Below, piece by piece: positions 1 through 64,000 of a DNA stretch of 64,000 nt (positions are counted from its first letter, which is position 1; every line of letters begins with the position of its first letter). Position numbers and translations under genes: made by a program. The notes below the pieces were generated by a model. The model saw only the letters and a list, made by a program, of their open reading frames with translations, was not told where the DNA came from and did no database searches. The DNA is taken from assembly GCA_030430205.1 (NCBI GenBank), contig JAUIGE010000027.1:1-64000 (forward strand), read 5' to 3'. Origin of the DNA: Bacteroidia bacterium (GTDB lineage: Bacteria > Bacteroidota > Bacteroidia > J057).

Positions 1-257
1 GCTACCTATGACAGCTCGGCTTTATCTCTATCCGCTAATGAAGTTAGCCTTTTTTCACTTCTTTTTAGCTTTTTAGGATGCCTCTGCAACATACGATGAC
101 AAACTACTTGAAACAAACTGATGATTTATTTTATCGCTATTCCTTAATGCCTCTTAATTCCTTCATGTTAAAAGAAAACGCATGATTTGATAGCATAAAC
201 CGAAACCTTATTCTTTCATCATTTAATGATCTCGATGAATCTGAAAATATTAATTGC

Positions 258-1049
258 ATGAGGAAAATTACTTTTATCATATTGACGATTAGCGTGTTGT
301 TTTCATGTAATAACACACCTAAAGACAATGAACAAAGTGATCAGGCTGGTAAAATAGAGGAGAATGTGCCTGCTCAAAATACTCATGGTAAATTTCGTGT
401 TAGTGACATATCGGAAAATGAGATTCCGGAATCGATTGAAATTAAAGGTGCCCTTTTAATCGCGAAAAGATGGAAAGATAATAATGGAGAAAATATTTTG
501 ATCCTTTCAAGAAAGGGACCGATTGAAGAAACCGAATATGAAGTTGAATTTTCAGGGGATGAGAGCTACGCCGAATTGTATGGTGAGCAATATCTAAAAA
601 AGGGTAATGAGTTTGAACTCCTTTGGGATATTTATGATTTCGAACGACATTGTCCATTTGATTTATGGATAGGAAATTTGCCTAATTCGACACAAATAAC
701 TGATTTGGATGATGATGGGATTACAGAAACCACTATTGCATACAAATTAACTTGCAGAAGTGATGTATCCCCTTCAAGTATGAAATTAATAATGCATGAA
801 AATGATACAAAGATGGCTTTACGTGGAACAATGATACTAGAAATGGATAAAAGCCGAATTTCGGATGATTTTGAGTATGATTTATCAAAAGTTGATACCA
901 CTGGTTTATCTGAATACGAGAGAATAAATGAATTATTTGGCCGCTACTCAAACGAAAATGACTTTAAAAATCAGCCTTCTGTTTTCTTAACTTTTGCAAA
1001 AAAATCATGGAAAAAGTTTGTGGATAAAGACGAATTTGAACAATTATAA
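258..1049 (+). CDS. Lipoprotein, resembles the M949_RS01915 family
   Basis: This 263-residue protein has a short lipoprotein signal with a lipobox ending in LFSC (Cys17), so it should be lipid-anchored in the envelope. After a charged linker comes a compact beta-rich domain. Around residues 150-180 it carries DLDDDGITE followed by a TCRSDVSPSSMKLIM stretch, a pattern I associate with the Bacteroidota family named M949_RS01915 (labelled surface polysaccharide biosynthesis, though the biochemical role is not established). That assignment is from memory. The gene stands alone, is clearly AT-rich compared with genes beyond 4 kb, and has no recognisable TAnnTTTG promoter box. The 257 bases before it show no gene I can support. 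Confidence 0.72.
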   Translation: MRKITFIILTISVLFSCNNTPKDNEQSDQAGKIEENVPAQNTHGKFRVSDISENEIPESIEIKGALLIAKRWKDNNGENILILSRKGPIEETEYEVEFSGDESYAELYGEQYLKKGNEFELLWDIYDFERHCPFDLWIGNLPNSTQITDLDDDGITETTIAYKLTCRSDVSPSSMKLIMHENDTKMALRGTMILEMDKSRISDDFEYDLSKVDTTGLSEYERINELFGRYSNENDFKNQPSVFLTFAKKSWKKFVDKDEFEQL

Positions 1050-1431
1050 AAAATGAAATACGTAGTCCATATCAAAGCCCATCACTGAAAGACTTTCTTT
1101 CCCCTTTTGTTGAAAAAAGTGGTTCATGGAGGATTTTAACGGAGTTCAAAAAACGAAGCTTTTGAATTTTACCCCCTCTGCGCAAAATCGCCTCCCCACC
1201 TCAAGCTCGGGGCAGGCTCTCAAGGGGCTAGCGCTGCCCAGAAGGCCTTTTAACACCTTTCAATCAACGTCAGCCCCATTGACCAGGACGCGAGGGGTGT
1301 TTCATGAAAACCTAACGACAGAAGAGGCATTTTGGGTAATGTGAGAAGAGAATATTTAGACAGGACAAACATGATTTTCAGGATTTAAAAGATAAGCAAA
1401 TGGCATCCTGAAAATCCTGTAATTTAGCAAA
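1050..1431. other. Intergenic stretch without a supported gene
   Basis: This 382-base gap holds a GC-rich patch around 1180-1250 with CCCC/GGGG inverted arms, then the first copy of the direct repeat that recurs after the next gene. A 72-codon reading frame (1126-1344) is open here, but its product is compositionally odd. Its last residues (LTTEEAFWVM-stop) recur almost unchanged in the second repeat copy, so they probably reflect the repeat and not an expressed gene. Confidence 0.6.
1311..1387 (+). repeat. Direct repeat, copy 1
   Basis: These 77 bases recur at 3128-3204 with a single difference (G for C near base 16). The two copies bracket the SBBP/T9SS gene. The copy ends in an imperfect inverted repeat: ATTTTCAGGAT near 1374 pairs with ATCCTGAAAAT near 1405. 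A similar reading frame ending FWVM-stop lies in both copies. Confidence 0.9.
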
Positions 1432-3102
1432 ATGAAAATAACACTACTGATCGTATCCATTGCACTTTTCGCAAATGTAAACGCACAATCCCCTTCCTTC
1501 CTCTGGGCAAAAGCAGCTGGAGGAACTAATAATGATGAGAGCAATAGCATCGCCACCGATGCGAACGGAAATGTTTATGTGACGGGACGTTTTCAGAGCC
1601 CTACTATTACCTTCGGAACCACTACTTTAACCAAAGTGGGCACTTTTGATTTTTTTATTGCGAAATACGACCCAAGCGGTAATATATTGTGGGCAAAAGG
1701 TGCCGGAGGAACAAAAGACGATGTTGGACAAAGCATTGCCACTGATGCAAACGGAAATGTTTTTGTAACAGGGTATTTTTATAGCCCTTCCATTACTTTC
1801 GGCACGACTACCTTAACGAATTCGAGCATTGCTGATGATATTTTTGTGGTTAAATACGATGCAAATGGTAATGTCTTGTGGGCAAAAAGCGAAGGCGGAA
1901 CTGCTTATGAGGATGGCAAAAGCATTGCCACCGATTTAAACGGAAATGTTTTCGTAACAGGGCATTTTTCGAGTTCTTCCATTTCGTTCGGAACCACTAC
2001 TTTAATTAATACTAGTTCGCCTGCCGGAGAAATTTTCCTTGTCAAATACGATTCTAACGGGAACGCCCTATGGGCGCAAATAGGAGGACAATCGCCTCTT
2101 ACTGAAAGCGTAAGCAGTGTTACCACCGATGCAAATGGTAATGCTTATATAACTGGACACTTTTATGATTCTTCTGTTTGGTTCGGAACCATTAATTTAA
2201 CAAAAACCAGCTCATCTGAATCGGATTTATATGTTGTAAAATACGATGCCAGTGGCAACGTTTTGTGGGCAAAAAGCGAAGGTGGGACAAATAATGATGC
2301 TGGAAGGAGCATTTCCACTGATTTAAACGGAAATGTTTTCATAACAGGATATTTTAAGAGCCCTTCCCTTACTTTTGGAATGACTACATTGATGAATGTG
2401 GGCACGAGCACTGGTAGCCTTAATATATTCGTAGTGAAATACGATTCCATCGGAAATGCCCTATGGGCAAAAGGAGCTGGCGAGAATGAAAGTGAAATTG
2501 CAAACGGCATTATCACCGATGCAAACGGAAATGCTTATGTAACAGGCCAATTTAATAGTTCTTCCATTTCGTTCGGAACCAATACTTTAACCAAAACTGG
2601 TAGTACCTATTATTCGGATATATTTGTTGTGAAATACGATTCTAACGGGAATGACTTATGGGCGAAAGGAGTGGGCGGGACAGATAGCGAAACGGGTCTG
2701 GGAATTGCCACGGGTGCAAACGGAGATATTTTCTTGACTGGATATTTTTACAGCCCTTCCATTACTTTAGGAGCTACTACATTAACCAATACAGGAGGTT
2801 CTCTTTTTGTAACGAGCCTGGGCAGCAGTATGACAGGCATTGATAACTTATCATACAATTCAACCATTCAGATTTTTCCTAATCCAGCTTCTTCCTCAAC
2901 AACATTACAAGCAAACGAAATTTTAAAAGACGCAACCTTGACAATTTACAATTCTTTAGGGCAGACAGTAGCGGAAATAAAAAACATTTCGGGGCAGACA
3001 GTTATTCTTTCCCTTGACAATTTAGCAAACGGACAATATTTCGTTCATCTGAAGGAAGAAAATAAAGTCTACACAGACAAATTAATAATCATCGGCAAAT
3101 AA
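1432..3102 (+). CDS. SBBP-repeat beta-propeller protein with T9SS sorting domain
   Basis: This 556-residue exported protein has a signal peptide of about 18 residues (cleavage after VNAQ). Roughly residues 22-465 are seven to eight repeats of about 58 residues, each with the elements WAK-GG, IATDANGNVFVTG, SPSITFG and VKYD-NGN. This is the SBBP repeat thought to form beta-propeller blades. The last 80 residues are a type A T9SS C-terminal domain: FPNPASS, then YNSLGQ, then ANGQYFVHL and a basic end. It should cross the outer membrane by T9SS and be surface-attached or released. The repeats are similar at DNA level, so the gene may recombine internally. It is AT-rich and sits between two near-identical direct repeats, which suggests a cassette. 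Confidence 0.88.
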   Translation: MKITLLIVSIALFANVNAQSPSFLWAKAAGGTNNDESNSIATDANGNVYVTGRFQSPTITFGTTTLTKVGTFDFFIAKYDPSGNILWAKGAGGTKDDVGQSIATDANGNVFVTGYFYSPSITFGTTTLTNSSIADDIFVVKYDANGNVLWAKSEGGTAYEDGKSIATDLNGNVFVTGHFSSSSISFGTTTLINTSSPAGEIFLVKYDSNGNALWAQIGGQSPLTESVSSVTTDANGNAYITGHFYDSSVWFGTINLTKTSSSESDLYVVKYDASGNVLWAKSEGGTNNDAGRSISTDLNGNVFITGYFKSPSLTFGMTTLMNVGTSTGSLNIFVVKYDSIGNALWAKGAGENESEIANGIITDANGNAYVTGQFNSSSISFGTNTLTKTGSTYYSDIFVVKYDSNGNDLWAKGVGGTDSETGLGIATGANGDIFLTGYFYSPSITLGATTLTNTGGSLFVTSLGSSMTGIDNLSYNSTIQIFPNPASSSTTLQANEILKDATLTIYNSLGQTVAEIKNISGQTVILSLDNLANGQYFVHLKEENKVYTDKLIIIGK

Positions 3103-3127
3103 TTTTGGTTCATGGAGGTCATGCACA

Positions 3128-3204
3128 CCTAACGACAGAAGACGCATTTTGGGTAATGTGAGAAGAGAATATTTAGACAGGACAAACATGATTTTCAGGA
3201 TTTA
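3128..3204 (+). repeat. Direct repeat, copy 2
   Basis: Second copy of the 77-base repeat at 1311-1387, one mismatch. It extends into an inverted repeat, 3176-3255. The left arm is GACAGGA then ATTTTCAGGATT; the right arm is AATCCTGAAAAT then TCCTGTC. Confidence 0.9.
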
Positions 3205-3255
3205 CAAGAAAACCAAATGGCATCCTGTTAATCCTGAAAATCCTGTAATCCTGTC
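3176..3255. repeat. Imperfect inverted repeat (CAGGATT element)
   Basis: The arms GACAGGA-N8-ATTTTCAGGATT and AATCCTGAAAAT-N7-TCCTGTC are complementary apart from the central spacers. Transcribed, this folds into a long hairpin about 75 bases after the SBBP gene stop. It could act as a terminator or be an interspersed palindromic element. Related CAGGATT palindromes are, from memory, common between genes in Bacteroidota. Confidence 0.7.
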
Positions 3256-3289
3256 AAAAAAAGAGGTATATTTATTTTGCTTGCTTTCC

Positions 3290-3970
3290 TTACTGAAAGG
3301 TCAACTCTATATTGGTCGGACGATAGCGTCCTATCAACTTGCCGCCTGCGGCGGGAGCTTCCTGTATCGCTGGCTCGTAGCGGCGATCCAGCCAGCAATC
3401 GGCCGCCTGACCGGCGGGCAGAGCTTCCATTTTATTCACCTCAAAAATCACAGATTCTGCCGCCAGGGCATTCGTCACAAAGACGCGGGCATCGCCTTCT
3501 GCATTTCCATTGATGGAAAAAGTGACGTTTTCGTCTGCTGAAAGGGCATCGCCCTTCCAGAAATAGGCATAAGCAGCGCTTTTGTCAATCGTGCTGGTGG
3601 TATCGTTGTAGGCGATTTCGTGGATTTCCAGGCTATTGTCAAATACATTCCCCTCCGTATCCTCAAAATGGAAACTTCCATTCACAACCTTGCCTGGCAA
3701 TTTCAATTCATAATATGCCAAAAGAGGTCGCCAGACCATCGTTTGCCCTTCAAAACTCACAGTACTGGGGTCCGACAGCTCCAACAAAGTGCCTAAAGCA
3801 TTGCCAAAACGAAAGCGCGCCCAGGCATAGGTGACATCTTCATTCTGGTTGTAATACAACTCATAGCTTGTGTGAATTCGGTCCTGGTTTACGTCCGCTG
3901 AAATCTCCGTCTGACAGCCGATAACCAGCGTCAAAGCAGCAAGTACACAAGTGAATAATAGCTTTTTCAT
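3290..3970 (-). CDS. Lipoprotein of unknown function with an unusual C-terminus
   Basis: I place the start at 3970, not at the longer upstream frame, because it gives MKKLLF followed by a clean lipobox LVIGC (Cys19); the product is 226 residues. The body is a probable beta-sandwich with no family I recognise. The last 43 residues read through a GC-rich block of hairpins (PAGQAADCW, EAPAAGGKL) whose composition differs from the rest. The original end may therefore have been replaced by an inserted element. No operon partner is visible: the neighbours are on the other strand. Confidence 0.65.
   Translation of the reverse strand: MKKLLFTCVLAALTLVIGCQTEISADVNQDRIHTSYELYYNQNEDVTYAWARFRFGNALGTLLELSDPSTVSFEGQTMVWRPLLAYYELKLPGKVVNGSFHFEDTEGNVFDNSLEIHEIAYNDTTSTIDKSAAYAYFWKGDALSADENVTFSINGNAEGDARVFVTNALAAESVIFEVNKMEALPAGQAADCWLDRRYEPAIQEAPAAGGKLIGRYRPTNIELTFQ
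3318..3417. repeat. Cluster of short hairpins over a gene 3' end
   Basis: Four compact inverted repeats follow each other within 100 bases: GGACG/CGTCC (3318-3331), CCGCC/GGCGG (3342-3354), GCTGGCT/AGCCAGC (3369-3396) and CCGCC/GGCGG (3403-3417). They are markedly GC-richer than the flanks and are translated as the tail of the minus-strand lipoprotein. This looks like an inserted repetitive extragenic element, but with only one copy in the window I cannot prove mobility. Confidence 0.65.
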
Positions 3971-4140
3971 GGTAAATGTGTGTTTAAGGTTTCCCGGTTT
4001 TGAAAGGAAAACGGCAGCATGGATACTTTTGGTATCCGATGTAAGGCTGAAGACCAAAAGATTGAGAAATCTTTGTTATTTTGCTCTATTGATTTTTTTT
4101 AACCAAAAGCTTTCAACACTCTTTAATCACTTTTTTATTT

Positions 4141-7100
4141 ATGCAAAGATTTTTACGTGCACTCTTCCTGCTGACAGCCAGCTTGTTAGCGGGAATGCAA
4201 CTCACCGCCCAAACGGATTACAGCCTGCATTTAAAATCAGGCCTGATCCCAGCGAAAGAACTTCCCAGCCTTCCTGCTCAATCTCTATCTGAGTTTCAGG
4301 CTTCTCTTTTTAATGGCAATTACTATTTGCTGTTACAGTTTGAAACCCTGCCTACTGTGGAGGCAAAGGAGAAAATGATTCAGGCGGGTATCCGCTTATT
4401 GGACTACATCCCCAATTTCAGCTTCCTGGCACAAGTCAACAAAAATGTGTCAGTCAATCAGTTGAAAGCTTTTGGGGTACGCATGGCGATGCCACTTGCT
4501 GCTCAACACAAACTGGCGCCTGCCCTGGCAAAGGCAGATTTTCCGGCTCATGCCGTTTTTGATGCAGACCATATTGCTGTCAGCATTTTGCCTTATGCAA
4601 GCGTTACGCGTGCTCAACTGGCGCAACTGCTTCTTTCTCAGGGTTTTGAGAGTAGCAATTCTGTCTTTTTGCATAATGGCCTGGAAGCCATTATTCCCAT
4701 CAAAGAGTTAAACAAACTGGCTTCTCTCGCCCCTGTCATGTACATCCAGCCTATAGAAGGCACACCCGTACCGGATGGTATTCGCGGTCGTTCTTCTCAC
4801 CGTGCCAATACCCTGAGCCCGCGCCCGGGTGTAGGATTTGACGGTTCAGGGGTGGTCCTCGCAGATGCCGATGATGGCAGCGTTATCCATATTGATTTTC
4901 ATGGTCGCCTCACGGATTTGACCGATGGAGATCCGGGTGGAGATCATGGCGACATGACGCTGGGGATTGCAGGTGGCGCAGCCAACCTCGACCCGACCGT
5001 ACCGGGAATGGCAACAGGCGCTGATTTGATTTTGTATGATATCAATACTTACCCACAAATTGTGGATGCGATCTCCAATTTTCACAACCTGGGGACGGTA
5101 GTGACAACGACCTCTTATAGCCAGGGATGTGGTGGAGAATATGAAGCCACTGCTACAGACCTGGACGCAGACCTGTACACAGAGAATGAAATCCTCCACG
5201 TTTTCTCCGCAGGTAACAGCGCCACCAGTAGCTGTAGCAATATATATGGCTCTTTCACTGACCCTGATGGACGGTATTATGGAAATATCACAGGAGGGAG
5301 AAAAGCCGCTAAAAACTCAATTGCAACGGCGAATCTGCTCTATACCGATGTAAGAGATAATTCAAGCTCCCGCGGTCCCTGCGAAGACGGAAGGCTGAAG
5401 CCTGATATCTCTGCTCATGGTACTGACCAGCGAAGTACGGGAGAATTCAATACCTACCAGGATGGAGGCGGAACCTCCGCTGCCTCACCAGGTATTGGTG
5501 GCGTATCTGCCATGTTGTATCAGGCTTATAAAGAAAGCCATGGGGGAAACAACCCTGATGGTTCTTTCATCAAAGCCCTGATGCTGAATACAGCCGATGA
5601 CATGGGTCGTCCCGGTCCAGACTTTGACTATGGTTGGGGAAGGGTAAATGCCAAAAGCGCCTATGAGGCCATGAAAAACAATCAATATGTGGATGCGACT
5701 ATCCAGCAGGATAGCACACATACACATGAGATCATTGTTCCCGCAGGCGTAAAACGCCTGAAAGTCATGGTGCTATGGCTCGATCCTGCAGGATCTCCTG
5801 CAGCCTCCAAAGCCCTGGTCAATGACCTGGATATGACCGTTACTATGCCCAACAACCTGGGTGTATTGAATCCCTGGGTGCTGAAGACAGCAGCCCATAT
5901 TGACTCTGTCCAGGCAATCGCTACACGAGGCATTGACAGAATCAATAATATGGAACAGGTGACGCTGGATAATCCTCCCGTAGGAACATATATCGTAGAT
6001 GTGAATGGCTTTGCTATTCCCAGCAATTCTCAGAAGTACCATTTGATCTATTCCTTCATCATGGATGAGCTGGTAGTCACCTATCCGTATGGAGGAGAGC
6101 ATTTTATCCCCGGCAGAAATGAAGTCATCCGTTGGGATGCCTTTGGGGTGAGCACTCCATTTTCCCTGGCATATAGCGCAGATAGCGGACAAAACTGGAT
6201 CAATATCGCCACGGTAGCCGCAGCAAGGCGCTATTTTGACTGGAATGTACCCGCCAATATTGGCCCAAATACCATGGTTCGGGTAACGCGCGGAGCGCAA
6301 AGCGATGCCTCCGAGGTATTCAATATCATGCGCCAGCCGAATTCGAATAATTTTCAATTCCAGCCAACAGGACTTAGCTCAGCAGATTTAAGCTGGAATG
6401 CTGTAACCGGTGCGGATGTCTATGATATCTTCACATTGGGTGCAAAATACATGGACAGCATAGGCACCACCACAGGCACCACCTTTTCGCTTAGCAACCT
6501 GGTAGCAGGAAAAGATGTATGGCTGGCCGTTCGGGCGAGAAGAAATGATGGAACCGTCGGGCAAAGATCGACTGCCAGGCTTTTCAGCTTTGCACCTGCA
6601 AGTGTCTGTGAAGGCTGTAACGAGCAAATCACGGCTTTCCCGCATTTTCAAAGCTTTGAAGATGGATTGGGCAACTGGTGTAATTTTGGAAATGATCATT
6701 TTGACTGGACCCGCTCCTGGGGAAGTACGCCTTCAGCCAATACAGGCCCTCAGGGCGCCGATGAAGGGACCTATTATCTTTATACAGAGGCAACCAGCCC
6801 CAATAACCCCAACCGGGTCGCGATCCTGGGAAGCCCTTGTCTGAAGCCTTCAGGCTTGAGTGACTTCAAAATGTATTTCTCCTATAATATGTCGGGCAAC
6901 AATATGGGAAGCATGGAAGTCCAGGTCACGACCAATAATGGCCAAAACTGGTCTACCTCTATCTGGTCCAAATCGGGTGACCAGGGTAATAACTGGATCC
7001 GCGATTCGATTGACCTGAGTTCCTATATGGGCGGTACTTTTGCGCTGCGTATCATTGGCACCACAGGCAATGGCTTTGCCAGTGACATGGCGATAGACAA

Positions 7101-8322
7101 TATCCTCTTTGCCGGCACAGATACCTGTACCAGTTTTCAGGTCAATCCTACCGTGCTGGATGAGGCCTGTTCAGGTCAAAACAACGGTAGCATCAGTCTG
7201 GCAACTTCAGGCGGAAATGGTCCGCTTTCCTTTGCCTGGGCAAATGGCACGACCAGCTCTTCCCTCTCCAACCTTGCCCCTGGTTTTTACCAGGTATCTA
7301 TCTCAGACACAACGGGTTGCACCCAAAATAAAGGCTATATCGTTCGCTCAGCGACTCCTATCACTGCACAATTTGTGGTGGATGATGTGCCTTGTCATGG
7401 CGATACTTCCGGCGGAGCTATCTATGCGACCTTCCTGGGTGGCAATGGCGGTTTCACTGCCAACTGGAGCAATGGAGCTACAGGGGCATCAATCAACAAT
7501 CTTGCCCCGGGCAATTATTCCGTTACCGTTACTGATGCCAGGGGATGTAGTTTTCAGGATAATGTGAGGGTAAGTGACCCTGCACCCATCCAGCCAGGAG
7601 CAGAGGTGAATAACATCAGCTGCTTTGGCTTTGGAAATGGAAGCATCTTCCTTACTCCACAAGGTGGATCGCCCCAATATTTCTATACATGGAGCACGGG
7701 TTCCTTTACCTCCTTTCAGGGTAATCTATCCGCAGGCACTTATTCAGTGACGATTTCTGACAGCAAAAACTGTAGCACCATGGCATCTTTCACCATCGTG
7801 GAACCCCCTCAGTTGGAGGTAAGCTTTGCCATCACCAATGAGAGCGTCGCTGGCGCTATGGATGGATCCGTGACGGCTACAGCCACAGGAGGCACGCCGC
7901 CCTATACCGGCTACCAATGGTCCGTTGGCCCTAACCAGCAGACTATCAGCGGGCTATCTGCCGGCATGTACCTGATCACTGTCTCAGATAATAACATCTG
8001 CCGGGTACGGGATACCGCCATCGTCGGCGTGGAGCCTGGTATGGCCCTCGGGGCCCTCCTTCCGCTGAACGATGTCCAGCTCTACCCCAATCCCGCGCAA
8101 AATGAAATCGTTATTTCATTGAGCAGCGAAGAGCGGATGGAAGCCGTACAGCTTCAATTGGTGGATATGATGGGAAGGACACTTCATACAGAAGTGGTCC
8201 GGATAAACAGCGGTGCCAACAGCTTCAAGCTGGATGTGAGTGAGCTGAGCGCAGGGACTTACCTGGTGGATTTGCGCGCCGAAAGCGGGCATCTGACACG
8301 CATGTTTGTGAAAGTAGAATAG
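4141..8322 (+). CDS. Multidomain secreted subtilase with MAM, SprB and T9SS domains
   Basis: This 1393-residue protein starts with a signal peptide ending near LTAQ (residue 23), followed by a probable propeptide to about residue 220. The S8 protease domain spans roughly 230-510. Candidate triad residues are Asp242-245 in LADADDG, His269 in GGDHGDM and Ser446 in GGGTSAASPG, with oxyanion Asn359 in FSAGNS. The Asp motif is atypical (no D-S/T-G). Next come a beta-sandwich, an Fn3-like segment (about 735-830), a MAM-like or anchor-J domain (about 835-990) and about four SprB-type repeats (about 1005-1295; GNGPLSFAW, then LAPGFYQVSISD). A type A T9SS sorting domain (YPNPAQN to the end) closes it. 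It is probably a surface or released protease acting on proteins or peptides; the substrate is unknown. A terminator hairpin follows. Confidence 0.9.
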   Translation: MQRFLRALFLLTASLLAGMQLTAQTDYSLHLKSGLIPAKELPSLPAQSLSEFQASLFNGNYYLLLQFETLPTVEAKEKMIQAGIRLLDYIPNFSFLAQVNKNVSVNQLKAFGVRMAMPLAAQHKLAPALAKADFPAHAVFDADHIAVSILPYASVTRAQLAQLLLSQGFESSNSVFLHNGLEAIIPIKELNKLASLAPVMYIQPIEGTPVPDGIRGRSSHRANTLSPRPGVGFDGSGVVLADADDGSVIHIDFHGRLTDLTDGDPGGDHGDMTLGIAGGAANLDPTVPGMATGADLILYDINTYPQIVDAISNFHNLGTVVTTTSYSQGCGGEYEATATDLDADLYTENEILHVFSAGNSATSSCSNIYGSFTDPDGRYYGNITGGRKAAKNSIATANLLYTDVRDNSSSRGPCEDGRLKPDISAHGTDQRSTGEFNTYQDGGGTSAASPGIGGVSAMLYQAYKESHGGNNPDGSFIKALMLNTADDMGRPGPDFDYGWGRVNAKSAYEAMKNNQYVDATIQQDSTHTHEIIVPAGVKRLKVMVLWLDPAGSPAASKALVNDLDMTVTMPNNLGVLNPWVLKTAAHIDSVQAIATRGIDRINNMEQVTLDNPPVGTYIVDVNGFAIPSNSQKYHLIYSFIMDELVVTYPYGGEHFIPGRNEVIRWDAFGVSTPFSLAYSADSGQNWINIATVAAARRYFDWNVPANIGPNTMVRVTRGAQSDASEVFNIMRQPNSNNFQFQPTGLSSADLSWNAVTGADVYDIFTLGAKYMDSIGTTTGTTFSLSNLVAGKDVWLAVRARRNDGTVGQRSTARLFSFAPASVCEGCNEQITAFPHFQSFEDGLGNWCNFGNDHFDWTRSWGSTPSANTGPQGADEGTYYLYTEATSPNNPNRVAILGSPCLKPSGLSDFKMYFSYNMSGNNMGSMEVQVTTNNGQNWSTSIWSKSGDQGNNWIRDSIDLSSYMGGTFALRIIGTTGNGFASDMAIDNILFAGTDTCTSFQVNPTVLDEACSGQNNGSISLATSGGNGPLSFAWANGTTSSSLSNLAPGFYQVSISDTTGCTQNKGYIVRSATPITAQFVVDDVPCHGDTSGGAIYATFLGGNGGFTANWSNGATGASINNLAPGNYSVTVTDARGCSFQDNVRVSDPAPIQPGAEVNNISCFGFGNGSIFLTPQGGSPQYFYTWSTGSFTSFQGNLSAGTYSVTISDSKNCSTMASFTIVEPPQLEVSFAITNESVAGAMDGSVTATATGGTPPYTGYQWSVGPNQQTISGLSAGMYLITVSDNNICRVRDTAIVGVEPGMALGALLPLNDVQLYPNPAQNEIVISLSSEERMEAVQLQLVDMMGRTLHTEVVRINSGANSFKLDVSELSAGTYLVDLRAESGHLTRMFVKVE

Positions 8323-8347
8323 AAAAGATCTTGATTTTCAATATATT

Positions 8348-8381
8348 AAGCCCATCATTCTCTTTGGAGGATGGTGGGCTA
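8348..8381 (+). terminator. Hairpin after the subtilase gene
   Basis: AGCCCATCAT and ATGGTGGGCT form a 10-bp stem with one G-T pair, 26 bases after the subtilase stop. There is no long T tract, but the position suits a terminator separating it from the next gene. Confidence 0.7.
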
Positions 8382-8416
8382 TTCCAAAAAATGATAAACT
8401 AAAGCCAGCCGTGCCT

Positions 8417-9427
8417 ATGCTCCGATTTTTTGCTTTGCTTTTACTGCTTTCTTCTTTGCTCATGGAAAAGAATGCACCAGATGGCTGGGTTCTTGTGGCA
8501 AAAGGGAAAGAGAATAGCACGACAAACAAGCCTGAGCTGCTTCCTGTAGACTCTATGCCATTGCTGGAAAAAAGGCCTGCTGAGGCGATAAACTGCGCAT
8601 TGCTTACCACCAGGTTCCATTCTTTGGAAGAACTCAAAAAGGTCGTTCACATTGAATATTTCACTCAGCTTTCGGGTTCAGACCCGAAGGATAAAAAATA
8701 CCAGGTCCGCATCACGCACCGCAGCAATGGCCGCAAAGTGACAGCCATGTTGCAATCGGGTATAAGTGAACATGATTTCAGGGAAGCGCGGGATGGAGAT
8801 TTTTGGGATCGCCTGAGCTTTGGCTTTAAAACGCCCTATTCAGCCATAAACAGAAACAATTTATTGAGGGTCAATACCCTGGCAAAAAGAAACTATGTAG
8901 TCTTTGGCGAAGGCGATGTAGCCTTTTTTGATTTTGCTGAAACCATGTTTTGCAACATCAGCGGCGCTGACATTGCCTCCAAACCTATCGATGACCTGAC
9001 GGAAAAAGGCTATATCAATACCTTTAACCACATCAATGGACAAGCTCTGGTGACAACCCTCTTTTCGGAGAAATTGGCAGACTTGATCGCTGACGCGCAT
9101 GAGCTTTTTTACCTGCCTGCTTTGATAACGGGGAACTTTACCGAAGAGGAGCTAAACGATGTTGAAGATGGCCCCATTGACAATTATGTGGATTTGGTCA
9201 ATAATGAATGGGGACAGGAGCTGGGCAAGGAGCTCAAGGAAAAGTATAACATCAGCCGGGAAACCCATTGGACACCCGAATTATTAACCCACTATATGAA
9301 TGATATGCTGGCCTATTACAGCTGGGCTTTGCAAATCGGTTTTAGGCCTTATAGCGCTGAGGATGACCTGATTATAAGGTTTTCGGATAAAATAAACAGG
9401 ATTATGGACAATGTATCGGGATTGTGA
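8417..9427 (+). CDS. Secreted protein of unknown function
   Basis: The frame can start at a GTG (8411), but the ATG at 8417 gives MLRFFALLLLLSSLL, a typical signal sequence, so I prefer it (336 residues). I do not recognise the family. The mature part is mixed alpha/beta, with an acidic, helical second half containing FNHINGQALVTTL, an NWGQEL-like stretch and LLTHYMNDML. There are no TM helices after the signal and no T9SS sorting domain. It lies between a terminator and a convergent pentapeptide gene whose stop is one base away. It could be a periplasmic partner of the upstream protease, but nothing in the sequence shows that. Confidence 0.7.
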   Translation: MLRFFALLLLLSSLLMEKNAPDGWVLVAKGKENSTTNKPELLPVDSMPLLEKRPAEAINCALLTTRFHSLEELKKVVHIEYFTQLSGSDPKDKKYQVRITHRSNGRKVTAMLQSGISEHDFREARDGDFWDRLSFGFKTPYSAINRNNLLRVNTLAKRNYVVFGEGDVAFFDFAETMFCNISGADIASKPIDDLTEKGYINTFNHINGQALVTTLFSEKLADLIADAHELFYLPALITGNFTEEELNDVEDGPIDNYVDLVNNEWGQELGKELKEKYNISRETHWTPELLTHYMNDMLAYYSWALQIGFRPYSAEDDLIIRFSDKINRIMDNVSGL

Positions 9428-9428
9428 T

Positions 9429-10466
9429 TTACTCCTCTTTTCTCTCTATCCAGTAGTATGAATTGCCATAGAGATCCTTTACAAGCTTGTAAGCTTCTTT
9501 GACCTCATTTGCGCCTGTAACGCCCTTTTCTTCCAATGTTTCCAGCCAGTCAGCTTCTTCGACCCCCGCTTTGACCAGGTCTGCTCCGGCAAAATTTGCC
9601 TGGCTCACATCTGTCCGCCTCATATCTGCATAATTCAAAATGGCCCCGCTCAGGTTTGTTTTGCTGAGGCCCGCGCCTAACATCATCGCCCTTGTCAGGT
9701 CTGCCCCCATTAGAAGCGCGCCATGGAATTCCGTCCATTTTATGGTTGCATCGCGCAAATCCACCTTCCTCAATTTTGCATTCGTAAAATTTGCCCCGCT
9801 TACATCCGCTTTATTCAAATCTACCCCATCCAGGTCAGCCCAGGTAAAATCTGCTCTCCTCAAATCCGATTCATTCATTTTCGATTCCCGCAAATTGGCA
9901 CCCCAGAATCTGGCATCTCTCAAATTGGCATCCTTCAATTTCGCTCTCAACAAGCTCGCTTTTGACAAATCCGCCCATCGCAGGTTTATACCGTTCAAAT
10001 TGGCTTTTGTCAAATCCGCCCCTCTCAAATCTGCATTCGAAAAAGTAGCCCGGGAATTGATTTCAAAAATAGAAAGGGAATCTATATCCATATTCGCCAA
10101 TGCCATTAACAACTGCCCCCTTTCCGGACTCAGCTTGTAGGGCGAGGCGCTGTCTGCTGAAAATTGGGTATAAGGCTGAAAAGAAAAACTCAATGCCACA
10201 ATCCTGGAGATGAGGCCGTCACTCAGCATTTCATGGGGATGGCTTTTTATTTCGTCATCGACTTTATCCAAAATCTGGGTCATCAAAAGCATCAAACCGT
10301 TATTTCTCAGGCTTTCCGTCATCCCGGCCTGCTGCTCAATCAGCTTTTGTTGAAATGCTTCCTGCTTCATTGAGGCCCGATTCTGCCTGGAAATCAGCAC
10401 ATTTCCTACCCAACAAAGGAGCAGTCCCAGCGCAAAGCCAATAAGAAAATTCCTTTTCTTTTTCAT
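9429..10466 (-). CDS. Membrane-anchored pentapeptide-repeat protein
   Basis: The start at 10466 gives MKKKRNFLIGFALGLLL, a single N-terminal TM anchor; longer frames run into the upstream TraB gene. The product is 345 residues. After a helical stretch, about 30 tandem A(D/N)LxX pentapeptides (ADLRGADLTKANL, then ADLSKASL and so on) fill roughly residues 135-305 and should form a right-handed quadrilateral beta-helix. The last 40 residues contain WLETLEEKGV. The role is unknown: pentapeptide proteins range from scaffolds to gyrase mimics, and the membrane anchor argues against gyrase protection. It is the third gene of a minus-strand operon, 13 bases after TraB. Confidence 0.85.
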   Translation of the reverse strand: MKKKRNFLIGFALGLLLCWVGNVLISRQNRASMKQEAFQQKLIEQQAGMTESLRNNGLMLLMTQILDKVDDEIKSHPHEMLSDGLISRIVALSFSFQPYTQFSADSASPYKLSPERGQLLMALANMDIDSLSIFEINSRATFSNADLRGADLTKANLNGINLRWADLSKASLLRAKLKDANLRDARFWGANLRESKMNESDLRRADFTWADLDGVDLNKADVSGANFTNAKLRKVDLRDATIKWTEFHGALLMGADLTRAMMLGAGLSKTNLSGAILNYADMRRTDVSQANFAGADLVKAGVEEADWLETLEEKGVTGANEVKEAYKLVKDLYGNSYYWIERKEE

Positions 10467-10479
10467 GAAATAAAGGTAA

Positions 10480-11415
10480 CTATTTCGACAAAGCCCGCAC
10501 AACATAGCCCTGCCTGCGCAGCAAATTGACCAGGCCAAACTCTCCCGCCAGGTGCCCTGCTCCCACCGCAATAAAGACGACCTCCTCCTTCAAATATTCC
10601 TCAATCACAGGAATCCAGTTCCTGTTGCGCTGATAGAGCAGCACATCCAGGTGGTTTCCCATCAGGGGGTCTGCCGTGGTGGCTTCCATGAGTTTTTCGA
10701 GGTTTTGGGAGCGGTAAATGCTCACGAGTTCCCCTGTGCCGGCGCAGAGAGTTTCTGGATGCCGGATGCTTTCTACAAGCTGCCGGGCCTGTTCTTCGAG
10801 TGGAATGGCGTCAAAAGCAGCAAGCTGGTCGCTTGCCAGTTCCAGGCCACTTACAGGCCTTTCGGTTTCCTTGAATTTGTCCGCGAAGTACATTTCGTAA
10901 ATGACCGATTCTCCCTCATCTTCACTTTTATCCTGGCAGTACAAAGCCGAAATCTGCTGAACAGCGAATATGGGTTTCTGCCGGGAGATGGATTCCATAG
11001 AGACCCCGCCTAAGCCTAAAAAGCCTGAAGATTTGGGAAGGCTGTCCTCCACAAAAGATCTCAGAAGGTCATAGTCTTCGGGGGAAAGAAGCTCTTTCAG
11101 GCTCTTTTTAGAAGGAATAAAAGCTTCCATGGCCGCACTCATCATGCTGCCCATGTTCATTTCTATTTCGAGCAACAAACGATCAGCCTCAGGCATCCTC
11201 TCCGTCACTATATCGGGGATGAAAAAGGAGTCCTCAGGGATCAGGTGGATGGTGCCAAAAAGATAGCTGGGCTTCTTGAGGCCCTTGCCTGAAATTTCCC
11301 AAAAGAGCGCATTTTCGGTGGGAGGGAAATTTGTATGCCTGCTTGAATCCTGGGGTTCCTGGGCGAAAAAAAAACCTGGAATAAAAAGAAATAAGAAGAG
11401 GACGGGAAATTTCAT
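10480..11415 (-). CDS. TraB/GumN family protein
   Basis: This 311-residue protein has a signal peptide (about 18 residues, cleavage after FFAQ) and the features of the TraB/GumN family. These are an N-terminal SYLFGTIHLIP, with the conserved GxxH-type motif, and a C-terminal VAVGAGHLAGEFGLVNLL with the second conserved GxxH. The family is thought to be metal-dependent and distantly related to Tiki-like proteases, but bacterial members are mostly uncharacterised. Its start codon overlaps the stop of the ornithine aminotransferase gene (TGATG), so the two are probably translationally coupled. A link between an exported TraB protein and arginine/ornithine metabolism is not obvious. Confidence 0.9.
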   Translation of the reverse strand: MKFPVLFLFLFIPGFFFAQEPQDSSRHTNFPPTENALFWEISGKGLKKPSYLFGTIHLIPEDSFFIPDIVTERMPEADRLLLEIEMNMGSMMSAAMEAFIPSKKSLKELLSPEDYDLLRSFVEDSLPKSSGFLGLGGVSMESISRQKPIFAVQQISALYCQDKSEDEGESVIYEMYFADKFKETERPVSGLELASDQLAAFDAIPLEEQARQLVESIRHPETLCAGTGELVSIYRSQNLEKLMEATTADPLMGNHLDVLLYQRNRNWIPVIEEYLKEEVVFIAVGAGHLAGEFGLVNLLRRQGYVVRALSK

Positions 11416-12659
11416 CAGGCTTTAAAATTGATCAAAACATGTTCTATGATATCGCAGCAGTCTCTCAACTGCTCTTCAGTCATCACCAAAGGTGGAGCGA
11501 ATCGGATGATATTGCCATGCGTAGGCTTGGCGAGCAGGCCGTTTTCGGCGAGCTGGACGCAGATGTTCCAGGCAGTCTTGCTGTCTTCTGTATCGTTGAT
11601 CACGATGGCGTTGAGCAGGCCTTTACCTCGCACGAGGGTGACGAGATCGGGGCGTTTGGCGATGATTGCCTGCATGCGGGCACGGAAAATCTTGCCCATT
11701 TCAAATGCATTTTCGGCCAGTTTTTCCTCCACCAAAACTTCCATCGCAGCCTTTGCCACGGCGCAAGCCAGGGGATTTCCGCCAAAGGTAGAGCCGTGTT
11801 CGCCCGGCTTTATGGTGAGCATGATCTCATCATCCGCCAGGACGGCGGATACAGGAAATACCCCGCCCGAAAGGGCTTTGCCCAAAATCACCATATCAGG
11901 GCGTACGCCCTCATAGTCGCATGCAAGCATACGGCCCGTACGGGCAAGGCCCGTCTGAACCTCATCTGCGATGAAAAGCACATGCTTCGACTTGCAAAGC
12001 GCATGCGCCTTTGCCAAAAATCCTTCCTCCGGCACAACAACCCCTGCCTCTCCCTGAATAGGCTCCACCAAAAATCCGGCTACATTCGGATCTTCCAATG
12101 CTTTCTCCAAAGCATTCAGGTTATTATAAGGAATCACCTGAAAGCCAGTCATATAAGGACCATATCCTTTGTAACTGGAAGGATCAGAAGAGGCGGAAAT
12201 CACACTGAGGGTTCTTCCGTGGAAGTTGTGTTCGACGAAAATGATTTTTGCCTGGTGCTCGGGGATGCCCTTCACCTCATAGGCCCATTTGCGGCAAAGC
12301 TTGAGCGCAGTTTCTACTGCCTCCACTCCCGTATTCATCGGCATGATTTTATCATAGCCAAACAACTCGGACATGAATTTTTCAAAAGGACCCAATTGGT
12401 CATTGTAAAATGCCCGGGAAGTAAGTGTCAGGCGTTGTGCCTGCTCCGTCAGCGCGGAGATAATCCGCGGGTGGCAATGGCCCTGATTTACAGCACTATA
12501 GGCTGAGAGAAAGTCGTAATAACGCTTTCCCTCAGGATTCCACATATATACACCTTCCCCACGGGAAAGGACTACGGGCAGCGGGTGATAGTTGTGAGCA
12601 CCATAGCGGTCCTCGAGCAGCATGGCTTCCTGAGAAGTGATTCCGTCAATTTTGATCAT
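11415..12659 (-). CDS. rocD: Ornithine aminotransferase (ornithine--oxo-acid transaminase)
   Basis: A class III PLP-dependent aminotransferase of 414 residues that moves the delta-amino group of ornithine to 2-oxoglutarate, giving glutamate semialdehyde/P5C. Visible motifs are the N-terminal [18 protein letters not shown], typical of OAT and not of acetylornithine transaminase, the helix around [34 protein letters not shown], and the PLP lysine Lys261 in ILGKALSGG. Length fits the family. The first gene of a three-gene operon (with TraB and pentapeptide protein), it has a TACCTTTG -7 box about 35 bases before the ATG. No other arginine or proline gene is nearby. Confidence 0.95.
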
Positions 12660-12693
12660 TTCGTATTTCTGTTTTATGAATTGCGTCGCGCTA

Positions 12694-12701
12694 CAAAGGT
12701 A
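12694..12701 (-). promoter_or_regulatory. Promoter -7 box for rocD operon
   Basis: On the minus strand this reads TACCTTTG, an exact match to TAnnTTTG. The expected start of transcription lies about 28 bases before the rocD ATG. No clear TTG element is found 19-21 bases upstream. Confidence 0.5.
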
Positions 12702-12735
12702 AGGAGGAAAAACGAATTTTCGCTAGCCCTCCGAC

Positions 12736-13392
12736 TTACCAGTTTACAGGATAACGATCCAGAAATGCAGGAAGTTTGTCCAGGCCTTTGACCTCATCTG
12801 CACCCGCAAATTTCACATTCACCACGCAGCTGTCATGCACATGCTGGACGACATCCCCGGCATCCGGGTCCATCGTGATCCACTGGTCGTGGATCCTTGT
12901 GAGCAAATCCTTTTTGCCATCGGCATTCCAGTCCAGCACCCAGCTGTCAAGCAATTGCTGGCCACCATCTCCCCCATCAATACCCGCTACCGCATAGCTT
13001 TTGACGAATTTTTGCTGGGATTTGCTGTAGAGAAAAAGGCTGTTGTGCAAAATCCAGGAATCGCTTTGCCCCATATAATAGGCCTCCAGATCCGTATCCA
13101 GCTCAAAGCGATAAAAGGCATGAAAAGTCGTCACCATGGTGTCAAAATAAGAATTGGATTCCATCAACATGGCTTCATCTATCACTGCCAGGACATCTTT
13201 CAAAGCCAGCACGCTGTCTTTTCCTTTGTTCACTTCCCCTCCCAAAAACAAGGTATCAGGCAGCGAAATCAAAGGAAAAGAAGCTGAAAAAACATCCATG
13301 GCCGTCGGCCCCTGGGGTTCTGCCTCATTTTCACAGGAAAAGAAAATACTGAGCAGGCAAGCCGTTAAAACAAATAATCTGAGTCGGTACAT
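12736..13392 (-). CDS. Lipoprotein of unknown function
   Basis: This 218-residue protein begins MYRLRLFVLTACLLSIFFSC, a lipoprotein signal with Cys20 as anchor. The mature part is acidic and has no family I can name. Segments such as WNADGKKDLLTRIHDQWI resemble an FG-GAP/VCBS-like Asp-rich loop. The region before it (DSWILHNSLFLYSKSQQKF) fits a protein that was once several repeats. It is separated from the rocD operon by 76 bases and probably has its own transcript. Divergent from the YgiQ gene. Confidence 0.65.
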   Translation of the reverse strand: MYRLRLFVLTACLLSIFFSCENEAEPQGPTAMDVFSASFPLISLPDTLFLGGEVNKGKDSVLALKDVLAVIDEAMLMESNSYFDTMVTTFHAFYRFELDTDLEAYYMGQSDSWILHNSLFLYSKSQQKFVKSYAVAGIDGGDGGQQLLDSWVLDWNADGKKDLLTRIHDQWITMDPDAGDVVQHVHDSCVVNVKFAGADEVKGLDKLPAFLDRYPVNW

Positions 13393-13402
13393 AGCTTTTG
13401 TT

Positions 13403-13410
13403 TAAATTTG
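13403..13410 (+). promoter_or_regulatory. Candidate -7 box before the heptad array and ygiQ
   Basis: TAAATTTG matches TAnnTTTG exactly, but no TTG lies at the expected -33 distance. If used, the 7-bp tandem array would be in the 5' leader of the ygiQ transcript. Confidence 0.35.
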
Positions 13411-13430
13411 CATACAAGATAGTTTTTTTG

Positions 13431-13521
13431 GAGTAGAGAGTAGAGAGTAGAGAGTAGAGAGTAGAGAGTAGAGAGCAGAGAGTAGAGAGTAGAGAGCAGA
13501 GAGGAGAGAGTAGAGAGCAGA
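13431..13521 (+). repeat. Heptanucleotide tandem repeat array (GAGTAGA)
   Basis: Thirteen uninterrupted 7-base units: nine GAGTAGA, three GAGCAGA and one GAGGAGA. The 7-base phase continues in diverged form (GACTGAA, GACTAAA) almost to the ygiQ ATG at 13560. The unit length is not a multiple of three, so slippage would alter spacing and any overlapping frame. Confidence 0.97.
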
Positions 13522-13559
13522 GACTGAAGACTGTTAACTAAAGACTGAAGACTAAAATT

Positions 13560-15437
13560 ATGAATAGACCTCTCACAGATTGGTTACCGATTACCCGGAA
13601 AGAAGTAGAAATGCGTGGCTGGGAGGAATTGGATGTTATCCTGATTTCGGGCGACGCGTATGTGGATCACCCGGCCTTCGGCCCGGCTGTCATAGGCCGC
13701 ATCATTGAAAATGCGGGCTACCGTGTGGCGATCATCCCCCAGCCCAACTGGCAGGATGACCTGCGCGACTTCAAAAAGATGGGCAAGCCCCGCTTGTTTT
13801 TTGGCGTTACCTCGGGTTGCATGGATACCATGGTCAATCACTATACCGCCAATAAGCGCAAACGCGCCACCGACGCCTATACCGCAGGCGGCCAATCCGG
13901 CTTTCGCCCCGACTATGCCGTCAATGTTTACTGCAATATATTGAAAGAACTCTATCCCGATGTGCCCATCGTTGTGGGCGGAATAGAGGCCTCCCTGCGT
14001 CGGGTGACGCATTATGACTATTGGGATGACAGGCTCTTCCCTTCGATTTTGGAAAGCTCGCGCGCAGACCTGCTCGTCTATGGCATGGGCGAACAGCCCC
14101 TGCGGGAGATCCTCGATTTGCTCAACAAAGGCGTTCCCCTTTCATCCCTCTCCACCATCAAACAGACGGCTGTGATGATAGAGGAAGGAGGCAAACTGCC
14201 CAAAAACAAAAACTGGGAGGATGTGGAAATCCATTCCCATGAAGTCTGTCTGAAAGACAAGATCAAATTTGCGAGCAATTTTAAGATCATTGAACAGGAG
14301 TCCAATAAGGTCCAGGCGAGGCGCATTTTGCAGCAGGTGGGCAAAAAGAAATTGGTCATCAATCCTCCTTTTCCGCCGATGACGGAAAACGAAATTGACC
14401 ATTCTTTCGATTTGCCCTACACACGCCTCCCCCACCCCAAATACAAAAAGCGCGGCGCTATCCCAGCTTATGAGATGATCAAATTTTCGATCAATATGCA
14501 CAGGGGCTGTTTTGGGGGATGCAGTTTTTGCACCATATCGGCCCACCAGGGCAAATTTATCGCGTCGCGCTCGGAGGAATCCATTCTGAAAGAAGTGGAT
14601 GAAATGGCAAAAATGCCTGATTTCAAGGGCTATATCAGCGACCTGGGCGGTCCTTCCGCCAATATGTACAAGATGAAAGGCAAGGTTCAAAGCATTTGTG
14701 ATAAATGCTCTGCTCCGAGTTGCATCCATCCTGTGATCTGCCACAACCTGGACACGACGCATGCGCCGCTGACAGAGATTTACCAAAAGGTAAATGCCCA
14801 TGAAGGCGTCAAAAAGGCCTTTGTTTCCAGCGGCATCCGCTATGACCTGCTGGTCAGCAGCTACAACAAAAAAGCAGATCCCGCGGATCTGGAAAACTAT
14901 ATGGACGAGTTGGTGGAAAACCACCTCTCAGGCCGCATGAAAGTCGCGCCCGAACATACTTCAGACAATACGCTGAAGGTCATGCGAAAGCCTTCTTTCA
15001 AATATTTTCACGAATTCAAAAAGGCCTACGACCGCCTGAATAAAAAACATGGCAAGGAGCAGCCGCTCATTCCGTATTTCATTTCCAGCCACCCCGGCTG
15101 CGAAGAACAGGACATGGCCAATCTCGCCTGCGAGACCAAGGACATGGGCTTTCAGCTCGAACAGGTACAGGGTTTTACCCCGACTCCCATGACTGTGGCT
15201 ACAGTCATATATTATACCGGTGTTCATCCCTACACCCTCAAACCCGTCTACACGGCCAAAACGCGGGAAGACAAGGAAAACCAGCACCTTTTCTTCTTTT
15301 GGTACAAAAAGGAAAACCAGGAAAAAATCCGCCGCAAACTGACCAAAGTCGGTCGCGAAGACATGGTGGAATCTTTGCTGGGAAAGGTGAAAGGCAGTGA
15401 GGTTATTGGGAGGCGGAAGGGTAAAAAGCGCGCCTAG
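13560..15437 (+). CDS. YgiQ family radical SAM protein
   Basis: This 625-residue protein has the layout of the YgiQ/UPF0313 family. An N-terminal B12-binding-like Rossmann region (about 20-200; PAFGPAVIGRIIE, VVGGIEASLRR) precedes a radical SAM domain whose Fe-S ligands are Cys317, Cys321 and Cys324 in CFGGCSFC. A Cys-containing insertion follows (CDKCSAPSC-IHPVIC). The C-terminal region has the conserved GFTPTPMTVATVIYYTG and ends with a basic tail. The reaction catalysed by YgiQ proteins is not established. The gene is monocistronic; its stop codon directly abuts that of the convergent 1159-residue protein. Confidence 0.93.
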   Translation: MNRPLTDWLPITRKEVEMRGWEELDVILISGDAYVDHPAFGPAVIGRIIENAGYRVAIIPQPNWQDDLRDFKKMGKPRLFFGVTSGCMDTMVNHYTANKRKRATDAYTAGGQSGFRPDYAVNVYCNILKELYPDVPIVVGGIEASLRRVTHYDYWDDRLFPSILESSRADLLVYGMGEQPLREILDLLNKGVPLSSLSTIKQTAVMIEEGGKLPKNKNWEDVEIHSHEVCLKDKIKFASNFKIIEQESNKVQARRILQQVGKKKLVINPPFPPMTENEIDHSFDLPYTRLPHPKYKKRGAIPAYEMIKFSINMHRGCFGGCSFCTISAHQGKFIASRSEESILKEVDEMAKMPDFKGYISDLGGPSANMYKMKGKVQSICDKCSAPSCIHPVICHNLDTTHAPLTEIYQKVNAHEGVKKAFVSSGIRYDLLVSSYNKKADPADLENYMDELVENHLSGRMKVAPEHTSDNTLKVMRKPSFKYFHEFKKAYDRLNKKHGKEQPLIPYFISSHPGCEEQDMANLACETKDMGFQLEQVQGFTPTPMTVATVIYYTGVHPYTLKPVYTAKTREDKENQHLFFFWYKKENQEKIRRKLTKVGREDMVESLLGKVKGSEVIGRRKGKKRA

Positions 15438-18400
15438 CTAAAACAAAGCCCGCACCTGAACCCGTCCCGTGTGAATAATCGGAATTTCCGATGAGAGCCG
15501 TCCATCGTAGGTCAGGCTCAGCTCTACATTTTTCACGATATAGTAGGTGACATAAAGCTGCCAGATGGCATTGAAGCCGCTGCGCAGGCTTTCTTTGAGC
15601 TCGTAGTCGGCGGCGAAACCTGTCTCGCCCTGTTGGGTCACATTGACAAGTTCGAGCTTGCCAAAGAGGTTATTGCCGCCTTTCAGGTTCCAGCGGGCAT
15701 CTATCAGCGCTTTGTGCATCTGTATGCGCGTGGTATCGGGCTGGTTGAGTTTGTTTTTGTATTCGTAGCCGGTGGTGAGGCGAAATTTGCGGTTGAGCTG
15801 GAAATTGAGGCGCGGGTTGGTTTCGAAAAAGTTGATATCATAGTTCCGTGTGGGAAAGGCTGATGCATCCACAAACTTTCGCCCCAGCCGGCTTTCCACC
15901 TCCAGGCTTTTATTTTTGCCCCAATTGATCCGCTGGACGGCGCTCCAATATCCATAAGAACGAAGTTCATCACCCGTAGTCAGAAAGAGCTTGGCTCTGT
16001 TTTCCTGGTAACTGAAGCGAAAATTGCCTGTTTTGCTGTTGGGGAAAAAGTTGAAGCTTTGCTGAAAGTTGTAGGTAGCATCCAGCAAACTGCTGTCTTC
16101 AAATATATTGACGATGTCAATCAGGTAAGTTCCCAGGCGATTGTCCCGGCTTTTGCTTTGCGAAATGCGGAAGTTGGTGCTGGTTCGGAAGTTGCGCAGC
16201 AACTCCTTCGGCCAACTCCCGGAGTTGGCAACGACCCGGCCAAAGTCCATGCGGTACACGCCCGTCAGCGACGCACGCGTCGTCGGAAAAAGCTCCCTGC
16301 TGGGAGCCAGCACCCGGATAAAATTCGCTGTCAGCGGATTGGCAGCCAATTGAAATTCATCCACCTGCTGGATGCCGTCATTGTTAAATAGCGAATCCAG
16401 CCAGATATACTGGCCCAGGCCAGGATTCACTTCGATGAAGCGGACTTCCTTACGGGCCGTTTGCTCAGAACTCACATCGTACACAAAATTGGCATACAGC
16501 CATTGGTTTTTGGGCTGAATACTGCTTTGCAGATTCGTATTGAGGATGCGCGTATCCACTATTCCCTGCCCTTTAAACAAACTGTCTTCCACCCGAAAAT
16601 CTCTCACAGAGGTCGTGCTCAGCAAATTGAAAACACTGGAAGGACGCCAGCCGAAACGCGCATAGGCGGTATGAGCGGTGGATTTATCGCGGATCTGTCC
16701 CGACAAAAACTCCTTTTCCGCTCTGTAATTATAGGAAAGGTCCATTTCGACCTTTTTATTTTGCACAGTCCGCAGATAGGGCTTCAGGTCAATGAAAGAA
16801 AAAGAACCCCCGCTCAGAGAATCTGATTTTTCCTTCAGGCGATCTTCCATCCATATCTCCACTCCGGGCCGCAAAAAACCTTTTTGCACAAACACATCTC
16901 CCTCATGCCGATTCCATCGGCTGGCGGCTTCTAAAGCCGCATCGCGGTTTTGGATGTGGGTGAAGCTGTAAAAGCCCTGCAGGCTTTTGGACATATTGCT
17001 ACGCAGGGTGTAGACCTGGCGGGAAGCTGTGCTTCCCGGGCCTGCATTGCGGATGCCTGTCTCCGTCTCCAGACGGAGTCGGTTTTTGTAGTCCCAGCGC
17101 GTTTTCGCGCTGAGGATTTTCTCATCGACCCGCTGGTCGACATTTTCCAAATCCCATACGCGGTTGTATTCCGCCTTGTAAATGCGGTCGAGGTTGCTGT
17201 AGCGTTGGCTGACAAACTGATAGCTCAGGTCGGATGAGAACATCAAAGAATCCGCCACGCGGATTTTCTGAAGCTGCAGGCCCGTGCGGGTCGCCAGGCC
17301 CCAATTGTCTTCATCTCCGAGGGTAGAGAGACGATTTTTATCGTCAGAGGAGACAGCGGTTTCGTGATACAGGCTCAGTTTTTTGCTCAGCTGAAACTGT
17401 ATTTTCCCATCTACCACCTGCAACAAACGCGGCAATACCCAGGAGCGAATCGGCTCATAATCCCCTTGCGGCTGGCCCGTCAGGCTATCGGGCGCCATCC
17501 AGCGATAGATGGTTCTATTTTGGCCGGAGCGGTCCTGCACATAATTTCCCTGCCCTTCTCCGACAAAAGAAAAACTGACCTGGTAGACAGCCAGGACTGA
17601 GTCCTGGGACCACTGATACAAGCTGTATAGATTTCCGGCCAGCAGGCTATCCCGCTTTTCGTAGCGGGTCTGTGTAGCGGAGAAACCCGCCAGCACGGCT
17701 CCCTCTGTCAATGCGCGACCGCTGGAGTCATTGGCTGCTGCCAGGCTGTCGCGCACCGCGCTATAAGCCTCCGGATCTGAGATCGGCGCATTGGGGTTGT
17801 CGGCATCGCGCCCGTAGGAGAAATCAATTTTCAACCGCTTGTCCATCATCTGATGGGAGGCCTGCGCGAAGAGCAGCGAGCGGTTGAATTCGAAGTCCGC
17901 ATACTCGAAGTCTACCACGATGCGTGTCACGCTGGTAATCAGCTGTTTAGGCGTGAAATAAATTTCAGCGGTATTGTAGTTGATGACATAATCGAGGTTT
18001 TCTCCCCGCTCCATCAGTTTTCCATTCAAATAAACCTGCTCGCTTCCTGCCAGCACGATGAAGAATTGCTCTCCATTGCGTCCGCGCAGGCGGTAGGGGC
18101 CCGAAACGCCTTCCTGCCCGTTGATGGAATTGGTGAAAAATTTGCCTTTGGCCACTGCCCCACTCATGCTGGCCTGGGTGTTTTTTTCGGCCACATTCAC
18201 CCGCATACCCTGCACATTGCGGTAAAAATTGGCAAAGGCTGTCCCTTTGTGGTTGACTTCGTAGTCGCCTACGGTCAGGCTATAATCGTCTTTGGACAGT
18301 TTGATGAAAATTTTGTCAAAGTCGGAGATCTGCTGGGTGGTCCCATCGGGCTGTATGGGCAGATTTTCATCTGTGACAGCGCCGACTATCTGCAACCCAT

Positions 18401-18917
18401 CGCCCAGATCGCCTTCCAATTGCAGCCGCAGGCCGCTGGTGACAGACAAGCCCTGCTGGTTTCCAACGGTGATGCCCCGGCTCAGGCTTCCGCTTTTTCG
18501 CAGACCGGATTCTTCCTCAAAAGGAAGATTGTCTGACTGGGTCGGAGGGATGAAAATCTGCTGATAGCCCAGGCTATCAATGGAATCCGTAATGGCTTGC
18601 CAGGAGCGAAAAGCCAATCTTTGGGGCAGGCTGTCAGGGAAAAAGGCATAGTGTACGATGCAAATTCCGGCTTGATTCGCACTAAGTGACAGCTGGCCAT
18701 TTCCCCAATTAATCTCATAGGATGAGGGGTCAAGCTGCTGCTGATTCAACCAGATTTTTTCAGAAAAAGGAACCAGATCGGTATGGCTCAGTTGGAGTAT
18801 TTCTCCTGGGGAAAAGTGCAGGCTATCGGCGGTGGAAATGCGGTTTTGTGCAAGATTTTGCCCTCCCAGCAAAATAAGCAGCATGAACAATAAGAGGTAT
18901 TTTCCTTTGCATCCCAA
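15438..18917 (-). CDS. Large predicted outer-membrane beta-barrel protein
   Basis: The best start is a TTG at 18917, eight bases after the upstream kinase gene; it gives a proper signal peptide (MGCKGKYLLLFMLLILL, cleavage after LAQ), whereas the first in-frame ATG would cut into it. The 1159-residue product is beta-rich throughout, with alternating hydrophobic strands and the final aromatic residue (VRALF) usual for outer-membrane barrels. Residues about 145-245 hold ITVGNQQGLSVTSGLRLQ, then NLPIQPDGTTQQ and DFDKIFIKL, a pattern I associate with very long Bacteroidota surface proteins such as SprA. The protein is far too short to be SprA. It is the last gene of an apparent operon with a PH-like protein and a sensor kinase, which suggests an envelope role. 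Confidence 0.75.
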   Translation of the reverse strand: MGCKGKYLLLFMLLILLGGQNLAQNRISTADSLHFSPGEILQLSHTDLVPFSEKIWLNQQQLDPSSYEINWGNGQLSLSANQAGICIVHYAFFPDSLPQRLAFRSWQAITDSIDSLGYQQIFIPPTQSDNLPFEEESGLRKSGSLSRGITVGNQQGLSVTSGLRLQLEGDLGDGLQIVGAVTDENLPIQPDGTTQQISDFDKIFIKLSKDDYSLTVGDYEVNHKGTAFANFYRNVQGMRVNVAEKNTQASMSGAVAKGKFFTNSINGQEGVSGPYRLRGRNGEQFFIVLAGSEQVYLNGKLMERGENLDYVINYNTAEIYFTPKQLITSVTRIVVDFEYADFEFNRSLLFAQASHQMMDKRLKIDFSYGRDADNPNAPISDPEAYSAVRDSLAAANDSSGRALTEGAVLAGFSATQTRYEKRDSLLAGNLYSLYQWSQDSVLAVYQVSFSFVGEGQGNYVQDRSGQNRTIYRWMAPDSLTGQPQGDYEPIRSWVLPRLLQVVDGKIQFQLSKKLSLYHETAVSSDDKNRLSTLGDEDNWGLATRTGLQLQKIRVADSLMFSSDLSYQFVSQRYSNLDRIYKAEYNRVWDLENVDQRVDEKILSAKTRWDYKNRLRLETETGIRNAGPGSTASRQVYTLRSNMSKSLQGFYSFTHIQNRDAALEAASRWNRHEGDVFVQKGFLRPGVEIWMEDRLKEKSDSLSGGSFSFIDLKPYLRTVQNKKVEMDLSYNYRAEKEFLSGQIRDKSTAHTAYARFGWRPSSVFNLLSTTSVRDFRVEDSLFKGQGIVDTRILNTNLQSSIQPKNQWLYANFVYDVSSEQTARKEVRFIEVNPGLGQYIWLDSLFNNDGIQQVDEFQLAANPLTANFIRVLAPSRELFPTTRASLTGVYRMDFGRVVANSGSWPKELLRNFRTSTNFRISQSKSRDNRLGTYLIDIVNIFEDSSLLDATYNFQQSFNFFPNSKTGNFRFSYQENRAKLFLTTGDELRSYGYWSAVQRINWGKNKSLEVESRLGRKFVDASAFPTRNYDINFFETNPRLNFQLNRKFRLTTGYEYKNKLNQPDTTRIQMHKALIDARWNLKGGNNLFGKLELVNVTQQGETGFAADYELKESLRSGFNAIWQLYVTYYIVKNVELSLTYDGRLSSEIPIIHTGRVQVRALF

Positions 18918-18924
18918 GCTTCAT

Positions 18925-21900
18925 TTATCTTTCCCCATACACATGCTCATAATCCGCTACATCACTTGATTCCACACTGGGCAAGGTGATATAAAATGTC
19001 GTTCCTACGCCTTCCCGCGTTTCAAAATTGATGCTTCCGCCCGTCGTCTCGATGATCCGTTTTACGATGGCCAGCCCCAGGCCCATGCCTGAGGATTTGG
19101 TGGAGAAGTTGGGTTCAAAAACCCGTTTTTTCACTTCATCCGTCATGCCCCGGCCATTGTCTGAAATCTCGATATAGGCGGTATGGTTATCATGCACCAT
19201 CTTTAAGCGAATTTTTCCAGGCCCCTCTTCATCATCGTCCAAAGCCTGGATAGCGTTTTTGACAATATTTCCCAGAGCCCTGGATAACTGGTCTTTATCC
19301 GCCAAAATCGGAAAAGGTTCTTTCGAAATCAATGCTTTAAAATCTACCCCTTCAGTCTCTGAATAAAGATTTACCACACCTCTCATGATCTCATTGAGGG
19401 AAATACGCTTCTTGACCGGATCGGGCATTTTGGCAAATTGGGAGAAAGAGTTGGCGATGGTAACCAGAGAATCAATCTGTGTCATGAGTGTCTTCATGAC
19501 TTTGGGGAACATTTTGTCCAGGTTGGGTGCATTGGTGGACCATGCCCGATTGAGGTGCTGAATGCCCAGTCGCATGGGCGTGAGGGGATTTTTGATCTCA
19601 TGCGCCACTTGTCGCGCCATCTGCCGCCAGGCGAGTTGCCGCTGGGTAGCTTTCAGCTTGGTCTCACTCACCGCCAATTTTTCGACCATGTTGTTATAGG
19701 CATTGACGATGGCGCCAATCTCGTCCTTGGATTTGTAGTTGATGGGTTTGTTGATATTACCCAGGCTGATGGTCGCCAGGCGTTGCTGAATCAACTGCAA
19801 GGGCTTGGTGATGGCATTGGAAACCAATACAGCAATCACCCCTACCAACAGGAAGGCAAAGAGATAGATATTTGCCAAATAGGCCAACAGGCCATAGACT
19901 TCTTCATTCAGTTCTTCCTTTTTGTTCAAAAAAGGCACGTTTACATAGCCTATTGGCCGCTGCCGGTCGCCTACCACAGGCTGGTAGCCTGCGAGGAAGT
20001 CCAGGTTGCCAATGCGCTCTTCGAGCACGAGATTGGAATAATTTCCGTAACGCAAATGCAGGTAAGCTTTGTTATTCATCAAGCCAGAGCGAATCTGAGA
20101 CTCGTACAAAGCCGGCTCCGTGGAGCTGATCAATCGGCCATCTTCATCATAGACATTGATGTCATAAGGCAGGGTATTGGCAAGGGAGCCAAGCCTCGTT
20201 TTGATGCGCTCTATCGCTTCCGAACGCTGCAAGGGGTATACTTGCTGGAGCATCTCATCGCGCAACAATTTGGCCACACGCTTGGTTTCTTCCACGATCT
20301 CGGTATCGGCCTGGTTGTTAAAGCGGGTATCAATATAGGGATATAGAAAAACGATAATCCCCACAATCGGCAGGATGCTCACAAGCACCAGGGACACCCG
20401 GATTTTGGTTCGTATGGGCAAGGAACTAAAGGAGAAACCACTCTTTAACAGCCTGTTAAACAAGGCCGGCAGCACCAGGAAAAGCAGGACAATCAGTCCA
20501 TAGAAATAGAATACAAATGAAAAAGTTGTAAAAACTTCTGTCATATTTTGGCGCGGATAGCGCACAATGATCGTCCGCAACTGTCCCAGGCTCTGCTCCG
20601 CCCCATTTTCTATCAGAGCTTTGGACTTGATATATTCTATATAAACAGGATTTTCAAAGTTGAAAAAGGCCTCCTCTCGTATCAACTCATCTTTCAGATT
20701 GAGGGGAAAGGCGTCATCGCCATTGGTAGCGCTGAGTTTGCGGTCAATGAAAATCCCATAATCGTAATTGGAAGAGGCTTCTTCCTCTTCATAGGTCGTG
20801 GTATTCACCAGGATAATAGGTGAAATCGTTCCTCTGGCGTAGGGATTAGAGGAAAGCTGCAAAAACATAGTTATTTCCAATGTATCGAGTTGCAGCTCAA
20901 ATTTTGCCATATAGTTGTCGATAAAACGCTCATTCTGACTGGGAATCTGATAGAGTTTTCCATCTACCAGGGTGACCCCAACTTTCTCCAGGTCACTCGT
21001 CCCATTACTTAGATTGAGATTCATCTGAGGCATGATTTGCTGATTTCGATCCAGCCTGTTGCCATACTGATCGTATGCGAAAATTTTTGTTTCAAAAACC
21101 TCAAAATTTTTATCCAGGTACTCCAGCCGAAACCAATAAATAAACCTGCCTATATCCTTGTCAAATTCAAGGTATTTTCGCCAGATGATGTCTTGCTCAT
21201 CGGTTTTATTTTCGAAGGTACTGGCTGAAATAGCATAGCCCAATTCAGCCTTATTGCCTCTGTCTTCCAAAACGCGATCAGCAATATTATCCACTTTATT
21301 GGCATTTCGGTTATTGATGCCGATGAGGACAATATGCGCAGACAAAACCGCTGCCACAGTGAGCAGGATAAGGAGATTGGGCAAATCGTATTTATAGATT
21401 CGCTCATTGGGCATGCGGTAGATCATGGCCATGCCTACCAGGAGGGCGCCACTCGTCGCCAGGAAGGGGCTAAAATTGGGCAAATAAAGCAGCCCATTTA
21501 CAGCCAAAAGGGTGGCCAGGTTAAACAGCATATAGCGCCATGAATAAGCCTGACTTTTGCCCAAAAGCAGATTGAACCGTAGCATCAGGATTATCAGGTA
21601 TCCAAAAGAAAGCAACAACAGACCAATATCCAGGAGAACAATAAAGGAGAAGATGTTGGTCTGAAAGATATTGGTAAACTCAATGGGTACCTGGGAGCTA
21701 TTTATCACTTGCCTGAACAAGTCAAAATGCAGGCGAATCAGGAAACTACTAATGATAATCGTGAGCCCAGCTACCAGAAAGCTTACCCATTTACGCTTCA
21801 ACAACTTCCGGTAGTAGATATTTGCATGGCGAAAAAAGTTCTTATAAATCAGCCATGTCATCAACAGAAAGAGGGTAATATTCAGGCTCATGTCTCCGAG

Positions 21901-22761
21901 GGAAGGCGCAAATATTTCATGCATGGCCGCTACTCCCGGAGAAAACAACTCCAGGCTCACATAGTCATCGCCGGGAATATCCAGGACTCCCAATACAACA
22001 CGAATAATCAGAAGCGCTCCAAAAAATGCCAGATCTTTATACTTAAATCGATCTAAACGGAGGCTATAAAGCCTCGAAAACAGGATAAGCCCCAATAATC
22101 CCAGGGTGAACAATGTCAGCGTATACCTCCTGACAGGATCGCGCAATCTATTGACAGGCAATCCCTTATAGGTTATAAGGTAACTTCCGTCTTTAGGTGA
22201 CTCCAGGCGCACAAAATTGCTGCCTGTCACCCTGTCAAAAGGCTTGACATTTTTTCTATCCTCATAGGTAAAGAGCTTGGAATACCTGCCTAAAAAAACA
22301 AAAGGCACCAGGAAGTTGTTTTTCACCTGGTACTGTATATAAATCGGAATCAGGATGACACGCTTGCGGTCTCCTTCTTCGGAAAGCATTTGCACATAAA
22401 AACGGCGGGAAGTTTCGAGGACATCTTCTGCCGCCTGAATTTTACTCAATCGCTCGATTCGATCCTTGGGGGGAAGATATTCACTTTGAGTCCAACTGAT
22501 AAGCCGACCCGCTTCGCTGTAGGTAAGTTCACAGGCAACACAATCTTTGGATTCAGAGGGCTCATAGGGTAAGCTGGAGTCATACTTGGCCATACAACGA
22601 TTCAGGTCATCCTGAAGGGTCCGCTGAGCTTTCTCCAGCAACTCATCCTGATCCAGGCTTTTGTCATACAAAAACACCAGCAAACTTGCCAGGAGGCAAA
22701 GCACACTTATACAAAAGCCAATAAAGTAAAATGTTTTATTTCGGAGGCGTTGAATTCCCAT
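18925..22761 (-). CDS. Large membrane sensor histidine kinase (NtrY-like architecture)
   Basis: A 1278-residue kinase. It has an N-terminal TM helix, a periplasmic domain (about 35-210), and about eight closely spaced TM helices (about 215-490). A second extracytoplasmic region (about 500-755), another TM, a third periplasmic domain (about 800-950) and a final TM lead into HAMP (about 985-1035). HisKA follows with His1054 in VAHEIKNPLTPMR, then HATPase_c with LGNIVKNAIQAL, SDNGRGM and GMGLGLAIVKRI. The HEIKNPLTP motif and HAMP order resemble NtrY-type kinases. No response regulator is encoded beside it, so its partner is elsewhere. It sits 26 bases after a PH-like membrane protein and 8 before the barrel protein. 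The signal sensed is unknown; three separate outside domains are unusual. Confidence 0.9.
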   Translation of the reverse strand: MGIQRLRNKTFYFIGFCISVLCLLASLLVFLYDKSLDQDELLEKAQRTLQDDLNRCMAKYDSSLPYEPSESKDCVACELTYSEAGRLISWTQSEYLPPKDRIERLSKIQAAEDVLETSRRFYVQMLSEEGDRKRVILIPIYIQYQVKNNFLVPFVFLGRYSKLFTYEDRKNVKPFDRVTGSNFVRLESPKDGSYLITYKGLPVNRLRDPVRRYTLTLFTLGLLGLILFSRLYSLRLDRFKYKDLAFFGALLIIRVVLGVLDIPGDDYVSLELFSPGVAAMHEIFAPSLGDMSLNITLFLLMTWLIYKNFFRHANIYYRKLLKRKWVSFLVAGLTIIISSFLIRLHFDLFRQVINSSQVPIEFTNIFQTNIFSFIVLLDIGLLLLSFGYLIILMLRFNLLLGKSQAYSWRYMLFNLATLLAVNGLLYLPNFSPFLATSGALLVGMAMIYRMPNERIYKYDLPNLLILLTVAAVLSAHIVLIGINNRNANKVDNIADRVLEDRGNKAELGYAISASTFENKTDEQDIIWRKYLEFDKDIGRFIYWFRLEYLDKNFEVFETKIFAYDQYGNRLDRNQQIMPQMNLNLSNGTSDLEKVGVTLVDGKLYQIPSQNERFIDNYMAKFELQLDTLEITMFLQLSSNPYARGTISPIILVNTTTYEEEEASSNYDYGIFIDRKLSATNGDDAFPLNLKDELIREEAFFNFENPVYIEYIKSKALIENGAEQSLGQLRTIIVRYPRQNMTEVFTTFSFVFYFYGLIVLLFLVLPALFNRLLKSGFSFSSLPIRTKIRVSLVLVSILPIVGIIVFLYPYIDTRFNNQADTEIVEETKRVAKLLRDEMLQQVYPLQRSEAIERIKTRLGSLANTLPYDINVYDEDGRLISSTEPALYESQIRSGLMNNKAYLHLRYGNYSNLVLEERIGNLDFLAGYQPVVGDRQRPIGYVNVPFLNKKEELNEEVYGLLAYLANIYLFAFLLVGVIAVLVSNAITKPLQLIQQRLATISLGNINKPINYKSKDEIGAIVNAYNNMVEKLAVSETKLKATQRQLAWRQMARQVAHEIKNPLTPMRLGIQHLNRAWSTNAPNLDKMFPKVMKTLMTQIDSLVTIANSFSQFAKMPDPVKKRISLNEIMRGVVNLYSETEGVDFKALISKEPFPILADKDQLSRALGNIVKNAIQALDDDEEGPGKIRLKMVHDNHTAYIEISDNGRGMTDEVKKRVFEPNFSTKSSGMGLGLAIVKRIIETTGGSINFETREGVGTTFYITLPSVESSDVADYEHVYGER

Positions 22762-22787
22762 GAATATTCCTCATTTCCATCTTCCAG

Positions 22788-23432
22788 TTAATTCTCATAA
22801 AATCTTTTAGAGGGATATTCAGACCCAGCAAATTGGATTGCCACCTCGTTCATTTTATTTTCCAACAATTCCTCAAATGAATCACGGGTATATATCGGAA
22901 CTTTGAGGTTAACACGCTCAAATTTCAGGGGTTCGGGTTGAATAATCAGGGAAAAAACCACGTTGGGATAGTCTGATTTAATATAATAATCCACTACCTG
23001 ATGCCAGGGTATAACCTGCTTCATATCAGGGATGCGCAAAACTCGGTCGTTGATAACGATTCCTTTTTGGGTAATAATCTGAACGAAAAGGGTGCGAATA
23101 GCCATATAAATCATTACCAAAGCACATGCCATTAAAAAGCAGGCAATACCTACGGTAAAAAGCTGCTGGCGGGTAGCGGAATCAATTTGAGTTGATCGAA
23201 GATAGCCTAAATGTGTAAAAAAGCTGGATATCCCCACCACAAACAGGACAAGGGTAATTGCCGCAAAACCTATGGTAACAATCACCAACTCTGGTTTTTT
23301 CCAAACCATGAGCGTGGAAGGCAATTGCTTGCGATACCAATAAGCCATGAGTAGTAAGCAGGGTGCAAAGAGGAGCGCGGCGAGCAACCCTGCATTCAAA
23401 AACATGCTTGCAAAAACATTTAAAAGCATCAT
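22788..23432 (-). CDS. Membrane protein with PH-like domain
   Basis: This 214-residue protein has two N-terminal TM helices (about 5-30 and 48-72), then a further pair around 90-118. The soluble C-terminal half (KGIVINDRVLRIPDMKQVIPWHQV, broken here by its loops) looks like a bacterial PH-type domain: short beta strands followed by a helix near the C-terminus. I do not recognise a named family. It is the first gene of a likely operon with the large kinase and outer-membrane protein, so it may be an accessory membrane component. Confidence 0.65.
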   Translation of the reverse strand: MMLLNVFASMFLNAGLLAALLFAPCLLLMAYWYRKQLPSTLMVWKKPELVIVTIGFAAITLVLFVVGISSFFTHLGYLRSTQIDSATRQQLFTVGIACFLMACALVMIYMAIRTLFVQIITQKGIVINDRVLRIPDMKQVIPWHQVVDYYIKSDYPNVVFSLIIQPEPLKFERVNLKVPIYTRDSFEELLENKMNEVAIQFAGSEYPSKRFYEN

Positions 23433-23521
23433 TTTTCGAACTGAACTTATCTATAAAAAAAACAACTGAATAAATATACAACGAAATAACGCCTCGGCAA
23501 AGTGAAAATTGGTCTTCTGAC

Positions 23522-24487
23522 TTATAAATAATCTTCCCTCAGCAAAAACTTATCAACATAGGTGCCGACACCTTCTTCAAGAGAAGTAAAGCCCTTGTCA
23601 TAGCCAGCTTGTCGCAATTTTGTCATCGGAGCTTCCGTAAAATACTGGTAGGTATCCCGGATGTCTTCTGGTGTATCAATAAACTGGATTTTTGGCTCTT
23701 TGCCTACCGCCTGAAATACTGCCCGGCTTAGGTCTAAAAAGGTACGGGCTTTCCCACTCCCCAGGTTAAACAAACCTGAAGACTTGCGTTTATTCATCAA
23801 AAACCACACCACATCGCATATATCCTCCACATAGATAAAGTCCCTTTGCTGTTCTCCATCTGCAATCTCTTCCCGATGCGAGCGAAAAAGTTTCATGCCA
23901 CCGGTCTGTGAGATTTGGGTAAAAGCATGGAATACCACACTGGCCATGCGGCCTTTATGGTACTCATTGGGGCCATAGACATTGAAAAATTTCAAGCCTG
24001 CCCAAAAGAAAGGCGCCTGCTGCTGCTCCAGCGCCCAAATATCAAAATCATTTTTGCTCCTGCCGTAAGGATTCAACGGCCTCAGATCGGTGATGATATC
24101 ATGGGAATCTTCGAATCCCAGCTCTCCCCCACCATAGGTAGCTGCGCTTGATGCATATATCAACGGAACGGCATGTTCCACACAGAACCGCCAGATACGC
24201 TGGCTATAGTGGACATTCAATCTGTCAAATATTGCCACATCCTGCTCCGTGGTATCGGTGCGGGCACCCATGTGTATGACAAACTGGATGAGATGTTCTT
24301 TGCCTTTGAGCCAATCAAACAGGGCATTGCGGTCTACCTGATTCGAAAAGCGCTTGCTTTTGTAGTTGAAATATTTGTCCTCCCTGGAAAAATCATCCAC
24401 CAACACAAGGTCGTAAAAACCCTCCCGATTGAGTCTGGCAGCAATACAACTGCCTATAAATCCTGCGGCTCCTGTGATAATAATCAT
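23522..24487 (-). CDS. hldD: ADP-L-glycero-D-manno-heptose-6-epimerase
   Basis: This 321-residue short-chain dehydrogenase-type epimerase converts ADP-D-glycero-D-manno-heptose to the L-glycero form for the LPS inner core. The N-terminal NAD(P)-binding motif is GAAGFIG (6-12). Family features are the HMGARTDTT segment and the catalytic pair Tyr141/Lys145 in NPYGRSK. The F-NVYGPNEYHKGRMASV stretch is typical of RfaD/HldD. Length matches the family. An exact TATATTTG -7 box ends only six bases before the ATG, so the message may be leaderless. No other heptose gene is nearby. Confidence 0.95.
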   Translation of the reverse strand: MIIITGAAGFIGSCIAARLNREGFYDLVLVDDFSREDKYFNYKSKRFSNQVDRNALFDWLKGKEHLIQFVIHMGARTDTTEQDVAIFDRLNVHYSQRIWRFCVEHAVPLIYASSAATYGGGELGFEDSHDIITDLRPLNPYGRSKNDFDIWALEQQQAPFFWAGLKFFNVYGPNEYHKGRMASVVFHAFTQISQTGGMKLFRSHREEIADGEQQRDFIYVEDICDVVWFLMNKRKSSGLFNLGSGKARTFLDLSRAVFQAVGKEPKIQFIDTPEDIRDTYQYFTEAPMTKLRQAGYDKGFTSLEEGVGTYVDKFLLREDYL

Positions 24488-24492
24488 AGCCG

Positions 24493-24500
24493 CAAATATA
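24493..24500 (-). promoter_or_regulatory. Promoter -7 box directly before hldD
   Basis: Minus-strand TATATTTG, an exact TAnnTTTG match, five bases from the ATG at 24487. At the usual distance transcription would begin at or next to the A of the ATG. No good -33 box is visible. Confidence 0.5.
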
Positions 24501-24544
24501 CATTTTTGCAGGCTTTTTCTTTTCTACCAGCCTGATTTCATCTC

Positions 24545-25246
24545 CTAATTTTCTTCCTCCACCAACATAAATCCCACCCCAAATACATTTTCAATCCGCA
24601 CGCGGGGTTCATCCTTCAAATACCGCCGGATTTTGGTGATGAAAACATCGAAGCTCCTTCCGAGGAAATAATCATTTTTGCCATAAATGGCCTGGAGGGC
24701 ATCTTCCCGCCGCAGGATGCGGTTTTTGTTTTGGTAAAGCAGCCGAAGGACTTCGTTTTCGCGGGGGGTGATGCGGCGACAATTGTCGCCGACCTGTAGA
24801 GTCTGCCGCGCGAAATCGAAGCGCGTGGAACCCAGATAACAGACTTCAGGAAGAAGTTCTTCTTCCTCCTGCTCCTGGCTGCGCCGCAGGATAGCCTGTA
24901 TCCGGCAAAGCAATTCGTCTTCATCAAAGGGCTTGAGCACATAGTCGTCAGCGCCTAAATGGAAGCCCTTCAGGCGATCCGCCTTTAGAGAGCGGGCGGT
25001 CAGGAAGATCAGCGGAATATCCGCATCTATGTGGCGGATTTGCTCCGCCAGGCTAAAACCATCCAGCTGTGGCAGCATCACATCCAGCAGGCACAGATCA
25101 TAAGCCTGAAGTCGAAAGGCATGGAGAGCCTCAGCGCCATCTTTGCATAGAGTCACTTCAAAACCCTCAGACATGAGAAAAGATTCTAACAGGAACGCAA
25201 GATTGCCGTCATCTTCTACCAGGAAAATATGCTGTTTGTCTTTCAT
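24545..25246 (-). CDS. OmpR-family response regulator
   Basis: This 233-residue regulator has a receiver domain (about 5-118) with acidic pair Glu11/Asp12-13 in LVEDDGN, phospho-acceptor Asp55 in LCLLDVMLP, Thr in FLTARS and Lys in YVLKPFDEDEL. The C-terminal winged helix (about 138-230) has ITPRENEVLRLL and the recognition region SFDVFITKIRRYLKDEPRV. Its start overlaps the kinase stop by four bases, so the two form a cognate pair. A direct-repeat and palindrome site upstream of the kinase is the likely autoregulatory target. Confidence 0.95.
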   Translation of the reverse strand: MKDKQHIFLVEDDGNLAFLLESFLMSEGFEVTLCKDGAEALHAFRLQAYDLCLLDVMLPQLDGFSLAEQIRHIDADIPLIFLTARSLKADRLKGFHLGADDYVLKPFDEDELLCRIQAILRRSQEQEEEELLPEVCYLGSTRFDFARQTLQVGDNCRRITPRENEVLRLLYQNKNRILRREDALQAIYGKNDYFLGRSFDVFITKIRRYLKDEPRVRIENVFGVGFMLVEEEN

Positions 25247-26538
25247 GTTTTTTGAGGTGTAGTTTTTGGAAAAAACAGGCTAAACAGGCTGCCCACGCCT
25301 TCTTTGCTGCTGAGGCGGATATAACCGCCATGTGCCTCGACCACCATGCGCGCATAGGGCAAACCCAACCCAAAGCCACGTTTTTCATGTACAACATTTC
25401 CTTCTACCCGAAAATATTTTTTGAAAACATGCTTCATCTCTTCAGCTGACATGCCCCGGCCTTTGTCTTTAACAGAAACCACTACATGTCTACCCTGCTC
25501 AATCGCAGTCAGCCTGATCCGGGGTTTTTCATCCGAGTATTTGATGGCATTTTCCAATAAGTTGATGAATACCTGCTTCAGGTGAAAGGCGTCTGCCTGT
25601 ATTGGTGGAAGACTGGCGGGAATATCTGTTTTCAACTCGCCTTCTTTATCCTGAAGGGCAAGTCCGATGCTATCAGAGGCCTCTTGCAGGATCTTGTGCA
25701 AATCTACCTGCTCAAATGTCAGGGGCTGTTCTCCCCGCTCCATGCGGGCAAAGTCCAGCACACGATCGACTTGCTCGATCAGGCGGTGGTTTTCTTCTTT
25801 TATTACGCTTAAGAAGCGCTGCTCCTGTGCAGACTTCTCCTGTTTTTCGCTTTTCGAAAGCATGCTGCTTGCGAGTTTGATGTTGCTTAAGGGCGTGCGA
25901 AACTCATGCGCGAGGTGGTTGAAAAAGGCCACATTGTGGGCGGCAAGGCGCTTGTGCCTCCAGGCGGTGAGGATGGTCAGGATAAAGCAAAGCGAAATAA
26001 ACAAAATCAAAACCACGGAAGATCCCAGCATAAAGCCGATCTGTCCCAGGATGATTTGACTTTTTTCAGGAAAAAAAAGCTCAAGCTGAATATTGGAGGC
26101 CGTGCCCACCTCACAGGAATAAGTGGGCATGGACGGTTGGGTCCAACGTCCCAGGCTGGGCATGGGTGCCCGCTGGATCAATCTGTATTCAAATTCGGAA
26201 GGAAGGCCATAGCGCCTGATGGCATTTTCAAGCATCTCAAGCAATACGGCCTCTTCGGGCATATTGGAAAGAAATGTTCCAAATTTTAAGCCTTTGGGGC
26301 TTTCTGCGGGCATGCAGCTGACTGAACTGGGCATGCAACTGGCTGAGCCGGGCATACAACTCAACGGATTTTCCTCCAACTGCCCTACGGCATAACAAAG
26401 TGCCAGGCTCACACGGTGGTCAAATTGCTCCTCCCGAAGTCGTTTGCCTTCCAAAATCCAGTTCACCTGGAAGGCAGTCAGCACGATCAGTGCAAAGGCT
26501 GAAATGGCGACTATCGTCAGTATATAATTTTGTTTCAC
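25243..26538 (-). CDS. Sensor histidine kinase with SCMP repeat in sensor domain
   Basis: Translation starts at a GTG (26538). The 431-residue kinase has TM1 (about 8-26), a periplasmic domain (27-160), TM2 (about 165-190), then HisKA with His211 in HLAHEFRTPLSN. HATPase_c follows with LLENAIKY, KDKGRGMS and GFGLGLPYARMVVEAHGG. There is no HAMP. The periplasmic domain carries three consecutive seven-residue units (SCMPGSA, SCMPSSV, SCMPAES, about residues 59-79), encoded by a 21-bp tandem repeat, so three Cys-Met pairs sit close together; a metal or redox role is conceivable. It is cotranscribed with the OmpR-type regulator. Confidence 0.93.
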   Translation of the reverse strand: MKQNYILTIVAISAFALIVLTAFQVNWILEGKRLREEQFDHRVSLALCYAVGQLEENPLSCMPGSASCMPSSVSCMPAESPKGLKFGTFLSNMPEEAVLLEMLENAIRRYGLPSEFEYRLIQRAPMPSLGRWTQPSMPTYSCEVGTASNIQLELFFPEKSQIILGQIGFMLGSSVVLILFISLCFILTILTAWRHKRLAAHNVAFFNHLAHEFRTPLSNIKLASSMLSKSEKQEKSAQEQRFLSVIKEENHRLIEQVDRVLDFARMERGEQPLTFEQVDLHKILQEASDSIGLALQDKEGELKTDIPASLPPIQADAFHLKQVFINLLENAIKYSDEKPRIRLTAIEQGRHVVVSVKDKGRGMSAEEMKHVFKKYFRVEGNVVHEKRGFGLGLPYARMVVEAHGGYIRLSSKEGVGSLFSLFFPKTTPQKT

Positions 26539-26570
26539 AACGAAAATTACGCAATTCTTTACTTCAGGAG

Positions 26571-26594
26571 GTTAAAGTTTAACAAGTTGTTAAC
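26571..26594 (-). promoter_or_regulatory. Candidate operator for the two-component operon
   Basis: Two palindromes overlap: GTTAAA-G-TTTAAC (26571-26583) and TTAACAA-G-TTGTTAA (26579-26593). TTAAC also recurs 11 bases apart as a direct repeat, the spacing typical of OmpR/PhoB-type binding sites. It lies 33-56 bases before the kinase GTG, next to a near-match -7 box (TAATTTTC). Confidence 0.6.
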
Positions 26595-26752
26595 GACCTG
26601 ACCCTATTCATAGCAATACATTCAAATTAGCTTCCATGGTATGACAAAATCTAGTTTTAATTCTGCCAAAAGTCAATGTACTTTTCAAGCGAATATTCGC
26701 TAATTGCGCGAAATATTACTTTCTTTGCGGCCTCAAACAACCGTGATACCTT

Positions 26753-28375
26753 ATGACCATCACACAAACCCCAAAAACTTCTCAAAATCAACAAGACATG
26801 AGTTTTGATCTGAAAAAGTACGGTATTAATGTGGAGAAAATTCACAGAAACGAAAGTGTTCCTAATCTGTATGAAATCGGCCTTGTATCCGAAAAAGGTA
26901 CTGCCATGTCAGATGTCGGCGCGCTGTTGGTGTTCTCTGGTGAGAAAACCGGACGTAGCCCAAAAGACAAACGTATAGTAGCTCATCCTGAGTCCAGCCG
27001 CTACATCGACTGGGGCAATGTGAATATCGGATTGGACGAGCATATTTTCATGATCAACCGGGAGCGTTCTATTGACTTCCTCAATACCCGTGAGCGCGTA
27101 TTCGTCGTGGATGCCTTTGCCGGATGGGATCCCAAATACCGCATCAAAGTGCGCGTGATCTGTACCCGTGCCTATCATGCACTATTCATGCAAAACATGC
27201 TCATCATGCCTACGGCAGAGGAGCTCGCCAACTTTGGCGAACCAGACTACACCATTTTCAATGGTGGCGCTTTCCCCGCCAACCGCTACACCTCCAAGAT
27301 GACTTCCAAGACCAGCATCGACCTGGACCTGGAGCGTCAGGAGATTGTGATTTTGGGTACGGAGTACGCCGGTGAGATGAAAAAAGGCATCTTCTCGGTC
27401 ATGAACTACCTCATGCCTCACAAAAATGTATTGCCTATGCACTGCTCAGCGAATGTAGGCGAAGCAGGAGATGTAAGTTTGCTTTTTGGTCTTTCAGGAA
27501 CAGGAAAAACCACTTTGAGTGCTGACCCCCAGCGCAAGCTGATCGGTGATGATGAGCACTGCTGGACAGATGATGGCGTTTTCAATATTGAAGGAGGTTG
27601 CTATGCCAAAGCAATTGACCTGAGCGCTGAGAAGGAGCCGGATATTTTCAAAGCGATTCGCTTTGGTACGGTTCTCGAAAATGTCGGCTTCGACAAAGCC
27701 ACTGGCAAAGTTGACTATACCGATGTTTCCATCACCGAAAATACACGTGCCTCCTACCCTATTCACTTCATCGAAAATGTGCAGATTCCTTGTGTGGCAG
27801 GTCATGCCAGGAACATCATTTTCCTGACTTGTGATGCTTTTGGGGTATTGCCACCTGTCAGCCGTCTGACTCCTGAGCAGGCCAGCTATCACTTTATCTC
27901 TGGCTATACCGCCAAGGTTGCCGGCACAGAGATGGGCGTTACAGAGCCACAGGCTACTTTCTCCGCCAACTTTGGCGCAGCATTTATGATGTGGCACCCC
28001 AACAAATACGCCGAGTTGCTCTCCGAAAAAATGAAGAAACACGGTGCCAAAGCATGGTTGGTCAATACAGGATGGACAGGCGGTGCTTATGGCACAGGCT
28101 CACGTATCAAACTGAAATTTACCCGCGCCATCATAGACGCTATCCATAATGGCGATTTTGATAATGTCGAGACCATCGTAGAACCTCGTTTCGGTCTGGA
28201 GATTCCAACTTCATGCCCCGATGTTCCCGCTGAGGTTTTGGTTCCCCAAAACACCTGGTCAGACAAAGCCAGCTTTGATGCTACACTCGAAAAACTGGTG
28301 AAGCTTTTCCAGAAAAACTTTACCCAGTTTGAGCAGGGCGTAAATGATGAGATAGTGGCTGCAGGGCCTAAGTAG
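26753..28375 (+). CDS. pckA: Phosphoenolpyruvate carboxykinase (ATP)
   Basis: This 540-residue enzyme interconverts oxaloacetate + ATP and PEP + ADP + CO2, the entry to gluconeogenesis. Visible signatures are the kinase-1a P-loop GLSGTGKTT (246-254), followed by LIGDDEHCW with the metal- and phosphate-binding residues, the upstream [14 protein letters not shown] substrate loop, and the conserved [12 protein letters not shown] near the C-terminus. Length fits the ATP-dependent type. A second ATG at 26798 (MSFDLKKYG) would also give a normal N-terminus. Monocistronic: a 7-bp repeat array begins five bases after the stop. Confidence 0.97.
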
Positions 28376-28379
28376 AGTT

Positions 28380-28428
28380 GAGAGGCGAGAGGCGAGAGGC
28401 GAGAGGCGAGAATAGAGACGGGAGACAA
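28380..28428 (+). repeat. Heptanucleotide array (GAGAGGC), downstream of pckA
   Basis: Four perfect GAGAGGC units followed by GAGAATA, GAGACGG and GAGACAA keep exact 7-base phase. The array begins five bases after the pckA stop. Confidence 0.95.
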
Positions 28429-28479
28429 GAGCGTTTTGTTCTATGTCTTCCGTCTTTTATATTTAGGCCTTATTTCCTA

Positions 28480-28535
28480 TCTCTGTTCTCTGTTCTCTGT
28501 TCTCTGTTCTCTGTTCTATACTCTCTACTCTCCCC
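28480..28535 (-). repeat. Heptanucleotide array (TCTCTGT) abutting a start codon
   Basis: Five perfect TCTCTGT units, then TCTATAC, TCTCTAC and TCTCCCC, again in exact 7-base phase, ending two bases before the ATG at 28538. On the opposite strand the unit is ACAGAGA, the same GAGA-centred type as the other arrays, and it lies inverted relative to the array at 28380. Confidence 0.95.
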
Positions 28536-28537
28536 CC

Positions 28538-29131
28538 ATGATCTACGAATTTAAAGGATTCATCCCTGTCATCCACCCAACGGCCTTTGTGCATCCCCAG
28601 GCTGCGGTTACAGGCAATGTCATTATTGGCAAAGATGTGTACATCGGCCCGGGTGCCGCGATACGTGGAGATTGGGGTGGCATCATCATCGAAGATGGCT
28701 GCAATGTGCAGGAAAACTGCACCATTCACATGTTTCCGGGAGTTACGGTTTTGCTGAAGGAAGCGGCCCATATAGGGCATGGAGCGATCATACACGGCGC
28801 GACCATCGGTCGCAATGTGCTCATCGGCATGAATGCCGTGGTGATGGATGATGCCGTGATCGAGGACGAGTCTATCGTTGGGGCTTTGAGTTTTGTGAAG
28901 GCGGGCATGCGATTCCCGAAGCGAAGTATCATTGCCGGAAATCCGGCAAAAGTCGTCAGAGAAGTAAGCGATGAAATGATCGCGTGGAAGACCCAGGGTA
29001 CCCAATTGTACCAAAGCCTCCCACGCGATTTATATAACAGTTTAAAGGAAGTTGAACCTTTAAGAGAGATTCCAGCAGACAGGCCCTCGCAAGAGCAACT
29101 CTACAAAATATGGAAATCAGAAAATAAATAA
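28538..29131 (+). CDS. Gamma-carbonic-anhydrase-like hexapeptide-repeat protein (PaaY type)
   Basis: I place the start at 28538 (MIYEFKGFIPVIHPTAFVHP), because the longer frame is only translation of a TCTCTGT repeat. The 197-residue protein is a left-handed beta-helix of hexapeptide repeats (residues about 12-150) with the histidines expected for the metal site: His in NCTIHMFPG, and the pair in AAHIGHGAIIHG. A C-terminal helix follows. This fits the gamma-carbonic-anhydrase/PaaY group; whether it hydrates CO2 or hydrolyses thioesters cannot be told. It lies alone between two 7-bp arrays, convergent with gap. Confidence 0.88.
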   Translation: MIYEFKGFIPVIHPTAFVHPQAAVTGNVIIGKDVYIGPGAAIRGDWGGIIIEDGCNVQENCTIHMFPGVTVLLKEAAHIGHGAIIHGATIGRNVLIGMNAVVMDDAVIEDESIVGALSFVKAGMRFPKRSIIAGNPAKVVREVSDEMIAWKTQGTQLYQSLPRDLYNSLKEVEPLREIPADRPSQEQLYKIWKSENK

Positions 29132-29147
29132 TCCTCTCATCCTCTCA

Positions 29148-30608
29148 TCAATAATAACAATGTCTCCTAACCCGGGTCAGGTGCTTTGCCAATCGAACAA
29201 CCTGGCAGCTATAGCCAAACTCGTTGTCATACCAACAGTATACCACTACATTTTTTCCGTCTACTGACACGATGGTCGAAGGTGCATCTACAACCAATGC
29301 GCTCGGCATACCGACAGCGTCGCTGGAAACGTATTCCGGATCGCTGGAATAATGGATTTGCTCCACCAGCTCTCCATGAAGCGCAGCTTCACGCAGGATC
29401 TCATTCAGTTTTTCGACTGTTGTCGCGTTTTTCAGGCTTAGGTTAAGAATAGCCATCGAAACGTTAGGGGTCGGTACGCGGATGGCGTTACCTGTCAATA
29501 CACCCTTCAATTCAGGAAGTACTTTCTCCACTGCTGAAGCTGCACCGGTGGATGTCAAAACCATGTTGAGGGGCGCACCTCTGCCCCTGCGTGGCTTCTT
29601 GTGGAAGTTGTCGATCAGGTTCTGGTCGTTGGTGTAGGAGTGAATGGTTTCCACATGGCCTTTGTCCAATCCCAATTTTTCATTCAGCACTTTCAAAACA
29701 GGCACAATCGCATTGGTGGTGCATGAAGCAGCACTATAAATGCTTTCCTGGTCGAGGTCAAAAGATTCGTGGTTTACCCCATAAACGATATTAGGGACAT
29801 CGCCTTTGCCGGGAGCTGTCAGCAATACTTTGCTGGCACCGGGACGCAGGTGCTTGCTCAATGCTGAGCGATCGCGCCATACGCCTGTGTTGTCGATCAC
29901 CAGGGCATCCTCTATGCCATAGGCTGTATAATCAACGTCTTCAGGATTTTTAGCATAAATCATCTGAATCCGGTTGCCATTGATGATCAACTCTGATCCA
30001 TCTTCATTCACATCTATTTTCCCAGGAAAATCTCCATGAACAGAGTCAGATTGCATCAAAGATGCACGTTTGAGGCTTTCCTCATATTGATCCGCCAATT
30101 GAGGGCGGATAACAATCGCCTTGAGGCGAAGCTGCTCGCCCTTGGCTGTCATCGAGACGATGCGTCTCGCCACCAATCTGCCGATACGGCCCAGGCCATA
30201 TAGAACAACATCTTTGTGTTCTTCATTTTTGGGCGCAGCGCCAAGAATTGATTTTAATTGGATTTTAAGGAAATCTGAAATCGGCTCTTTTTTACCGCCT
30301 TCTATCCATTCCAATCCCAGGTGACCGATATCTACTCTGCAAGGAGCGAGACCTTCCATTTGCTGGAGCGCGCTTGCAACTGCCAGGCTGGTTTCTACCC
30401 CAAGAGGGTGAGTTGAATAATTTTGGGCAAACTTATGGATATTCAACAAGGTACTCGGACGAGAATCATATACTTCTCTGCGAAACAGAATCAACTCTAT
30501 AGAGCGATTAAAGCGGAGCTCACCGGTAATGCGCAGGAGCTCTAGCGCCGTTTTTTCCTGTTCGCGCCAATCGTTGAGAGAGGCATCAACTTGATTTCTA
30601 ATAGACAT
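29148..30608 (-). CDS. gap: Glyceraldehyde-3-phosphate dehydrogenase, N-terminally extended form
   Basis: This 486-residue protein carries a complete GAPDH, but the Rossmann motif GLGRIGR is at 138-144 instead of near residue 10, so there is an extra domain of about 130 residues ahead. The catalytic Cys296 is in SAASCTTN, and the C-terminal region has the usual WYDNEFGYSCQVVRL. It oxidises glyceraldehyde-3-phosphate with NAD(P)+ and phosphate. The extension is helical (LNDWREQEKTALELL) and is known from large GAPDHs of Bacteroidota and some other bacteria; its role is not clear to me. Cofactor preference is not evident from the sequence. Monocistronic, 89 bases after QueD. Confidence 0.95.
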   Translation of the reverse strand: MSIRNQVDASLNDWREQEKTALELLRITGELRFNRSIELILFRREVYDSRPSTLLNIHKFAQNYSTHPLGVETSLAVASALQQMEGLAPCRVDIGHLGLEWIEGGKKEPISDFLKIQLKSILGAAPKNEEHKDVVLYGLGRIGRLVARRIVSMTAKGEQLRLKAIVIRPQLADQYEESLKRASLMQSDSVHGDFPGKIDVNEDGSELIINGNRIQMIYAKNPEDVDYTAYGIEDALVIDNTGVWRDRSALSKHLRPGASKVLLTAPGKGDVPNIVYGVNHESFDLDQESIYSAASCTTNAIVPVLKVLNEKLGLDKGHVETIHSYTNDQNLIDNFHKKPRRGRGAPLNMVLTSTGAASAVEKVLPELKGVLTGNAIRVPTPNVSMAILNLSLKNATTVEKLNEILREAALHGELVEQIHYSSDPEYVSSDAVGMPSALVVDAPSTIVSVDGKNVVVYCWYDNEFGYSCQVVRLAKHLTRVRRHCYY

Positions 30609-30697
30609 TGTACATCGTTTTTAAAGTGGCTAGCGAAAATTCGCCGCAAAAAAACAATTATTATTTTACAATGCCAAAGGAGATACCATTTTTTGGA

Positions 30698-31063
30698 TCA
30701 ATCGCCCTGATATATCACTCCCGTATTGGGTGTTTCCTTTACCTCCAGTTTGGAAAGTTGGGGAAGCTTGGGCTTGATCTGATCCCAAAGCCAGATGGCT
30801 ATGTTCTCCGCGGTGGGGTTTTCCAGGCCAGGAATATCATTCAGGAGAAAATGATCCAATCGCTCCTCCAACGGCAGCCAGACATCTTTGATGTCTGCAA
30901 AATCTACCACCCAACCCGAAAAGGGATCTATCTCCGACTGGACAAAAATCTTGACATAATAGGTATGTCCGTGCATACGCGCACATTTATGATCCGCTGG
31001 CACATTGGGCAAAAAGTGCGCACAGTCCATGGAAAACTCTTTATAAATTTCTGCTGAAGGCAT
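30698..31063 (-). CDS. queD: 6-carboxytetrahydropterin synthase (QueD)
   Basis: This 121-residue T-fold enzyme of the 6-pyruvoyl-tetrahydropterin synthase family is probably the second step of queuosine/7-deazaguanine synthesis. Zinc ligands are His16 (CAHFLP) and His31/His33 (RMHGHTY), with catalytic Cys27. The GWVVDFADIK and NPTAENIAIWLW motifs are typical of QueD. Pterin specificity against true PTPS is inferred. QueG, a later queuosine enzyme, lies 7 kb away, but queC, queE and queF are not in the window. Confidence 0.93.
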   Translation of the reverse strand: MPSAEIYKEFSMDCAHFLPNVPADHKCARMHGHTYYVKIFVQSEIDPFSGWVVDFADIKDVWLPLEERLDHFLLNDIPGLENPTAENIAIWLWDQIKPKLPQLSKLEVKETPNTGVIYQGD

Positions 31064-31130
31064 GAAAATGAAGATGGTTTATTGGTTTGTTCGTTTGTTG
31101 GTTGGTACGAAGGCGCAAAGGTCGCGCATC

Positions 31131-31176
31131 ATCCGCTCATCTGCAAATCCGCTCATCCGCTCATCTGCTAATCTTC
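31131..31176 (-). repeat. Short tandem repeat between queD and the S41 peptidase gene
   Basis: ATCCGCTC and ATCTGC(A/T)A units alternate (ATCCGCTCATCTGCAA, ATCCGCTC, ATCCGCTCATCTGCTA) in the 104-base gap. Just before it, around 31081-31105, a TTGTT/TTGGTTGG stretch is also low in complexity. Confidence 0.75.
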
Positions 31177-32514
31177 CCCCTTCTCCCAAAGAGAAGTATT
31201 CCCACTCACAAATATCATTTCACAAGCCTTCACTTCCCCATTTTCCCTGATAAAGTGAAATTTGGGTAATTCTGAAGGAAATTGGATGGGGCTGTCAAAG
31301 ACGAAATAACCATCTGATGTGGCAAATAAAGGCACAAAATCATCCCGCATGGCGGGATTTCGGTAATACAACCTCCCTTCCCAGGTGCGAATTTCCCGCC
31401 CTTCATAATTTCCTGCAAAAGCTTGCAGGGAATCTAGCGGAATCCCTGCCTGAAAAAGCTTGAGCTTTTGCACTTCTATGAGCTGAAGGCGCTCATATTC
31501 AAGGTTTTCTACTTCCGATGAGCCCTGCTCCAGGGCCATGAGGTAGGCTTTTTCCAAAGCTAAATCCTCCTCGCATGCCACATCAGGGGATACCCCTTTC
31601 CCTTCCCAATTGCTGCCGGTGATGGGATTGATGGCTTTGCCGATGGGGATCATCACGCGGAAATTCTGCGGCAGGGCAAAGCTTTGGGCGGGATTGGCAC
31701 CGCCCAGGGTCCTCTGGCCTACAAGCGTTGCGCGCTTGAGTTGCTGGAAGTCATAGGCCATGGCCTCGGCGGCGGAGCCTGTTTTGGCTCCGATCAGGAG
31801 ATAAAGTGGCATGCCCGGAAGGCGGGTACCGGGAAGCTTTTTTTGAATCTTCAGCTGCTGAGTATGCCTGGAGGAGCGAAAGTAGATGCTGCTGAGGGCG
31901 GCTTTGCTCTTTTTATCGAAAAAGAAACTGGCAATATTTTCATACATCTCCGGCGAGCCGCCGGTATTCTCGCGCAGATCAATCAGCAGCGCGTCTGCAT
32001 GCCGCACCAAAGAAAAAGCCGCCGCAGCGGATTTTAGGCCTTCTTCCCAGCTCGAAAAATCGTCAAAACGCACATAGCCGATATTGCCGCGCAGGCTTTC
32101 TGCTTTTACAAAACCAAAGTTTTGCTCTTTGTCAAAGCTATAATAATAGCGGTCTGTCTCCTTGCTGCTTTCATTTGAAAAAACATCCAAAACAGAACTG
32201 CCGGCATACACCTTCAGGTGGAAATCATGGCAGATTGCCTGCAAATCAGCCGTCAGGCTGTCGGCAAAGGCTTCCGGATCGGTGATCCGGCTGTAGGCGC
32301 TTTCGCGGTATTTTTTCTCTATAAAATCAGACATCGCTTCGCCCAACTCCTCCTCCACATATTCCGCCCGCAGAAGCCGGCCGACTTCCCCGACTATTTC
32401 CCTCTTATCCTGGGTAGAAAGCTTTTCCTGTGCTTGCAGGCAAGGCAGAAAAAACACCATCACACAAGCTCCCAGGAGGCTTTTCCATTCAGGAAATATC
32501 GTCCAATATTTCAT
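31168..32514 (-). CDS. Exported S41 family peptidase
   Basis: The start at 32514 (or the in-frame ATG at 32520) gives a signal peptide MKYWTIFPEWKSLLGAC and cleavage near CLQAQ. The longer frame is only overlap with the glycosyltransferase gene. The 448-residue protein has an IRBP-type helical N-terminal region (about 30-95; LLRAEYVEEELG), then the S41 core with DLRENTGGSPEMYEN and probable nucleophile Ser247 in TGSAAEAMAYDF, then LGGANPAQSFALP. No PDZ is obvious. A C-terminal beta domain covers the last 100 residues. The start lies inside the upstream GT gene (26-base overlap), giving a glycan-linked operon. Confidence 0.87.
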   Translation of the reverse strand: MKYWTIFPEWKSLLGACVMVFFLPCLQAQEKLSTQDKREIVGEVGRLLRAEYVEEELGEAMSDFIEKKYRESAYSRITDPEAFADSLTADLQAICHDFHLKVYAGSSVLDVFSNESSKETDRYYYSFDKEQNFGFVKAESLRGNIGYVRFDDFSSWEEGLKSAAAAFSLVRHADALLIDLRENTGGSPEMYENIASFFFDKKSKAALSSIYFRSSRHTQQLKIQKKLPGTRLPGMPLYLLIGAKTGSAAEAMAYDFQQLKRATLVGQRTLGGANPAQSFALPQNFRVMIPIGKAINPITGSNWEGKGVSPDVACEEDLALEKAYLMALEQGSSEVENLEYERLQLIEVQKLKLFQAGIPLDSLQAFAGNYEGREIRTWEGRLYYRNPAMRDDFVPLFATSDGYFVFDSPIQFPSELPKFHFIRENGEVKACEMIFVSGNTSLWEKGED

Positions 32515-33637
32515 TTGCATAGCTGTTGTACAGATTTTTTTTGTCAAAAAGGGCTTTTGCCCGATCAAAGATTTGAGTTTTCTCCTCATGCCTTTTTTCC
32601 CCCACCACACCCAACACTTTTTCCGTGAAATCAGACAAATCCCCCGCACAGCATTTTCCCCAGCTTTCTTTCTCCAAAAGCTTTTCCAACTCTCCTCCCC
32701 TAAGATTGGAAATAATGGGCAATCCATAATTCAGGTAACTGAACAGCTTATTGGGCAAACGACTAAATAGAGATAACTCATTGATTACCAGTCCTATATT
32801 AGCTTTCAATAGAAGTAACTGTTTTTCTTCTTCTGAAACATCATGATGGTAAGAAATACGATCTGTATCTTTTTTACCACAAAAATGTCTGGAGCGCCCT
32901 ACCAGCATCAGAACGTAATGAGAAGGGAGTTTTTCAAATGCCTGAAGCAAAGCCGGCAAAAAAGGAAGCTGGTCAGAGCCCGCCAGAAAAATCAGGCGGA
33001 TTTTTTCAGAATCGGCCTGGAAGGCAGGGGGAATTTTTTCAGGAAAATGTGCTCCCAGAGGAAAACATTTTCCCTTTTCTTCTGCATTCAGGCTCTTCAG
33101 ATAATCTTCGCTCACAGCAAAAACGCGCTTGGCGCGTTCCAAAACGCCCCCTCTCCGGGCCTTCCAGGCCCTCAACAGCCAGCCGCTCAAAAAGGCTGGC
33201 ACCTTTGCTTCAAAGGCCTCCGGCCAAAGGTCCTGCACATCCACAAAAAAGGGAATTCCCTTTTGCCGGGCCCATATACTGAGGCGCACATTCGCCTCTA
33301 TGGGTGGAAAAGCGCTTATGATTGCATCATATTTTGCGTCTTCTTTTTTCAAAAAACGCATCAGATTTCGGGCAAAAATCCCATGGCTCCATAAGCGCTT
33401 CAGGCTTACATTTTTGTGGTAGGCGGGAGCACTGATATAATGGACGGAAAAAGGGTTTTTTCCCTGGGATTGAATTCTGGGCTTTTTGGAAAAATGTTCA
33501 AAAGATGAAGTCAGGTAGGTCAGTTTCACGCCTTTTTTGACCAAAGCCTCCGCCAGTATCGGATAGCGAATCAACTCCCTCCCCTCCCCTGGTAGGGGAT
33601 CAAAGGCAGAAACCATAAGGATAGAAATCTGTGTCAT
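32489..33637 (-). CDS. Glycosyltransferase family 4 protein
   Basis: This 382-residue GT-B-fold enzyme has an N-terminal donor/acceptor half with ISILMVSAFDPLPGEGRELIR (shortened), LAEALVKKGVKLTYL and FFVDVQDLWPEA. The C-terminal nucleotide-sugar half has LIFLAGSDQ, LVGRS and NKLFSYLNYGLPIISN, the usual E/N-loop region. It probably transfers a sugar in surface glycan assembly; substrate unknown. Second gene of the operon after the MraY/WecA-like enzyme (11-base gap), and overlapping the S41 peptidase. Confidence 0.88.
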   Translation of the reverse strand: MTQISILMVSAFDPLPGEGRELIRYPILAEALVKKGVKLTYLTSSFEHFSKKPRIQSQGKNPFSVHYISAPAYHKNVSLKRLWSHGIFARNLMRFLKKEDAKYDAIISAFPPIEANVRLSIWARQKGIPFFVDVQDLWPEAFEAKVPAFLSGWLLRAWKARRGGVLERAKRVFAVSEDYLKSLNAEEKGKCFPLGAHFPEKIPPAFQADSEKIRLIFLAGSDQLPFLPALLQAFEKLPSHYVLMLVGRSRHFCGKKDTDRISYHHDVSEEEKQLLLLKANIGLVINELSLFSRLPNKLFSYLNYGLPIISNLRGGELEKLLEKESWGKCCAGDLSDFTEKVLGVVGEKRHEEKTQIFDRAKALFDKKNLYNSYANEILDDIS

Positions 33638-33648
33638 CCGTTTCTGGG

Positions 33649-34743
33649 CTATTTTTTCAACTTTTCCCTCTCTTCAATCAGGGCCTTCACTTTGGCGATT
33701 TTGCCTCCGCGCAGGTAGAGAAAGGTGAAAAAAGTAAATAGCCCCAGTGGATATAGGCTAAAAAGGATGAGGTAGTTGGTCTGCCACTCGGGAATAAGGA
33801 TAAACAAAAGGATGCCAATCCCTCCCGAAACAATGGAGATCATCCCTAATGCCACAGGTATGAGGCTCTCGGGAATGCCCACATGGGCAAGGTGGTGGGT
33901 AAGATGGTCCCGGCCTCCCACGAAAGGAGATTTTCCTTTGGAAAGGCGCGAAATGGTCACAAAGGTGGTGTCCATGATGGGCACAATGAATACGATCAGA
34001 GGAATCAATCCTCTGCGGATATAGGAAATATTGTCGGGGGCGGTTTGTATATTCCAAAAGAAAATGATGCCAAAAAAGGCCAGAACCAGGCCTATAAACA
34101 TGCTTCCGGTATCTCCCATATACACACGGGCGGGTTTCCAGTTGAGGAAAAGAAATCCAATAAACCCGCCGCAAATAGCGGTCAGAAGGAAAAATAAATT
34201 TGAAGTGCCTTCGTCCCAGATCACTTTGGCCATGGTCACGGTGAGGATGGACAAAGCTGTGGTCGAAGTGACCGCATCCATATTGTCGAGCATATTGAGG
34301 CTGTTCATCAGCCCTACGACCCAAAAGATGGTCAGCATGGCGTCGAGGGACCATATTTCGAAGAAATGAATGCGCACATCGAAGGCCAGGAGAATAAAGC
34401 CACAGGCCAATTGGCCTAAAAATTTCAGGCGGGGGTTGATCCCAAAAGCATCATCGGCAAGGCCGATGAAAAAAGCGAGCGTACCGCTCAGGAGCAGCGC
34501 CAACACTTTGTTGGGAGAGAGGAGCATCTCAGGATGGGTGACCATCACAACTATGGCTCCGACCAGGAAGGTGATATAAAAGGAGAACCCTCCAATGGTG
34601 GGTTTGCTTGTGCTGGCCCAGCGGACAAGCTTGTCCTGGCCCTGGCGGCTTTGCACACCGAAATTGCGGGAATACCGCATCAGGAAAATGGTGAGCAGGT
34701 AGGAAAAACCACAGGCTCCAAGCAATATAAAGGCGCTTTGCAT
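33649..34743 (-). CDS. WecA/MraY-like glycosyl-1-phosphate transferase
   Basis: This 364-residue polytopic membrane protein (about 10-11 TM helices) belongs to the polyprenyl-phosphate N-acetylhexosamine-1-phosphate transferase superfamily. Conserved sites are the DD pair Asp97/98 (GLADDAFG), NMLDNMD (150-156), VYMGDTGSMFIG (about 207-218) and GGRDHLTHHL (about 275), the His motif of WecA/TagO-type enzymes. It should load the first sugar phosphate onto undecaprenyl phosphate for a surface polysaccharide. It is not MraY itself, given the motif spacing. First gene of a three-gene operon with a good promoter. Confidence 0.92.
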   Translation of the reverse strand: MQSAFILLGACGFSYLLTIFLMRYSRNFGVQSRQGQDKLVRWASTSKPTIGGFSFYITFLVGAIVVMVTHPEMLLSPNKVLALLLSGTLAFFIGLADDAFGINPRLKFLGQLACGFILLAFDVRIHFFEIWSLDAMLTIFWVVGLMNSLNMLDNMDAVTSTTALSILTVTMAKVIWDEGTSNLFFLLTAICGGFIGFLFLNWKPARVYMGDTGSMFIGLVLAFFGIIFFWNIQTAPDNISYIRRGLIPLIVFIVPIMDTTFVTISRLSKGKSPFVGGRDHLTHHLAHVGIPESLIPVALGMISIVSGGIGILLFILIPEWQTNYLILFSLYPLGLFTFFTFLYLRGGKIAKVKALIEEREKLKK

Positions 34744-34772
34744 CTGGATTTAGGAGAAGTTTTGTTAAGCGG

Positions 34773-34802
34773 CAAATATAGCCATTTCATCAAAATAACA
34801 AC
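34773..34802 (-). promoter_or_regulatory. Promoter for the surface-glycan operon
   Basis: On the minus strand GTTG (34799-34802) is followed after 18 bases by TATATTTG (34773-34780), an exact -7 box. Transcription would start about 25 bases before the ATG at 34743. Confidence 0.65.
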
Positions 34803-34854
34803 TCATTAACAAGTCAATAACAGTCGACTAACAAGTTCGTACCTCATTCCCGCT

Positions 34855-34862
34855 TACTTTTG
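34855..34862 (+). promoter_or_regulatory. Promoter -7 box before the Cys-pentapeptide gene
   Basis: TACTTTTG is an exact TAnnTTTG match, 37-49 bases before the two candidate start codons. The -33 region is weak. Confidence 0.5.
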
Positions 34863-34911
34863 AAGGGTTGTTCAATCAATTTTCACTTTAAATCTTTAAA
34901 TGCCATTACTT

Positions 34912-35208
34912 ATGAAAAATCTTTTGATCAAAAGCATCATGCTCAGCATGCTACTCCTTGTTGGTTTTGCCATGGCCACCAATCCTCCTGTCAAAAAGGA
35001 AAAAGCCAAAACAGAAGTGAGCTGCTCACAGCAAGCCAGCACGGCCACAGCCCATGCAACCACCCCTGCCAACCTCCCCAGTTGGTGCAATCCTGCCGAC
35101 TGCAATCCCGCCAACTGCAAGCCTGCAGATTGTAAGCCTTCGGATTGCAAAATCACCAACTGCATGAAGCCTTCAACTGCCTGCCAGTCTAAGGGGCAGG
35201 AGCAGTAG
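34912..35208 (+). CDS. Small secreted Cys-pentapeptide repeat protein
   Basis: I prefer the ATG at 34912 (MKNLLIKSIMLSMLLLVGFAMA) over the one four codons earlier, as it gives a standard signal peptide; 98 residues. The mature part ends in a run where cysteines fall exactly every five residues: Cys59, 64, 69, 74, 79 and 84 (CNPAD, CNPAN, CKPAD, CKPSD, CKITN), with Cys38 and Cys91 outside. The repeat is visible as 15-bp units at DNA level (35086-35163). No named family is recognised. Evenly spaced thiols suggest metal binding or a disulfide rod in the periplasm. A hairpin follows, then an independent promoter, so it is probably monocistronic. Confidence 0.8.
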   Translation: MKNLLIKSIMLSMLLLVGFAMATNPPVKKEKAKTEVSCSQQASTATAHATTPANLPSWCNPADCNPANCKPADCKPSDCKITNCMKPSTACQSKGQEQ

Positions 35209-35218
35209 AGAAAACATG

Positions 35219-35250
35219 GAACACCCCTTGTCCGGGACATGGGGTGTTTC
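35219..35250 (+). terminator. Hairpin after the Cys-pentapeptide gene
   Basis: GAACACCCC and GGGGTGTTTC form a 9-10 bp stem beginning 11 bases after the stop. Likely terminator, although the following T tract is short. Confidence 0.72.
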
Positions 35251-35275
35251 ACTCCAAATAAAGAGCTTCAAAAAA

Positions 35276-35308
35276 TTTGCACAAAATCTAATTTTATTGG
35301 TATCTTTG
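35276..35308 (+). promoter_or_regulatory. Promoter for the effector-associated-like gene
   Basis: TTTG (35276-35279), 21-base spacer, TATCTTTG (35301-35308): both elements match the Bacteroidota consensus. The start of transcription would be about 10 bases before the ATG at 35324, supporting that start over an upstream one. Confidence 0.8.
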
Positions 35309-35323
35309 AAAAAAGATACCGCA

Positions 35324-36169
35324 ATGCAAACGCAATATTTTATCAAACAACTGGAAAATCTGCTTTCCAAAAACGAAATAGAGTTAAGTATCTCCTTGCT
35401 CCGAAAATTCACAAAATTTTGCAATCAAGCCCTGTATGCCCGTATTGTTAAGCTTTCGGCTGTGCAGCAGCATTTTAAAAAGATTGAATTCAACAGCCAT
35501 ATCACACCGAGCGAACGCATTCGCTTTCAGCATGCCGCAACCCGCGAATTGCTAGAAATATTAGCCCATCTCGAAAATTCACTCCCCATTCACCTCCCGC
35601 AAGAGCTGGCAGAACTTGCCCAGCATCTCCTGGGTGCCATCCAGGGCAGAGAAAACAGAGAGCATGCAGCATCTTTTGCAAGTGAAGAAAAAATAGAAGA
35701 GGCAAAGGCTGTTCAGCTTCCGGCTGTTCTGGAAGCGATCCCGGCAGGCAGGCCGATTCGCCTGAGTGTGGCAGGCATGTTTGGCTATGCCCTGATATTG
35801 TTCATTCTTGGAGCGATAGCTCCGGGCATCCATTTGCTGAGTCAGCAATGGGGAGCGGAAGAGCTCTCGCTTTTCGAGACGCATATCAGCCAGGAAGAAA
35901 TCGCAGATTTAGCCCTCTATTATGACCTGACGGAAATCGAAGCGCCCAACCATCACCTGAGCTTCGATCAGGCAGTTTTGGCCTATTGGCAGGGCCGCAT
36001 GGCAGAGGGCATGGAGGCCCAAAAGCTGGAAACAGCTTTTGCCACATTCAAAGCAGTTATTCAACAAGCCCAGGAAGAGAAAAGGGAAATACTCACCCAC
36101 CAGGACCTGTATATGCTGGCCCGATCGCAAATAGATAAGGGCTTGTATAGCCAGAGGTCATCGAATTAA
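35324..36169 (+). CDS. Membrane protein with effector-associated (EAD11-like) domain
   Basis: The start at 35324 is chosen because the promoter -7 box ends 15 bases before it and the upstream frame would overlap a terminator. Of 281 residues, the first 86 are helical and match the pattern I know from effector-associated domain 11: IKQLENLLSKNEIE, then ARIVKLSAVQQHFKKIEF, HITPSERIRF and a closing RELLEILAHL. A linker and one TM helix (about 149-172, MFGYALILFILGAIAP) lead to a helical C-terminal domain of about 100 residues that I do not recognise. Such domains usually recruit death-domain-like partners in predicted conflict systems, but no caspase-, STAND- or TIR-type gene is nearby. The assignment is from recall of the motif pattern. 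Confidence 0.6.
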   Translation: MQTQYFIKQLENLLSKNEIELSISLLRKFTKFCNQALYARIVKLSAVQQHFKKIEFNSHITPSERIRFQHAATRELLEILAHLENSLPIHLPQELAELAQHLLGAIQGRENREHAASFASEEKIEEAKAVQLPAVLEAIPAGRPIRLSVAGMFGYALILFILGAIAPGIHLLSQQWGAEELSLFETHISQEEIADLALYYDLTEIEAPNHHLSFDQAVLAYWQGRMAEGMEAQKLETAFATFKAVIQQAQEEKREILTHQDLYMLARSQIDKGLYSQRSSN

Positions 36170-36208
36170 TAAGATGAGGCTATCCTACGGTATTTCTCAT
36201 TTTCTGGT

Positions 36209-38119
36209 ATGATCTTGGCAACTCAGGATGAGATATACGGATTAACATCCCTGAAAAGCAGTTTGCCATTGGGCCGCCTATTTTGTTGCTTCCTCTTGCT
36301 CGGTTTATGCTTTTGTTTGTGGACAAATGCGCAGACAGTCGATGGTTATTCATCTTCTGACATTTTTTATTTGCCTAAAATCAGTACCCATCAGGCACTT
36401 CCCGGCACAGATTTTTTTGTGGAAATTGCCAACCGAAAACGAGTCCCTCCGCCACAGGCGGAATACCCGGACTATATCAGCAGGCTGAAAGCCCTCGCCA
36501 ACCAGGCAAAAAAAGAAACACCTTTTTCACCATCCATCTCTTCGAGAGAGCTGGCACCCTCTCCTGAGATGCTTGCCGGGTTTCACGGCAATGACTACAA
36601 TGGTGCCCATCCGAACGACAACCACATTGCCATTTCGACCTCTGGCAAAATCGTCAGCCTGACCAACAGCCAAATATGTGTCTACGCCACAGATGGAGCT
36701 TTATTGAAAAAAAGCTCCTTACAGGCATTTGCCGATACCATCGGCACAGGCGCCAGCAAATATGACCCCCGGGTCCTCTACCATCCGCAGGCGGATCGTT
36801 TTGTGGTGATTTTCCTCAGCGGAAGAAATTCCGTGAATTCAAGGCTGGTCCTGGCCTTTTCGGCCACAGCAGCGCCAGAAGGTGCCTGGCACCTCTATAG
36901 CCTTCCGGGCAATATGCCCGGCCTGGGGGCAGCCGTCTATGCGGATTATCCGCAAATTGGCTTCTCTGCCTCGGAGCTGTTTATCAGCCTGAATCTTTTT
37001 GGCGACAATGACGATTTATTTGGCGCAGGCATCTGGCAAATAGCGGCAGATAAAGGTTTTGCCGGCGATAGCCTTTTGCTGAAAACGCATAGCCTTCCCG
37101 GAAAGCACTCGCTTTGCCCGATCACAAGCATGGCGCAGCCATCAGCAGATAATTTTTATTTCATCAGAAAAAGCCAGCTTCAACATGCCGATGATTTCAC
37201 TTTTTATGAAATCCGAACGCCTTTGTCCAATGGTGGCCTGATGGCCAGCCCTGTCACACTGGGCGCCGGGACAAATTATTATTTGTCTCCCGACAACAGC
37301 CAGAAGGGCAGTTTGCAACTGCTCAACAATGGTGACAGCCGCCTGCAGGCGGCTTATCGGATAGATAGCAGTTGCTATTTTGTCCTGAGTACACGGGCTC
37401 AAAATCGCCCTGCGATTTACCTGGGGCAGCTAAAGCTGCACCCCAATGGACTCAGCCAATCACAGCTTACGGCTTCCGTTATCGCCCATGACAGCCTGGA
37501 GCTTGCCTTTCCCAATTTGACTTATGCGGGCTACTGCTCAGCTAGCGGAAAGCATGCCCATGCCATCACTTTCAACTACTCCTCCCCTTTTCACTACCCT
37601 GGCAATGGCCTGGTCTATGTGGACACCAGTGGGCGGGTAAGTGATTTTTCCCTCAATCAGCAAAGCCATGGTCCCACTGGCACAGGAGATATAAACCAGC
37701 CTTTTCGCTGGGGAGACTATACGGGCATAGCCAGCAGATGGCCGGGAGAGATCTGGACCTCAGGCTATTACATCCGTTCTGACGGGCTTAATAGCAGTTG
37801 GCTTTCTCAAATAAAGGTAGGAAACAATCCCCTGCTCAATCTGCATGAAACACAGCAAGACAGGGACATTCCCTTTCTCCTGTATCCCAATCCGGCAAAA
37901 GATCGCTTCCAGCTACAAGTCAACATTGAAAAAGCTGATGTGTACCATGTCCGGCTTCTCAACCTGCAAGGCCGGCAAGTGGCTCAGCTCTTCCATGACA
38001 AACTTTGGCCCGGAAAGGCGGAACTCCGTTTTGACACCTATATGCTACAGCCAGGCGTTTATTTTGTGGAAATCAGGGGAAATGAATTTAGGGGACTCCA
38101 AAAACTGCTGGTTTTTTGA
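36209..38119 (+). CDS. T9SS-exported protein of unknown function
   Basis: This 636-residue protein has a signal peptide preceded by a polar stretch of about 25 residues (hydrophobic core LFCCFLLLGLCFCLW, cleavage near TNAQ). The middle, about 95-540, is beta-rich and may be a propeller: GFHGNDYNGAHPNDNH, then SKYDPRVLYHPQADRFVV and WGDYTGIA, a pattern seen in secreted proteins of Bacteroidota. The last 80 residues are a type A T9SS sorting domain (YPNPAKDRFQLQV, LLNLQGRQVAQL, LQPGVYFVEI). No catalytic motif was found. It follows the effector-associated-like gene after 39 bases with no own promoter visible, so the two may be cotranscribed. Confidence 0.82.
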   Translation: MILATQDEIYGLTSLKSSLPLGRLFCCFLLLGLCFCLWTNAQTVDGYSSSDIFYLPKISTHQALPGTDFFVEIANRKRVPPPQAEYPDYISRLKALANQAKKETPFSPSISSRELAPSPEMLAGFHGNDYNGAHPNDNHIAISTSGKIVSLTNSQICVYATDGALLKKSSLQAFADTIGTGASKYDPRVLYHPQADRFVVIFLSGRNSVNSRLVLAFSATAAPEGAWHLYSLPGNMPGLGAAVYADYPQIGFSASELFISLNLFGDNDDLFGAGIWQIAADKGFAGDSLLLKTHSLPGKHSLCPITSMAQPSADNFYFIRKSQLQHADDFTFYEIRTPLSNGGLMASPVTLGAGTNYYLSPDNSQKGSLQLLNNGDSRLQAAYRIDSSCYFVLSTRAQNRPAIYLGQLKLHPNGLSQSQLTASVIAHDSLELAFPNLTYAGYCSASGKHAHAITFNYSSPFHYPGNGLVYVDTSGRVSDFSLNQQSHGPTGTGDINQPFRWGDYTGIASRWPGEIWTSGYYIRSDGLNSSWLSQIKVGNNPLLNLHETQQDRDIPFLLYPNPAKDRFQLQVNIEKADVYHVRLLNLQGRQVAQLFHDKLWPGKAELRFDTYMLQPGVYFVEIRGNEFRGLQKLLVF

Positions 38120-38122
38120 GGC

Positions 38123-39064
38123 TTAGGCTTCCTCATTTCCGATCTTCCAAATTTTCAAATTGGATTTGAGTTTTTCCCACTTGACGCGATTCATCGCGCT
38201 GCGCTTCGTCAGTTTTTTAAACTGACGTTCTTCTACTTCTTCCCAATCCTCAAGCTGAAAGCTTGAGACAAAGGAAAGCGGCTTGAAAGTCTCGCCTTCA
38301 GGCGAGGAGAAGCGGTTCCAGGGGCATACCTCCTGGCAGATGTCACAGCCATAAAACCAGCCTTCCATCTGGCTGTTAAATTCGGGAGGTGTTTCCTCCC
38401 GCAATTCAATGGTCAGATAAGAAATGCATTTATTGCTATCCATCTGATAGGGCTGCAATGCATCGGTGGGACAATGGTCTATGCATCGGGTACAGGTACC
38501 ACAGTAGTCCTTGATGGGGCCATCGTAGCTGAGGTCGAGATCAATGATGATCTCTCCGATGAAGAAAAAGGAACCCTTTTTGGGGTTGATGAGGTTGGTG
38601 TTTTTGCCAATCCATCCCAGGCCGCTTCGCCTGGCCCAGTGCTTGTCCAGCACAGGTGCTGAATCGGTAAAAATCCTGCCGGGAACTTCCGTTCCCACTT
38701 CCTCTTGAATAAATTCAAATAAGCGATACAGCTTGTTTTTCAGGACTTTGTGATAATCTTCGCCCCAGGCGTAGATGGAGATCTTGGGAGAGCCTTCCGG
38801 CTGCTTCCAATCCGCCTGCGGATAGTAGTTGTGGATCACGCTGATCACAGACTTTGCCCCCTCCACAAGCAATCGCGGATCTACTCTTTTTTCAAAATGA
38901 TTTTCCATCCACTGCATACTGCCATGCCTCCCCTCTTTGAGCCACTGATCGAGATCACGGGCTTCTTTTTCCATAAATTCCGCACGGGAAATCCCCACCA
39001 AATCAAAGCCTAATGCAGTTCCTTGCGCTTTTATTCGTTCCGATAATATATTTTTGTCTATCAT
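38123..39064 (-). CDS. queG: Epoxyqueuosine reductase QueG
   Basis: This 313-residue cobalamin-dependent enzyme performs the last step of queuosine synthesis in tRNA, reducing epoxyqueuosine. Motifs are the N-terminal LGFDLVGISRAEF, the middle GWIGKNTNLI, and two 4Fe-4S clusters: CGTCTRCIDHCPTDAL and GCDICQEVCPWN. The C-terminal HEAT-like part seen in longer QueG is mostly absent, which is common in Bacteroidota. It is divergent from a small secreted protein and convergent with the T9SS gene (3-base gap). Confidence 0.95.
   Translation of the reverse strand: MIDKNILSERIKAQGTALGFDLVGISRAEFMEKEARDLDQWLKEGRHGSMQWMENHFEKRVDPRLLVEGAKSVISVIHNYYPQADWKQPEGSPKISIYAWGEDYHKVLKNKLYRLFEFIQEEVGTEVPGRIFTDSAPVLDKHWARRSGLGWIGKNTNLINPKKGSFFFIGEIIIDLDLSYDGPIKDYCGTCTRCIDHCPTDALQPYQMDSNKCISYLTIELREETPPEFNSQMEGWFYGCDICQEVCPWNRFSSPEGETFKPLSFVSSFQLEDWEEVEERQFKKLTKRSAMNRVKWEKLKSNLKIWKIGNEEA
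39049..39056 (+). promoter_or_regulatory. Promoter -7 box overlapping the queG start region
   Basis: TATTTTTG matches TAnnTTTG; a TTG lies 23 bases upstream (39023-39025). It predicts transcription starting about 30 bases before the ATG at 39094 and within the first codons of queG. Confidence 0.5.
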
Positions 39065-39093
39065 TCTGCTTCCTCTTTCTCTACAAAGATGCC

Positions 39094-39621
39094 ATGAAAA
39101 AACTATTTCTTCTTATCCTCTGTCTCTCCTTTTCTGCAATAAGTCTGTGCCAGGAACTAAGTCCCTATGATTTTCCTCCCGGAAAAGAAGGCCTAAAGGC
39201 TCTGGGAGACTACCTGGTGCAGGCAGATATACAGGAAAGGCAAAGACTTACCTATGAGCTTCTTCCCAAAAAGGGAGAGTATAAGGCAGTATTTCAGGAA
39301 GATGTGATAAAGAAACTCCAACGCTACCACAAGCGGTGGTACCGATCTGTCAGCCCCACGATTGGTCCTCGCTATGAGCTACAGGACAAAATTATCTGCC
39401 AGCAAACCCAAAAATCCGAAATTCTTGAAAGGAAAGGCGAGGCTGTACATTTCCCCGGAGGTTATCTGGAAATAGCAGATTGGTTGCTGTCAGATGTTTC
39501 CTTTTATCGTTTGCAGTTTGTGGAAAATGGTGCAAGGGTTGGTGAAAGTTTTGATGTCTTTGTCTATTTGGACGATCATTGGCGGGTTTTCCCCCATCCT
39601 TATAAAGCGAAAAATCCCTAA
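39094..39621 (+). CDS. Secreted protein of unknown function
   Basis: The start at 39094 gives MKKLFLLILCLSFSAISLC, a clean signal peptide; the longer frame begins inside queG. The product is 175 residues. The mature part is basic to neutral, with LSPYDFPPGKEGLKALGDYL and a later beta-rich segment (GGYLEIADWLLSDVSFYRLQ). A Cys at signal position 19 could make it a lipoprotein, but the residues before it (AISLC) are an acceptable lipobox only marginally. I do not recognise the family. Confidence 0.65.
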   Translation: MKKLFLLILCLSFSAISLCQELSPYDFPPGKEGLKALGDYLVQADIQERQRLTYELLPKKGEYKAVFQEDVIKKLQRYHKRWYRSVSPTIGPRYELQDKIICQQTQKSEILERKGEAVHFPGGYLEIADWLLSDVSFYRLQFVENGARVGESFDVFVYLDDHWRVFPHPYKAKNP

Positions 39622-39670
39622 ATCCATAGGAATCACAATTTCGGCCAACAATTTTCGTCAAATTTGAATG

Positions 39671-39678
39671 TATATTTG
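39671..39678 (+). promoter_or_regulatory. Promoter -7 box before the M16 peptidase pair
   Basis: TATATTTG, an exact match, 19 bases before the ATG at 39698. The -33 region has no clear TTG at the usual spacing. Confidence 0.5.
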
Positions 39679-39697
39679 ATCTTTTAATATTTTGTGA

Positions 39698-41032
39698 ATG
39701 AACATAATAGCAGACAAAATGAAGTGGAAGTTATTTGTTTTGACGTGTTTTCTATGGGCACCCGCTGCCTTTTGGGCCCAGGATGTGCAGATTGCTTTTG
39801 AGGAATACGACCTTCCCAATGGCATGCATGTCATTTTCCATGAGGACCATAGCGCGCCCATCACTGTGATCAGCATGTTGTACCATGTTGGGTCAAAAAA
39901 TGAGGATCCTGAACGCACGGGCTTCGCCCACTTTTTCGAACATCTTATGTTCGAGGGTTCGGAGCATATTGCCCGCGGGCAATTTGACAAAATAGTCAAT
40001 GGCTCCGGTGGCTACTCCAATGCTTTTACCACCAAAGACCAAACCTATTATTTTAATCTTTTCCCTTCCAACCACCTCGAATTGGGGCTATGGCTGGAGT
40101 CAGAGCGGCTTTTGCATGCCAAAATTGACGAAAAAGGCGTGGCCACCCAGCGGGAAGTAGTCAAGGAGGAAAGGCGCATGCGCTACGAAAGCCGCCCCTA
40201 TGGCACCGCCATAGAAGAGCTTTCCAAACGGGCTTTCACCCAGCATCCTTACAGATGGGAGCCCATCGGCTCAGCCCAATACATCGACCAGGCAAGCCTG
40301 GAGGAGTTCATGAAGTTTTACAAAACTTTTTATGTCCCGGAAAATGTCACGATGACCATCGTGGGTGACTTTGAACCCGCAAAAACGAAAAAACTGATCG
40401 CTCAATATTTTGGGGACATCCCCAGGGGTGGCAAAACCATCCCCCGGCCTTCGGCCGATGAGCCCTTTCGCTCCCGCGAAGTAAGAGATACCGTGCTGGA
40501 TAATATCCAGCTGCCGGGCGTTTTCATGTCCTACCGCTGTCCGGGGATCGGTACCAAAGATTATTATGCCCTGGAAATGATTTCCAATTTGCTCGACGGA
40601 GGCGAAAGTTCACGCTTTTCCGCAGAAATCATCAACAAGCAGCAAAAAGCCATACAGGCATCCTGCTTTTTCCGGTCCAATGAAGGCCCCAGCCAGATGC
40701 TGATTTTTACCATCGCAAGCAATGGAACCAAGGCCTACGAATTGGAAGTGGCTGTAAATGAGGAGCTTGAAAAGATCAGGGAAAATCTGATCTCGGAGCG
40801 AGAGTACCAAAAACTGCTCAATCAGATTGAAAATGATTTCATTTCTTCCAAAGGTTCTTTGGAGGGCCTGGCCCAAAGTCTGCCTTATTACAAGGTATTT
40901 ATGGGAAATACCAACCTCATCAATACCGAATTGAGCAACTACCGCGCAGTGAGCAGGGAAGATTTGCAGGCTGTAGCCAAAAAGTATTTAACCCGTGAAA
41001 ACCGGGTTGTTTTGTACTATTTACCTAAATAA
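39698..41032 (+). CDS. Active M16 family zinc metallopeptidase
   Basis: This 444-residue exported protein (signal peptide around MKWKLFVLTCFLWAPAAFWA; an in-frame ATG at 39719 is equally possible) has the M16 (pitrilysin/PqqL-type) two-lobed fold. The inverted zinc motif HxxEH is His78-Phe-Phe-Glu81-His82 in AHFFEHLMFEG, with the downstream glutamate in REVVKEERR about 75 residues later. It is expected to degrade or process peptides in the periplasm. The next gene encodes the inactive partner lobe, as in other alpha/beta M16 pairs. Confidence 0.93.
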   Translation: MNIIADKMKWKLFVLTCFLWAPAAFWAQDVQIAFEEYDLPNGMHVIFHEDHSAPITVISMLYHVGSKNEDPERTGFAHFFEHLMFEGSEHIARGQFDKIVNGSGGYSNAFTTKDQTYYFNLFPSNHLELGLWLESERLLHAKIDEKGVATQREVVKEERRMRYESRPYGTAIEELSKRAFTQHPYRWEPIGSAQYIDQASLEEFMKFYKTFYVPENVTMTIVGDFEPAKTKKLIAQYFGDIPRGGKTIPRPSADEPFRSREVRDTVLDNIQLPGVFMSYRCPGIGTKDYYALEMISNLLDGGESSRFSAEIINKQQKAIQASCFFRSNEGPSQMLIFTIASNGTKAYELEVAVNEELEKIRENLISEREYQKLLNQIENDFISSKGSLEGLAQSLPYYKVFMGNTNLINTELSNYRAVSREDLQAVAKKYLTRENRVVLYYLPK

Positions 41033-41042
41033 GATCCCGGAA

Positions 41043-43121
41043 ATGCATACCTATAAATTTCTCTTTATCCTCCTTTCCTTTTGTTTTTTCACAACGGTCC
41101 AGGGGCAGTTGGACAGAAGTAAAATGCCCGAGCCGGGCCCTGCGCCCGAAGTGCGGCTGGGCGAGCCACAGACTTTTCGTCTGGATAACGGCCTTCAGGT
41201 TTTTGTGGTCGAAAACCACAAACTTCCCCGTGTGAGCTTCACCCTTTTTGTCGACAATGACCCTGTTTTCGAAAAAAACAAGGCTGGTTATCTCTCCGCA
41301 GTTGGGGAGCTGATGCGCCGGGGAACGGCTAGCCGCAACAAGGAAGAGATCGACGAAGCCGTTGACTTTATAGGCGCAAGCCTTTATACGAGTTCCAATA
41401 GCATCTATGGTTCTTGCCTCAGCAAGCATAATGATTCCCTCTTTATGCTGATGTCAGAGATTATCCTGACGCCCAATTTTAACCAGGAAGAGCTGGATAA
41501 AATCAAGAATCAAAACCTTTCTCAAATCAAGGTTCGAAATGCCAATCCCAACGCCATTTCGCGCATCCTCAGCAATAAACTGATCTATGGAGAGACTCAT
41601 CCCTATGGAGAATTTGAATCGGAAAAAAGCTGGCAAAATATCCAATTGGAAGATTGCAGAAATCACTTTCTGACTTATTTCAGGCCTTCCAATGCCTATC
41701 TGGTAGTCGTGGGAGATATGGCTTTTGAGGAAGTGAAAAAGAAAGCCAATCAATATTTTGGGCCATGGAAAAAGAAGGATATTCCTTCTCATAGCTATGA
41801 AATGCCTTCGGCTCCCGATATGCCCCAGGTGGCCCTGGTGGACTTTCCGAATGCTGTGCAATCGGTGATTGTGGTGGGCTATCCCATTGACCTGAAGCCT
41901 GGAGCGGAAGATGCCTTTGCAGTGCTCCTGGCCAATATGATATTGGGAGACGGGTCCACCGGACGTTTGTTCAGCAACCTCCGCGAGGAGCATGGCTGGA
42001 CCTATGGTGCCTATTCCTCCATTGACAATGACAAATGGGTGGGATCATTTACCGCTTCAGCTTCTGTCCGCAATGCGGTCACAGATAGCGCCATCACCGA
42101 AATCCTTCATGAGATGAAGAGAATAAGAAACGAGCTCATCACGGAGGAAGAACTCCGCCTCGCCAAAAACAACATGATAGGCGAATTTATCCGCAGCCTG
42201 GAAGATCCCCAGACGATTGCTCGTTTTGCTTTGAGGGTTGAGAGGTTTGGCCTGCCAAAAGACTATTATAAAAATTACCTCAAGCATATTGAGGCGGTGA
42301 GCATAGAAGATGTCCAGGCGGCCGCGAAAAAATACATTCGCCCCGATCAGGCACATATCATCGTTGTGGGCAAGGCAAGTGAAGTCGCTGAGAAGTTGAA
42401 GCCTCTAGGTGAATTGACTTACTATGACACCCAGGCACAAGCCTATAGACCTGATGAGAAGGGAATTCCTGAAGGCCTGACCGGAGCCAAAATCATCGAG
42501 CGTTACATCGCTGCAAGGGGGGGGAAACCGGCATTCGCAGAAATAAAAGACATCACCCGGGTATACACAGGAAAGGTCATGGACCAGGACCTCGAGCTAC
42601 GTATTTACCAAAAGGTCCCCAATATGTATCTCCAGCAGATGGATGCCGGAGGCTTTTCGCAAAAAACCATCTTTGATGGCAAAAACGGGATGAAAAGCGA
42701 TATGACGGGCAAGCAGGCCCTGGCTGGCAAGGAACTCGACCAGGTTAAATTGGAAGCGATCATCATGCCCTTGCAGGACCACCTCACAAATGGATTTGAG
42801 CTTAAATTGATGGGGGTTCAGGCTAATGGTAAGGGAGAAGACTTATATCAACTGGAAGTAAAGGACCGCCTTGGCAATACTTCAATACAGTACTTTGAAG
42901 CGAAAAGTGGTCTCCTGGTAAAAAAAGAAACAAGCGTCGAAACACCCGATGGGCAACACTTTACCCAAAGCACAGAAATACTCGCTTATCAGGATGTAAA
43001 TGGGATAAAAATTCCTTCCAGAATCGTACAAACTGTTGGTCCTCAAAGAATTGAACTTACAGCATCTGAGTTAAAGATCAATAGTGGATTGAAAAAAGGT
43101 CTGTTTAAAATTGAAAAATGA
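41043..43121 (+). CDS. Inactive M16 partner with extra C-terminal domain
   Basis: The start at 41043 gives MHTYKFLFILLSFCFFTT, a signal peptide, 10 bases after the stop of the active subunit. The 692-residue protein has M16 lobes over residues about 45-480, but where HxxEH should be it reads LSAVGELMRRG, so it cannot bind zinc. The SNLREEHGWTYGAYSS signature of M16B is intact. From about residue 490 an additional beta-rich domain (AKIIERYIAARGG, ending GLFKIEK) resembles the LolA/outer-membrane lipoprotein-sorting fold. It probably forms a heterodimer with the previous product; the extra domain may bind hydrophobic or membrane-associated substrates. Confidence 0.9.
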   Translation: MHTYKFLFILLSFCFFTTVQGQLDRSKMPEPGPAPEVRLGEPQTFRLDNGLQVFVVENHKLPRVSFTLFVDNDPVFEKNKAGYLSAVGELMRRGTASRNKEEIDEAVDFIGASLYTSSNSIYGSCLSKHNDSLFMLMSEIILTPNFNQEELDKIKNQNLSQIKVRNANPNAISRILSNKLIYGETHPYGEFESEKSWQNIQLEDCRNHFLTYFRPSNAYLVVVGDMAFEEVKKKANQYFGPWKKKDIPSHSYEMPSAPDMPQVALVDFPNAVQSVIVVGYPIDLKPGAEDAFAVLLANMILGDGSTGRLFSNLREEHGWTYGAYSSIDNDKWVGSFTASASVRNAVTDSAITEILHEMKRIRNELITEEELRLAKNNMIGEFIRSLEDPQTIARFALRVERFGLPKDYYKNYLKHIEAVSIEDVQAAAKKYIRPDQAHIIVVGKASEVAEKLKPLGELTYYDTQAQAYRPDEKGIPEGLTGAKIIERYIAARGGKPAFAEIKDITRVYTGKVMDQDLELRIYQKVPNMYLQQMDAGGFSQKTIFDGKNGMKSDMTGKQALAGKELDQVKLEAIIMPLQDHLTNGFELKLMGVQANGKGEDLYQLEVKDRLGNTSIQYFEAKSGLLVKKETSVETPDGQHFTQSTEILAYQDVNGIKIPSRIVQTVGPQRIELTASELKINSGLKKGLFKIEK

Positions 43122-43214
43122 CTTGTGGAAAGCATGTGTATAAAAAACATGTGACTATTATCACCCTAACTTTCACCTAAAAGCTCAACCTTTTTTGGGC
43201 CTTTTTTATTAATA

Positions 43215-43231
43215 TTGACTTAATAAGTCAA
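43215..43231. promoter_or_regulatory. Perfect palindrome before the degenerate receiver gene
   Basis: TTGACTTA-A-TAAGTCAA is a perfect 8-bp inverted repeat with one central base, ending 10 bases before the ATG at 43242. It could be a dimeric repressor site or, in RNA, a small hairpin near the start codon. Confidence 0.6.
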
Positions 43232-43241
43232 TAACTTATAC

Positions 43242-43649
43242 ATGCAACCCTATCACATTTTGGTTTGTGAGCAGAATGCCGACCATGCCGAGCTTCTGGT
43301 CTACAATCTAAAAAAAGCGGGATACCATCCGACCGTTTTAGCTTCAGATGAGATACTCTCTCATGCTGCCCAAAGAAAACCGCATATGGTTATTCTGGGA
43401 AGTACCACGGATGACCAGGAAAAAAGGCGTATAGGAAAGGCTATCAAAGAGAACCCTAAGCTAGGGCATACCCTTGTACTTTGCCTGACTACCAATGACT
43501 TTAGCAACATCATCTCCTCCCCTTCTCAGTCTTTCATAGATGCATGTTTAATCCTGCCACAAAAGCCTAAGCAAATCATCAAAACCATCGGGAATTTGTT
43601 TACCCAATTCGCGACTCCTTTGATTCCTGTATTCAATTTAGATTCCTAA
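43242..43649 (+). CDS. Degenerate receiver-domain protein
   Basis: This 135-residue protein is a stand-alone CheY-like receiver: YHILVCEQNADHAELLVYNL, then KPHMVILGSTTDDQEK, CLTTND and LPQKPKQII. The phospho-acceptor Asp of the VILD motif is replaced by Gly (VILGS), and the N-terminal acidic pair is reduced (CEQNAD). The Lys-Pro near the end is kept. It therefore should not be phosphorylated normally and may act as a constitutive or ligand-driven binding module. No output domain and no kinase partner lie beside it. Preceded by a perfect palindrome. Convergent with the nucleotide cyclase gene. Confidence 0.8.
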   Translation: MQPYHILVCEQNADHAELLVYNLKKAGYHPTVLASDEILSHAAQRKPHMVILGSTTDDQEKRRIGKAIKENPKLGHTLVLCLTTNDFSNIISSPSQSFIDACLILPQKPKQIIKTIGNLFTQFATPLIPVFNLDS

Positions 43650-43695
43650 AACCTATTGGAAAAGATCGATGCCTCTGTTTCCTGTAATGCACTGC

Positions 43696-44790
43696 TTACA
43701 GGACAGAAACTTTTGCCGCCTTTTCGACAGAAAAGAGTTCCATCTCTTCTACTTTGCCTTTAAGCAAAAATTTCCCTTCGGAAAAAGGGATATAATCAGG
43801 GCTTAGCGCGGCATGTTCGCGCACAAATTCAGATATCAAAAAGTTGGTGGACAACTCATTGCATTTTTGTTGAATGCGCGCAGCTGTATTGATAACCGTG
43901 CCGTGGAAGGCAATTTCCTTTTTCAATTCGCCGACCTCTGCCACAATGATAGGCCCTCCATGCAAGCCCGCTTTAAACTGGGGCCTCACGCCATATTTTT
44001 CCTCATACCGATCCGCCTTGCTCTCAATGATTTGAAGCATGCCCACAAAGCAATGGATAGGCCTGGTATTTTTGCGTTTGCTTTTGCTCAATGGCCAGTA
44101 CACCACCACTTCGTCCCCTACATATTGGTAAATGCGGCCATTGAACACATAAATAGGCTCCGAAATATCGCTGATGAAATCGCGGATAAACTCACTATAG
44201 ATGCTGCTATTGAGGTGATCGGCAATGGTCGTAGAAGCTTTCAGGTCCACAAACATAAAAATATTAGTCTCCCAGGTGGGGTGAATGTATTTTCCTGTAA
44301 TGAAATTGAACAAGCGTCCCCTTCCGATATATCTCCTGACCTGAAGGACACTGAGAGCTACAATGATTTCCATTGCATAAAACAACAATAACTGCAAAAA
44401 CTCCTCTCCCCGGAGGGGTTGGAGCCAGCCATTGCCGGCATTATTCAGTTCGCTGAACAGGTTGATGCCTGCCAGTATGGCAAAAAGGAAATTGAATAGC
44501 CAAATGGTAAGTACGAGCAGCAAGGTCAGTATGCTCGTCCGGATAAGTAATGCCAGCCAAAAACGAAAGCGTTTGAAGGATCGCCTCAATACAAACTCAT
44601 CCACAAAGCCTACCAGAGCACCTGGAAATATGGCGATCAGCAGTCGTTGATCCAGGTACAATACGATGCGTCCCTCATCAGAGATCGGCAATATCAGGAT
44701 ATGAATCAGGTAAAAAAACAACGTCAGTAGCTGGAAAAGCACTGCATATTGAAAAACTACTGTCAGCCGATATTTTGTCCCAGGCTTCAT
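43696..44790 (-). CDS. Membrane class III nucleotide cyclase
   Basis: The ATG at 44790 is chosen (the longer frame begins at a TTG). The 364-residue protein has an N-terminal membrane region of about five TM helices (15-155) and a C-terminal class III cyclase domain (about 170-350). Metal-binding aspartates are Asp182 in MFVDLKAST and Asp227 in YQYVGDEVVVYW, and the AFHGTVINTAARIQQKC stretch holds the transition-state Asn/Arg pair. It is expected to make cAMP or cGMP; nucleotide choice is uncertain. There is no HAMP. An exact -7 box (TACCTTTG) is upstream. Confidence 0.9.
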   Translation of the reverse strand: MKPGTKYRLTVVFQYAVLFQLLTLFFYLIHILILPISDEGRIVLYLDQRLLIAIFPGALVGFVDEFVLRRSFKRFRFWLALLIRTSILTLLLVLTIWLFNFLFAILAGINLFSELNNAGNGWLQPLRGEEFLQLLLFYAMEIIVALSVLQVRRYIGRGRLFNFITGKYIHPTWETNIFMFVDLKASTTIADHLNSSIYSEFIRDFISDISEPIYVFNGRIYQYVGDEVVVYWPLSKSKRKNTRPIHCFVGMLQIIESKADRYEEKYGVRPQFKAGLHGGPIIVAEVGELKKEIAFHGTVINTAARIQQKCNELSTNFLISEFVREHAALSPDYIPFSEGKFLLKGKVEEMELFSVEKAAKVSVL

Positions 44791-44817
44791 AAAGTAAAAA
44801 GCATTTGTATAAGGGGG

Positions 44818-44825
44818 CAAAGGTA
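44818..44825 (-). promoter_or_regulatory. Promoter -7 box for the cyclase gene
   Basis: Minus-strand TACCTTTG, exact TAnnTTTG, 27 bases before the ATG at 44790. It lies next to the terminator hairpin of secDF. Confidence 0.5.
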
Positions 44826-44830
44826 AAAAG

Positions 44831-44870
44831 AAATAAGGGCATAAAGTTGTTAGACTTTATACCCTTATTT
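44831..44870 (-). terminator. Long hairpin after secDF
   Basis: AAATAAGGG-C-ATAAAGT and ACTTTAT-A-CCCTTATTT pair over 16 bp around a 6-base loop, about 40 bases after the secDF stop. It probably ends the secDF transcript before the cyclase promoter. Confidence 0.8.
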
Positions 44871-44881
44871 CATGTAGTTAT

Positions 44882-44898
44882 CCTGAAAACTTTTCAGG
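44882..44898 (-). terminator. Small hairpin directly after secDF
   Basis: CCTGAAAA-C-TTTTCAGG, a perfect 8-bp stem with a single-base centre, 13 bases after the secDF stop. With the longer hairpin it makes a tandem arrangement. Confidence 0.5.
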
Positions 44899-44911
44899 AA
44901 AGTTTTTTGTA

Positions 44912-47900
44912 TTAAAATACCTCTTTAGCCAGGACTTCTTCTTTCCCTTTTTTGATCAAATCCAAAGAAATTGGACTCGCCACAAAGATAGATGAATAGG
45001 TACCTATGATGATACCGATCATCAGTGCAAAGCTAAAACCGCGGATCACATCTCCACCAAAGATAAACAGGATCAATACTGTCAGGAAGGTGGTTACAGA
45101 AGTAATCAAAGTACGGCTGATCGTTTGGTCAATAGAGACGTTGTAAATCTCGCTGAGCGTAGCAGATTTCATTTCTCCAATATTCTCTCTGATACGGTCA
45201 AATACAACCACGGTATCGTTAATGGAGTAACCGATGATCGTAAGCAAGGCTGCAATGAACGCCTGGTCAATTTCGACATTGAATGGCAGATCAAACAAGC
45301 TCAAAATAGAAAATACACCCAATACCACAATCACGTCATGGAAGAGTGCAGCGATGGCGCCGGCACTATATTGCCACTTACGGAAACGGAGGAGGATATA
45401 GAAAAAGATGATGAGCAATGAGAAAATGATCGCATAAATAGCAGCACGCTGAATATCCTGCGCCAATGTAGGTCCAACCATAGAGGAACCCTCAATGTCA
45501 AATGTATTCTTATCGAAAGAGACACCCAGGCCTTCCTTCAACTTATTAATTACATCGTCTGTCGCATTCTCTTTACCTTCTTCCTGGCCGATGTCTCCTG
45601 CACGATAACTGGTTGTAATCTGCAGTTTGTTATCCCTCGAAAGAGTTTTTACAACAGGTGCCTGTCCCTCGAAAGCAGCCGTAAGGTCTGCACGGAAGGT
45701 TTCTATCTGCTGATCATCCAGGTTGATGGGCTTGCTATAGTTCTGATTGGCAGCATTTTCTGCAAATACTACAACAAACTGACGGCCTCCATTAAAATCG
45801 ACACCGGTTTTGAAACCGATGAAGATAAAAGATAGAATAAAGGCTCCTAGCAATGCGCCTGAAAAGGTGTAAAAAGTCTTACGACGGTTCACCATATTCA
45901 ACTTCATGCGGTCAAACAAACCTGTTGTGAAAGAGAAGCCAAAGCTCATAGATGTTTTGCCGCGGTTAGCATAGTTATCCATGATCAGGCGAGTGATAAT
46001 CAAGGCAGAAATCAAAGAAGTAACGATACCGATCATCAATGAAACTGCAAAACCACGAATAGGACCCACACCAAATGCGTAGAGAACTACCCCTGTCAGG
46101 AAGGTGGTGATGTTGGCGTCCATTACAGAAGAGAAGGCATTGCTAAATCCAGATTTGATACTGGCTTTGAGCGTCTTGCCCCGGGCTTCTTCCTCACGGA
46201 TACGTTCGAAAATCAGCACGTTGGCGTCCACCGCCATACCCACAGTCAGTACTACCGCAGCGATACCCGGCAGAGTAAACACAATGGTAAAGGCTGCAGA
46301 ACAACCCAGGATGAACAACAAGTTGGCCAGCAGGGCCACATTGGCCACCAGACCCGCGCGGGCATAATAGAAGGCCATGAAAATCAGGGTAATGATAAAT
46401 GCCCCCAGAAATGAAAGCAAACCACTGTTTACATTCGCTTCACCCAGGGTAGGACCGACTACGTCCTCAGACTCGATATTGGCACCTACAGGCAACTGAC
46501 CCGCTTTCAATACGGTTGCAAGGTCTTTGGCCTCATCAATGGTAAAGCTACCACTGATACGAGAGCTACCTCCACGAATTTCCTCCTCCACAGTAGGATA
46601 GGAATAAACCTTACCATCCAGTGTGATAGCGACACTCTTGCCTACATTGGCAGCCGTGATGCGCGCCCAGTCTTTGGTACCACGCTGGTTCATGTCCATA
46701 GACACGACAGGCTGGTTACGCTGGTCAAAGTCCTGGCGGGCATTTGTGATCACTCCACCATCCAATGACGAACTGTCATTGCGCGGATTGGGACGCAGTG
46801 CCAACAGGGTGTAAACGCTTTCATTTCCTTCAAGTGCTTTGAAGGTCCATGCGAATTTCAGATCACTAGGAAGGAGCGGCTTGATACGCTCGTCTTTCAA
46901 CATATTGTTGATACGAGAAGTATCTGTATCAGAAGCGTAGCCCATCACTGGCAGGTTGCCATTGATCTGGCCGGAGGGAGGCTGCAGGTAGCGAAAGAAA
47001 GGGTTTTCACTGCGATATTTATCCAAAGCCTCTCCATCTGAAAGCGCCTCTTCAGGCAGCGCGCTGCTTGTATCAGCAGTTGCTTCAGACAAACCGATGG
47101 TGCTGTCTTCAGCAGTGGTATCAATGCTAGCCAAGCTGGTGTCTGGCTCAACCGGATCTGCTCCATCTACAGAAGCTGTAGCAGTTGTATCTACTTCTTC
47201 AAGGGCTTTGAGGCCTTCGATTTCTTTCCATTTCTCATTGATCTCAATGAGGGTCCCCTGCATCTCAGCAATGGTATGTGTCTCCCAGAATTCAAGACGA
47301 GCAGTAGAACGCAACAGCTGGCGTACGCGCTCTGGCTCTCTTACGCCAGGAAGCTCCAGCAAAATCCGGCCTGTAACCTCCTGCTTCTGCAGGTTGGGAG
47401 ATACCACACCAAACTGGTCAATACGCTTACGGATAATCTCAAATGTCCGGTCAATGGCATCCTCAGCTTCTGTATTGAGGATAGTTAATACCTCCTTGCG
47501 GCTGGTACTTGGGCTGATTCCTTTCGCACGGTTGTTGAAAATCGCACCAAAGTTGGCGTTTGGATCTATTTCATCCATTGCCTGAACAAAGAGCTCTACA
47601 TAAGGAGTCTCATTGGTGGTGGCCAATTCATCGGCACGCACAAGCGCTGCCTTAAAATTGTCATCTCCGCGGGAAGTCCCGGCCATCTGCTTCAGCAGGT
47701 CCTTAATACTTACCTCCAGGGTAACAAACATCCCCCCTTGAAGGTCCAGACCGAGGGTGAAGGAGTTTTTAATGGCTTTGTTATAAGCTCCGGCTCTTTC
47801 CGGATCACCAAAATAATCCTGAATCATATTCAGGGTATCCTGACGCAACTTACGTGCAGTTGAGTCCATATTGGCCATCGCCGTGGAGTCCGTCCTTTCG

Positions 47901-48034
47901 TAACGGTTTTTCAGGTCTATCCACTCCGTGCGCTCGCCCTCAAGGGAAAACTGGCGGTAGGTCCAAAAAAGGTTATAGGCACAGATCAGCGAGAATACGA
48001 TCAGCAGCGCTATAACGGTACTTTTATTTCTCAT
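44912..48034 (-). CDS. secDF: Protein translocase SecD/SecF fusion
   Basis: This 1040-residue fusion covers both Sec accessory subunits, the usual state in Bacteroidota. SecD part: TM1 (about 7-24), GLDLQGGMFVTLEV, a large periplasmic P1 domain, LPVGANIESEDVVGPTLG, then TMs with AVDANVLIFERIREE. It contains an Asp/Ser/Thr-rich periplasmic insertion (about 290-345, DTTATASVDGADPVEPDTS) absent from short homologues. SecF part (about 700-1040): GVDFNGGRQFVV and SINDTVVVFDRIREN. It uses the proton gradient to complete protein export. Single gene; a terminator separates it from the upstream operon. Confidence 0.97.
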   Translation of the reverse strand: MRNKSTVIALLIVFSLICAYNLFWTYRQFSLEGERTEWIDLKNRYERTDSTAMANMDSTARKLRQDTLNMIQDYFGDPERAGAYNKAIKNSFTLGLDLQGGMFVTLEVSIKDLLKQMAGTSRGDDNFKAALVRADELATTNETPYVELFVQAMDEIDPNANFGAIFNNRAKGISPSTSRKEVLTILNTEAEDAIDRTFEIIRKRIDQFGVVSPNLQKQEVTGRILLELPGVREPERVRQLLRSTARLEFWETHTIAEMQGTLIEINEKWKEIEGLKALEEVDTTATASVDGADPVEPDTSLASIDTTAEDSTIGLSEATADTSSALPEEALSDGEALDKYRSENPFFRYLQPPSGQINGNLPVMGYASDTDTSRINNMLKDERIKPLLPSDLKFAWTFKALEGNESVYTLLALRPNPRNDSSSLDGGVITNARQDFDQRNQPVVSMDMNQRGTKDWARITAANVGKSVAITLDGKVYSYPTVEEEIRGGSSRISGSFTIDEAKDLATVLKAGQLPVGANIESEDVVGPTLGEANVNSGLLSFLGAFIITLIFMAFYYARAGLVANVALLANLLFILGCSAAFTIVFTLPGIAAVVLTVGMAVDANVLIFERIREEEARGKTLKASIKSGFSNAFSSVMDANITTFLTGVVLYAFGVGPIRGFAVSLMIGIVTSLISALIITRLIMDNYANRGKTSMSFGFSFTTGLFDRMKLNMVNRRKTFYTFSGALLGAFILSFIFIGFKTGVDFNGGRQFVVVFAENAANQNYSKPINLDDQQIETFRADLTAAFEGQAPVVKTLSRDNKLQITTSYRAGDIGQEEGKENATDDVINKLKEGLGVSFDKNTFDIEGSSMVGPTLAQDIQRAAIYAIIFSLLIIFFYILLRFRKWQYSAGAIAALFHDVIVVLGVFSILSLFDLPFNVEIDQAFIAALLTIIGYSINDTVVVFDRIRENIGEMKSATLSEIYNVSIDQTISRTLITSVTTFLTVLILFIFGGDVIRGFSFALMIGIIIGTYSSIFVASPISLDLIKKGKEEVLAKEVF

Positions 48035-48067
48035 TATGGTAAAAAATTAATTGAATGTTTATTGATT

Positions 48068-48092
48068 CGAACCTTCGAGCTTTCGCGGTTCG
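48068..48092 (-). promoter_or_regulatory. Hairpin in the secDF leader
   Basis: CGAACC and GGTTCG form a 6-bp stem enclosing a 13-base loop, about 35-60 bases before the secDF ATG. It may be a leader structure; there is no direct evidence for regulation. Confidence 0.35.
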
Positions 48093-48115
48093 GGTGTATA
48101 TATAAATAAAGAGTA

Positions 48116-48148
48116 TGCTTGCCTCGGGTACATACCTGAGGTCAAGCA
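48116..48148 (-). terminator. Hairpin after the MFS/small membrane protein operon
   Basis: TGCTTGCCTCGGGTA and TACCTGAGGTCAAGCA pair over about 15 bp with one bulge and one wobble, some 24 bases beyond the stop at 48172; an A/T-rich stretch follows on the minus strand. Confidence 0.75.
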
Positions 48149-48171
48149 ACATTTTTTGTAGACAACATAAA

Positions 48172-48525
48172 CTATGGAGCAAGGGCAGGGTGTAGGCGCC
48201 GGTATAGCCGGGAGGAAAGGCGTGGCCATACTTCGGGGCGAAAGCTTATTTGAAAGCGGAAAAGGGGAAGGAGAGTCACTGCGGCCCAGAGGGCAAACAA
48301 ACCGGCAAATATTTGCCGGGCAGCCTGGCTCACTTCCTGGACCACCTGGTCCATCCAATTGGATATGCTGGGCGCTGTAAGCGCCTGAGAATTGCGCACC
48401 TCCACCTCTTCAATCACCTTGAAGTAATGATGGTAAAACGAGTGCTTGTTGATCTTCGAAAAGACCAAAGCAGTGATCGCTACCAGCAATACAAGGAGAT
48501 AATATGGATTCAGTGCCTTCAGCAT
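48172..48525 (-). CDS. Small membrane protein of unknown function
   Basis: The ATG at 48525 gives 117 residues (an upstream TTG is the alternative). There are two TM helices: YYLLVLLVAITALVF near the N-terminus and IFAGLFALWAAVTLLPLF at about 80-98, joined by a soluble loop rich in Glu and Ser. It ends in a basic tail (RLYRRLHPALAP). Not recognised. It begins 14 bases after the MFS transporter stop, so it is probably cotranscribed with it. Confidence 0.55.
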   Translation of the reverse strand: MLKALNPYYLLVLLVAITALVFSKINKHSFYHHYFKVIEEVEVRNSQALTAPSISNWMDQVVQEVSQAARQIFAGLFALWAAVTLLPLFRFQISFRPEVWPRLSSRLYRRLHPALAP

Positions 48526-48538
48526 AAGTGGCGCAAAT

Positions 48539-49933
48539 CTAGGCAATTTTCTTCACTTCATCTACATCATCAACAAAGATTACTGAAACAGCCGCCACAA
48601 TCAATACAATGCCTGCAACAACCAATGCATAAACACTCTCTCCACCATAAAAATATTTCACAATAGGCCCGCCAATAAGACCATTCAATATCTGGGGACC
48701 TGTGATAAAAAAGTTAAATATCCCCATATAAATGCCCATCTTCAGCGGTGGGATGGATCCGGCAAGGATCGCATACGGCATTGCCAAAATGCTTGCCCAG
48801 GCTATCCCAACACCAATCATGCTATAACTCAGCAATTCTTTATTCTCGGGCCCGGTTATCAAATAAATGGACATCAAACCAATCCCTCCACAAATAAGCG
48901 AGAAAGCATGTGTGTTTTTTCGGCCAATTTTGCCTGCGATAAATGGCAGAAGGAAGGCATAAACAGTTGCGACCAGGTTATAATCAGAAAAAATTTCTCC
49001 CACCCAATTCGCAGCTTCATTATATGCCTCTGAATGTGTATCGCCTACAGGTAGGCCCCACACATGCTGAGCTAAAGCGGGTGTGCAAAAAACCCACATG
49101 GAAAAAAGCGCAAACCATGAAAAAAACTGAACCAGGCCCAACTGTTTCATTGTTTTGGGCATGGAGGCAAAGTCTTTGAAAATTTGCCCTAAACCGCTCG
49201 TTGCTTCCTTTTCCAGGGCTGGATCTGCTCCTGAATATTTGAGTTGATCTTCTGGGGAGTATTCTGAAGTAGTTATAATCGTCCAAAGAATAGCCGCAAG
49301 CAATATCGCGGCTCCTATATAAAAAGAAAAAACAACACTGGGAGGGGCTATCCCCTCTCCTGCTGTATTTGCAACACCAAAATACTTCACCAAAAGAGAA
49401 GGCAACTTTGACCCAATTACTGCACCAAGGCCTATTAAAATGGTTTGAATGGCAAAACCTGCTGTTCTTTGATCAGTTGACAATTTATCCGCGACCAACG
49501 CCCGGAATGGTTCCATGGCGACATTGATGGAAGCATCCATCATAAATAACATACCTGCTCCTACCCATAATGCAGAGATATAAGAAGCAAAGGCTGCCGA
49601 GTTTGGCATAATACACATTCCAATTGCGGCCAGTACTGCTCCAATCAGGAAATAAGGTCGTCTACGGCCTAGACGCCCCCAGGTCTTGTCACTATAATGC
49701 CCTACTAAAGGCTGTACAATCATCCCTGTTATAGGCGCAACAAGCCAAAACCAGGATAATTCATGCACATCTGCTCCAAAGGTTTGGAGGATTCTGCTTG
49801 CATTTGCATTCTGCAATCCAAAACCACATTGAATTCCCAAAAAACCAACACTCATGTTGATAATTTGGATAATGCTCAATCGCGGTTTATTATCTCTTAT
49901 TGAACTTGCGGGTGTAATTCCTGATCCTGCCAA
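48539..49933 (-). CDS. MFS transporter, SLC45/sugar-cation symporter-like
   Basis: Translation probably begins at a TTG (49933): an in-frame stop lies seven codons upstream, and the first internal ATG would cut into TM1. The 464-residue protein has 12 TM helices. Between TM2 and TM3 it carries the MFS signature GHYSDKTWGRLGRRRPYFL, the form seen in SLC45/sucrose-maltose transporters, and GFGLQNANASRILQTFGA in TM1. A central cytoplasmic loop (about 225-255) separates the halves. The likely substrate is a sugar or oligosaccharide taken up with protons; no glycosidase gene is adjacent to define it. Confidence 0.85.
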   Translation of the reverse strand: MAGSGITPASSIRDNKPRLSIIQIINMSVGFLGIQCGFGLQNANASRILQTFGADVHELSWFWLVAPITGMIVQPLVGHYSDKTWGRLGRRRPYFLIGAVLAAIGMCIMPNSAAFASYISALWVGAGMLFMMDASINVAMEPFRALVADKLSTDQRTAGFAIQTILIGLGAVIGSKLPSLLVKYFGVANTAGEGIAPPSVVFSFYIGAAILLAAILWTIITTSEYSPEDQLKYSGADPALEKEATSGLGQIFKDFASMPKTMKQLGLVQFFSWFALFSMWVFCTPALAQHVWGLPVGDTHSEAYNEAANWVGEIFSDYNLVATVYAFLLPFIAGKIGRKNTHAFSLICGGIGLMSIYLITGPENKELLSYSMIGVGIAWASILAMPYAILAGSIPPLKMGIYMGIFNFFITGPQILNGLIGGPIVKYFYGGESVYALVVAGIVLIVAAVSVIFVDDVDEVKKIA

Positions 49934-50066
49934 AATATTCTTTTTTAAAGGTTAGCGGAACTTATTTCAAAATCCAGATTCCGAAAATAAGCATAAAATG
50001 GATAGGGCAAAATCAAACATCCATATCGGGAGAATTGACTAACTTAGCTATTCACTTAAGGAAGAA

Positions 50067-50921
50067 ATGCAAACGAAAGAGATTTGGCGGTATGAAGATA
50101 AAAAGCTGGTGAATACACCAGATCTGGTGGCGGAGGAAGAGCCGATGGAGATCCGTCTGGGCTATGGTCCGCCCACGGACCGACAGCAGAGCAGCCTTGC
50201 TGTGACCATGCGCACGCCAGGTCACGACATTGAGCTTGCAGCGGGTTTTTTGTTTGCAGAGGGCATCATTTCTGATGCAGATCAGCTTCTTTCCATCAAG
50301 CATTGCAGCGATAAGGATGTAGAGGAAGAAGCTCGAAAAAACATCATCCGGGTGGAATTGAAACCGGAAGTCCAGGTAAACTGGGATAAGTTGCAGCGCA
50401 ACTTTTTCACCTCCTCCAGTTGTGGCCTTTGTGGAAAGGCCTCTATCGAATCGGTTCAGATGGGGGCTTGCCCAAGCCTGCCTTCCAAAAGCCCCGAGCT
50501 TTTGCCCGAAACCATCCTCCGCTTACCGCAAAGCCTTCAGCATAAGCAACTTAGCTTTCGCTATACCGGCGGCCTGCACGCTGCCGCGCTTTTTGATTTT
50601 GAAGGCAGGCTTCTGCTTGTCCGAGAAGATGTCGGCAGGCACAATGCCCTGGATAAATTGATTGGCGCAGCCCTTTTCCAAAAGCTGTTACCTTTGCATG
50701 ATTTTATATGCCAACTCAGTGGCAGACTTAGTTTTGAACTGGTTCAAAAATCCCTGGTAGCAGGCATTCCCGTCCTGCTCGCCATAGGCGCGCCTTCCAG
50801 CCTGGCCGTGGACCTTGCCACAGAATTTGGTCAAACCCTGGTCGGCTTCGTCAAACAGGACCGTTTCAACGTATATGCGGGGATCGAAAGAATTAGCATT
50901 CATGAACAACACCTTATTTGA
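50067..50921 (+). CDS. fdhD: Formate dehydrogenase accessory sulfurtransferase
   Basis: FdhD (284 residues) transfers sulfur from a cysteine desulfurase to the molybdenum cofactor of formate dehydrogenase. The active CxxC is Cys119-Gly-Leu-Cys122 in TSSSCGLCGKASIESV. Other conserved parts are GHDIELAAGFLFAEGII, YTGGLHAAALFD, VREDVGRHNALDKLIG and the C-terminal GFVKQDRFNVYAG. Purine-rich AAGGAAGAA precedes the ATG. It starts the molybdenum-cofactor cluster and overlaps moaA by 20 bases. The formate dehydrogenase itself is not in the window. Confidence 0.96.
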   Translation: MQTKEIWRYEDKKLVNTPDLVAEEEPMEIRLGYGPPTDRQQSSLAVTMRTPGHDIELAAGFLFAEGIISDADQLLSIKHCSDKDVEEEARKNIIRVELKPEVQVNWDKLQRNFFTSSSCGLCGKASIESVQMGACPSLPSKSPELLPETILRLPQSLQHKQLSFRYTGGLHAAALFDFEGRLLLVREDVGRHNALDKLIGAALFQKLLPLHDFICQLSGRLSFELVQKSLVAGIPVLLAIGAPSSLAVDLATEFGQTLVGFVKQDRFNVYAGIERISIHEQHLI

Positions 50922-51900
50922 TAACCACGGGCGTCCCCTCACCTACCTCCGCCTGGCGGTGACAGATAGATGCAACCTGCGTTGCTTTTACTGTATGCCA
51001 GCCGGGGGCATCCAATATATTCCCAGGAAAGAGCTGCTCAGTTTCGAAGAAATGGAAAGGCTCGTCAGGCTACTGGTGAGCATGGGCATCCAAAAAGTAC
51101 GTATCACCGGCGGTGAGCCTTTTGTCCGAAAAGACATGATCCATTTTATGGAAAGTCTCTCCAGTATAGAGGGCTTGCAAGCCATCAACCTGACCACCAA
51201 TGGCGTCCTCACAGGTCAATATATTTCACAGCTTAAAGCATTGGGAATCAAGTCCGTAAATCTTAGTATAGATAGCCTGGATCGCGAGCGATTTGCCCGG
51301 ATCACCCGCAGGGATGAATTGCCGGAAGTGCTTCGCACCCTCGACGCCCTGCTGGAGGCCGGAATCCCCACCAAACTCAATGCTGTTGTGATGGATGGGC
51401 AAAATGAGGAAGACCTCATTCCCCTGGCTATGCTCAGCAAAGATCATCCGCTGGATGTCCGTTTTATTGAGGAGATGCCCTTCAATGGTGAAGGGGCACA
51501 TTATACCCAACTGAAATGGACCTGGCAGGCCATTCTGGATAAATTAAAAACTCAGTTTCCTGACATTCAGCCTGTTAAGGCTGAGGCTCACGCTACCGCC
51601 CGCCAGTATCAGCTAGCTGGCCATCAGGGGAAAATCGGCATTATCCCTGCCTTCAGCCGCACTTTTTGCGGCTCTTGCAACCGCATTCGCCTCACGGCGA
51701 AAGGGCAGCTAAAGACCTGCCTTTATGATGAAGGCGTGCTCGATATCAAAGCCTTGATGCGCGCAGGCGCTTCTGATGAAGAGCTCAAAAAAGCCTTTCT
51801 TTCAGCCTTTAGCAACAGGGCAAAAGATGGTTTCGATGCAGAAAATAAGCGCAAAAAAGGAGGCAAAATTTCTGAATCCATGTCCACCATTGGAGGTTAG
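50902..51900 (+). CDS. moaA: GTP 3',8-cyclase MoaA
   Basis: The start at 50902, inside the fdhD 3' end, gives the standard N-terminus (MNNTLFDNHGRPLTYLRLAV). This 332-residue radical SAM enzyme converts GTP to 3',8-cH2GTP, the first step of molybdopterin synthesis. The SAM cluster is Cys24, Cys28, Cys31 (CNLRCFYC). The C-terminal cluster is Cys256, Cys259, Cys273 (FCGSCNRIRL, then LKTCLYDEG). The last residues are STIGG, the conserved double glycine needed for activity. Complete and apparently functional. Confidence 0.97.
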   Translation: MNNTLFDNHGRPLTYLRLAVTDRCNLRCFYCMPAGGIQYIPRKELLSFEEMERLVRLLVSMGIQKVRITGGEPFVRKDMIHFMESLSSIEGLQAINLTTNGVLTGQYISQLKALGIKSVNLSIDSLDRERFARITRRDELPEVLRTLDALLEAGIPTKLNAVVMDGQNEEDLIPLAMLSKDHPLDVRFIEEMPFNGEGAHYTQLKWTWQAILDKLKTQFPDIQPVKAEAHATARQYQLAGHQGKIGIIPAFSRTFCGSCNRIRLTAKGQLKTCLYDEGVLDIKALMRAGASDEELKKAFLSAFSNRAKDGFDAENKRKKGGKISESMSTIGG

Positions 51901-51935
51901 CATTCTTAGGGGAAAATACGTAGTTTCGAAGGCCT

Positions 51936-52301
51936 ATGAAAATCAGAATACAAGGAAACAACATTCGGTTTCGGCTACAAGATGCCGAAGTGATAAAGCT
52001 GCTGAAAGCTGAAGAAGTCGCAGAGCAAATTGTCTTTGGGCCTGACCAAATGCTGAAATACTGTCTTCGAAAAAGTGATACACACGGCCAGCTATTCGCC
52101 AGCTTTTCCAGCAACGAAATATGCATTTTTATCTCCCCTAAGCTCGTAGAAAGCTGGGCCCAATCTGAAGAAATAGGAATAAGTTACAATCAGGATATAG
52201 CTGAAAATAAGCAGCTTAACATACTGATAGAGAAAGACTTAGACTGTATTCATTCTGCAAATAAAAAAGAAGTAGACAAAAACCATGTCAGCAACCCGTA
52301 A
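51936..52301 (+). CDS. DUF7009 family protein
   Basis: This 121-residue protein starts MKIRIQGNNIRFRLQDAEV and contains EQIVFGPDQMLKYCL, a layout that I match to DUF7009, a small uncharacterised family found beside molybdenum-cofactor genes. The name is from memory. It is predicted soluble, with a beta-rich first half. It follows moaA by 35 bases and overlaps the next lipoprotein by 17 bases, so it is likely in the same transcript. A role in cofactor handling is inferred from position only. Confidence 0.65.
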   Translation: MKIRIQGNNIRFRLQDAEVIKLLKAEEVAEQIVFGPDQMLKYCLRKSDTHGQLFASFSSNEICIFISPKLVESWAQSEEIGISYNQDIAENKQLNILIEKDLDCIHSANKKEVDKNHVSNP

Positions 52302-53175
52302 TCTCGCTACCATTCGCAACATCATCCTGCTCGTTTCTCTCCTGCTACTTGTAGCAGCATGTATGGAAGAAGCTTCCAAAGAAACAGCCAAAACCCCCGA
52401 GGAAAGCCTCGCGGATTCGCTGGCCATTATCCAGGCGCGGGAAGCCGACCGCCTCACGGGTTTGACAGCCCAATTGGAAAAAGCGCCCATTTACTTTTGC
52501 AGCGCTAGCCTCGTGAGTGTCCGTCAGGAACCCAATCAGGCATCTGCTGAGGTGGATCAGGTCACTTTAGGCGAAGGGCTGCGCTTTGCAGGGGAATTGG
52601 GTGGTGACTCCACCGGCATCATGCTGGATGAGCATGTGGCCATTGACCAATATGCCCTTGTCCTTACGCCCCGGGGCCAGATCGGCTGGATTCATCGGGG
52701 AGCCTTAAAAAAGGACAAACCTCAGACCATGAAGTTAAGCCTTCCCATGCCCCTGGCATCGAAAAAAGGTACTGACTTGCAAGGCGAAGCCTGGAAAGAG
52801 CTGTTTGTGGCTTTGGGAAAATGTGAAGGGGCAGCTTGCCCGCTTTATTATACAGATGCCATGGAAAGCATCCTGTTAATGGAAGTCTGTGATCCTTCCA
52901 AAGACTATGCAGCAGGCATTCACATATTTTATCCCCATGGAAAAAAGCGACATTTTCAATGGTGGGAAGAAGATTATGCCAGGGAAACCTGCCAAAATAT
53001 CACATCTGCGAAAAAAAGCTATGTGATCGAAAAAATGGCAAAAGAAGGTACTTCTATAAAAGAAATTCGCCTGAAGTTTGAATTCGAAGACCGCTATGGT
53101 GAGTATCTTTTAGAGCTGGGAGACGATTCCGAGCCTTTTATTTTGGAGGAAAAAACGGGTTCAAAAGATTCTTAA
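52285..53175 (+). CDS. Lipoprotein with SH3-like domain
   Basis: The start (MSATRNLATIRNIILLVSLL) lies 17 bases inside the DUF7009 gene; the lipobox is LVAAC (about residue 27). The 296-residue protein has a low-complexity linker (about 28-65), then an SH3b-like region (about 72-145; YFCSASLVSVRQEPNQAS through GQIGWIHRGALKKD) suited to peptidoglycan or peptide binding. A C-terminal alpha/beta domain (about 150-290) has conserved-looking Cys residues but no family I recognise. It is in the molybdenum cluster by position, but its function is probably envelope-related. Confidence 0.72.
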   Translation: MSATRNLATIRNIILLVSLLLLVAACMEEASKETAKTPEESLADSLAIIQAREADRLTGLTAQLEKAPIYFCSASLVSVRQEPNQASAEVDQVTLGEGLRFAGELGGDSTGIMLDEHVAIDQYALVLTPRGQIGWIHRGALKKDKPQTMKLSLPMPLASKKGTDLQGEAWKELFVALGKCEGAACPLYYTDAMESILLMEVCDPSKDYAAGIHIFYPHGKKRHFQWWEEDYARETCQNITSAKKSYVIEKMAKEGTSIKEIRLKFEFEDRYGEYLLELGDDSEPFILEEKTGSKDS

Positions 53176-53182
53176 AGGGTGC

Positions 53183-54205
53183 ATGAAAATCCTCAAAAAA
53201 ATGTTTCTGGCCATCCTCTGCATTTTGCTTATCCTTTTTGCGGTGTATATGCTGGGCCCTAAGCCCGGCAAACTGCAATTGACGCCAGAAGCTTTCAGCC
53301 TTTCTGAAGACCTGGCGCTCGTTGAGCAAATGGTTGACAAGGACGCCAAAACGCCCGGTCTCAAAAGCAACAACGCCAGCCGACTCATTTGGGCGGATTC
53401 TTTTCCGGGGAAAACGGATTTTGTCCTCCTCTATCTTCACGGTTTCAGCGCTTCTCCTGAAGAAGGCTATGATATGGCGGTTGCTTTTTCCCGCCGCTAT
53501 CACTGCAATGTATATTTGCCCAGGCTATTTGGGCATGGCCTGACAGAGGATGAGCCCATGCTCAATATGGATGCCAACCAACTCTTTCAATCTGCATCAC
53601 AAGCCTTAGCAATCGCCCAAAAACTGGGAAAACAGGTCATCATCATGGGGACTTCCACTGGCGCGACCCTCGCCCTCCCCCTGGCAGCACAAAATCCTGA
53701 TATTCATTCCTTTATCTTTTATTCTCCCAACTTTGGGCTGGCTGACCCCAACGCCAAATGGCTGAGCAAACCCTGGGGCCTGCAAATAGCCCGGCGGATT
53801 ACCGGCAGCAATAATTACCGTTGGGAGACAGATGATTATGGGCAAAAATACTGGACCACCGAATACCGCCTGGAAGGCCTCGTACAGCTACAATCTCTGT
53901 TGGACCATTGTGTCAAACCTGAATTGTTCAGCCAGCTCAAACAGCCTGTTTTCATAGGCTATTATTTTAAGGATGAGCAGCATCAGGATGATGCGATATC
54001 TGTATCTTCGATTCTGACTTCCCAAAATTGGTTTGGGACCCCTGCCACCCAAAAATGGGTGAAGGCTTTTCCGGAGGCCGAAGGCCATGTGATTTGCAAT
54101 CCCAATTCCTCGAAGGCCTTCGAGGAGGTACAGGCGGCTACCTTCAGCTTTGCTGAAGAGATTCTGGGGCTTAGTCCTAAGCCTTTAGCTGGGTATTTAC
54201 CTTGA
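53183..54205 (+). CDS. Membrane-anchored alpha/beta hydrolase
   Basis: This 340-residue protein starts with a TM or signal anchor (MFLAILCILLILFAVYML, about residues 6-24). The alpha/beta-hydrolase core has FVLLYLHGFSASPEE (oxyanion region) and the nucleophile elbow MGTSTGA with Ser158, and a plausible catalytic His in AEGHVICNPNS near the C-terminus. An esterase or lipase-type activity is likely; the substrate is unknown. It starts seven bases after the lipoprotein gene. Its 3' end overlaps the convergent OsmC-fusion gene by 29 bases. Confidence 0.85.
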   Translation: MKILKKMFLAILCILLILFAVYMLGPKPGKLQLTPEAFSLSEDLALVEQMVDKDAKTPGLKSNNASRLIWADSFPGKTDFVLLYLHGFSASPEEGYDMAVAFSRRYHCNVYLPRLFGHGLTEDEPMLNMDANQLFQSASQALAIAQKLGKQVIIMGTSTGATLALPLAAQNPDIHSFIFYSPNFGLADPNAKWLSKPWGLQIARRITGSNNYRWETDDYGQKYWTTEYRLEGLVQLQSLLDHCVKPELFSQLKQPVFIGYYFKDEQHQDDAISVSSILTSQNWFGTPATQKWVKAFPEAEGHVICNPNSSKAFEEVQAATFSFAEEILGLSPKPLAGYLP

Positions 54206-55385
54206 TATCTGAATGCAAGGTCCTGTGAACGGGACAGCGATCCGCAATCTCCAACAAACGCGCCTTTTGCGCATCATCCAAATCTCCTTCCAGCTCTATT
54301 TCCCTGTCAAAAATATCAATTTTTGAGCCTTTTTGATCGGAAGCCAGGCTGTCTTCCTTATAATCTTTGCTATGCGAAAGATGCACCCGTACTTCCCGCA
54401 AATCCCACTTTTTGCGGTCCGCATACATGCGCAAGGTCATAGAAGTACAAGCACCCAGCGCAGCAGTGAGATAGCCGTATGGCGATGGGCCTAAGTTCGT
54501 GCCGCCAACAGATTCAGGCTCATCGGCCAGGAAGGCATGAGGGCCTGCTTTTATTTCCGTCAAATATCCATCATCATCTGTCCGTACCACTACCTGTTTA
54601 TCGGTTTCCAATTGAGTGGGCTCAGGCAGATCAAGGTAACGAAGCGCCCAGGAGGCGATGATTTGCCCTACATATTGGGCATCCCTGGGGTGGGTCATCA
54701 GATGGTCTGCGCCATCAAGCGAAATAAAACTCTTTGGATGCATGGCAGCCTTGTAGATCATCTCAGCATTTTTTATCCCAACGACCTCATCCTGAGGCGA
54801 ATGCAATACAAGCAGTGCTTTTTTGAGTTTGCCGATATGATCGGTAGCAGTGGATCGAAGGTCTTCCAGAAATTGCTTTTTGAAATTAAATGCACGCCCT
54901 CCGATATTGATGCTGGCTTCGCCTTTCTCCTCTATTTCTTCCTTTCCCCCATCCAATAAATGGGTAACATGCACAGGCTCAGCTGGCGCGCCAATCGTGG
55001 CTACAGCCTTCACAGAGTCAATTTTGAGCCCTGCGAGCAGGACCGCAGCCCCACCGAGCGAGTGCCCCACCAGCAACTGGGGCGAATCATATTCCTTTGA
55101 CATAAAGTCCGCTGCGGCCATTAAGTCCTCGATATTGGAACTGAAATTGGTGTCGGCAAACTCGCCTTCGCTTTGGCCTAGCCCTGTGAAATCAAATCGA
55201 AAAACGGCCACTCCTTCCTGCGTGAGCGCCAGGCTGATGTTTTTTACCGCGTTAAAATCTTTGTTGCAGGTGAAGCAATGCGCAAAAATAGCACAGGCCC
55301 TGGGCTCCTGATCTACCGGCAAATCGAGACGAGCCGCAAGGTATTGGCCTTTCTTATTGAGAAATTTTATGCGAAGGCTTTTCAT
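54177..55385 (-). CDS. Alpha/beta hydrolase-OsmC fusion protein
   Basis: This 402-residue two-domain protein has an N-terminal alpha/beta hydrolase (about 1-255) with FAHCFTCNKDF, FDFTGLGQSEG and the nucleophile Ser109 in VGHSLGGAAVLLAG. The catalytic His is in DGADHLMTH. The C-terminal OsmC/Ohr domain (about 265-400) has the two redox cysteines in ALGACTSMTLRMYADRK and ADRCPVHRT. OsmC proteins reduce organic hydroperoxides using these thiols. The fusion is known in several bacterial groups; the linked substrate is unclear. Its start overlaps the moeA stop (ATGA), so it is coupled to the molybdenum cluster. Confidence 0.93.
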   Translation of the reverse strand: MKSLRIKFLNKKGQYLAARLDLPVDQEPRACAIFAHCFTCNKDFNAVKNISLALTQEGVAVFRFDFTGLGQSEGEFADTNFSSNIEDLMAAADFMSKEYDSPQLLVGHSLGGAAVLLAGLKIDSVKAVATIGAPAEPVHVTHLLDGGKEEIEEKGEASINIGGRAFNFKKQFLEDLRSTATDHIGKLKKALLVLHSPQDEVVGIKNAEMIYKAAMHPKSFISLDGADHLMTHPRDAQYVGQIIASWALRYLDLPEPTQLETDKQVVVRTDDDGYLTEIKAGPHAFLADEPESVGGTNLGPSPYGYLTAALGACTSMTLRMYADRKKWDLREVRVHLSHSKDYKEDSLASDQKGSKIDIFDREIELEGDLDDAQKARLLEIADRCPVHRTLHSDIKVNTQLKA

Positions 55386-56599
55386 ATATTCCTAAATTTT
55401 ATGACTTCAAATACGGCTCCTTGCGGGTAGACATCGCGCCCCTGGGGGAGTTCGACAAATGCATCGCAGTCCAGCAGATTGGCGAAATCGCCGGATCCAT
55501 GCCCCTGGATGGGATGGGCCATCAGGCGCCCATCTGCTGCCGTAAAGGTTTTTGCCTGCATAAAATAACTCAGGTCAGGGCGAAAAGAGACGCTTTCCGT
55601 TAGCATGGCATACACCGCTTTTGCAGGAGGAAGGCCCATGGATTCTTCGATCCACCTTTTCGCATAGCGATGAAAACACATAAAAGTAGAAACGGGATTT
55701 CCGGGTAAGGCAAAAACAACGGGCCCTCTTTCCTTGCTGCCAAACCATATAGGTTTGCCGGGCCGTTGCATCACCCGATGAAAGTGCTTTTCAACGCCGA
55801 GTTCTTCCAGGATTTGCGGCACATAGTCCGCTTTTCCCTTGGAAACGCCTCCACTCAAAATAAGCAAATCGCAGCTTTCAACCAGCATTTCGAGGGTATC
55901 CCGCATCTGTTGCAGGTTGTCCCTGAGGTGGTAGCGATTGGCTTTGATGCCCATTTCCGCCATTGCCTGCTGCAAGGCGTGTACATTGGACATGCGGATT
56001 TGGTGCGGAAGGGGCGTTTGCTCCACTTCTACCAACTCATCTCCTGTGGAGATGATGGCGGTTTTGGGAGGGCGGCAAACTTTGAGTTTGGCTTTGCCTA
56101 CCGTCGCAGCGACGGCGATTTCGGGAGGGCCGATTTTTCGGCCGGCTTTCATCAGGACTTCGCCTGCTTTTCTGTCCAGGCCTTGCTTATGGATATTCTG
56201 AAATACTTTTTCAGGAGAAACCGTCAGCCGCGCAAAGCGTTTGCCGTTTTCTTCCCCAAAATCCACATCCTCATAGCGAATCACGCAATCTGCGCCCTCC
56301 GGGCAAACAGCTCCGGTCATGATTTCGATACAGCCATTTTCTGCCTCTTTCAGCCGTTTTTGCGCTTCTCCCGCATGCTGAATGTCCTCCACCCAAAAGC
56401 GTGTTTCCAGGCTTTTCCAGGCATCAAAGCGAAAGGCAATGCCATCCATAGAGACGCGATCAAAAGGCGGAAAATCCCGATCAGCATGCACATCCTCGTA
56501 GAGGATACAGCCTCTGGATTCATTGAGCGGCAGCTCAACAAAGGGAAATTGCCTGATTCGTTGAGCAATAATTTCAGTTGCTTCCTGAACACTAATCAT
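55382..56599 (-). CDS. moeA: Molybdopterin molybdenumtransferase
   Basis: MoeA (405 residues) inserts molybdate into adenylated molybdopterin. Visible features are RDFPPFDRVSMDGIAFR at about 40-55 (the substrate loop), IMTGAVCPEGADCVIRYEDV, the domain III core AIISTGDELV and LILSGGVSKGKADYVPQIL (the MPT-binding region), and the FALPGNPVSTFMCFHRYAKR segment. Length fits the family. It shares a minus-strand operon with a SGNH-type lipid or glycan esterase before it (one base apart) and the OsmC fusion after it. Confidence 0.96.
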   Translation of the reverse strand: MISVQEATEIIAQRIRQFPFVELPLNESRGCILYEDVHADRDFPPFDRVSMDGIAFRFDAWKSLETRFWVEDIQHAGEAQKRLKEAENGCIEIMTGAVCPEGADCVIRYEDVDFGEENGKRFARLTVSPEKVFQNIHKQGLDRKAGEVLMKAGRKIGPPEIAVAATVGKAKLKVCRPPKTAIISTGDELVEVEQTPLPHQIRMSNVHALQQAMAEMGIKANRYHLRDNLQQMRDTLEMLVESCDLLILSGGVSKGKADYVPQILEELGVEKHFHRVMQRPGKPIWFGSKERGPVVFALPGNPVSTFMCFHRYAKRWIEESMGLPPAKAVYAMLTESVSFRPDLSYFMQAKTFTAADGRLMAHPIQGHGSGDFANLLDCDAFVELPQGRDVYPQGAVFEVIKFRNI

Positions 56600-56600
56600 A

Positions 56601-57605
56601 TTAAAAAAGATTTGCTTCTATATAGGTAATTAGCTTTTCCGAAAAAAGGAAATGCGCCAAAGCTGAGGGATGCGGATCATGTGGTAAAAAATTCATTCCA
56701 CATAGCTGGTCGTCTACAGCCAGGTCCACTGTCCTCAATCCCTGCTTTTCAAAAAAGTCCATAGCCCGCAAGCTAAAAACATTGTGATCCATACCCGCTA
56801 GCAGGAGAGAAATTTCTCTCTCGCTGCACCATCTTTGAATCTCCAGCATCAGGGCATAAGATATAATTCTTGTATCAATTAAACTGAATTCAAGCTCATC
56901 CCAGCTTTTCTCCATCGTATGTACCAAAGCAGATGTTTGCATCAAAGGCCAGGGTTCCCAATTGAGTTTTTTCCATCCCTGATACATTCTCCTCCTTCTC
57001 AGTCTGTGAAAAGGAACCTGTATTTCGCTTCCGCTGGCGAAGTCATTCTCCCTGAAAGTCAATGACTTACGCCAATGGCGAAGCAGGGCATTTCGTTCGT
57101 CATGAAAAGACGCATAGGCGAGGATCACCAGATCGGGCCTGCGACCTTTGGCATAGGCATGTTTCATGCGTTCAAACATTTGGGTGAGGCTGTAAGCGCT
57201 GACGCCATAGTTGCGAACTTCGCAATGCGGAAAATGGCGCTGCAAGCGCCAGGCAAAGGTCTGGCTATCGGCTACACCGTAGCCGTAAGCCAGCGAACAG
57301 CCATAGATATGCACTTCCCGGGAAGTGCTATCGGGCAGTTCATTGGAAGTCGCCCGAAGCGAATCCTCCGTATGCGTCGCACAAAACTGAATGCCTCCGG
57401 CAAGATGGAAGCAATACTTCCCGGGATTGAGCGAAAAGCCCATTTGGGGATGGAAACAGCCGTAATTGGCTGGCTCTACCCGGGTTTCTACCCGGGGCGA
57501 TTCATAGCCTTTTTCACCCAGAAGCCTCAGCATAGCTTCCATCAACAGGACAGCCAGCATCAATAGGATGAGGTTAAAAGTCAATATTTTTGCCCATTTT
57601 CGCAT
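56601..57605 (-). CDS. Membrane-anchored SGNH/GDSL-like hydrolase
   Basis: The ATG at 57605 gives MRKWAKILTFNLILLMLAVLL, an N-terminal TM anchor; an upstream start would run into the divergent moaC leader. The 334-residue protein has a GDSL-like block (IYGCSLAYGYGVADSQTF) with the nucleophile in the GCSLAYG loop, and a C-terminal DPHPSALAHFLFSEKL with the expected Asp-His pair. The family removes acyl or acetyl groups from glycans or lipids; the substrate is unknown. The Gly-Asp-Ser motif is altered to Gly-Cys-Ser. It begins an operon with moeA, one base before it. Confidence 0.78.
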   Translation of the reverse strand: MRKWAKILTFNLILLMLAVLLMEAMLRLLGEKGYESPRVETRVEPANYGCFHPQMGFSLNPGKYCFHLAGGIQFCATHTEDSLRATSNELPDSTSREVHIYGCSLAYGYGVADSQTFAWRLQRHFPHCEVRNYGVSAYSLTQMFERMKHAYAKGRRPDLVILAYASFHDERNALLRHWRKSLTFRENDFASGSEIQVPFHRLRRRRMYQGWKKLNWEPWPLMQTSALVHTMEKSWDELEFSLIDTRIISYALMLEIQRWCSEREISLLLAGMDHNVFSLRAMDFFEKQGLRTVDLAVDDQLCGMNFLPHDPHPSALAHFLFSEKLITYIEANLF

Positions 57606-57634
57606 GTAGTACAAATATCTAAGCAATCCCTTTC

Positions 57635-58114
57635 ATGAGCAAAACCTTTTCCCATCTGGATGAGCAGGATAACCCCAGCATGGTAGATGTCGCTGCCAAG
57701 CAAATCAGCCATCGGAAAGCCAGTGCGCAAAGCATCGTGACATTGCCTGCTGAGGTGATGGAGCATTTCGCAGATGGCGAAATCCAAACCAAAAAAGGCC
57801 CTGTCTTCCAGACAGCCATCATCGCAGGCACCATGGCTGCAAAGAAAACGCATGATTTGATTCCTTTATGTCATCCACTTGGCATAGAAGGCTGTAAATT
57901 TCAAATTTCTGTAAATGAGGCCCGGGAGGTGGTGATCCAATGCACCGTCAAAGTCACCGGCAAGACCGGTGTGGAAATGGAGGCGCTCACCGGCGCATCT
58001 ATCGCAGCGCTGACGATCTACGATATGTGCAAGGCTTTCAGCCATGAGATCGTCATTCGGGACACACGTTTGCTGGCAAAAAGTGGAGGGAAAAGCGATT
58101 TTGAGCACAAATAA
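57635..58114 (+). CDS. moaC: Cyclic pyranopterin monophosphate synthase MoaC
   Basis: MoaC (159 residues) rearranges the MoaA product to cPMP. Conserved regions are the KTFSHLDEQDNPSMVDV start, AAKKTHDLIPLCHPL with the active-site Lys and His, and TGVEMEALTGASIAALTIYD. Length and ends are normal. It is divergent from the SGNH hydrolase gene (29-base gap) and overlaps mobA by 14 bases. Confidence 0.96.
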   Translation: MSKTFSHLDEQDNPSMVDVAAKQISHRKASAQSIVTLPAEVMEHFADGEIQTKKGPVFQTAIIAGTMAAKKTHDLIPLCHPLGIEGCKFQISVNEAREVVIQCTVKVTGKTGVEMEALTGASIAALTIYDMCKAFSHEIVIRDTRLLAKSGGKSDFEHK

Positions 58115-58661
58115 GCTGAACGGACTGATCCTCGCCGGCGGCCAAAGCCGGCGGATGGGACGTGATAAGGCGATGATATCTTATCATGGAGTGCCGCAAT
58201 ATGCGTATTTGGCGGGGCTGTTGGAGGGCTTGGAGATAGAGGCCTATCTATCTCTTTGTAAAAAGCAACAAGAGGCCTGGCAGATAGATATGCCCCTGAT
58301 TTTAGATCAGGAAGATAATAAAGGCCCACTTATGGGCTTATATTCCGCATATCAGGCTCATCCTCAGGCAAGTTGGCTGGTAGTCGCATGTGACTTTGCC
58401 TTTTTACAAAAAGAGAGTCTATCCTGGCTCATCAACCACCAAAGTTCTTCTTGTGAAATTACGGCCTATATCTCGCCTTTTGATGAAAAAGCAGAGCCTT
58501 TATTGGCAATTTGGGCTCCAAATGCCTTATCAAAAATTGACAAAGCGCTAAAACAAGGAGCGTACTCTGCCAGAGAATTTATGGCAACATGTGAAGTGGA
58601 ATTGATTAAATCCCCTCATCCCGAGCAGTTAAGAAATGTGAATAGGATGGAAGATTTCTAG
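58101..58661 (+). CDS. mobA: Molybdenum cofactor guanylyltransferase MobA
   Basis: I put the start at a TTG (58101), inside the moaC end, because a GGAGG-type site (58085-58089) is at a suitable distance and the family motif LILAGGQSRRMGRDK then begins near residue 8; the only upstream ATG would add 19 residues overlapping moaC. The 186-residue protein attaches GMP to molybdopterin. DQEDNKGPLMGLYSA and WLVVACDFAFL (metal-binding Asp) follow. The C-terminus is shorter than in E. coli MobA but all core motifs are there. Confidence 0.9.
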   Translation: MSTNKLNGLILAGGQSRRMGRDKAMISYHGVPQYAYLAGLLEGLEIEAYLSLCKKQQEAWQIDMPLILDQEDNKGPLMGLYSAYQAHPQASWLVVACDFAFLQKESLSWLINHQSSSCEITAYISPFDEKAEPLLAIWAPNALSKIDKALKQGAYSAREFMATCEVELIKSPHPEQLRNVNRMEDF

Positions 58662-58729
58662 TAGTATTGTAACTTGAAAACAAATAGCTGAAGCGGATTC
58701 CGGGCCTGGCGGCTGCTCGTTCAAAATCC

Positions 58730-61495
58730 CTACAACTTATCCTTCAAATACTTCGCCGTATAACTCCCTTCCACCAGAAGCAATTCTTCAGGGCGGCCCT
58801 GAAATAGCAAACTGCCCCCTTTATCTCCCCCTTCAGGACCCAGATCAATGATCCAGTCCGCAGTCTTGATCACATCCAGGTTATGCTCAATAATCAGGAT
58901 GGTATTTCCGCGCTCTATCAACTCATTCATGGCCCGGAGCAGCTTCTTGATGTCATCAAAATGAAGGCCTGTGGTAGGTTCATCAAAGATGTACAGCGTG
59001 CCTTGCTTTCCGCCTGAGTTGGCGAGAAAAGAGGCCAGTTTCATCCGTTGGGCTTCGCCGCCTGATAGGGTACTGGTGCTTTGCCCCATCCGCAAATAGC
59101 CCAGGCCGACCCGCTCCAGTATGTCCAGTTTTTCCAGGATTTTCTTCTCCTTTGCGAAAAAGCCCTTTGCTTCGGAGATGGTCATATTGAGGACATCGTC
59201 TATGTTTTTGCCCTTGTACTGCACCTCCAGGATGTTGCGCTTGAATCGCTTTCCCCCACAGGATTCGCACAGCAACTTCACATCTGGCAGAAACTGCATT
59301 TCGACTACCGTATAGCCATCGCCTTTGCACTCATCGCACCTTCCGCCATCTACATTGAAGGAAAAATGCCCGGGCTTCAGGTTCTTGATATGGGACAAAG
59401 GTTGTTTGGCGTAAAGGTCTCGGATCAAGTCATAAGCCTTGATGTAGGTGACGGGATTGGATCGGGCAGAGCGTCCAATGGGGCGCTGGTCTACCATCTC
59501 TATGGCATGTACCAAATGCAAATCTCCTCCCAATTCTTTAGCAAACTTAATCCCATCTCCCTGTTGCTCTATATGGCGCTTCAGGGTGGGATAAAGGATT
59601 TGCTGAATCAAAGTGGTTTTCCCTGATCCGCTTACTCCCGTGACCACCGTAAGGGCATGGAGCGGGACGTCCACATTGATGCCTTTCAGGTTGTGCATAT
59701 AGGCCCCTGAAAGCTGAATGCGGCTATGAATCTTTCTTCTTTTTTCAGGAACGGCAATTTCATTCTTGCCAGACAGATAATCCCCTGTCAGGGTTGGGGT
59801 CTTGACCATTTCTTCAAAAGTCCCGTTGAAAACGACCTCTCCGCCGAGCTCGCCGGCTCCTGGCCCCAGGTCAATCAATTGATTGGCGTTGCGCATGATG
59901 GCCTCGTCGTGCTCGACGACGATGACGGTATTTCCCTGCTCGCGCAGGGATTTGAGGATGTCTATCAGGCGATCTGTATCGCGGGAGTGAAGGCCGATAC
60001 TGGGCTCGTCCAGTATGTACATGGAGCCTACCAATCCACTTCCGAGGGAAGTGGCCAGCCGAATGCGCTGCATTTCTCCGCCTGAAAGGCTGTTGATTTT
60101 GCGGTTGAGGGTCAGGTAGCTCACGCCTACTTTGTTCAGATAGCCGATCCGCGTGCGGATTTCATGAAGAAGCCTACGTGAAATTTGCGCTTCCCTTTCA
60201 TCCAACTGAAGGCCCTGGATGGTTGTTTCCATTTCATCCAGCTGCATAAAGAGAAAGTCCGAAAGGGTATAGCCAGCGATTTTGACATAGTTGGTGTCTT
60301 TTCGCAAGCGGCTGCCTTTGCATTCCGGGCAAGTCGTATATCCCCTATATCGGGCCAACATCACCCGGTACTGAATTTTGTGTGTTTTGGAAGCGATATA
60401 TTCAAAAAACTCATTGATGCCTTCTGCTCCGGGGATACCATCCCAAAGTTGATCTTTTTGCTTGCGGCTCAACTCGAAATAGGGCTTATGAATGGGAAAA
60501 TCTGCCGCTTCGGCATGGGCAATAAAAGCTTTTTGGTACTCACTCATCACTTCTCCCCTCCATGGAGCTACCCCTGCATCATAGACAGACTTTGTCTGGT
60601 CTGGTATGACCAATTGCTCATCTATCCCCAGCACCCGGCCAAAGCCTTCACACTTGGGACAGGCTCCAAAAGGATTGTTAAAGCTAAAAAAGTCAACCGA
60701 TGGTCTTTCGAACTGTATCCCATCAGCTTCAAATTTTTCAGAAAAACGCCTGACCTCCTCCTCGTTTATCTGGATAAGACATTCGCCAAGTCCTTCCTGA
60801 TAGGCTGTCTGTACACTGTCCCCCAGCCTGCTCCTCAAATTATTCCGGTCTGCCCTGGAGACAATATTTCTATCTACCAGGATAACAAAGTGCTCCTTTT
60901 CCGGAAGATCTTCCCGCAACAACTCCTCTTCAATATATCTTATTTCACCATTTTCCCATATCCGGCTAAAGCCTTTCTGAAGTGTCAATTCCAGTTCTGC
61001 ACGGTATCCTTTTGACCTAACTTTGATTTCTGTGAGGATGTGTACCTTTGTTTTCTCTTCGTGTTCCAAAATGAAATCAACGATGTCTGTGACGCTATCA
61101 AGCGTGACCAAGGTACCCGATTTGGGGGAGTAGGTTTTGCCTATCCGGGCAAACATTAGCTTGAGAAAATCGTAAATTTCAGTCGTTGTGCCAACGGTAG
61201 ACCTTGGGTTTGAGGTGTTTACCTTCTGCTGGATGGCCATAGCCGGAGAGATACCCTGAATGTAATCGACCTCTGGTTTTTCCATCCGCTCCAAAAACTG
61301 CCGCGCATAACTGCTGAGTGATTCCACGTAGCGACGTTGCCCCTCAGCATACAAAGTATCGAAGGCTAAAGATGACTTTCCTGAACCACTGACACCTGTA
61401 ATGACCACGAGCTTGTTTCTACCGATTTCTACCGATACATTCTTGAGATTATTGACTCTGGCGTTCTTAATATAAATACTGTTCGTACCTTTCAT
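58730..61495 (-). CDS. uvrA: Excinuclease ABC subunit A
   Basis: UvrA (921 residues) recognises bulky DNA lesions as the first step of nucleotide excision repair. It has two ABC ATPase modules: Walker [10 protein letters not shown] (34-42) and GVSGSGKTT (about 620), with the signature [12 protein letters not shown] and [12 protein letters not shown]. The first zinc finger is [10 protein letters not shown] and a later CPECKGSRL; the second is [11 protein letters not shown] to CESCGG. Length is close to family typical. Monocistronic, convergent with mobA, divergent from the sigma factor gene. Confidence 0.98.
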
Positions 61496-61528
61496 GTAAC
61501 TGTTAGGGTATAAAAATTAACTGCTGAG

Positions 61529-61560
61529 TTTGGATAAGAATCCGTTCAAACTTATATTTG
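61529..61560 (+). promoter_or_regulatory. Promoter of the sigma/anti-sigma operon
   Basis: TTTG (61529-61532), 20-base spacer, TATATTTG (61553-61560): both boxes match the Bacteroidota housekeeping consensus. The leader would be about 140 bases and is AT-rich, with no clear hairpin. Confidence 0.75.
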
Positions 61561-61706
61561 TTAGCATTGTTTTACACAACATTCCTTTTGTACTGAGAAG
61601 CTAGTCAATTTTAATTTATTTTTTTCATTAAACCTCTCCGCCAAAGTTTATGATCAAAAATTTTACCTTTCTTAAAGATTACTAAACTGTTTTTTAAACA
61701 TCAGTC

Positions 61707-62315
61707 ATGGACAAGGCGCTAAACAAAACTCAAGACCGAGACCTGATTAAGGGTTTCATGAAAGGAAATGACCGTTGCTTCGAGGTTCTCCTTTCAAAGT
61801 ACAAAACTAAAGTTTTTACGACGATTTACCTCATTGTAAAAGATCGTTCTATCGCAGAAGATCTTTTCCAGGAAGTGATGATCAAAGTCGTAAGAATGAT
61901 CCGCTCTGGAAAGTACAACGAAGAGGGGAAATTTCTCCCCTGGGTAGTAAGAATTGCCCGTAACCTGGCAATTGACCACTTCCGCAAAGTGCAAAGGAAT
62001 CCCATCCAGCATGAAAGTGAAGATTATGATATTTTCAATACCATTCCTCGCTCGGAGGGAAGTGCTGAAGATAAAATAATAAGTGAAGAAAATACCCGTT
62101 ATATAAAGGAACTTATCCAGCAGCTGCCTGATAAACAACGAGAAGTACTTATCATGCGTAGTTATGCTGACCTGAGCTTCAAAGAGATTGCATCCCTAAC
62201 TGATGTTAGCATTAACACCGCCCTGGGTCGCATGCGTTATGCTTTGCTTAATCTCAAGAAACTAGCTCAGGAAAAATCGGTTCCTCAGAGCTATGAAAAC
62301 AAAGTTCAACGATAA
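61707..62315 (+). CDS. ECF-type RNA polymerase sigma factor
   Basis: This 202-residue sigma-70-family protein has region 2 (about 22-90; SKYKTKVFTTIYLIV, EDLFQEVMIKVVRM, WVVRIARNLAIDHFRK) and region 4 (about 135-190; QLPDKQREVLIMRSYADLS, KEIASLTDVSINTALGRM). Region 3 is missing, as in the ECF group. It probably controls an envelope or stress regulon. The stop overlaps the following gene by 23 bases, which is a putative anti-sigma partner. The promoter upstream is of the housekeeping type, not an autoregulatory ECF type. Confidence 0.93.
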   Translation: MDKALNKTQDRDLIKGFMKGNDRCFEVLLSKYKTKVFTTIYLIVKDRSIAEDLFQEVMIKVVRMIRSGKYNEEGKFLPWVVRIARNLAIDHFRKVQRNPIQHESEDYDIFNTIPRSEGSAEDKIISEENTRYIKELIQQLPDKQREVLIMRSYADLSFKEIASLTDVSINTALGRMRYALLNLKKLAQEKSVPQSYENKVQR

Positions 62316-62814
62316 TGACATTCTGCGCTTCCTCCACGACGAAATGCTGGAAGAGGAAAGTACGTTGTTTTTGGATGCGTTAACTGAAGATGAAAATCTT
62401 TGGGAACGTTACGAGTATTTCCAACTTACCACAGATCAGATCAATACACTTTCTTTTGAGCCGTCTGTTGCATCCGTACAGGCTGTCATGGAAGTTGTAA
62501 AAGAGGAAGGGAAAGCTAGTAAACGTAAATTCCGCATTCGGAAATTGACCAGCTCTCCCATAAGCGTAGGCCTTGCTGCCGCCTCTTTTCTGACATTATT
62601 TATGTTTGCCAGACTGGGAAATAATATCCAACAGGCTAAATCTCAGGAAGTGATGCTGGATTTTGAGCCTTTACCTGTTCCTACCCTCGTCCATGAGGTG
62701 AGAATTGAATCGCACCAGCAAACGGATATTAGCTGGAATGCACAGGACCTCAATCAAAAATTGGATCAAATCAAACAAAAAGCACAATCTTTGTCTGATG
62801 ATCCCCTACTTTAA
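62293..62814 (+). CDS. Putative anti-sigma factor, single-pass membrane protein
   Basis: This 173-residue protein overlaps the sigma gene. Its N-terminal cytoplasmic part (about 1-90; NDNDILRFLHDEMLEEE, FLDALTEDENLWERYEYF) resembles a small anti-sigma domain but lacks the zinc HxxxCxxC motif. It has one TM helix (about 96-113; VGLAAASFLTLFMFA) and a C-terminal periplasmic tail with a coiled-coil-like end (LNQKLDQIKQKAQSL). Its pairing with the sigma factor suggests control by membrane sequestration; this is inference. Confidence 0.72.
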   Translation: MKTKFNDNDILRFLHDEMLEEESTLFLDALTEDENLWERYEYFQLTTDQINTLSFEPSVASVQAVMEVVKEEGKASKRKFRIRKLTSSPISVGLAAASFLTLFMFARLGNNIQQAKSQEVMLDFEPLPVPTLVHEVRIESHQQTDISWNAQDLNQKLDQIKQKAQSLSDDPLL

Positions 62815-62835
62815 AAGATAGCTATTTTGAATATT

Positions 62836-62867
62836 AAAAGCTCACCCCATGGGGTGAGCTTTTTTTT
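62836..62867. terminator. Bidirectional terminator
   Basis: AAAAGCTCACCCC and GGGGTGAGCTTTT flank a 2-base centre: a perfect 13-bp stem with T tract on the plus side and A tract on the other. It serves the convergent sigma operon and ABC permease gene. Confidence 0.95.
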
Positions 62868-62877
62868 ATGGGAAGCC

Positions 62878-64000
62878 TCATTCCTGACGCAAAGCGTCAA
62901 TAGGGTTTCGGGTAGCAGCCCGATAGGCATGCCAGCTGATGGTCATCCATGCTAACAGCACGGCCAGAAAACCCGCCCAGAGGAAGGGCGCTGCATTGAT
63001 TTCTATGTGGTAAGCGAAGCTTTCCAGCCAACCTGACATCGCATACCATGCGATGGGGATAGCCAGGACAAAACCCAGCAAGACCAGCAAGGTGAAATTG
63101 CGCGTGAGGAGCAAAAGGATCTGCCCTACATTGGCTCCCAGTACTTTGCGTATGCCTATTTCCTTAAACCGGCGCTCAGCGGTAAATGAAGCCAGCCCCA
63201 GCAGCCCCAAAGCTGCTATTACTATCGCAAGCATGGAAAAGTAGTTTACCACCTTTGAAAGGCGGTCTTCTTCATTGTACTGCTCGCTAAAGCGGTCCTC
63301 TATAAAGTAGTAGGTAAAGGGAAAGCCAGCCCGAAGGCTTTTCCATTCATCTTCCAGATAGGCCAGCACCTCCTCTCTGTTTTTTTCATTTATCCTGAAA
63401 AGCATGGAACCGGCTCTCCCCTGGGTCACCATAAAAATAACAGGCATGATGGGCTGGTGGAGGGATTCAAAATGAAAATTTTCCGTAACGCCCACCACGC
63501 GGCCTGTGCGGCCGCCATAATTCATCCGCTTGCCGAGCGCTTGCTCGGGGTCTTCAAATCCTATCCCTTCAATCGCTGCGCGATTCAAAATAAATGCCTC
63601 GCCTGAATCTGTAGCCAGATTGATATCAAAATCGCGACCCGCGATCAATTGTACTCCCAGGGTTTGGAGGTAGTCGTGGCCAACATGCACATCCGCAAGG
63701 CGAAAATTGATGTCAACGATTTCATCTTTGAATTCGATGTCTCCTCCCTGAGAATCCAGCAGCCTGCCTGATGGGACCCTGCTGGCTATACTAATCCCAT
63801 TTATCCCTGGATTCTGAAGCAGGCGGGGCTTGATTTGGGCATAGTTCTCATACATCTGATCACTCAGAGGCAAAACCAACAGATGCTCTTTTTCAAAGCC
63901 TAAGGCTTTGTTTCTGACAAAATCGAGTTGCTGCTGGACGATACCCACCCCAATAATCAACACAATGGAGATTGTAAACTGAGTAACCACCAATACAGAT
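62878..64000 (-). CDS. ABC transporter permease, MacB/FtsX type (partial)
   Basis: The reading frame is open to the right edge of the window, so the 5' part is missing. The visible part starts in a TM helix (VVTQFTISIVLIIGVGIV), continues with a periplasmic MacB-like domain (about 25-240), then three TM helices (LAIVIAALGLLGLASF, FTLLVLLGFVLAIPIAW, APFLWAGFLAVLLAW). It ends YRAATRNPIDALRQE, typical of Bacteroidota FtsX-like permeases that occur as two-module proteins of about 800 residues. The conserved RRFKEIGIRKVLGA coupling segment is present. Substrate unknown: macrolide, lipoprotein or peptide exporters all share this fold. Confidence 0.92.
   Translation of the reverse strand, partial: SVLVVTQFTISIVLIIGVGIVQQQLDFVRNKALGFEKEHLLVLPLSDQMYENYAQIKPRLLQNPGINGISIASRVPSGRLLDSQGGDIEFKDEIVDINFRLADVHVGHDYLQTLGVQLIAGRDFDINLATDSGEAFILNRAAIEGIGFEDPEQALGKRMNYGGRTGRVVGVTENFHFESLHQPIMPVIFMVTQGRAGSMLFRINEKNREEVLAYLEDEWKSLRAGFPFTYYFIEDRFSEQYNEEDRLSKVVNYFSMLAIVIAALGLLGLASFTAERRFKEIGIRKVLGANVGQILLLLTRNFTLLVLLGFVLAIPIAWYAMSGWLESFAYHIEINAAPFLWAGFLAVLLAWMTISWHAYRAATRNPIDALRQE

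Follow-up and report, generated by a model that had tools for sequence, protein, structure and literature searches.

Heptanucleotide arrays have long been noticed in bacteria, though never with a proven function. In cyanobacteria, heptamers known as short tandemly repeated repetitive (STRR) sequences form tandem arrays with many intergenic copies, and the arrays described here are like them in both respects. Heptanucleotides predominate among long simple sequence repeats, for which slippage has been proposed (Mrazek et al. 2007, as cited in PMC4692102 and PMC4679880), and seven is the favoured unit length here too; as cited in those papers, the study does not state a strand rule, pairing of arrays or turnover at orthologous spacers. 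A literature search returned nothing closer to our arrays than the two citing reports themselves. The first (Rehm et al. 2015, PMC4692102) concerns G-rich heptamers, GGGAATC in Xanthomonas and GGGGA(C/T)T in Nostoc, which, like the arrays here, are intergenic between aligned ORFs, and which share their strand rule, lying in sense orientation within 50 bp of a stop codon or in antisense orientation ahead of an ORF. Some form inverted pairs, and the same spacers in two species carry them with variation in length and sequence. G-quadruplex formation was shown for these heptamers, and the authors could not identify a regulatory role. The second report (MacGregor 2015, PMC4679880) describes TAACTGA heptamers upstream of starts in Beggiatoaceae, cyanobacteria and five Bacteroidetes, for which it suggests a post-transcriptional regulatory role. 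These too have an exact 7-base unit, are intergenic, lie mostly just 5' of starts in fixed orientation, and hold within the unit the ACTG core of one family found here.

The arrays that we describe differ from both in several ways. As described by Rehm et al. (PMC4692102), each genome has one G-quadruplex-forming family, whereas several families occur at once here; the GAGANNN and CAGTNNN units read mostly without GGG and so largely lack G tracts, and only some GTTTCGG arrays contain GGG. Further differences from those heptamers are the long pairs of a G-rich followed by a C-rich array and the exchange of one unit family for another at a single orthologous spacer. TAACTGA is described as one exact unit, present in the main genome in sets of two to six copies (PMC4679880); our ACTG-core units are not exact tandem copies of TAACTGA, and the arrays here have degenerate units, several families and G-rich partners after stops. 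Heptanucleotide arrays as a kind are already known, as is the strand rule for the G-quadruplex heptamers of Xanthomonas and Nostoc. What is new here is that families without G tracts obey that rule and that units turn over at a fixed spacer; our search returned neither a strand rule for heptamers without G tracts nor a heptad hairpin that outlasts a change of unit.

The locus from which we started lies in a window, the whole stretch of 64,000 nucleotides that was analyzed, from a 7.24 Mb Bacteroidota genome. It is the spacer (28376-28537) between two plus-strand genes, upstream pckA (26753-28375), whose assignment to phosphoenolpyruvate carboxykinase (ATP) we regard as secure from its match to NCBIfam TIGR00224 at 782 bits above the cut-off, and downstream a gene for a hexapeptide-repeat protein (28538-29131) that is like PaaY and CaiE and scores below the cut-offs of both families. 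Homologues align from the first residue encoded at ATG 28538 and argue for this start over TTG 28436, from which the frame is open through the second array (34 extra residues). The pckA stop codon, ending at 28375, precedes a G-rich array of seven GAGANNN units on the plus strand (28380-28428), with trimers in the order GGC four times, ATA, CGG and CAA. A C-rich plus-strand array of TCTCTGT type, equivalent to GAGANNN on the minus strand, occupies 28477-28532 and diverges toward its end, TCTCTGT-type units at 28477-28517 giving way to TCTATAC, TCTCTAC and TCTC up to 28532. The core between them (28429-28476) supplies the inner stem and loop of a predicted hairpin. Counted to 28479, the inter-array stretch is 51 bases; lag-7 matching runs into it from both sides (segments 28374-28431 and 28471-28532), so the array-free part is only about 39 bases. 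The two 7-base arrays reported in a preliminary description of this DNA are real, and its statement that the second ended two bases before the ATG needs correction: about five bases separate the end of this array from 28538, and at that end lies a C6 run (28532-28537), immediately 5' of the start codon. That description also took the arrays to be complements, which is right for the tetramers, as GAGA and TCTC pair, and wrong for the trimers (GGC versus TGT), which do not. It placed them around a gene leader; a more accurate description is that they occupy the entire intergenic spacer, stop codon to next start. Close to other starts in the same genome, CCCC or longer runs within 25 bases upstream occur at 14 of 57 starts next to arrays versus 41 of 693 elsewhere, and no such enrichment was seen in 80 named loci (0 of 31 versus 16 of 800).

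A second plus-strand heptad array in the window (13431-13556) begins with 13 GAGANNN units that pass in phase into ACTGNNN-type units, and it stops 3 bases short of a radical SAM gene (13560-15437). Three families prevail across the genome, with GAGA/TCTC, GTTT/AAAC or CAGT/ACTG as core next to three variable bases; TCCATTN is a minor, rarer fourth family, found at G000:C2 26144-26241 (L112) and G000:C8 121-236 (L126). Scanning a 1,032,665-base sample of the genome gave 103 arrays, counted after splitting arrays at changes of skew. Of 539 core spacings, 523 are multiples of 7; the period is thus preserved even though the sequence diverges, as the preliminary description had noted for the diverged copies at pckA. 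In the first sample of 682,311 bases, 66 of 85 non-redundant tandem arrays repeated every 7, 14, 21 or 28 bases; no such arrays appeared once the mononucleotides of that sample were shuffled. Strict tetramer runs in it covered 3730 bases at period 7, whereas none of the remaining periods between 3 and 24, multiples of 7 excluded, accounted for more than 210 bases, and triplets of six core tetramers numbered 336 at spacing 7 versus 0-4 at each of 5, 6 and 8-13 (682 kb sample). Over the whole genome, overlapping matches to (AAACNNN)3AAAC numbered 563+627 (1190) versus 26+12 for the reversed-pattern control, and those to (ACTGNNN)3ACTG, whose units are mostly ACTGCCN, ACTGCAN or ACTGAAR, numbered 186+176 (362) versus 1+0. 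For (GAGANNN)3GAGA there were 581+512 (1093), a count for which the reversed control (545+514) is uninformative because most units also contain AGAG. These results confirm that tandem seven-base units occur well beyond chance. They strongly support the presence of other such arrays in the genome, for which the preliminary description had proposed a scan; the pckA-hexapeptide arrays are one spacer of a genome-wide heptanucleotide simple-sequence class, and a single special regulatory site at pckA is ruled out, since like arrays are found throughout the genome.

The arrays lie mostly between called genes that are largely co-directional, and they begin a few bases past a stop codon or end a few bases short of the next start; genes were called by our own codon-usage script rather than a standard annotator, and arrays that appear inside genes may be miscalls. 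We typed arrays by GC skew and pooled all samples. Near stops, 42 of 48 arrays are G-rich in the sense strand (23 of 27 in the own genome), and near starts 28 of 30 are C-rich (12 of 12), ratios that omit arrays lying near either end at once (14 G-rich, 10 C-rich) and those in mid-spacer (5 G-rich, 15 C-rich), from a count that also omits 44 arrays outside spacers between called genes and 19 with weak skew. This is the placement published for the heptamers of Rehm et al. Adjacent pairs on the plus strand run G then C in 39 of 41 cases (21 of 21 in the own genome), and 7 of 18 G-then-C pairs are not complementary, GAGA being followed, for example, by AAAC or ACTG. In convergent spacers 25 of 30 arrays are G-rich in the sense of the nearer stop, and in divergent spacers the arrays near starts (6 C-rich, 4 G-rich) follow no clear rule. 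Before starts, array-free spacers of the own genome also show a slight excess of C, and the start-side preference is thus in part a feature of leaders in general. Their stop-side skew is near zero (0.010 versus 0.190 in array spacers), and the preference at stops can therefore be ascribed to the arrays. For the 80 loci the mean skew on the stop side is small (0.030 in array spacers versus 0.007) and adds nothing to the case. The published strand rule has been discussed through G-quadruplexes, an explanation that is weakened by units mostly without G tracts that obey the same rule and that suggest a broader cause, whether an asymmetry of mutation or a constraint acting on intercistronic RNA.

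When folded as RNA, the pckA-hexapeptide spacer is predicted to form a single spacer-long hairpin on the plus strand (28374-28532) of -66.1 kcal/mol, compared with -47.8 (sd 3.8) for shuffled sequences (z -4.77), and none of 200 shuffles was as stable. The idea that the two arrays could pair in RNA is thereby borne out for this spacer, and it extends to most paired spacers as a class. A z below -3 was obtained for 9 of 12 paired co-directional spacers of the own genome versus 17% of 81 array-free spacers, and for 6 of 7 in the 80 named loci versus 25% of 80; the one paired spacer of the same-genus genome G001 did not reach it (0 of 1 versus 33% of 30). About a third of the array-free spacers, chosen at random, were folded. 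In 11 of the 12 own-genome spacers no more than 11 bases separate the stop from the beginning of the first arm. We also considered exact arm complementarity as a maintained feature and rejected it: when arms were re-paired between spacers, k-mer complementarity within spacers of the own genome was only slightly higher (p 0.05 to 0.22 by k-mer length), and the strong result for 12 pairs from the named loci is confounded because these loci come from different genomes with their own unit families.

The clearest comparison between species comes from eleven Flavobacteriaceae-type loci (L073, L088, L090, L093, L094, L098, L099, L100, L102, L105 and L108) in which the hexapeptide gene is preceded by an orthologous gene, as judged by reciprocal best hits; in the two loci tested this gene encodes enoyl-CoA hydratase. 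The spacers are 57-106 bases long and carry heptad arrays in 9 of 11 cases (the exceptions are L090 and L098). When sorted by eye, the units of these nine fall into seven families: GTTGTAG/CTACAAC (L088, L099), GTTTCAG/CTGAAAC (L094, L105), AGAAAAT/ATTTTCT (L108), GAGTTAT/ATAACTC (L073) and three further families (L093, L100, L102). Ten of the spacers were folded (not L098); the nine with arrays gave z values of -3.3 to -7.1, with 0 of 200 shuffles as stable in each, and the array-free L090 gave -1.7. These predicted hairpins leave 4-37 bases unpaired before the ATG. Even between L094 and L108, whose flanking proteins are 95-97% identical, the units differ; L088 and L099 share unit family and spacer length, with two mismatches in L099 that are uncompensated relative to L088. 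At this orthologous spacer, then, position, period and fold persist while the unit sequence turns over, and a spacer that keeps its fold and period in this way offers a direct functional test. A twelfth related locus, L048, has a 379-base spacer with no array at threshold. In a class-wide draw of 395 genomes, searched for closer relatives of L088, the best matches were at most 78% identical, and 30 loci from the draw had no array upstream of the hexapeptide gene except the own locus, a weak result given that 14 of the 30 lacked a gene call there. The long spacer upstream of the hexapeptide gene in L252 carries repeats, GATTAGCTGATGCTGAT first and ATCAGCTAATCAGCTCAT last, that are inverted arrays of another unit length.

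At pckA itself, G001 has GTTTTGA GTTTGGG GTTTTGC units directly after the stop codon, another family in the same place, and it has no array upstream of the orthologue of the radical SAM gene, so that one of the two window sites compared is shared in position. Among 557 orthologous spacer pairs from the 80 loci, arrays are present in both members of 49, in one of 78 and in neither of 430; we claim no significance for general positional conservation, as one spacer supplies most of these and the pairs are not independent.

The distribution among genomes is patchy. The GAGA pattern occurs in 16 of 60 genomes, the own included, with one match in G001; the AAAC pattern occurs in 22 of 60, again with the own included, with 420 matches in G001 and other trimers elsewhere; and the ACTG pattern was found in the own genome only, among 13 genomes. 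A unit-agnostic lag scan of the 80 named loci (878,297 bases, almost all titled as Bacteroidota) gave 62 lag-7 arrays, in 30 of the loci; no other lag in the range 4 to 15, multiples of 7 aside, gave more than 12 arrays. G001 has 22 lag-7 arrays in 400 kb, with lags 6 and 8 raised too (19 and 14), G032 has one in 200 kb, and the same-family genome G007 has none in 171 kb. One G001 contig, C86, opens with about 16 GTTTAGG units (L155 bases 1-113), a plant-telomere-like heptamer, and this array possibly broke the assembly.

The explanation that we consider likeliest, and would put at about an even chance from the sequence evidence, is growth by slippage combined with toleration or partial selection of an intercistronic hairpin. 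In its favour are the strict period, the strand rule, the missing stop-side skew of array-free spacers, the folding of paired spacers and the orthologous spacer with its changing units. Arrays would grow and shrink in 7-base steps through slipped-strand replication, and copying or snap-back synthesis from one arm or locus to another may seed them anew. Wherever a G-poor leader just 5' of the start stays unpaired in the transcript and complementary G-rich copies fold over the rest of the spacer, arrays would be tolerated and probably, in part, selected. Such a hairpin would absorb the length from stop to start, so that expansion would hardly alter the effective distance, and it might also protect or segment the operon mRNA. 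The proposal in the preliminary description that the arrays are hot spots altering leader length would be consistent with the strict 7-base step and the differences between species. Several observations count against the likeliest explanation. In the own genome the arms match only weakly once the genome-wide families are allowed for, the L099 mismatches are uncompensated, some paired spacers fold ordinarily (3 of 12 in the own genome, 1 of 7 in the named loci and the single one in G001), non-complementary G-then-C pairs exist, the G001 radical SAM orthologue has no array upstream, and the strand rule holds in convergent spacers too, where there is no start codon.

A purely mutational origin ranks not far behind the hairpin explanation, and we regard it as a real if lesser possibility. 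The arrays would then be function-free by-products of 7-base polymerase slippage, with inverted pairs made by template switching (snap-back) that prefers G-rich nascent ends, and spacers would be filled since coding sequence excludes arrays. The exact 7-base step with diverging units fits this account, as do the G-then-C order in convergent spacers and regardless of complementarity, the homogenization of the two arms of one spacer to different trimers, and the patchy occurrence among related genomes. Its difficulties are that many loci of the own genome share only a small number of unit families, an outcome that slippage starting independently from random seeds would not produce, and that 9 of 11 orthologous spacers hold heptad hairpins with different units. 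A bolder reading, which we offer only tentatively and think rather unlikely, is a sequence-free intercistronic element. Selection would act on the stop-to-start position, the period of seven, the hairpin and the order of G-rich before C-rich strand, and the units themselves would drift and be replaced wholesale between species. The operon spacer would be looped out and a G-poor unpaired leader presented to the ribosome; such bacteria initiate translation largely without Shine-Dalgarno sequences. The arrays of Bacteroidota, Xanthomonas, cyanobacteria and Beggiatoaceae would then be one convergent device.

The remaining explanations fare worse. The heptads might form a regulatory network of sites at which a protein binds RNA or DNA in 7-base steps, and a cold-shock or S1-type protein was proposed by MacGregor for TAACTGA (PMC4679880), whose published placement is resembled by the sense ACTG units just 5' of starts; three unrelated cores in one genome and free turnover between species fit no single sequence-specific protein, and the flanking genes looked at belong to general metabolism, so that we consider this improbable. 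Intrinsic terminators made of heptads, suggested by G-rich arrays after stops and by the formation of hairpins, are less probable still, given that arrays lie mostly between co-directional genes, that no terminator-like site was called in the pckA-hexapeptide spacer, and that the bases 3' of second arms are mostly C- or A-rich, not the T run that would follow a GC-rich stem. Phase variation, with unit number switching the downstream gene, gains some appeal from tandem arrays a few bases from start codons and is equally hard to credit for arrays that adjoin housekeeping genes and very many ordinary spacers and that leave L088 and L099 equal in length.

Seven is not the only period seen. In the own-genome sample lag 8 is the next commonest, and the window itself contains octamer arrays at 31075-31121, 31129-31174 and 29106-29149, of types TGGTTTGT, TCATCCGC and ATCCTCTC, near other gene ends.
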